Below, piece by piece: positions 1 to 24,817 of a stretch of DNA of 24,817 nucleotides (position 1 is its first letter; each line of letters opens with the position of its first letter). The notes under the pieces were generated by a model. It saw only the letters and a list, made by a program, of their open reading frames with translations, was not told where the DNA came from and did not search any database. Made by a program: the position numbers and the translations under genes. This DNA comes from a virus, in IMG/VR virus record IMGVR_UViG_3300043398_000121, positions 1-24,817 of that record; one strand, 5' to 3'.

Positions 1-349
1 TCAATGAAGGTAACGATACTTCAGTTATAAAACACCCATTAAGCTTCCATGTGTTTAAACACACACCAACTGCATCAATCAAAAAAACCTCTATATTAAA
101 CTTAGAATAGTCATTTATTTGTGACGCCATTTTGTTTTTTAATATTTGTAAAACAGATATATCAGTTGTTTCATATATTTCAAGCTCAAATTCAAATTTT
201 TGCGCCAGTGAACTATAGACCTCCTTAAATTCAATACTTTTAATCAAATATGATGGAATCCTCAATTCTTCAGGTAGATTAATAATAAACCTATCCTTTT
301 TTTTGGGTTCAATTTTGGATTCAAAATGTTTGATGTCTAAATTTTTCAT
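1..349 (-). CDS. Tail tube/baseplate-type structural protein, partial (C-terminus beyond window)
   Basis: An open frame begins with ATG at 349 and runs without a stop off the left edge, giving 116 visible residues. An AAAGGA stretch lies about 8 bases before the start and could be a ribosome binding site. The N-terminus is lysine-rich (KKKDRF), then comes a DRFIINLPEEL segment, and near the edge a WKLNGCFITEVSLPSL segment. A pattern of an early 'DRF-x-I-x-LP' and a later 'W-x-L-x-G-x-F-I' resembles the small beta-barrel proteins of contractile tail tubes and baseplates (T4 gp19/gp54-like), but I recognise this by general pattern only. It is the last visible gene of the structural operon and starts 43 bases after the stop of the preceding gene. 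The role as a virion protein is inferred mainly from context; the exact identity is unsure. Confidence 0.55.
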   Translation of the reverse strand, partial: MKNLDIKHFESKIEPKKKDRFIINLPEELRIPSYLIKSIEFKEVYSSLAQKFEFELEIYETTDISVLQILKNKMASQINDYSKFNIEVFLIDAVGVCLNTWKLNGCFITEVSLPSL

Positions 350-392
350 GGTTTTCCTTTAAATTTAAGGTATTGACAGTAAAAAGTACATT

Positions 393-1271
393 TTATTGTC
401 TAACAATCTTATAAAAACCATTACCATATCTTGTAAGTTCACCTAATGTTTTAATCTCAGATAACCTTAAATGTGGTTCAAATACTGATGTCACACCTCT
501 GTCTATAAATACGTCATTTTTAACTTCTGGTTTAGAAATTATACCAAATAAATACTCTTCTTTGGTAATGGCAGATAGTGAGGTGTTGGTTTCATTTTGA
601 CCCTCACCTACGAAGGTAAAAACTGTCAGAGGTATTGTTGTAGGTATACCATTAATATTGACAGTATTGGTTTTACCAGTATAGTCCTGATAATATAACC
701 CATATATCTGGTTATCGGTACCTATATTGGTATCGACTATTGTATCAAACACATATTTGTTAGGTTCACCAAGTACTGTGACCCGACTAACGGCGCTTAA
801 AGAGATGTTTTCATAGTTTTGATAGTTGGTTTGCACAATATCAAACCCTGGTATATACATTTGTGTCGCGTTATACGACATTAATTCACTAATTTTGCTA
901 TCCGTTGACCCAGTAAGGGACAAATAAAGGTAGTTGTAGTAGTCTGAAACTATTTTTGACGGGTCTCTTAGGGTAAAATTTTCAAAATCAGATGTTGTTC
1001 CAGTAAAATAAACCGTTGGGTCGGTCATATATGAGAATGTTAGACCACTTGAAAGCAATTTATTGTTCAAAATTGTGTAGTCAACGGTCTGTGGGTTGAT
1101 TGTATCAGCTGAAATAAAGTCTAATTCAGTAAAAATACCCATATCATCATATGTTTGAGTTAAAAAAACATTGATGAAGAAGGTTTCAGCGGTCAAAGTC
1201 CCCCAAGTTTGACTGTTTGGAGACCTATCTATGCTATTTTCAAGTAATATTTTGCGTTTTAATACTTCCAT
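393..1271 (-). CDS. Putative phage tail/baseplate structural protein (292 aa)
   Basis: Complete ORF whose ATG overlaps the stop of the upstream gene in a TAATG junction (1269-1273), which strongly supports this start and suggests translational coupling. The protein is rich in Ser, Thr, Tyr and Asn with many short predicted beta strands and almost no charged clusters, a composition typical of tail-fibre or baseplate proteins. No signal peptide, membrane segment or catalytic motif is visible. The N-terminus carries a basic stretch (VLKRKILLENS) and the C-terminus ends in GNGFYKIVRQ. I do not recognise a named family. Its place in a run of structural genes after gp25 and gp6 homologues makes a virion role likely; whether it is baseplate, fibre or adaptor cannot be told. 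Confidence 0.7.
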   Translation of the reverse strand: MEVLKRKILLENSIDRSPNSQTWGTLTAETFFINVFLTQTYDDMGIFTELDFISADTINPQTVDYTILNNKLLSSGLTFSYMTDPTVYFTGTTSDFENFTLRDPSKIVSDYYNYLYLSLTGSTDSKISELMSYNATQMYIPGFDIVQTNYQNYENISLSAVSRVTVLGEPNKYVFDTIVDTNIGTDNQIYGLYYQDYTGKTNTVNINGIPTTIPLTVFTFVGEGQNETNTSLSAITKEEYLFGIISKPEVKNDVFIDRGVTSVFEPHLRLSEIKTLGELTRYGNGFYKIVRQ

Positions 1272-2122
1272 TACAAGGCCAATATCTGGTTAAGTGTTAT
1301 TGTTACTGTGTTATATCCAGTATTTGTAGTATATGATACGTTATTTGTACCTGTAACACCAGAATTACCCTGATAGGTATCATCTATTTTGTAGTAAAAC
1401 CCATCATTTGTCCTAGTTAGTATATACCTAGTATACAATTCATGTACTAATAAATCTATAGGTTGTGGAGTTGTTTTAACCATTAAATTAGTAGATGAAC
1501 CAGATTTGGCATTGTTATAACTAGCCCTCATATACAAATATTTTGATTCGTTGATGTTCAACTCATCTTTGTACCCATAAAGATGGAATCCCTCACCAAA
1601 ACCTCGTCTGTTAACTGTTGGGTTTTCTAGGACAAACATCACTGGAATCTGAGAAGCTGGTAAAACATTCCCAATTGATACGTTTGTTGACCCACTTTGA
1701 TACAAATCGCTAGATTTTATTTGAGTAAACAAAGTAACGTTACCCACCAAATTTTGTATAAGCGGATTGTCCGAATCGTAAAAATTCAAATTCAAATAAG
1801 AATTTGTGAAGTTTGATTTATTGTATTTGATATCATCATCTGAGTACCCTATTTGACCATAGGTAGTTTGGCCGCTAAAATCTAAAACATAAACAATCTT
1901 CTCAATAGGTAAATTATTTGAGTCGATAGGTGTGTATCTTGTTTTTTCGTAGTCTATGATTGGGTTAATCGCTTTCTCGGTTTCAACCTCAACAAAAACC
2001 CTATCAATTAGCTCTGATTGGTCCACTGGTTGAAATGACGTGGTTAATGGTAACATAATGTTATTACCAGAGGAACCAGAAAAAACGGTACCAATATTTA
2101 TTTTAATCTTGTTAGCAAACAT
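1271..2122 (-). CDS. Putative phage tail/baseplate structural protein (283 aa)
   Basis: Complete ORF overlapping the stop of the upstream gene by 11 bases and sharing a TAATG junction with the downstream gene. The sequence is beta-rich, with many Asn, Ser, Thr and Tyr residues, an SGSSGNN segment near the N-terminus and a Gly/Thr/Asn-rich segment (YQGNSGVTGTNN) near the C-terminus, as seen in phage receptor-binding or baseplate-peripheral proteins. No enzymatic motif, signal peptide or membrane helix is visible. I do not recognise the family. The tight packing with neighbours on both sides implies co-translation with the other tail proteins; virion structural function is inferred from that context. 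Confidence 0.7.
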   Translation of the reverse strand: MFANKIKINIGTVFSGSSGNNIMLPLTTSFQPVDQSELIDRVFVEVETEKAINPIIDYEKTRYTPIDSNNLPIEKIVYVLDFSGQTTYGQIGYSDDDIKYNKSNFTNSYLNLNFYDSDNPLIQNLVGNVTLFTQIKSSDLYQSGSTNVSIGNVLPASQIPVMFVLENPTVNRRGFGEGFHLYGYKDELNINESKYLYMRASYNNAKSGSSTNLMVKTTPQPIDLLVHELYTRYILTRTNDGFYYKIDDTYQGNSGVTGTNNVSYTTNTGYNTVTITLNQILAL

Positions 2123-3866
2123 CGTCTGATGTATTTACATCGTATTTATCAGTTATCAATTGACCAATAGGGTCAGCTGGGAAGTTAGCGTAATATAACC
2201 CCCAGAAATCAAATGGGTCTTGTCTTTTTACAGTAAAACAATAATTGTCATACATGTAATGACTACCGTTGATAAATGGGTAGTCAAGAACTTCGGAATT
2301 AGGTTGTATTGAACCTATATCTATAAGGTCTCTCCATAAATATCTACCATCAGGAAATGCTGTAACATAACTAGGCATATCAACAGTGCTTGAGTTTCCT
2401 TGTTCAATATATGTTGAAAAATTTCTAATACGAATCAAATGATGCGCTTTGTAGTAATAACCTTCATGTCTTGGGCCCAAATCTATTGTGTAAACTTCAC
2501 CATCTTCAAAAACTTGATAAGATACGCTTTGCGTATCATCTTCTCTGTTAATTGTATTAAATCTATAGTAAACTTCAGCCAAAACCGTCTCTTTTAACAC
2601 ATTAGTGTTATATTCTACCAAATCACCGTAAAAATCAGTATTTGAGTTGTTGAATGTTACGTTATTCTCAAGGGGTATATGTGACGTGAATGGTGAACCA
2701 TTTGTTGAATTATGGATTCTATTTATTACAGGTATGTCTTGTAAGAAGGTATTAAAATCACTGGTTGTTAATTTAGCAATTGCAGGTGTTTCAATACCAG
2801 AAGAGACATTGGTGAATAAATTATTGCTGTTTGTTTTAATAAAGGTCAAATAAAGTTCACTTAGAGGTCTGCCTAAGTTATCCACCAAATCTGTTATGTC
2901 AATATCTTGATTAAACATAAATTGTGTAACATCGTCATTAAATACGTTTTCACTAAAACCTAATTTATAAACTTCGTAATCATATTGATTTATGACATTG
3001 GTTGATTTAGTTTTAACCTTTCTGAATTTTCTGAAATAATAGCGAGATTCAACGTCCCCAATCATTTTTGTCATTCTAGCATTAGCACCAACAAAACCAG
3101 CCGTTGGGTCCAAATCTAAAACAAAATAGTAAGGCTTATAGTTACCATCATCTAAACCAGTTCTAACAACTATATGGTCGCCATCATAGTTTGTTGTGCC
3201 TGATAGTCTAACAATATCACCAATATTCAAATTATGTTGACAGGCTAAACCAAATGCTGTCATATTTCTTCCACCAACAACAGCAGGGGTTGATTCAATC
3301 ATCATTAACCCACCTAATACCATTGTATGGCCGCTATCAATAGATGCTGGGTATGTTATGGTTAGTTCCCAGTTATCAACAGTTGTGGCGTTTCCATGGT
3401 ATGGGTCATTATCTGGTAAAAATGAGAAACGTTGACGCTTTGGCTCCATGTCGTAAAATAAACAGAAACCAGCTTTTGCTGTATCTGGGTCAAAATAACC
3501 AAACCATCCATCCTTTTCTTTTAGATATTTATCTATGTTTGAAGGATACGATGGTGAATTAAACCTATACAAGTTAGTGTTTGTATCGTAGAAATTAAAA
3601 CCTTTCCATGTGTATAGGTCAGACATTTGAGTGTCTGAAAGATTGAACAACGGATTACTAATCGTTGGGTTTATTGTCCCAAGGATTCTGTAATATTTAG
3701 AACGTTGTCGTTCAGTATTGAAACGCTCACCAGCATTTACCACTTCATTTATTACATCTGAAGGTAAAATTTTGTTTGTGTTGTCTAGTTTGACTTTAAC
3801 AAACGTGTCTGTGTTAACGCTGTTAACCGAAGATTGTGAGTTTAGTTTCTGTGTTATTTTTTCCAT
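2112..3866 (-). CDS. Large tail/baseplate structural protein (584 aa)
   Basis: The open frame could begin at ATG 3890 (592 aa, MFNNGNWIM...), but I choose ATG 3866 (MEKITQKLNSQ): it forms a TAATG stop-start overlap with the preceding gene, the arrangement used at two other junctions in this window, and the eight extra residues read through the end of that gene. Around residues 205-240 lies a HNLNIGDIVRLSG stretch followed by NYDGDHIVV. This 'H-x-L-x-x-GD-x-V ... DG-x-x-x-V' pattern is common in small beta-barrel modules of phage tail proteins. The rest is aromatic-rich and beta-rich (for example KYYRILGTINP, FYDTNTNLYRF) without enzyme motifs or membrane segments. It is probably a baseplate or tail-fibre component, based on composition and operon position; the specific role is unknown. 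Confidence 0.75.
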   Translation of the reverse strand: MEKITQKLNSQSSVNSVNTDTFVKVKLDNTNKILPSDVINEVVNAGERFNTERQRSKYYRILGTINPTISNPLFNLSDTQMSDLYTWKGFNFYDTNTNLYRFNSPSYPSNIDKYLKEKDGWFGYFDPDTAKAGFCLFYDMEPKRQRFSFLPDNDPYHGNATTVDNWELTITYPASIDSGHTMVLGGLMMIESTPAVVGGRNMTAFGLACQHNLNIGDIVRLSGTTNYDGDHIVVRTGLDDGNYKPYYFVLDLDPTAGFVGANARMTKMIGDVESRYYFRKFRKVKTKSTNVINQYDYEVYKLGFSENVFNDDVTQFMFNQDIDITDLVDNLGRPLSELYLTFIKTNSNNLFTNVSSGIETPAIAKLTTSDFNTFLQDIPVINRIHNSTNGSPFTSHIPLENNVTFNNSNTDFYGDLVEYNTNVLKETVLAEVYYRFNTINREDDTQSVSYQVFEDGEVYTIDLGPRHEGYYYKAHHLIRIRNFSTYIEQGNSSTVDMPSYVTAFPDGRYLWRDLIDIGSIQPNSEVLDYPFINGSHYMYDNYCFTVKRQDPFDFWGLYYANFPADPIGQLITDKYDVNTSDDVC

Positions 3867-6800
3867 TATCCAGTTACCGTTATTGAACAACCGACACTAT
3901 CGGTTATTGTTCGTGTTGATGTAGGGCTATTGTCTATATAGTCATCATCATTTATTGGTGAAATCACATAAGGTGCAAAACCACCATTTATATTTATTAC
4001 GTGGTGATATGGGTTGAACATATTGCCACTAGGTGTTGTTGTAATCGTTGCAGTTAAAGCTTGGTTAGGTAGACTGATTTGGTTTTCATAAATCTGTATT
4101 TGGTTACTATAACATTCATGGTTTGCTGAATCGCTCACTGAAATTTTTACATTTGAGTTTAATAAGGCATCAGCTACTTGTAATACAAGTGGTGTTGCAT
4201 TATCAACAAATGGTAATGTAGTGTTATAAGTTACCCCATTATCTAATTGATAAGTTACATAAGCATTTGAGCCTGGTGCTATGCCTGATGTAACATAAAA
4301 CTTAATGTAATAATGTGTCGATGAACATTGCATAGCCAATTCTGTTGCATTCGCAGGTTCTATATGAAGATATGGGTGTACAGATGTCAATGAACTTGTT
4401 GTTGATGTGGTGTTACCTAAGAAGTCAACAACTGTGATATTATACGTACCAATACCTAACCCTATCACACTACTACTATATTCATCAGTACTAGGGCCAG
4501 TTACGTGAATTGTATAAGGTGCAACCCCACCAGTAACAACAGATTCTATTTCACCATTTGTTGATTCATAACATGTTGGTTGAACTTGATTGACCACTAA
4601 TGACAACGGATAAACACCAGACATTGTTAGGTTTTCTGTCACACAACCATTACCAGTCGTGTCTGTTATTGTTACAATATAGCCTGTTGGTTCTGGGCCC
4701 AAGTTATTAATCACTAAAGGTAATGAGGTTATTGTTCCGCTAGAAGGTGAACCAACTGGATTACCTAATGAATCTGTTATTTCAAAATTATATGGACCAA
4801 CACCGCCACCAACGCTAGCTATAGTTATTTGACCGTTATCTCCACTAGCACTAGTATCTGTTTGTGATACATAAACATCACAAAATAATGGTTGTTGACC
4901 TGTGATTGAAACGGTTGTTGTTACTGGATTACCCAAAGCATCTAAAACTGTTATTGTATATGTGCCGACAGCTAATCCAGTTATCGTTACGGTAGGTGGT
5001 GTGACACCTATTGTACCAGTTGATTCATAACCTGACCCATTTGTAACTGTGTAAGTATATGGACCGACACTACCCAATATCGTAAATTCTATAATACCTT
5101 CATTTAAGTTTAATACGTCTGGTGTTACCGTAGTACTAATCACAAACCTAGCTTTAACTACTGGTGTACAAACACCTAAGTAGTTTCTTTTTAGTATATC
5201 CATAGCGCTTTGGTTTGGTATAAGACCAAAATAGGTAAAGAACGAATGGAATTTAGGTTGAGTGTATGTGTCGGTATTGTAAGTGTAATATCCTCTAAAA
5301 TCAATATATTCCTGACCATTTTGTACTGGTGAAGTAAAGTCATACTCACCAATGTTTGGTAGGTTAAATGCTGTATTTATTGGGGTGGCGTCATACGATG
5401 ATACGTTGTTAAAGTTTATGTTTGGCCCTGTTGTACCAGAATTTAATTTAACAAAAATATCCCTAACATCTGTACCGATATCTGTGATATCATTACTACC
5501 AATAACACCATCTGGTGCAATACCAGTATCGCTAGTCACATCTAAATCGACAAATATCTCACAAGCATGTCTAATATTCAAAGCTTGTTGTGCATTTACG
5601 TGTAAACCAGAACAGTTTATTTTAAAGAATAAACCATCAGCTTGGTCGTTCAAAGACACAATACCTGTTTCTTCGATTATTGTTCCATCATCATTAAATT
5701 CTGGAACAACTGGTGGTATTTGATAAGAACTAGGTCTAAAATATTGTGCTATTTTAGGTAATCCTTGCCAATCACAATCAAAAACAGAACCTAAACAAAT
5801 TACTTCTGTAGCAAATAGTTTAGCTTGTGCATTATGTTGAGTAGCGGCATAATATAGATTTTCATCAACCTTTTTAACAACCCCTTCTCTTACAACACCT
5901 GTATTAACAACTACGTCTTGTGAATTAGCATTACCAAATTCTGGTAACATAACATCTACCAACAATTGATTGTTACAATCAACATCGGATGATGAATCAA
6001 AATCTTCACAATCGTAATCACAATATTTTTCTTTACCATTCTTTTTAGCTTTGTACTTAAGTAAGAATGAATACAATGTACCGTTAATCCAATCATTATA
6101 GAAATCAAACTCATACATGTTTAGTTCACTAGCTAGTTGAAATGCGATACAATCGTCTAAACCTACAGAGTCAAACAAAGCACAACTACCATCACAATAA
6201 AAATTAGGTGCTGGGCTTGTGGCGTCAAAACTTAACCCACCATCCAATACGTTTTGTGTGCTACAACCTGGAGCAAAATAAACCCCACTACCATTTGGAC
6301 ACTCTATCTTTATACAAGGTATATACCCTATTTCTGGTACGTGTCCTATGTTTACAAACGGCAATGTGTTTACCGCATCAATAATTGTGTTGATTATTGA
6401 AATTACAAAGTTTATCGCTTGTATCACTCGGTTTATAAGCGGTATCAAAATTGAATTCAATAATGCGATGATAAAAATAATGTATTTTAATAATAAACAA
6501 ATCACAAAGAACAATGGATTTGTCCTTGTATTAACCCTATTGTATGGGAATGGTGTATTTACCCCAGCACAATCATCAACATTTTTAATACCAATAAAGT
6601 TTCTAGTCCTACCCCTACTAGGAAGGAAACCACCAATAGGGCTTGTGGTCTCAGCAACGGTGCTGACTAAGCCAGGTGTATTAATCTTAACCTTTTGATA
6701 TCTCGAAATAAAATTGCTTACTGTGTATATCTTGTTCCAGAACATATCTCTGAAACTAGTATCTTTTGTATTTTCATCAAACGAGTAGTCAATTTGAGAG

Positions 6801-7951
6801 TCTGTTTGTGGATTATTAGGGACCAAATATTTCGCTCTTGTTCTAAGTCTACCATTGTCACCTGTTTCATCCATACCGATTCTAAACCTAGCTCTAGTTC
6901 TAGTAGGCACACCGATATTGGGGTCATTTGAAGGGATTAACTGACCGTCTTCAGACGTTTTCACATAATCTAAATTCATAGGAATTTGGAAAGCCCAAAC
7001 ACCGTTTTCATCAATAACTTGCCCACCTTCAACATAGAAGTTTTCTGTTTCACCTTCAAATGTTTTTCTAAGGATTTCTATCGTACCATTACCAGTTACT
7101 TGTTGACAAAATTCACCCATGCCTTGTCTTGGGGCGCAGTTTTTATTTATGCTATCTTTATCTTGGTCACCAAAAATACTACCAGTGAAAATAGCTGTTG
7201 GCACTAAATTGTAGTTTAAGTCAACATCAATTCTAGAAATACCAACTTGGCAAGATTCTAAGTCACCCCAAAATGGTTGTACGTTAACCCCAACGTTAGC
7301 AGTTTTTACTTGTGGAAGTTTATCTAAGTTTTTGTTTGCAGAAAATTTAGTTGATGAATCAAAAAGTTTTTTTGGTGCGCCTTGACTAATTAAATCATAA
7401 GGTCTTTGTGAAAAAGGACCTATATCTGACATATCGACATCAACGTGAATAGTGTGTGTACCGACTGGTACGCCAAAAATCATAAAGTCACCAGCAAAGT
7501 TTGTTGTAGTTGTGAATTTGTAGTACTTACAATACACATCCATCATAACGTCATTATCTAAAATTTCTCGTTTGTTTGGAAATGTACCAATTGGTGTGAA
7601 GCATGGATTATTTGTCTCAGACTCTTTAGGTAATAGGTTATAACGTATACCCTCATCATCTTTATCTGTAACTAACTCATAAGGGTATAAACCACTAATT
7701 AATGGATTGTCTTTATCCACCTCATCAATAGGTATAAACACACTAACTTTGGCATTTGGGATACCAAAGCCACCATTCACTACAACTCTACCAACAACAG
7801 CACCATAATCAGAACAAAAACGTCTGTATGCGTCTTCTTGGGATATCTTTAAAGACAAAATTTCGATAAAATCGAAATCCTGTTCTAATTTAACCTTAAG
7901 ATATTTGTCCGTTCCGTTAGGTGTGGTTTTTATTCTTATATTATTTGACAT
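3866..7951 (-). CDS. Giant tail protein with CarboxypepD-like domain, hydrophobic block and C-terminal SprB-like repeats (1361 aa)
   Basis: One base separates this gene from the upstream membrane-protein gene, and its stop overlaps the downstream start (TAATG). Visible layout: residues about 50-172 look like a carboxypeptidase-regulatory-like beta sandwich (GRVVVNGGFGIPNAKVSVF ... NFAGDFMIFGVPVGTHTI); about 479-534 is an almost uninterrupted Ile/Leu/Phe-rich hydrophobic block; about 546-660 holds nine cysteines; and about 937-1361 contains five tandem Ig-like modules of the type 'G-PYTYTV-x-G ... GTYTITVLDALGN', ending in DSVGCSITVTG. These modules resemble the SprB repeat (Pfam family) of Bacteroidota surface adhesins. 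Operon position after gp25, gp6 and a membrane protein points to a tail, baseplate-peripheral or host-binding role. Function in adhesion is inference; no enzymatic motif is visible. I see no signal peptide. Confidence 0.85.
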   Translation of the reverse strand: MSNNIRIKTTPNGTDKYLKVKLEQDFDFIEILSLKISQEDAYRRFCSDYGAVVGRVVVNGGFGIPNAKVSVFIPIDEVDKDNPLISGLYPYELVTDKDDEGIRYNLLPKESETNNPCFTPIGTFPNKREILDNDVMMDVYCKYYKFTTTTNFAGDFMIFGVPVGTHTIHVDVDMSDIGPFSQRPYDLISQGAPKKLFDSSTKFSANKNLDKLPQVKTANVGVNVQPFWGDLESCQVGISRIDVDLNYNLVPTAIFTGSIFGDQDKDSINKNCAPRQGMGEFCQQVTGNGTIEILRKTFEGETENFYVEGGQVIDENGVWAFQIPMNLDYVKTSEDGQLIPSNDPNIGVPTRTRARFRIGMDETGDNGRLRTRAKYLVPNNPQTDSQIDYSFDENTKDTSFRDMFWNKIYTVSNFISRYQKVKINTPGLVSTVAETTSPIGGFLPSRGRTRNFIGIKNVDDCAGVNTPFPYNRVNTRTNPLFFVICLLLKYIIFIIALLNSILIPLINRVIQAINFVISIINTIIDAVNTLPFVNIGHVPEIGYIPCIKIECPNGSGVYFAPGCSTQNVLDGGLSFDATSPAPNFYCDGSCALFDSVGLDDCIAFQLASELNMYEFDFYNDWINGTLYSFLLKYKAKKNGKEKYCDYDCEDFDSSSDVDCNNQLLVDVMLPEFGNANSQDVVVNTGVVREGVVKKVDENLYYAATQHNAQAKLFATEVICLGSVFDCDWQGLPKIAQYFRPSSYQIPPVVPEFNDDGTIIEETGIVSLNDQADGLFFKINCSGLHVNAQQALNIRHACEIFVDLDVTSDTGIAPDGVIGSNDITDIGTDVRDIFVKLNSGTTGPNINFNNVSSYDATPINTAFNLPNIGEYDFTSPVQNGQEYIDFRGYYTYNTDTYTQPKFHSFFTYFGLIPNQSAMDILKRNYLGVCTPVVKARFVISTTVTPDVLNLNEGIIEFTILGSVGPYTYTVTNGSGYESTGTIGVTPPTVTITGLAVGTYTITVLDALGNPVTTTVSITGQQPLFCDVYVSQTDTSASGDNGQITIASVGGGVGPYNFEITDSLGNPVGSPSSGTITSLPLVINNLGPEPTGYIVTITDTTGNGCVTENLTMSGVYPLSLVVNQVQPTCYESTNGEIESVVTGGVAPYTIHVTGPSTDEYSSSVIGLGIGTYNITVVDFLGNTTSTTSSLTSVHPYLHIEPANATELAMQCSSTHYYIKFYVTSGIAPGSNAYVTYQLDNGVTYNTTLPFVDNATPLVLQVADALLNSNVKISVSDSANHECYSNQIQIYENQISLPNQALTATITTTPSGNMFNPYHHVININGGFAPYVISPINDDDYIDNSPTSTRTITDSVGCSITVTG

Positions 7952-7952
7952 G

Positions 7953-8324
7953 TTACTTCCTATATTGTTCGCTTATATCTTCAACGTCCATCATTACAAG
8001 TTCATCATAATCATCATCGTCTTCATTTACCGCCATTTCTGTTTTGCCCTTGGTTATTGCTAATAGGGCACTCTTTATATCAACATTTTTATTCAAAACA
8101 ATCATTTTGAATGCCGCCCAAATAAAATACATGGTTATGAATGGCACCAAAAGTAAAAAGATTGAAAAGGTTAATACTCTAAAAAATCCATTGACCAAAC
8201 CAATGTTCTTTTTTTTAGATGTTTCGTTTAATATTTCATTAGTTGATGGACCGCTTTTACAACCGCAATCGCTACCGTCACCAGTTTTTTCAACTATTTT
8301 TTCTTTCATATAAATTTTGTTCAT
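7953..8324 (-). CDS. Small membrane protein inside the baseplate operon (123 aa)
   Basis: Short ORF between the gp6-like gene (45-base gap) and the giant tail protein (1-base gap, TAACATG). Residues about 42-77 form a long hydrophobic stretch (FFRVLTFSIFLLLVPFITMY continuing to about 77), enough for one long or two short membrane helices. The N-terminal part is hydrophilic with a Cys-x-Cys pair (DCGCK, C20 and C22), and the C-terminal part is acidic with a run of Asp at 102-105. Start M1 is used here; M6 is an alternative. I do not recognise the family. A membrane protein in a baseplate operon could be a virion component acting during DNA delivery or a lysis/membrane factor; neither can be decided from sequence. 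The ORF agrees in packing with its neighbours, so it is likely real. Confidence 0.7.
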   Translation of the reverse strand: MNKIYMKEKIVEKTGDGSDCGCKSGPSTNEILNETSKKKNIGLVNGFFRVLTFSIFLLLVPFITMYFIWAAFKMIVLNKNVDIKSALLAITKGKTEMAVNEDDDDYDELVMMDVEDISEQYRK

Positions 8325-8336
8325 AGTATTTTTCTT

Positions 8337-8368
8337 TAAATATACTACCTATAACTTTTTAAGGAAAC
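8337..8368 (-). promoter_or_regulatory. Weak promoter-like sequence upstream of the small membrane protein
   Basis: In the 45-base gap after the gp6-like gene, the minus strand reads AGTATATTTA at 8337-8346, nine of ten bases matching the AGTATATTTG core of the two strong promoters at 19169 and 21273. The -33 box is poor (GTTT around 8365-8368). It could be an internal promoter for the distal tail genes or chance in AT-rich DNA. Confidence 0.25.
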
Positions 8369-8369
8369 C

Positions 8370-10190
8370 TTATCCTTTAACTCTTACTTTAATATCTGTA
8401 TTAGGATATTTGATTTCAAACATACTTACTGGTTCACCATATAGTGTATAGTCATAAGATATGTCAACTTGTCTAGTAGTAGGGTCCAAATAAGGTTGTG
8501 ATATTTCATTTAAGCTATATCCACCACCAACTTTGTTATATACTCTCAAGTCAATTACGTTTAAAACACCACCTACGTTGTTAATTTGTTCAACCAAATT
8601 TGATAAGTAGATGTTTTCACCCATTTGATAGGAGTTTATGTCCATAAATGTCTGCACTGCATTGATAACTTGAGCCGCAATTTGTGATTGTGGTACTTTT
8701 TTATCAATATAAAGGTCAACATCAATACCTAAATTGATTATTTTACCGTTTGTGACATAAACATAGTCATTCAACATACGATAATCAGCTAAATAATGAG
8801 AAATATTTGTTCTCATAGTGCTAGTTGATGTATTATCTAGCTTACCATTAGCATCCAAACCTAAAATATAGACCTTAATCTTGTTTTGTTCTTCATAAAC
8901 ACCTGCTCTGAATGGTACACCAAACTCACCTGGCATTAAAGTTATTCTAGATTGGTAGTCTTTTATCGTTACACACCTATTTTGAGCCGCAAAATTGTAT
9001 CTAACCAAGTTTCTAAGCTCTTCTACACTAGGTTCATCTCTACCACCTAGTGCTGGTAGTGGGTTATTTACCGTTAATGATGCTCTAACAGCGTTATTCA
9101 TAGCTGGGTTAGGTCCATTAAGGGCTAATTGTAGCGTACCTATATTGGTAAGTACGTTAGGACCTAGGTTTGACTCTGAACCACCACCTACTCTATATTT
9201 AATAAACATAGTTGTATTAGCAGTAGGTGTTTCACCTAACGACATGTTATTTATAAAATCACCAATTTGTGATACAAGAGCTGGGTTTACACTAAAGCTT
9301 GATAAACTACTGATATCTTGACTACCACCACCAAAAATTAGTTTAGTGAACCCTAAATCAGTATATTCTTTGATGAATTTCTTGGTTGTTTTTATCCATT
9401 TACCAGCCTTTATACCAGCATTGTCTGACAATGTTAGGTTATCTGGTATAAAGATGTCACTTTCAGCTAAAGCATCCATTTCATACCATTTAAGGTCTTC
9501 ATCTAAGAATTGAGATGGTGATGGAACTTTTGTATAGTTGGTTCCTTGTAGTGAAATAACAGATTGAATTGAAATTACGTTATCTTCAGGTAATACTATT
9601 TCCAAAAATGGTCTAACATCATTAGCTGTAATAACACGTTGAAAGATTTTGGTATAACCATTGACAACGATTTCTCTTTTTGTTAGAGTATAGTTTACCA
9701 AGATGTTATTGGCATCAAAGTTAGGGATTACCAACCTATTAGGAATACCACCAATTGTAAATGGGTCGCTAAAATCAATATCGTTTGATGTTTCGAATAC
9801 CTTACCAGCCCCAGAAACTTGAGACCCAGCCTTTATTATAGGACAATAAGCAACGTCAAAGCTATTACCAAACGGTGGTACTGTGACTGAAAAATCAACA
9901 ATGGTTACGCTTGGGTGTTTACCTGGAACTTTAAGGCCAAACGTTCTAGCCATTGATAAAATTGAACTCCTTTGTTGAGCGTAGTCAATTTGTGTCTCTT
10001 GGAACATCCTATCAGTATTAAATGATAACATATCCCCAACAGCGGCGTTTAGTTCTAAAAGCATCATACCAACTGAGGCATCATTAAAGTCGTTAAAGAT
10101 GTCTGGGTAATATTTTTTGACCATATTGATAAGGTCAGTTCTGATATCCGCAAAGTTACGGGAAGTATAATTTATACCTTGGTTTGCCAT
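8370..10190 (-). CDS. 6: Baseplate wedge protein, gp6/J-like (606 aa)
   Basis: Homologue of the baseplate J / T4 gp6 family, which forms the wedge ring of the contractile-tail baseplate. Its N-terminus (NYTSRNFADIRTDLINMVKK, then ASVGMMLLELNAAVGDMLSF and NTDRMFQETQ) is the characteristic opening of this family, and the middle region carries GGRDEPSVEELRNLVRYNF followed by CVTIKDYQ, matching the conserved 'E...R..+......R.VT..DY' segment. The C-terminal part (VPQSQIAAQVINAVQTFM, GENIYLSNLVEQINNVGGV) fits the family's end domain. Length is close to T4 gp6 (about 660 residues). It follows the gp25-like gene by one base (TAATATG), the usual pairing of gp25 and gp6/J in contractile tails and related injection systems. 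No abnormality seen. Confidence 0.92.
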   Translation of the reverse strand: MANQGINYTSRNFADIRTDLINMVKKYYPDIFNDFNDASVGMMLLELNAAVGDMLSFNTDRMFQETQIDYAQQRSSILSMARTFGLKVPGKHPSVTIVDFSVTVPPFGNSFDVAYCPIIKAGSQVSGAGKVFETSNDIDFSDPFTIGGIPNRLVIPNFDANNILVNYTLTKREIVVNGYTKIFQRVITANDVRPFLEIVLPEDNVISIQSVISLQGTNYTKVPSPSQFLDEDLKWYEMDALAESDIFIPDNLTLSDNAGIKAGKWIKTTKKFIKEYTDLGFTKLIFGGGSQDISSLSSFSVNPALVSQIGDFINNMSLGETPTANTTMFIKYRVGGGSESNLGPNVLTNIGTLQLALNGPNPAMNNAVRASLTVNNPLPALGGRDEPSVEELRNLVRYNFAAQNRCVTIKDYQSRITLMPGEFGVPFRAGVYEEQNKIKVYILGLDANGKLDNTSTSTMRTNISHYLADYRMLNDYVYVTNGKIINLGIDVDLYIDKKVPQSQIAAQVINAVQTFMDINSYQMGENIYLSNLVEQINNVGGVLNVIDLRVYNKVGGGYSLNEISQPYLDPTTRQVDISYDYTLYGEPVSMFEIKYPNTDIKVRVKG

Positions 10191-10191
10191 A

Positions 10192-10578
10192 TTAAATATT
10201 GATGATTACAAAGTCAGATGTTGTGAAAACATCATCAGTTATTTGGTAGTCTATACGGACAACAGCCGCGTAGTCATTTTCTGTTGATTGAGTTACGCTA
10301 ACGTCATTAATTACTAATTTTGGTAGATATTTTTTAACTGTTGTGCTTATCTCTGTTTTGATTTTATCAAGAGTATAACCGTCTTCTGGTTCAAAAATAT
10401 ACCTTAATAGGTTGGTACCGAAATCTGGGTTATATAATCTTTGACCTTTTAGTGTTAAAATCAGGTGCATCAAATCGGCTTTAATTGCTGAGTTATCATC
10501 AGCATTCAAATCCAAAAAGAACCCCTTATGACTATCCTTAAATGGGTAGTTAATGTTTATGTATTTACCTTTTGCCAT
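10192..10578 (-). CDS. 25: Baseplate wedge protein, gp25-like (128 aa)
   Basis: Member of the GPW/gp25 family, a small wedge protein of contractile tails that bridges the sheath and the gp6/J protein. Key visible features: an N-terminal FKDSHKGFFLDLN segment, ADLMHLILTLKGQRLYNPDFG at about 34-54 with the conserved 'R-x-x-x-P-x-F-G' signature, then LLRYIFEP. The C-terminal half contains the expected 'VKKYLPKLVINDVSV' pattern. Length is normal for the family. It is the first gene of the structural operon: the region upstream holds the nrdA terminator and about 50 AT-rich bases, and the gp6-like gene follows after one base. In T4 gp25 is essential for wedge assembly; the same role is inferred here. 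Confidence 0.93.
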   Translation of the reverse strand: MAKGKYININYPFKDSHKGFFLDLNADDNSAIKADLMHLILTLKGQRLYNPDFGTNLLRYIFEPEDGYTLDKIKTEISTTVKKYLPKLVINDVSVTQSTENDYAAVVRIDYQITDDVFTTSDFVIINI

Positions 10579-10583
10579 AGTTT

Positions 10584-10599
10584 TATCATAAATATGATA
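10584..10599 (-). promoter_or_regulatory. Candidate late promoter/operator: inverted repeat with ATATTTAT upstream of the gp25-like gene
   Basis: The short leader of the structural operon contains TATCAT-AAAT-ATGATA, an imperfectly centred inverted repeat ending 5 bases before the ATG. On the coding strand this includes CATATTTATGAT. There is no good TAnnTTTG/TTG promoter here, although a terminator lies just upstream, so the operon should need its own promoter. Assignment as a late promoter is inference. Confidence 0.3.
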
Positions 10600-10630
10600 C
10601 TAAAACATTTTTGTAAGTAAATAAACAAAT

Positions 10631-10658
10631 AAAAAAGGGCCTAAAAAGGCCCTTTTAA
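10631..10658 (-). terminator. Intrinsic terminator after nrdA (probably bidirectional)
   Basis: A 9-bp perfect stem, AAAAGGGCC (10648-10656 read on the minus strand) and GGCCCTTTT (10633-10641), encloses a six-base loop and is followed on the minus strand by further T residues. It lies about 20 bases past the nrdA stop codon and before the structural operon, separating the replication cassette from the late tail genes. The A-run on the other side would let it work in both directions. Confidence 0.9.
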
Positions 10659-10674
10659 AAATATATGTGCTATT

Positions 10675-12837
10675 TTAAGTTGTACAACCAAAGCACTCAA
10701 ATTGGCTGTCTTTTGGCTTCTGAGGTAATGTTTCAGTTGCTATTTGAGACATAGCTAATTTAGTGTTAGCGTTCAATTTAGACTTTGTTCTGGTGTAATA
10801 AGCACCAGTTTTAAGACCACCCTTCCACGCATACATAAGTGCGCTTGCTATTCTTGAGTATTTGGCGTCTGAATAATAAACGTTCAATGACTGTGACTGG
10901 TCTACGTATTTGTTTCGAATAATCGACAAATCTAACAACGTTCTCTGAGGAATTTCATACACATCTTTATATCTATATCTGATATCTTCAGGTATCTCCA
11001 TTATGTTCTGAACACTGCCTTGGTTTTTGATAATTTTGTCAATCATTTCATTGTCCCAAAGTTCTAACTCAAGTAATTCATTAACTAGATATTTGTTGAC
11101 AACCAAAAATTCACCCTGACCAACTCTTCTTGTAAATAAATTAGCAGTTACTGGTTCAAATGACTCAAATACGCTTAACAAAATTGCCGATGAAGCAGTT
11201 GGCATTAGGCCCAAAAACAAACTATTGTAAAGCGGTATTGGTTCCCCTTCTGGTTTTGGCGACCATCCTTCGATATATGTTTCACCTCTAGAATATCTAC
11301 TACCTTCCCATGATGGGTAATTTTCACCCTTCTCTTCAGCTATTTTCATTGATTCTTCTAAAGCTGCTTTATACATGGTTTCGAAAATATCTTTGTTCCA
11401 TTTTTTGGCCTCTTCTGATTCAAAAGAAACTTTCTTTTTAGCAAAGAAATCAGCCAATCCAGCTACGCCAATAGCTAAAGCTCTTTGGTCCATACCAGCA
11501 GCAGCGCTCCATTCATCACTCCATTTGTTTTTACTTATGACTTCATTCAATCCTCTAACCAAAACTCTAACTGATTTATCTATTGATTTAAGACCACCAT
11601 GTTCAGCTAGGTTTATTGAACCTAATGTACATTGAGGCGTATATCTAGGTTTTGAAGCTTGGAAGACTTCGATACACAAGTTTGATTGTAATATCAAACC
11701 AATATTATCTTGCATGTTTCGCTTGTTCGCATTATCTTTGAACATCACATATGGTCTACCGCTTTCAACTTGTGATTTAATAATTGAGTCTAAGATTTTC
11801 TTAGCGTCAACCTCAACACCAAGACCCAAATCAACCGCTTTTTGATATTCAGCGTTGAACTCTTCACCCCAAAGTAAATGTAGGGGAGTTAATCCAGCTT
11901 TTTTGATGTCATTTGGACAGAATGTATACCAAGGTTCATTATTTTCAAGTTTTTGCATGAAAAGGTCGTTAATGATAACAGCTGTAAACAAATCACGTGT
12001 TCTCAATTGTTCATCACCAATAGGTAATGTTAAATCCAAGAAATCAAAAATGTCTTTATGCCAAACAGACAAATATAGTGCGCAGCTACCAGAGCGAGAC
12101 CCTTGTTTATAAAACCTCATTTTTGACTGAACCATATCTGCAAGTCTTACAACACCACCTGCATTACCTTGGAACGATTCTACAATACTCTCTTTGCTTC
12201 TAAGCGGGTCAATTAATAATCCAATACCAGAACCTTCTTTAGATGCTGACGCAATCTTTGTAAGTGTGTTTTCAATACCCTCAAAAGAATCCTCTTCCAA
12301 GTGTGTTAGATTACAAGAAATCATGCCACCTCTCTTTTCAATACCAGCGTTCGTATAAATTGGTGTGGCGAAGTTAATGTGTTTGTTAGTGAGTTCTTTC
12401 ACCAATTCTTTTCTAGCTTTTTCGTCATCACCATGTAAATGTAATGCTACACGCTCGTACATACATGACGGTAATTCCATAGGAATTTTATTGTTATCCC
12501 TTTTAGAATATTTTTGCAAAAATGTTGTAGCCGCAAAAAAATCGTAAGTCATATCGACTGGTTGTAGTTCTTTACCAATCAATTTAGATTGACGGCTTAG
12601 AAGTATACGACCACCCAATAGGGAATAATCTGGGTGTTGGATGATTTTATCAGCCGCTTTAAAAGCGATTAACTCATCAATCTCAGTTGTTGTTATATTG
12701 TCGCTAATAAGAGGGATTACCTCTTGGAAAAGTGAGTCACAATCAACCTTAAGCCCAGTGGCTTGTGTTTTGATTCTGCTCAAAATTTTGTTAGGCATAA
12801 AAGCCTGTGTTGTTTTGTCTCTTTTTAAGATTCTCAT
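10675..12837 (-). CDS. nrdA: Ribonucleoside-diphosphate reductase large (alpha) subunit, class I (720 aa)
   Basis: Catalytic subunit that reduces ribonucleoside diphosphates to deoxyribonucleotides, supplying dNTPs for phage DNA synthesis. An ATP-cone-like region is present at about 1-90. Active-site cysteines are visible as C175 (GGMISCNL), C388 (SNLCIEV) and C403 (TPQCTLGSINL); the 'GLMPTASS' phosphate-binding loop is at about 543-550; the paired radical-transfer tyrosines are Y680-Y681 (GAYYTRT); and a C-terminal redox pair is C715/C718 (ECFGC). All residues needed for a class I enzyme with external thiol regeneration are present. Length is slightly below E. coli NrdA (761). It follows nrdB by 12 bases, so the order is nrdB-nrdA. 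A strong terminator follows. No intron or inserted homing gene is seen, unlike some phage nrd genes. Confidence 0.97.
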   Translation of the reverse strand: MRILKRDKTTQAFMPNKILSRIKTQATGLKVDCDSLFQEVIPLISDNITTTEIDELIAFKAADKIIQHPDYSLLGGRILLSRQSKLIGKELQPVDMTYDFFAATTFLQKYSKRDNNKIPMELPSCMYERVALHLHGDDEKARKELVKELTNKHINFATPIYTNAGIEKRGGMISCNLTHLEEDSFEGIENTLTKIASASKEGSGIGLLIDPLRSKESIVESFQGNAGGVVRLADMVQSKMRFYKQGSRSGSCALYLSVWHKDIFDFLDLTLPIGDEQLRTRDLFTAVIINDLFMQKLENNEPWYTFCPNDIKKAGLTPLHLLWGEEFNAEYQKAVDLGLGVEVDAKKILDSIIKSQVESGRPYVMFKDNANKRNMQDNIGLILQSNLCIEVFQASKPRYTPQCTLGSINLAEHGGLKSIDKSVRVLVRGLNEVISKNKWSDEWSAAAGMDQRALAIGVAGLADFFAKKKVSFESEEAKKWNKDIFETMYKAALEESMKIAEEKGENYPSWEGSRYSRGETYIEGWSPKPEGEPIPLYNSLFLGLMPTASSAILLSVFESFEPVTANLFTRRVGQGEFLVVNKYLVNELLELELWDNEMIDKIIKNQGSVQNIMEIPEDIRYRYKDVYEIPQRTLLDLSIIRNKYVDQSQSLNVYYSDAKYSRIASALMYAWKGGLKTGAYYTRTKSKLNANTKLAMSQIATETLPQKPKDSQFECFGCTT

Positions 12838-12849
12838 GATTAAATTAGA

Positions 12850-13803
12850 TTAAAAATCGTCATCAAACACACCATCCATTGTTTTTGGAATTTCAACTCT
12901 AGTGTATTCTCCAACTCTATTTTCAAAAAAGTTATTTTTTGCGCTCAACCCAATACGTGACATATAGTCAAGTGGGTTATTAGTTTTAAACTCTGGTTCG
13001 CAATCAAAGTCTGTTAAAACAATATCGGTAACAAATTTTACATACTTAATCATATCTTCTTTTGTCAACCCTTGCAGACCATCAGGCATACTTTCTTCGA
13101 TGAAGACTTTTTCAACTTCATAACAACCCAACACAATCTTTCTAATCTCGTCTTTTGATAACTTGTATTCGTCTTTCAAATAGTTTTTGTATAGATTAAG
13201 TGCAAAATCATAGTGAGCGGTTTCGTCTCTCAAAATCAATTCATTCATACTGGCCAAACCTGGCATTTTGTTTCGACTTCTAAACCAAAACACACCAGCA
13301 AACACTGAACTAAACGAAATACCTTCAACACAAGCAAATGCTAACAATCTTTGTGGGAATGATGGGTGTTGAATCCAATTCTCTGCCCATGACGCCTTTT
13401 TTGATACAGCTTCGTTGCTTTCCATTGAGTTAAACAATTCTTCTCGTTCATTGATGTCCTTGATAAAGGTTTCAATCAGTAACGAATAACCATTAGCGTG
13501 AACTTGTTCGATAAATGTTTGGTGTCCGTAAAAGTATTGAGCTTCCAAAATTTCTACTTCTCGTAAAAAATTGGTTGCTAAATTATCAATTACCAAACCA
13601 TCAGATATTGCGAAAAACCCTAATATGTTTTTCAAATATTGTTTTTCATTATCTCGTAATTCATCGTATTTGTCCTTGTCTAGCGGTGTCTCTTCAGCCA
13701 CCCAAGTTTGTTTTTCAGCTTCTTTATAGCGCTTCCACAAATCTGGATGTAGAATTGGAAAAATAGAATATCTCTTTTTTAATGTGTTGTCTTTTAAATA
13801 CAT
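12850..13803 (-). CDS. nrdB: Ribonucleoside-diphosphate reductase small (beta) subunit, class I (317 aa)
   Basis: Radical-generating partner of NrdA. The diiron ligands expected for class Ia are visible: D68 (ISDG), E99 and H102 (IEQVH), E160 (CVEGISF), and E194/H197 (RDETAHYDF). The radical tyrosine is Y106 in HANGYSLL, equivalent to the Tyr of 'HSEMYSLL' in eukaryotic R2. The C-terminus ends in a short acidic-aromatic tail (FDDDF), as used by R2 proteins to dock on R1. An A-rich stretch precedes the ATG, with no clear Shine-Dalgarno, as is usual for Bacteroidota. The gene starts 12 bases after the helicase stop and ends 12 bases before nrdA. The sequence looks more like the eukaryotic/T4-type R2 branch than E. 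coli R2, judged from the radical-site motif. Confidence 0.97.
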   Translation of the reverse strand: MYLKDNTLKKRYSIFPILHPDLWKRYKEAEKQTWVAEETPLDKDKYDELRDNEKQYLKNILGFFAISDGLVIDNLATNFLREVEILEAQYFYGHQTFIEQVHANGYSLLIETFIKDINEREELFNSMESNEAVSKKASWAENWIQHPSFPQRLLAFACVEGISFSSVFAGVFWFRSRNKMPGLASMNELILRDETAHYDFALNLYKNYLKDEYKLSKDEIRKIVLGCYEVEKVFIEESMPDGLQGLTKEDMIKYVKFVTDIVLTDFDCEPEFKTNNPLDYMSRIGLSAKNNFFENRVGEYTRVEIPKTMDGVFDDDF

Positions 13804-13815
13804 TTTCTTTTTTTT

Positions 13816-15276
13816 TTATTGGTTGGTTGTTTCACCACTGGTTGGTGGAGTTCCACCCATGGCTTCTTTTCTAGCTTTAAAAGCTTCCATTGCGTTCTTA
13901 ACTCTTATTTGATTTGAAAGGTCTTCAGATACTTTCAAATCATTGTTAAATTCGCCTCTTGTTTTTGGTCCTTTACTTAAACCCATATCAATTTGGATAC
14001 GTGCATTGTCAAACGTAATGTTTTCGAATACGATACCATCTTTACCAAAACGTGATTTTAGAATAGCCATGGTTGCTGTACCGTCTTCTTTTTGGTCAAG
14101 CGTTTTTGCGATTGACACAATAAAGTGACCAATTTGACCTTTCTTGATAGAGCCACCCATTTGGTTTGCTTCTACAACGTTTGCACCTATAGAACTTCTA
14201 TTACCTTGAACCGCTGTCCATCCAGCCATATCTAACTCAGCTAACATGGTTTCAAACTGTCTCATTACAGCACCTTCACCAACGTTAACATCATCATAAC
14301 TTCTAGAGGGTTGAATACAGTCAATGTAATCAATAAGAACTATATCAGGTCTAAAACCTTCAGCTATTTTTTTACGAATGTATTGACGTATCATCGGTAC
14401 TGTTGTTCCATCAGAAGGGAATTTTTTTAGTTTAATTAAACCCTTACCTTCTTTTGAAGCCACCATTTTTTCACGATAAACGTTTTTAACAATTTCAGCG
14501 TTTATTGATAGGTCATTCAATGCTATACCAGTCCAACAGGACAAGTGTTTACGTTGAATAACTTTTGGGTTGTCCTCAAAAAATATTTGCAATACTTTAT
14601 ACCCATCGTTCATAGCCGTATTAGCTATCTTGGTTATCATGGTTGTTTTACCAACACCAAATGGTGCCAATATTACCGCCAATTCACCTTTAGATAAACC
14701 ACCATCCATATATTCGTCCAAACCATTGATACCAGTCCTGATTGGGCGTCTGAAATCTTCTAACAACACATCATCTATGTTGTCAAAAATATCCATACCA
14801 TCATCTTTACCATCACCGTGTTCCAGCGCTTTTCTCAAAATAGCTTCACATTGGTCATAGTCTTCTAGGTTACCTTTATCAATAATTTTGCTGATTTCAT
14901 TTATGGATTTCTTAAGTTCTTGTTGTTTACAAAACTTCATAGCAATTTCTTGCACTTTTATTGAATCATGTAAACTAGCTTCCTTAATCTTTTCAAGTTG
15001 TTTAATAACGTAGCGCCTTTGCACCTCATCATTAACGTCTTCCAATAAACGAAATTCGATACTTCCTATGTCTGGGACAATATCATCTTTTGCTTTTGCA
15101 TCTTTTAATACCGCAACAATTATCTTAAGGTATTGGTCACTAAAATAATTTGGGTGTAGTATATCTATAATAGAATTCGCGAACCTTGAATCCGTTAGTA
15201 TTTGGGCCATCAATCTTACTTGATAGTCGAACCCTAAATACTGTAAATCGTCTTTATTTATTTTGTTGGTCGCCAT
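13816..15276 (-). CDS. 41: Replicative DNA helicase, DnaB/T4 gp41 family (486 aa)
   Basis: Hexameric 5'-3' helicase of the phage replisome. The N-terminal about 150 residues form the helical DnaB-like region (LGFDYQVRLMAQIL..., with HPNYFSDQY at 41-49). The RecA-like C-terminal domain begins near 180 with TGINGLDEYMDGGLSKGEL. Walker A is at 203-212 (LAPFGVGKTT), the H1a acidic motif at 232-236 (FFEDN), Walker B at 311-319 (DIVLIDYID), a motif with Q357-GNR, and the R-finger-like KSRFGKDG at 407-414. The tail is a flexible Gly/Pro/Thr/Ser segment. An AAGGA stretch about 10 bases upstream of the ATG may act as ribosome binding site. Neighbours (nuclease, UvsX, SSB upstream; nrdB downstream) support a replisome role. 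A separate primase is not visible in this window. Confidence 0.95.
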   Translation of the reverse strand: MATNKINKDDLQYLGFDYQVRLMAQILTDSRFANSIIDILHPNYFSDQYLKIIVAVLKDAKAKDDIVPDIGSIEFRLLEDVNDEVQRRYVIKQLEKIKEASLHDSIKVQEIAMKFCKQQELKKSINEISKIIDKGNLEDYDQCEAILRKALEHGDGKDDGMDIFDNIDDVLLEDFRRPIRTGINGLDEYMDGGLSKGELAVILAPFGVGKTTMITKIANTAMNDGYKVLQIFFEDNPKVIQRKHLSCWTGIALNDLSINAEIVKNVYREKMVASKEGKGLIKLKKFPSDGTTVPMIRQYIRKKIAEGFRPDIVLIDYIDCIQPSRSYDDVNVGEGAVMRQFETMLAELDMAGWTAVQGNRSSIGANVVEANQMGGSIKKGQIGHFIVSIAKTLDQKEDGTATMAILKSRFGKDGIVFENITFDNARIQIDMGLSKGPKTRGEFNNDLKVSEDLSNQIRVKNAMEAFKARKEAMGGTPPTSGETTNQ

Positions 15277-15311
15277 TAAAACTTATCCTTAAAACTTGTG
15301 TTTATAAATAT

Positions 15312-15342
15312 GACAAAGTGGGTGGGTGAGACCCACTTTATC
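15312..15342 (-). other. Intergenic hairpin before the helicase gene
   Basis: A 9-bp inverted repeat (AAAGTGGGT and ACCCACTTT, extended by two more pairs past one mismatch) with a seven-base loop sits in the 75-base gap between the 162-aa gene and the helicase. On the coding strand it is not followed by a T-run, but on the plus strand it is followed by a run of seven T. It may be a weak terminator, an attenuator or an RNA-processing/stability structure in the polycistronic message. Confidence 0.55.
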
Positions 15343-15351
15343 AATATTTTT

Positions 15352-15840
15352 TTATGCGCTGAAATAGTGTCTAATTTCGGCGATTATGCTAGGAATAATT
15401 TCTTTGATATCCACCGCGTACCTAACTTTTGGTGGGAAATAATTACCAGAAAACATTGATTTTGCCACTGTTTTCTTATCAATTCTGATTTCAAACTGGA
15501 AATCATCAATTTTTTCAAAAAGACTTCTAACGGTTGACTCTTGTGTTGATGCATATGGGTTATAATTACCCCAAGTAAAGTCTTTTGAACGTTCTTTTAG
15601 GAAGTTTGGTATGATACCCATGGTACCGTATTGACCGTTGTTCATACCAGTCAAATTATCCATCAATTCTTTTACGTTTACACCGTATAGTAACCCCTCA
15701 TTTAGGTTATTTTCGTTGAAATCTTTGATGTTGAAATATCTTTGACAGATAATATTGTTGTTAATGTATAGAAGAAACTCAAAACGTTGTTCTTCAATTT
15801 TTTTGCCATCAAATGGTCTTTGGACACTTGTAGTTGTCAT
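15352..15840 (-). CDS. Hypothetical protein in the replication operon (162 aa)
   Basis: Start overlaps the stop of the FEN-type nuclease gene in an ATGA junction (4 bases), so the two are likely translated together. The protein is mixed alpha/beta with FEFLLYINNNIICQRYFNI near the N-terminus, a GMNNGQYGTMGIIPNF segment in the middle and FQFEIRIDKKTVAKSMF towards the end. It has one cysteine, no membrane segment, no nucleotide-binding loop and no obvious nuclease motif. I do not recognise the family. The position between nuclease and helicase suggests a DNA-replication accessory, for example a helicase loader (T4 gp59 position) or other small replisome protein, but no gp59 signature is visible to support this. 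The coding sequence is followed by a hairpin. Confidence 0.75.
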   Translation of the reverse strand: MTTTSVQRPFDGKKIEEQRFEFLLYINNNIICQRYFNIKDFNENNLNEGLLYGVNVKELMDNLTGMNNGQYGTMGIIPNFLKERSKDFTWGNYNPYASTQESTVRSLFEKIDDFQFEIRIDKKTVAKSMFSGNYFPPKVRYAVDIKEIIPSIIAEIRHYFSA

Positions 15841-16907
15841 TGTTTGTTATTTAAAAGGTTAATGTTTTTCTCTCTTTGAATTAGTTTTTTGAATGGGGCT
15901 AGAAATTCTTTATATCTTTCTTGACCCAGAGCTTTATCTAATCCATCTTGCTCCATGTACATAAAAACAGTTTTAAGGTCTCGCTCAGGAGTATCCAGCG
16001 TCCCTTCTTTTAACTGTTCTAACTCTCTTATCCCATCCTCAGTCATCATAGGATGACTTAGATTAACCAATAACTCATTGATTTCATAAACTCGTTCTTT
16101 TTGCACACCATCTGTTACTGCATTGATGATGTTATCGAGTACCTTAAGAGGTTTCTTTTTTTCTGTTAATCGTTGTTCTTGAAGTCGTTTAGCTTCGTCA
16201 ATAATTTCGTTTAAAGTTGTTGTTTGTTGTTTAAGCATTGGAAAATGTGTGATAAGGGTTTTCTCACCCAATCCCTTTATTCCTTTAATGCTATCTGAGT
16301 TATCACCCAGCATGGTCTTCATCAAAACAGCGTTTGACTGATGATAGCAAAAATACGAAGAATAATTTGATAATGCAACATATTCTTTCAAATCTATAAA
16401 ATAAATTCGTATGTCGTTGGACATCAATTGCAAAAAATCTCTATCTGTAGATGCTATTGTAATTTTTTCATTTTCTTCTTTGTTATGGCAATAGTAAGCT
16501 ATGAAGTCATCGCTTTCGATAACATCATCCATTAATTGTCTAACATAAAGTTCATTAAGATATTCCCATACCCTTTTTCTTTGGTATAGTTCATTTTCAT
16601 CGGTTGGTTGAGTGCCGTTTTCGTAGTCTTTCCCACGGTCACTTTTATAGGGCTTGTATATCTCATATCTGAGTTTGCCGCTAAAATTACCATCCCAAAA
16701 TACATAGACTTGATGATACAGGTCATCAGTCAATAGCTTACGGAGAAGCGTCATAAAAGAGTAAACACCACCTATGTGCTTACCTTCCGAATTATACATG
16801 CTCTGTGATGCGAAATACCCTACCTTAAATAGGGCATTTCCATCTACCAAGAGTGTATTTATTTTTGTTTTTTGTGGTTCACCATTACGTGGTGGTCGTT
16901 TGTTCAT
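15837..16907 (-). CDS. rnh: 5'-3' exonuclease / flap endonuclease, T4 RNase H-like (356 aa)
   Basis: FEN-family nuclease that removes RNA primers and 5' flaps from lagging-strand fragments. The acidic metal ligands are visible in order: D22 (LLVDGN), D72 (VFWDG), the cluster D127/D128/E131/D133/D134 (MDDVIESDDF), D155 and D157 (ASTDRDF), and D202/D205 (GDNSDSIKG). A helix-hairpin-helix-like GIKGLGEKT follows at 209-217. The arginine/lysine-rich arch region lies between about 78 and 112 (KLRYEIYKPYKSDRGKDYEN). Length is a little greater than T4 RNase H (305). The gene is 32 bases after the uvsX-like stop and overlaps the downstream gene by 4 bases. The call of FEN-family nuclease is firm; equivalence to T4 Rnh rather than a Pol I-type exonuclease rests on the replication-operon context. 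Confidence 0.93.
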   Translation of the reverse strand: MNKRPPRNGEPQKTKINTLLVDGNALFKVGYFASQSMYNSEGKHIGGVYSFMTLLRKLLTDDLYHQVYVFWDGNFSGKLRYEIYKPYKSDRGKDYENGTQPTDENELYQRKRVWEYLNELYVRQLMDDVIESDDFIAYYCHNKEENEKITIASTDRDFLQLMSNDIRIYFIDLKEYVALSNYSSYFCYHQSNAVLMKTMLGDNSDSIKGIKGLGEKTLITHFPMLKQQTTTLNEIIDEAKRLQEQRLTEKKKPLKVLDNIINAVTDGVQKERVYEINELLVNLSHPMMTEDGIRELEQLKEGTLDTPERDLKTVFMYMEQDGLDKALGQERYKEFLAPFKKLIQREKNINLLNNKQ

Positions 16908-16939
16908 ACATGAACGAATAAAAGGTTAAAAGAGGTATA

Positions 16940-18034
16940 TTAAGCCATCATATCTTCACGGCTAAAATCTTGAACTTCTTTTTCGATTTTAAAATCGTCA
17001 AGTGTTGTGTTCAAAGCTTTTTTGATAAAATCTTTGTGTTCTTCTTTATAGTCATTGATTTTATCTGGGTTCCAATAACCATGTGGTGTTGATGCTATCT
17101 CACCTTTTTGTTCAATACCATTTACTTGGTTCTTTTCACATCTTACACGTGTTTGTACACCAAACTGGAATTCTTCACCATTAAGGGTTGCCTTAAGTTT
17201 TTCTGTGCTGTGTGTTAATATACCACCAAAGTGAATAATAAGTCTTGGTGAGTAGAAGAACGCTTCACCACCTTTGTGCTTGATAACTTTGTTCTCGTTA
17301 TCCAACCAAATTTGTTGAACAACAATAAACGTTGATGTGAATTCAGAATCAGCTCTTCTTGATGCTGGGATTCTAAAGTTAATCAATGATTTGAAACAAG
17401 TACTTAGCGCACCAGCTGTCCACTGATTGTTTGTTGTTTTTGATGTAGCGCCTTTGAAACAATTCAAAGAACCTACTGAATCCCAAAAGAACGCAATGTT
17501 TCTTGGTAGACGACCTTCTTGCTGTGCATCTAATATTGTGTGCATATGGTGTGCAACGTCTTCCACCACTGGTTCATAACGAAGTGGTTTTGTCGTCATT
17601 TTTGTGTGTTGGTGGTCATAGTTCGCATACATTTTTAAAAGGTCATGTCCTTGCATAAAAATGAAATCACCCTTGTAGTTAATTTCACCAGTTTCTTCGT
17701 CAACTATTTCTTCAAATTGAACACCAATGTTTCTAGCATGTTCCCAATTCCAGTTACCTTCAGTTTCATAAATTACTGGAAGTACACCTATCTTTTGACA
17801 GCCAGCAACACCTTCGTATATAGCTGTTGATTTACCAGTATTTGAGTAACCTCTAAATGATGAGAAATACCCAATTGGAATACCTGGTATTTTTAATGCT
17901 TCATGAAAAGCTTCTGATAACGGTATCCAAGATAATTCTTTTTCCGCTATGTTAAAATCTAATCCTTCTTTTTCTTTAAAAGCATCTAAGTTAAATTCTT
18001 TCTTTTCAATTGTTTTTGATGGTTTTTTGGCCAT
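16940..18034 (-). CDS. uvsX: RecA/UvsX-family recombinase (364 aa)
   Basis: ATP-dependent strand-exchange protein for recombination-dependent replication and repair. Walker A is at 62-70 (GYSNTGKST), followed by the strand/helix IYEGVAGCQKIG and the catalytic-glutamate segment VIYETEGNWNW (about 88-98). Walker B is at 180-188 (IAFFWDSVG). The GGEAFFYSPRLIIHFGG segment near 255-271 matches the later part of the RecA core. Length is close to T4 UvsX (about 390). The upstream gene encodes the gp32-like ssDNA-binding protein that UvsX works with; the gap between them contains a perfect hairpin. No Shine-Dalgarno, but an A-rich leader precedes the ATG. Family-level call is firm; UvsX rather than host-type RecA is chosen from the T4-like neighbourhood and sequence divergence from bacterial RecA. 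Confidence 0.93.
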   Translation of the reverse strand: MAKKPSKTIEKKEFNLDAFKEKEGLDFNIAEKELSWIPLSEAFHEALKIPGIPIGYFSSFRGYSNTGKSTAIYEGVAGCQKIGVLPVIYETEGNWNWEHARNIGVQFEEIVDEETGEINYKGDFIFMQGHDLLKMYANYDHQHTKMTTKPLRYEPVVEDVAHHMHTILDAQQEGRLPRNIAFFWDSVGSLNCFKGATSKTTNNQWTAGALSTCFKSLINFRIPASRRADSEFTSTFIVVQQIWLDNENKVIKHKGGEAFFYSPRLIIHFGGILTHSTEKLKATLNGEEFQFGVQTRVRCEKNQVNGIEQKGEIASTPHGYWNPDKINDYKEEHKDFIKKALNTTLDDFKIEKEVQDFSREDMMA

Positions 18035-18070
18035 GTTTCATAGTAATCTTAATTTAATTGTTATTTAGAA

Positions 18071-18100
18071 CAAGAGGAAGCAATCCCTCACTTCCTCTTG
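18071..18100 (-). terminator. Intergenic hairpin between the gp32-like and uvsX-like genes (partial terminator/attenuator?)
   Basis: A perfect 10-bp inverted repeat, CAAGAGGAAG and CTTCCTCTTG, encloses a ten-base loop in the 94-base gap. On the coding strand it is followed by TTCTAAATAA, which is too weak a T-run for a classical terminator. It could lower transcription past the SSB gene, since SSB is needed in large amounts, or stabilise the SSB message. That reading is inference. Confidence 0.5.
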
Positions 18101-18128
18101 CTTTGTGAAACCTATTCAAATGAAATTT

Positions 18129-19031
18129 TTAGAAAGGCAAATCATCCTCTTCTTCCTCAACGGTAGAAGTTTCGGTTTCAGTAGTTGGTTCAGTTGCCGC
18201 TTGCATGTTTGCTTTAACTGTTTCAACACCCATGGTCAATTCTGAATCCAATGTTTGTTTTTCAGCTTCAACAGCATCCAAATCTTTCTTAGCAACGAAA
18301 CACTTGTTTTCTTTATCCCAAACTGGTTCTTCGCCCTTAACAATGATTGCTAAGTAATCGTATGAACGCACGGAATAAACATCTTCCCATGTTCTTGTGT
18401 CTGACAACCAAAGTGCAGCTTTTTCCGCATCCTCACTAAGTGGGCTTGGGTCAAGGGTAGCAATACCAGATACAACAGGAACGTTGTTTTGGTTACGGTT
18501 AATTGTCAATACAATATCACGTCCGTTTTCAGCATGTGTGATATCTTTTTTGATAGCATTGATTACCGCATAGATTTTATCGTAGATACCTTCAGAACGA
18601 GAATCGTGGTTAAATCTCCAAAACTTAACACCTTCGTCTTCGTTAGCACGGTCAATCACTTTAACAACGTACATAAGACGTGCTCTGTAGTTACCAGCTA
18701 ATTTCTTATCCTCAGCATTACCTGTTGCAAGAAGAGCTTCACGTGCCTCACAGAAAGGACATGGTTCATTCTTTTCATGCTTTAAGCACGCAAATGTTTT
18801 GTACTCGCCATTAACTTGAATTTTATGTGCATAAAGTTCAACAAATGGGCTACCGTTTTCTACTGGTAAAATTCTGATTGTTTTTGTTGCTGACTTAACA
18901 CCTTCTGGGATAAATGTGTTAAAGTAATTTTTAAGGTCATAAACCTTTTCTGTTTTCTTTTCGTACTTTGGCTTTGCATTAGCTTCGTACTGCTCAAGCA
19001 TTGCTGCCAAAGCATTTTTCTGTTCACTCAT
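18129..19031 (-). CDS. 32: Single-stranded DNA-binding protein, T4 gp32-like (300 aa)
   Basis: Coats single-stranded DNA and organises replication and recombination. The zinc-binding cluster typical of gp32 is visible as C82, H85, C91 and C94 (ACLKHEKNEPCPFC). Length (300) is very close to T4 gp32 (301). The N-terminus has a short helix and basic stretch (KPKYEKKTEK) consistent with the cooperativity/basic arm, the core holds aromatic and basic residues for an OB fold, and the C-terminus is acidic. The last nine residues, EEEEDDLPF, look like the tip of bacterial SSB (DDIPF type), which T4 gp32 lacks. Two tandem promoters lie upstream with a 5' leader of about 130 or 45 bases; the nearest part of the leader is AT-rich and unstructured. 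The gene is first in the replication cassette. Confidence 0.93.
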   Translation of the reverse strand: MSEQKNALAAMLEQYEANAKPKYEKKTEKVYDLKNYFNTFIPEGVKSATKTIRILPVENGSPFVELYAHKIQVNGEYKTFACLKHEKNEPCPFCEAREALLATGNAEDKKLAGNYRARLMYVVKVIDRANEDEGVKFWRFNHDSRSEGIYDKIYAVINAIKKDITHAENGRDIVLTINRNQNNVPVVSGIATLDPSPLSEDAEKAALWLSDTRTWEDVYSVRSYDYLAIIVKGEEPVWDKENKCFVAKKDLDAVEAEKQTLDSELTMGVETVKANMQAATEPTTETETSTVEEEEDDLPF

Positions 19032-19071
19032 TTTTAAAAAATATATATGTTTGTTTGTTATTTACAACGTT

Positions 19072-19094
19072 TTTCGTAATACCAATATACGAAA
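19072..19094. promoter_or_regulatory. Operator-like inverted repeat over promoter P2
   Basis: A perfect 7-bp inverted repeat, TTTCGTA-N9-TACGAAA, covers the -7 element of the proximal promoter of the gp32-like gene. Its placement would let a dimeric DNA-binding protein block that promoter, or the transcript could form a small hairpin. No regulator gene is identified in the window. Confidence 0.4.
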
Positions 19095-19113
19095 TTTTTG
19101 CATAAAAGTCAAG
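19082..19113 (-). promoter_or_regulatory. Promoter P2 of the gp32-like gene (Bacteroidota type)
   Basis: On the minus strand CTTG (19110-19113) is followed by exactly 20 bases and TATATTGG (19082-19089), close to the Bacteroidota consensus of an upstream TTG box and TAnnTTTG. Predicted start near 19077 leaves a leader of about 45 bases before the ATG at 19031. One mismatch in the -7 box makes it weaker than P1. Confidence 0.65.
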
Positions 19114-19168
19114 CGATTTTTTGATATTTTCGTGAACTTTTTTCGGGCTTTTTAAACCAGACTTGATG

Positions 19169-19200
19169 CAAATATACTAACTATTTTTCAATTATGCAAG
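19169..19200 (-). promoter_or_regulatory. Promoter P1 of the gp32-like gene (Bacteroidota type)
   Basis: On the minus strand CTTG (19197-19200), 20 bases, then TATATTTG (19169-19176), a perfect TAnnTTTG element. The 15-base sequence AGTTAGTATATTTGC is identical to that in the promoter at 21273, and both have CTTGCA upstream at the same distance. It lies just past the terminator of the preceding operon and would start the replication cassette with a leader of about 130 bases. Confidence 0.8.
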
Positions 19201-19210
19201 TACTTAGTGA

Positions 19211-19240
19211 AAATAAAAAAAGGGCCCTTAAGGGCCCAAT
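19211..19240 (-). terminator. Intrinsic terminator after the acidic-protein gene
   Basis: A perfect palindrome, GGGCCC-TTAA-GGGCCC (19222-19237), is followed on the minus strand by seven T residues and then more AT. It begins two bases past the stop codon region of the 267-aa gene and directly precedes promoter P1. An excellent rho-independent terminator. Confidence 0.93.
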
Positions 19241-19241
19241 T

Positions 19242-20045
19242 TTAAATGTCTGTTTCTATGTATCCATCCATGTCCTCTTCATCGTACATATCTGGCGTTA
19301 CCTTAAACGAGTCTTTTGCTGAAAACTCATTGTATGAGTTGTCCACGTCATCCCTCGTCAAAGTGTATTCTTTCGGTGATGTTGATTTTTCTTGATGCAT
19401 TACATCGTAAGCACCTTCCTTATCAGCCCAATAATCAGATAGTTTTTGATTGAATGGGTAAGAATCTAAAGACCTCATCTCTAACTTCTCCACTGGGGTT
19501 GGATTACGCTTGATTATTTCGTTTTCCAATTCCTCAATTTTGTTAGAAATACTAGCCATATTAGCAACCATACCTTCAAGGTCGGATAACTTTTGTAAAA
19601 GCATCTCACTATTTTTACTTGCCATTTCAGCAGATTGTTTAGCTTCTTCTGAACCTTGTACCAAATCGGTTACGTCCAACTCAACATCATTTGAATTGTC
19701 TTCTGGTGCCGAGTCCATAGGTGGTTCAGCAGGTGGGGCCGCATCTGGAGCTGGAGCAGCGTCTGGGGCAGGTGGGGCTGTTTGGTCTGTCGCTTGATTG
19801 TCTACACCTAAATCTGCCGCTACATCATTTGCAGCCGCATCTAGGTTAGCATCATCTTGTGCCAAGTCATCATTAGGTGCTTCATCAGCTTCTTCTAAGT
19901 CTTTACCCAATAAAAGTTCTTTACCACCTTCAGTATCTGAATAAGTGACAGGTTCCTTCTTTTCGGTGTAAAAATCGTACTCAGATAGGAGTCTGAACCT
20001 GTTTTGCTCTTCTTTAAGTAATTCTGGGTTAAACCTCTTTTTCAT
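19242..20045 (-). CDS. Acidic protein with Pro/Ala-rich linker and coiled coil (267 aa)
   Basis: Start overlaps the stop of the 59-aa gene in a TAATG junction, supporting coupling. The N-terminus is basic/amphipathic (MKKRFNPELLKEEQNRFRLL), residues about 50-88 are strongly acidic and Ala/Asp-rich, 89-114 form a Pro/Ala/Asp linker containing the repeat APDAAP twice, and about 132-180 look like a coiled coil (QSAEMASKNSEMLLQKLSDL, then EELENEIIKR). The C-terminus is again acidic (YDEEDMDGYIETDI). No enzymatic motif, signal peptide or membrane segment. I do not recognise the family. Such architecture fits a scaffold, prohead-core or adaptor protein; the location between a tail-hub operon and the replication cassette does not settle this. 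The Pro/Ala tract is noticeably GC-richer than its surroundings. Confidence 0.75.
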   Translation of the reverse strand: MKKRFNPELLKEEQNRFRLLSEYDFYTEKKEPVTYSDTEGGKELLLGKDLEEADEAPNDDLAQDDANLDAAANDVAADLGVDNQATDQTAPPAPDAAPAPDAAPPAEPPMDSAPEDNSNDVELDVTDLVQGSEEAKQSAEMASKNSEMLLQKLSDLEGMVANMASISNKIEELENEIIKRNPTPVEKLEMRSLDSYPFNQKLSDYWADKEGAYDVMHQEKSTSPKEYTLTRDDVDNSYNEFSAKDSFKVTPDMYDEEDMDGYIETDI

Positions 20046-20224
20046 TATATCAATAATTGTCTACCGTCTTCAGTGATTATTTTTTTGTTGATACGTTCAA
20101 CAAGGCTTTTATCGCCTTTGATTACGCAAACACCACTAGAACAATCCATTTCTTGATTTTCTAACATGGCATCTAAAGCCTTGTTAAGGTCTTCAGTGTT
20201 TTTTGGTGAATTTTGAGCATTCAT
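20045..20224 (-). CDS. Small hypothetical protein (59 aa)
   Basis: An open frame from ATG 20224 to TAA, read as MNAQNSPKNTEDLNKAL..., ending ITEDGRQLLI. Its stop overlaps the next gene's start (TAATG), the same coupling used elsewhere in this genome, and it fills what would otherwise be a 230-base gap. Two cysteines are spaced as C-x4-C (DCSSGVC, C28 and C33), which could be a redox or metal pair, and the C-terminal third is basic/hydrophobic (LVERINKKII). I do not recognise the family. The A-rich leader before the ATG (TTTAAAACT) matches neighbouring starts. Confidence 0.65.
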   Translation of the reverse strand: MNAQNSPKNTEDLNKALDAMLENQEMDCSSGVCVIKGDKSLVERINKKIITEDGRQLLI

Positions 20225-20277
20225 AGTTTTAAATTTTAAAAAATAGCGTTATTTTTCCTATAAATATCTAGTAATCA

Positions 20278-20679
20278 CTAAAAAACCCTTTCTATGTCAG
20301 AAATAGATAGGTCTTTACCATTTAACAAGATTATTTTGTTTTCATACTCAGACCAATTGATTTTCACTGACTTGTAATCTGTATTTCCAGGTTCAGAATC
20401 CGTCATGTTATCAATTAACCTATTTAAGGCGTTGATTGTGTAAAGAGTAGAACCCTTTTTATGAATAGGGATTGCATTAGGAAACAAATCTTTTAAATTT
20501 ATTCGCTTGGAATCTTTGGCAGTGAATTTAAACGTAACAATTACTTTTGATTCATCCCCCAAATTTTTATATCCAAACACTTTTCCTCTATCTATCTTAA
20601 ATTTGGTCTCCAAATAACCCAAGAACCATTCTAGTCTCTCAGGAAATATGAACGAAGCCAGTAACATTGTTTTTTCCAT
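20278..20679 (-). CDS. Hypothetical phage protein (133 aa)
   Basis: Overlaps the end of the preceding gene by 41 bases if the first ATG is used (MEKTMLLASF), or 29 bases from the second (M5, at 20667). The protein begins with LLASFIFPERLEWFLGYLET, continues with a basic/beta region (VIVTFKFTAKDSKRINLKDLF) and ends in LLNGKDLSISDIERVF. It looks like a compact alpha/beta protein with no membrane segment, cysteine or catalytic motif. I do not recognise the family. The overlap with the 209-aa gene suggests that the two are made together. Confidence 0.7.
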   Translation of the reverse strand: MEKTMLLASFIFPERLEWFLGYLETKFKIDRGKVFGYKNLGDESKVIVTFKFTAKDSKRINLKDLFPNAIPIHKKGSTLYTINALNRLIDNMTDSEPGNTDYKSVKINWSEYENKIILLNGKDLSISDIERVF

Positions 20680-21268
20680 TTCTTATCGAATATAAAAGTG
20701 GGATGTATCTCGATTTGTTGTTCAAAATCGAAACTGATTTTTTATATTCTATAAGTATATCGGAACCTTCTAAAAGCACTGTGGATATTGACTTTAGTTT
20801 GTGTTTTATCTTATCGACATCAACACCCATAAACTTTAAAACCTTAAAGTTTATCCCGAAAATGTAGTTGTCACCATACATATATGCCATATCATCAACT
20901 AGATACGTGATTATGTTGTTCATTGAAAAGATTTTTCTGACAATTTTTCTAAACGTTTTACCCCTATAATTTATAGGGTCAACATACAGATAAATCGACT
21001 TCTCTACATATGTATTGTAAGCTTTTTTTATGAACCACTGTAAGGTTTCTTCAAAATAATCCCGTTTCTCGGTTCTTTTAAAAGTCCAGTACTTGTCACC
21101 ACCTAAACACCTATCCGTAATGTCAAAATTAGGGAAGTGTTTATCAACGTAATCAAAACCAACATATAAAGTAGGGACACCCTCAACCAATTCGCTTTCT
21201 TTTTTAGCGATATTGAATTCTTCAGGTGCTTCAACCTTTTGTGTTGTTAAGATATTACCGATTATCAT
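20639..21268 (-). CDS. Hypothetical phage protein (209 aa), possibly from a leaderless mRNA
   Basis: The ATG at 21268 lies only five bases after the TATATTTG box of a strong promoter, so the mRNA would have almost no leader; the next in-frame ATG is about 110 codons further, so a later Met start would lose half the protein. The protein is rich in Lys, Tyr, Phe and Ile, with TLYVGFDYVDKHFPNF near the N-terminus, SIYLYVDPINYRGKTFRKIV in the middle and a basic C-terminal half. No membrane segment, zinc cluster or recognised catalytic motif. I do not recognise the family. Being first behind its own host-type promoter suggests early expression, unlike the structural hub gene just upstream. Confidence 0.72.
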   Translation of the reverse strand: MIIGNILTTQKVEAPEEFNIAKKESELVEGVPTLYVGFDYVDKHFPNFDITDRCLGGDKYWTFKRTEKRDYFEETLQWFIKKAYNTYVEKSIYLYVDPINYRGKTFRKIVRKIFSMNNIITYLVDDMAYMYGDNYIFGINFKVLKFMGVDVDKIKHKLKSISTVLLEGSDILIEYKKSVSILNNKSRYIPLLYSIRNGKNNVTGFVHIS

Positions 21269-21272
21269 ACGG

Positions 21273-21304
21273 CAAATATACTAACTTTTATCCAAAGTTG
21301 CAAG
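21273..21304 (-). promoter_or_regulatory. Promoter of the 209-aa gene (Bacteroidota type)
   Basis: On the minus strand CTTG (21301-21304), 20 bases, then TATATTTG (21273-21280). The core AGTTAGTATATTTGC is identical to promoter P1 at 19169. The upstream box touches the stop codon of the hub gene, and the ATG of the next gene follows five bases after the -7 box. Confidence 0.8.
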
Positions 21305-24300
21305 TTAAGCTACATTTCTCTCGATATTGTAGCTAGACCAGTCTGGTGGTAGCGGAGGGACTTTATCAATAAGTTTCTTACCCGCATACTTCCAGAAGAA
21401 AGAATTATTCTGCGCCAACGGTTCTCTTTGAATAACACCCACAACATCGGTTGATGTTGGGTCGCTGGCTAGGAACTCTGTTCTTGTTTGTATGAAATTT
21501 CTAGCCAATTCTTGATTGTTTGTATTGTTCAAAGCATCAATTGTATTCTTCAATTCAGTTTTGGCCTTATCCATGGTCCAATTTTTAGCGTACATTATTG
21601 CTTTTATAGCTGTAGCGCTGTCATTTATCGCAACCCAATCAGTTCTGTTAGCAAACGTTGGTTGATACTGTTTGTTTGCAACAACAATTTCTTTGATTGT
21701 TTTACCATAAGGTTGACCTGGGGTAGCAAGCCTATTGTAAATTGATTGAGCAACGTCAGCTCTAGCCTGTGGAACACCTGCTTCAAGTGAGCAAATAGCC
21801 ATAAGTGACCAATAATCAGCCGAATCACCATATATGATTTTTTCGTTTGCTGGGGCTACCGTCTTATTTTTATAAGTACAGTAAGCATTCAAAGGCAAAT
21901 AAGGTATTGAGTAAATTGGTTGCAATTGTGTGAATGATGTACCACCATCATTTGATTCACCTAATCTTAATTCATAGTGCAAGTGAGCACCAGTTGAATG
22001 TCCAGCTGTGTCGTACTTTTTATTGTAAAAGTCAACATAAGTCTTTTTAGGGGCGCCACCACTCTTACCGATTATCGTACCAGTAGATACTTCGATATTA
22101 GGGTTGTAACCAGACACTATTTTTTGGATATCGCTTTGTGACAAATCAGCAAGTGTTTTACCAAAGATGTCTTTATTTAGTTCCGATACGTGTCCATAAA
22201 CTGATTTATAAGTTCTGCCATCAATTGTTCCGTGGTTAATTACCATGTAAAGACCATAACCCTTAGCATCATATTTAAGCAACTCAATTTTACCTTTATA
22301 AACTGATTTCAAATTAGTACCGAAAGTCAATCCAAAATCCACACCCTTGTGTGTTCTAATTGAACCATCCAAGTTTCTTAATCCTGGGACGCTTGTAACA
22401 ACTACATTACCACTATTCTCAAATGGGTCAACAAACAATGATACAACAGTACCACTTGGTGTGACGAGCATTTCATTAGGTATGGTTCCAGTTGGATTAG
22501 TTGAGTTAACGGCTGAAAGACCACTTCTTAAATTTTCAGCATTAACAATACTATCAAGTAATGGCATGTAAAGAGCTGCCTCATCCAATAATGGGGTTTC
22601 AACATTCCTAACCCTAACACCATTAAAAATAGTTGTCATGTAGTTAGGTTTGATTGAGTGTTTAACTTGTGTGATTAGATAAGCACCATGGAACATAGGT
22701 ATATTGTTCAACTGGAAGTACATCATAGGTTGAATCATGGCGTTACCCATCATTTCAACTTCAGCTTTATAGCTTCTGACGGAATAAACGTTATACAAAT
22801 TTTGACCACCTAATGTAACCCTATTTTCAGCACCCTTACTAGCTATTTCATCAGTAATCTTAAGTGATTCAGCTGTTTCACTAAACTCACTTTGGTCCAA
22901 GGTAATATCTTTGAATATGTTTTGGTTTTGCTGACTGTAATTTACTGAAAAAATAGCAACATTGTTTTCGTGTTCGTTTTCAATACTTGTAGCCCTAGTG
23001 AAATCTTCTGGCACTGATGGTGATAAGTTACCGTCATAACATTGTGCATCAAAACCATCGTTTTGATATTCTGAATTTTTGAAATCCAAATTTTTAGAAG
23101 CTTGTCCCGCATATACGCACACAAAAGCAGGACCACCAGAACCGTTGCTCAATCCTTCAGCCATTGACATTGGTCTGAAAACCGCCGATAGTTCTTTAGG
23201 GTCATTATAGTTGATAAAATTAGGAAGGGCAATAAAGTTAAATTTATTACTTGACAAGATACTTGTAACAACGTCATAAAAACTATTGTTTGTACCGTTT
23301 TTAACAACTTCAGCCGCTTCTTTTGGGTTTACCAATAATTCGTCACCGATATCTTTAAAAGCTCTAGTCACAAATCTAAAACTATCAATAAGTCTAGGGT
23401 CTGCATTAGGACCTAAACGTTTTATAGCTAATTCATCGTCAAGACCATTCCTACCATTTTTAGAACCTTTAAGTGAAGAATTATCATCACCAAACTTAAG
23501 GTTTTTAAAGATAAGGCTATCAGTATTTTCAGTACCACCAATCCATTTATCGTACAAGTTTTTACATGTTCGGTATAATTGAAACTTGATTATGTTTACG
23601 TTATCAGTACCAAAAACTTCTTGTGTTATACGTTTGGTTTCTTCAATTTCTGTCGAGTATTCACCTTTTAGAGCTTCAACTATTTTGTTAACGTATAGTT
23701 CTAAATCAGCACCTAACATTTGCACTTTTCCTCTAGCGTCAGTATTATTAGGTGTAGCATTATTTAACCCTTGTAATAGGTCGTTTTGCCAAATTCTAAC
23801 AGAATTGTTAGCAATAACTATATCTTTGCTAAGTAATCTAAGAACTGAATAACTAGCATCAGAATTATCTTTTAGTTCTGTAAAATAATGATAGTTGAAG
23901 TTGTATCCATCTTCAAACTCATCGGTACCAATATATCTGGTGAAAACCTTGTAATTATCAATCGCTTTTTTAGTGCCATTTTCATAAACAGCGTTATATG
24001 CACTTACTATTGATGATGAACTTGTTGTTGCTCTATAGATATTATCGAAGATAAGGTTATCTTCAACTGTGGTTGTTACATAAGTTATGCTATTCCAAGC
24101 TGAGACCCAATCTGAAATTGAACCATTAGATTTCAATACTTCTAATTGTGGTTTCATAGCTGCCCATTCATTTTCAACAAACGAAGCAAAAACGTTTTTA
24201 AACTCATCTCTTACTTGCTGTGGTAATTGCAAAATCATTGCATCTACTTTTTGATAGTCTAAACCACCAAAATCATTTATGAATTGCATTGAAGAGTTTG

Positions 24301-24817
24301 ATAACTCATGACGAAGATATTCGTATTGTTTAGGATAGTTGCCTTGGTTCATTGGTATATAGCTTGTCGTACCTAACCCAAAAGTAATAGGGTCAGTTGC
24401 CGCATCCGCTCTCCACAATAATCCACCAACAAATGCAGCCCAAGCATAAGGTGTTTTTATAAAACCAGCTCTACCCATAAAGGTATTCATAACTTCGTTT
24501 ACGTCAAATAAGCCTTTATAGTCTCTAACATTTGCTGTTGATTGTTCGCCCATTATCATACCATTGAACGGTAGAGTGTGTAGGAATAAAAATGCTTTTG
24601 CTTCTTCACTTTGTTGAGCATAGTACAGTAAACTACCAAACAAACCAACGTATTTGTTATCTTCAGTCATAAAACCTAAATAAGGAATAGCTGTGGTTCC
24701 TTTGTTTTGTTTAAAATCGTTTAGATATGTTCTTGTTTTACCAAATGGTGACCTTCTAACTGCATCCAAATTATTTATTGCACCATATGTTCTAAACATT
24801 GATGATGCTTTACTAGT
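21305..24817 (-). CDS. Tail hub / tail-tip lysin with M23 peptidase and SleB-like hydrolase domains (5' end probably beyond window)
   Basis: An ATG at 24799 gives 1164 aa, but the frame stays open through all 18 bases to the window edge and no clear start context precedes that ATG, so the true start may lie outside. Numbering from that Met: 1-640 is a long region I do not recognise. About 660-735 (GNAMIQPMMYFQLNNIPMFH, then AYLITQVKHSIKPNYMTTIF) resembles the hub/VgrG-type beta domain of T4 gp27 relatives. About 805-945 is an M23 metallopeptidase with H817-x3-D821 (HKGVD), H870 (YGH) and H939-x-H941 (GAHLHYEL). About 1000-1080 is a SleB-like cell-wall hydrolase with E1006 (SLEAG) and VAQSIYNRL. 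Likely sits at the tail tip and opens peptidoglycan during infection, functionally like T4 gp5. Confidence 0.88.
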   Translation of the reverse strand, partial: TSKASSMFRTYGAINNLDAVRRSPFGKTRTYLNDFKQNKGTTAIPYLGFMTEDNKYVGLFGSLLYYAQQSEEAKAFLFLHTLPFNGMIMGEQSTANVRDYKGLFDVNEVMNTFMGRAGFIKTPYAWAAFVGGLLWRADAATDPITFGLGTTSYIPMNQGNYPKQYEYLRHELSNSSMQFINDFGGLDYQKVDAMILQLPQQVRDEFKNVFASFVENEWAAMKPQLEVLKSNGSISDWVSAWNSITYVTTTVEDNLIFDNIYRATTSSSSIVSAYNAVYENGTKKAIDNYKVFTRYIGTDEFEDGYNFNYHYFTELKDNSDASYSVLRLLSKDIVIANNSVRIWQNDLLQGLNNATPNNTDARGKVQMLGADLELYVNKIVEALKGEYSTEIEETKRITQEVFGTDNVNIIKFQLYRTCKNLYDKWIGGTENTDSLIFKNLKFGDDNSSLKGSKNGRNGLDDELAIKRLGPNADPRLIDSFRFVTRAFKDIGDELLVNPKEAAEVVKNGTNNSFYDVVTSILSSNKFNFIALPNFINYNDPKELSAVFRPMSMAEGLSNGSGGPAFVCVYAGQASKNLDFKNSEYQNDGFDAQCYDGNLSPSVPEDFTRATSIENEHENNVAIFSVNYSQQNQNIFKDITLDQSEFSETAESLKITDEIASKGAENRVTLGGQNLYNVYSVRSYKAEVEMMGNAMIQPMMYFQLNNIPMFHGAYLITQVKHSIKPNYMTTIFNGVRVRNVETPLLDEAALYMPLLDSIVNAENLRSGLSAVNSTNPTGTIPNEMLVTPSGTVVSLFVDPFENSGNVVVTSVPGLRNLDGSIRTHKGVDFGLTFGTNLKSVYKGKIELLKYDAKGYGLYMVINHGTIDGRTYKSVYGHVSELNKDIFGKTLADLSQSDIQKIVSGYNPNIEVSTGTIIGKSGGAPKKTYVDFYNKKYDTAGHSTGAHLHYELRLGESNDGGTSFTQLQPIYSIPYLPLNAYCTYKNKTVAPANEKIIYGDSADYWSLMAICSLEAGVPQARADVAQSIYNRLATPGQPYGKTIKEIVVANKQYQPTFANRTDWVAINDSATAIKAIMYAKNWTMDKAKTELKNTIDALNNTNNQELARNFIQTRTEFLASDPTSTDVVGVIQREPLAQNNSFFWKYAGKKLIDKVPPLPPDWSSYNIERNVA

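Follow-up and report, generated by a model that had tools for sequence, protein, structure and literature searches.

Near-consensus host-type promoters ahead of two operons of an uncultured T4-like Bacteroidota phage, and putative attenuators ahead of tRNA operons in its relatives

Two operons and their matching promoters

The window, meaning the whole stretch of DNA analysed here, is a 24,817-base genome fragment from an uncultured T4-like phage of the Bacteroidota; its genes accepted as real all lie on the minus strand. To judge from gene content, its source is a T4-like phage: a gp32-type single-strand DNA binding protein (ssb), a UvsX-like recombinase, and a 5' nuclease are encoded. The ssb gene comes first in the series ssb-uvsX-5' exonuclease-DnaB-NrdB-NrdA, and the ssb-recombinase-exonuclease-DnaB-NrdB-NrdA order is common to the window and Flavobacterium phage immuto. 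Its proteins have only low identity to those of cultured phages. Immuto, the cultured relative, hardly uses promoters of the kind described below and was dropped as a promoter reference: the gene order matches, the promoters do not. Membership in the bS21 phage group (PMC9723584) was also rejected, as the S21 gene is absent from the six relatives introduced next.

The window being a fragment, the genome-wide pattern search was run on six longer relatives (137-362 kb, 1.27 Mb together; including G001, G003, G005, G006, G010, and G012). The resulting family set holds 342 sense intergenic TAHHTTTG boxes from these relatives and the window. Promoter counts were drawn from related phages with a mechanical gene caller, and p-values refer to non-independent samples.

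Table 1. Features of the window and of related phages
Feature	Position (strand)	Description
Site 2	21272..21304 (-)	CTTGCA, N12, AGTTAG, TATATTTG, then CCGT-ATG; +1 expected on A of start codon
ORF 20639-21268	20639..21268 (-)	209 aa; conserved phage gene started by site 2; function unassigned
Further ORFs read from site 2	19242..20679 (-)	20278-20679, 20045-20224, 19242-20045; all conserved in relatives
Terminator	19212..19239 (-)	Rho-independent; GGGCCC-TTAA-GGGCCC-T7 (GGGCCCTTAAGGGCCC-T7); closes upstream operon just before P1
Site 1, ssb operon promoter P1	19168..19200 (-)	CTTG(CA) -33 element, 20-bp spacer ending TTAG, TATATTTG -7 box; +1 predicted near 19164
ssb operon promoter P2	19082..19113 (-)	CTTGACTTTT -33 element, N20, CGTATATTGG; full sequence CTTGACTTTTATGCAAAAATTTCGTATATTGG
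ssb	18129..19031 (-)	gp32-like single-strand DNA binding protein; Pfam gp32 2.1e-18, PHROG 1192
ATATTTAT, candidate late-promoter motif	20260..20267 (-)	upstream of ORF 20045-20224
ATATTTAT, candidate late-promoter motif	15304..15311 (-)	upstream of DnaB-type helicase gene
ATATTTAT, candidate late-promoter motif	10588..10595 (-)	upstream of gp25-like baseplate gene
CTTGACTTT subclass sites	window 19082-19113(-); G010 78986(-), G005 72649(+), G006 84577(-), G012 128700(+)	
242-aa protein, region-2 match	G003 66451-66621(-), G010 202119-202289(+), G001 47614-47784(-), G012 19688-19858(-)	
CUA-anticodon tRNA	G003 199106-199179, G010 44350-44423(-), G005 100009-100080	
Structured leader	locus L003 1300-1500 (minus strand; G010), G003 about 243.6 kb	
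Leader/tRNA operon loci	L361, L471, L503, L360-L397, L468-L512; G003 208.8, 237.9, 239.5, 251.0 kb; G010, G005, G006	
tRNA operon Cys/Val/Leu		leader ..NILVLLSLCLLV..
tRNA operon Phe/Glu/Asp/Ala		leader ..NIFDFAFFAAEED..
tRNA operon Pro/Lys/Gly/Gln/Tyr/Thr		leader ..TQTTYQTQYQPKGGKP..
tRNA operon Ser/His/Trp/Ile/Met/Asn/Arg		leader MRTINIHMISISNWRRNSH..

The initial annotation drew attention to two promoters that share an extended sequence, and exact search bears it out: the 33-base pattern CTTGCA-N12-AGTTAGTATATTTGC has exactly two copies in the window, sites 1 and 2 (Table 1), the positions first given having been one base short at the C end. The third promoter, placed at 19082, is likewise present as P2. 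Shuffling the window 100 times yields no copy of the pattern, and no other position in the window comes closer to the 15-mer AGTTAGTATATTTGC than three mismatches. A viral collection holds one further copy of the full pattern, ahead of a tRNA unit in a 362-kb relative; the 15-mer by itself occurs in at least 119 stretches. A Rfam search returned nothing convincing at the window promoters.

How unusual is this match? Among pairs of N20 promoters in the six relatives, all 21 chosen bases are identical in 9 of 21,115, these bases having been picked because they match in the site 1/site 2 pair. Over the whole 37-base element the two sites agree at 28 positions, within the top 3.8% of same-genome pairs. 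The match is thus far above that of random DNA and only moderately above that of two near-consensus promoters. Two same-strand copies with 21 bases in common, at a distance of 2.1 kb, might also mark a recent duplication of one promoter cassette, the identity then having no functional meaning; however, the 12 bases between differ, as do both flanks, and each site is independently conserved at its own gene in relatives, which already largely refutes this barely credible reading. The initial annotation had named many intergenic, co-oriented copies in a genome search as support. This holds for the promoter family in relatives (strand bias 68:8 and 53:4; reversed-pattern control, 0-2 matches), but the exact pattern occurs only twice in the window.

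Site 1 lies between a terminator and a second promoter. The terminator folds with -14.2 kcal/mol, and most relatives have a G+C hairpin followed by a T run at its place. Pattern search gave 177 ssb relatives, of which 80 were kept. The order hairpin, P1, gap, P2, ssb stands ahead of nearly all those examined, and the terminator-P1-P2-ssb arrangement is retained in some 70 homologous loci although the spacers differ. TNG (TTAG or TCG) directly precedes the -7 box in 29/30 P1 and 34/37 P2 sequences of these relatives, in the tandem partner P2 as in P1; AGTTAG is kept at neither promoter. This arrangement suggests that P1 is the distal of two tandem promoters that would start the ssb-recombinase-nuclease-helicase-ribonucleotide-reductase operon right after the terminator.

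Site 2 abuts its gene. The product of ORF 20639-21268 has 50-58% identity (tblastn) to proteins in about 70 relatives, with the same first methionine; no match was found among cultured phages. Across 42 distinct homologous loci, the -7 box and the ATG are almost always separated by exactly 4 nt (5 or 6 nt in a few of the rest, and a degenerate box in one), and this distance stays fixed while the -33 element and spacer vary. The distance from box to transcription start measured in F. johnsoniae is 4-5 nt (PMC6847099); in F. psychrophilum the box lies at -12 to -5, and leaderless messages make up 5.5% (PMC9723704). Together, the box-ATG gap and the F. johnsoniae distance place the predicted start at, or directly beside, the first base of the ATG. 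The fixed geometry provides the best evidence that site 2 would work as a promoter with a leaderless message, and site 2 would thus start the operon upstream of the ssb operon, with +1 on the A of the ORF 20639-21268 start codon. An exact 4-nt distance recurs in 31/326 boxes of the six relatives, where it forms a distinct peak; the DNA primase gene has this leaderless geometry in five of the six (G003, G010, G005, G001, and G012).

A host-type consensus

The family set defines a tight consensus. TTG lies exactly 20 bp upstream of the TAHHTTTG box in 208/342 cases and 19 bp upstream in 47/342. The extended element TNG-TATATTTG is the consensus of the phage family, because the bases before the box are T at -3 (76%), then A or C (69%), then G at -1 (59%). 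Among the 259 promoters with a -33 TTG, TNG precedes the box in 159, AGTTAG in only 8. A TTGGTA variant of the -33 element is found in 33/259 (G006, G005, G003), and in some of these the spacer contains an inverted repeat (TTGGTATTGTTAAACCACG..).

Bacterial genomes contain the same element. TTGCA-N14-TTAGTATATTTGC occurs in 88 stretches of an 84,980-prokaryote-species collection, the great majority from Bacteroidota and mainly from Bacteroidales. These host copies precede ordinary genes; none of 73 examined precedes a tRNA. Selection biased the host logo, and Bacteroidales boxes were therefore counted without sites picked by the pattern: TTG is exactly 20 bp upstream in 37/196 (an N20 peak), and TNG is present in 17/56 with TTG. 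Two Flavobacteriales genomes have little preference for N20 or TNG (TNG 6% and 19%), and the phage copies keep the strict 20-bp spacer and TNG more often than do primary-sigma promoters there; the phage's actual host may differ. TTG-N19-GTATATTTGC has only 29 copies in 60 Flavobacteriales genomes, versus 4 of a reversed control. Flavobacteriales tRNA promoters have TATATTTGCA in common with the phage element, but mostly a CGC discriminator and no TNG; on this ground, and because none of the 73 host copies precedes a tRNA, mimicry of host tRNA promoters was rejected as stated.

Primary-sigma promoters of the Bacteroidota (sigma-ABfr or sigma-A) comprise a -33 TTTG and a -7 TANNTTTG (PMC6847099, PMC9723704). 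The phage sites resemble them in two respects: the box, TAHHTTTG in the general form and TATATTTG at both sites; and the upstream element, TTG or TTTG about 19-21 bp away in the host and TTG-N20 at both sites, N20 being the relatives' peak. At site 2, putatively leaderless, the 4 nt between box and ATG would fit the 4-5 nt from box to start in the host. Both sites can, on their sequence, be regarded with good confidence as near-consensus Bacteroidota primary-sigma promoters, with TTG, a 20-bp spacer, and the extended -7 element TNG-TATATTTG. The initial description of the promoters as host-type fits these findings: the element matches Bacteroidales promoters, and the same element precedes ordinary host genes. 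From the observed sequence, position, conservation, and distribution we infer recognition by host RNA polymerase, promoter strength, and timing.

Extended -10 promoters of Escherichia coli have the form TGnTATAAT. Here, too, a conserved G-containing element lies directly upstream of the -10 or -7 box, but in the phage the G stands immediately next to the box (TNG-TATATTTG), with a -33 element retained in addition. Recognition by a sigma region equivalent to that of E. coli is only an analogy.

The shared TTAG would thus represent the extended -7 consensus of the phage family and part of the host phylum. Combined with CTTG at -33 it would bring a promoter close to consensus and presumably make it strong; in relatives, this putatively strong variant clusters ahead of tRNA operons and ssb.

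The initial annotation had instead proposed that AGTTAG might mark a phage-specific promoter class or bind a phage activator. GTTAG and CTTG do co-occur (CTTG in 9/12 GTTAG promoters, p = 5e-4), and CTTG and GTT are commoner ahead of tRNA operons. Nevertheless, this reading is quite improbable: AGTTAG is present in few promoters and is not kept at orthologous sites, its TNG part is found in host promoters, and a search for a MotA-type activator gave no match. As a phage-specific mark, AGTTAG was rejected by the host genomes and by the orthologous sites of both genes: TTAG is the consensus of the family and is also present in host promoters of Bacteroidales, and AGT is not conserved. The activator proposal fares no better. 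MotA (PF09114) is absent from the window and the six relatives, the window and some of the records being fragments. In middle-type promoters of T4 the activator box replaces the -35 element and is common to every member of the class; the host-type TTG is kept here and AGTTAG is not conserved at orthologues, and MotA-type middle promoters were rejected.

Promoter classes in the relatives

Promoters of phage T4 are early, middle, or late, and its late box is TATAAATA. The relatives resemble T4 in that early and middle genes stand under host-type promoters, and a separate motif stands ahead of structural genes; they differ in that a MotA match is absent from the phage set. Host-type promoters are found ahead of ssb, primase, tRNA units, and numerous small genes. 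The idea of an early or middle class therefore survives in part: the family precedes ssb, primase, and tRNA operons, and a subset rich in CTTG and GTT exists, but AGTTAG is not its mark.

No structural gene among 54 has an intergenic host-type promoter within 300 bases; a looser scan, with boxes in coding sequence allowed, finds one at 3/54. Oriented ATATTTAT, by comparison, occurs in 196/382 upstream regions that lack a host-type promoter, against 8 expected, and within 150 nt of 31/54 structural genes. As ATATTTAT(A) it mostly lies 10-20 nt before the start codon. This suggests that ATATTTAT is probably a late promoter. The sense-strand motif is the reverse complement of ATAAATAT, and hence has the reversed orientation relative to the T4 late box.

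P2 belongs to a distinct subclass, CTTGACTTT-N-GTATATT, found ahead of ssb, of s1 (a phage sigma-70-type gene; four phages), and of two other kinds of gene. The s1 gene has its P2-like CTTGACTTT..GTATATT promoter 40 nt ahead in all four, and the -7 box of the subclass may end in TTTA, TTTT, or TTGG in place of TTTG. The subclass, common to ssb P2 and a phage sigma gene, is possibly a middle class with autoregulation.

These observations bear on the strongest rival to recognition by the host enzyme, namely that a phage sigma-70-type factor reads some or all of the promoters, such as those of the CTTGACTTT subclass to which P2 belongs, and thereby gives a middle class. In five of the six relatives there are one or two genes for sigma-70-type proteins (273-315 aa, with matches to region 2 and mostly also to region 4), and s1 and ssb both stand behind a P2-like CTTGACTTT promoter with variant box ends. 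Yet promoters of the P1/site-2 type are identical to the Bacteroidales host consensus, and G001, whose record may be incomplete, keeps the promoters with only the weak 242-aa type of match and no region-2 match of the s1/s2 type. A phage sigma factor is accordingly unlikely as the reader, and host-type recognition remains the preferred reading.

The 242-aa protein, 78-88% conserved, has a weak match to sigma region 2, and a PHROG match is absent for its G003 copy. It is possibly a late sigma factor.

Leader peptides and probable attenuators at tRNA operons

The CTTG/GTT variant has a characteristic place in the relatives. CTTG at -33 and GTT at -5 to -3 tend to co-occur, and both, with TNG, are enriched in promoters of tRNA operons over others: CTTG in 49/54 versus 56/238, GTT in 22/54 versus 13/238, and TNG in 51/54 versus 139/238 (related sequences throughout, so that p-values are only indicative).

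Two further observations concern the tRNA genes themselves. A tRNA whose anticodon is CUA, which ARAGORN labels Pyl and which possibly reads amber codons, begins no more than about a dozen bases downstream of a host-type promoter. Elsewhere a conserved and apparently structured leader, GTGTTTGAGAG..GTTCCTCCTCTTTATCGAAAGATAAATGAAACTT..GGTGGTATCAAACAC, directly follows a CTTGCA promoter and is itself followed by a tRNA; Rfam gave nothing at the gathering threshold for it.

Other tRNA operons have a leader open reading frame of 24-35 codons between promoter and tRNAs. G003, G010, G005, and G006 have up to four such operons, the third being absent from the available part of G005. The four operon sets are disjoint and jointly cover all 20 amino acids (Table 1). 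Three leaders, used as queries, found 38, 34, and 11 viral loci; one leader tried against cultured phages gave no match, and Rfam gave nothing convincing at a leader.

Leader composition follows the operon. At residues 7-19 of the 57 distinct leaders, 71-99% of the amino acids come from the set of the leader's own operon and 0-15% from other sets. For 277/285 downstream tRNA species, a cognate codon stands in the first 21 codons of the leader, versus 19% with leaders of other operons. Moreover, a terminator precedes the first tRNA in 56/57 cases, and in most leaders codons about 19-24 could pair with its 5' arm, and would thereby form an antiterminator. A pairing score of at least 10 is reached by 61% of leaders versus 7% of shuffled sequences, and the pairing is kept while the sequence changes (GTCGGGT/ACCCGAC, TCAAGGT/GCCTTGA, GGATGAGA/TCTCATCC).

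A leader frame with cognate codons, a terminator before the first gene, and a competing antiterminator are the features by which attenuators are known, and this anatomy is very probably that of ribosome-mediated attenuation of the phage tRNA operons. Attenuators of amino-acid operons have the same three features (PMC1183508); those of the phages differ in that they precede tRNA clusters, and in that one leader covers 3-7 amino acids and the four together all 20. No description of attenuation of phage tRNA genes was found in the open-access literature, subscription papers lying outside the search, and no such case was found in Rfam. A ribosome stalled for want of one such tRNA would free the antiterminator, and so would switch on the phage replacement tRNAs; depletion of tRNA by the host or by host defences is one example of a trigger.

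The fragment in the window contains no tRNA gene, and the attenuator system is linked to its phage through the promoter class of the relatives. Tentatively, the window's CTTG/extended -7 class may be the promoter class that feeds a tRNA-shortage-sensing regulon of four tRNA operons in those relatives.

Together, these results provide a promoter grammar for a large group of uncultured Bacteroidota phages: host-type early and middle promoters with strict N20 and TNG, a CTTGACTTT subclass, and the ATATTTAT motif. They also include a conserved, apparently leaderless gene; messages of this type form only a small minority in the phylum. Moreover, if stalling at cognate codons switches on the phage tRNA operons, then why phages carry tRNAs becomes directly testable, and the leader peptides would state what the phage senses: a shortage of each tRNA that it can replace.
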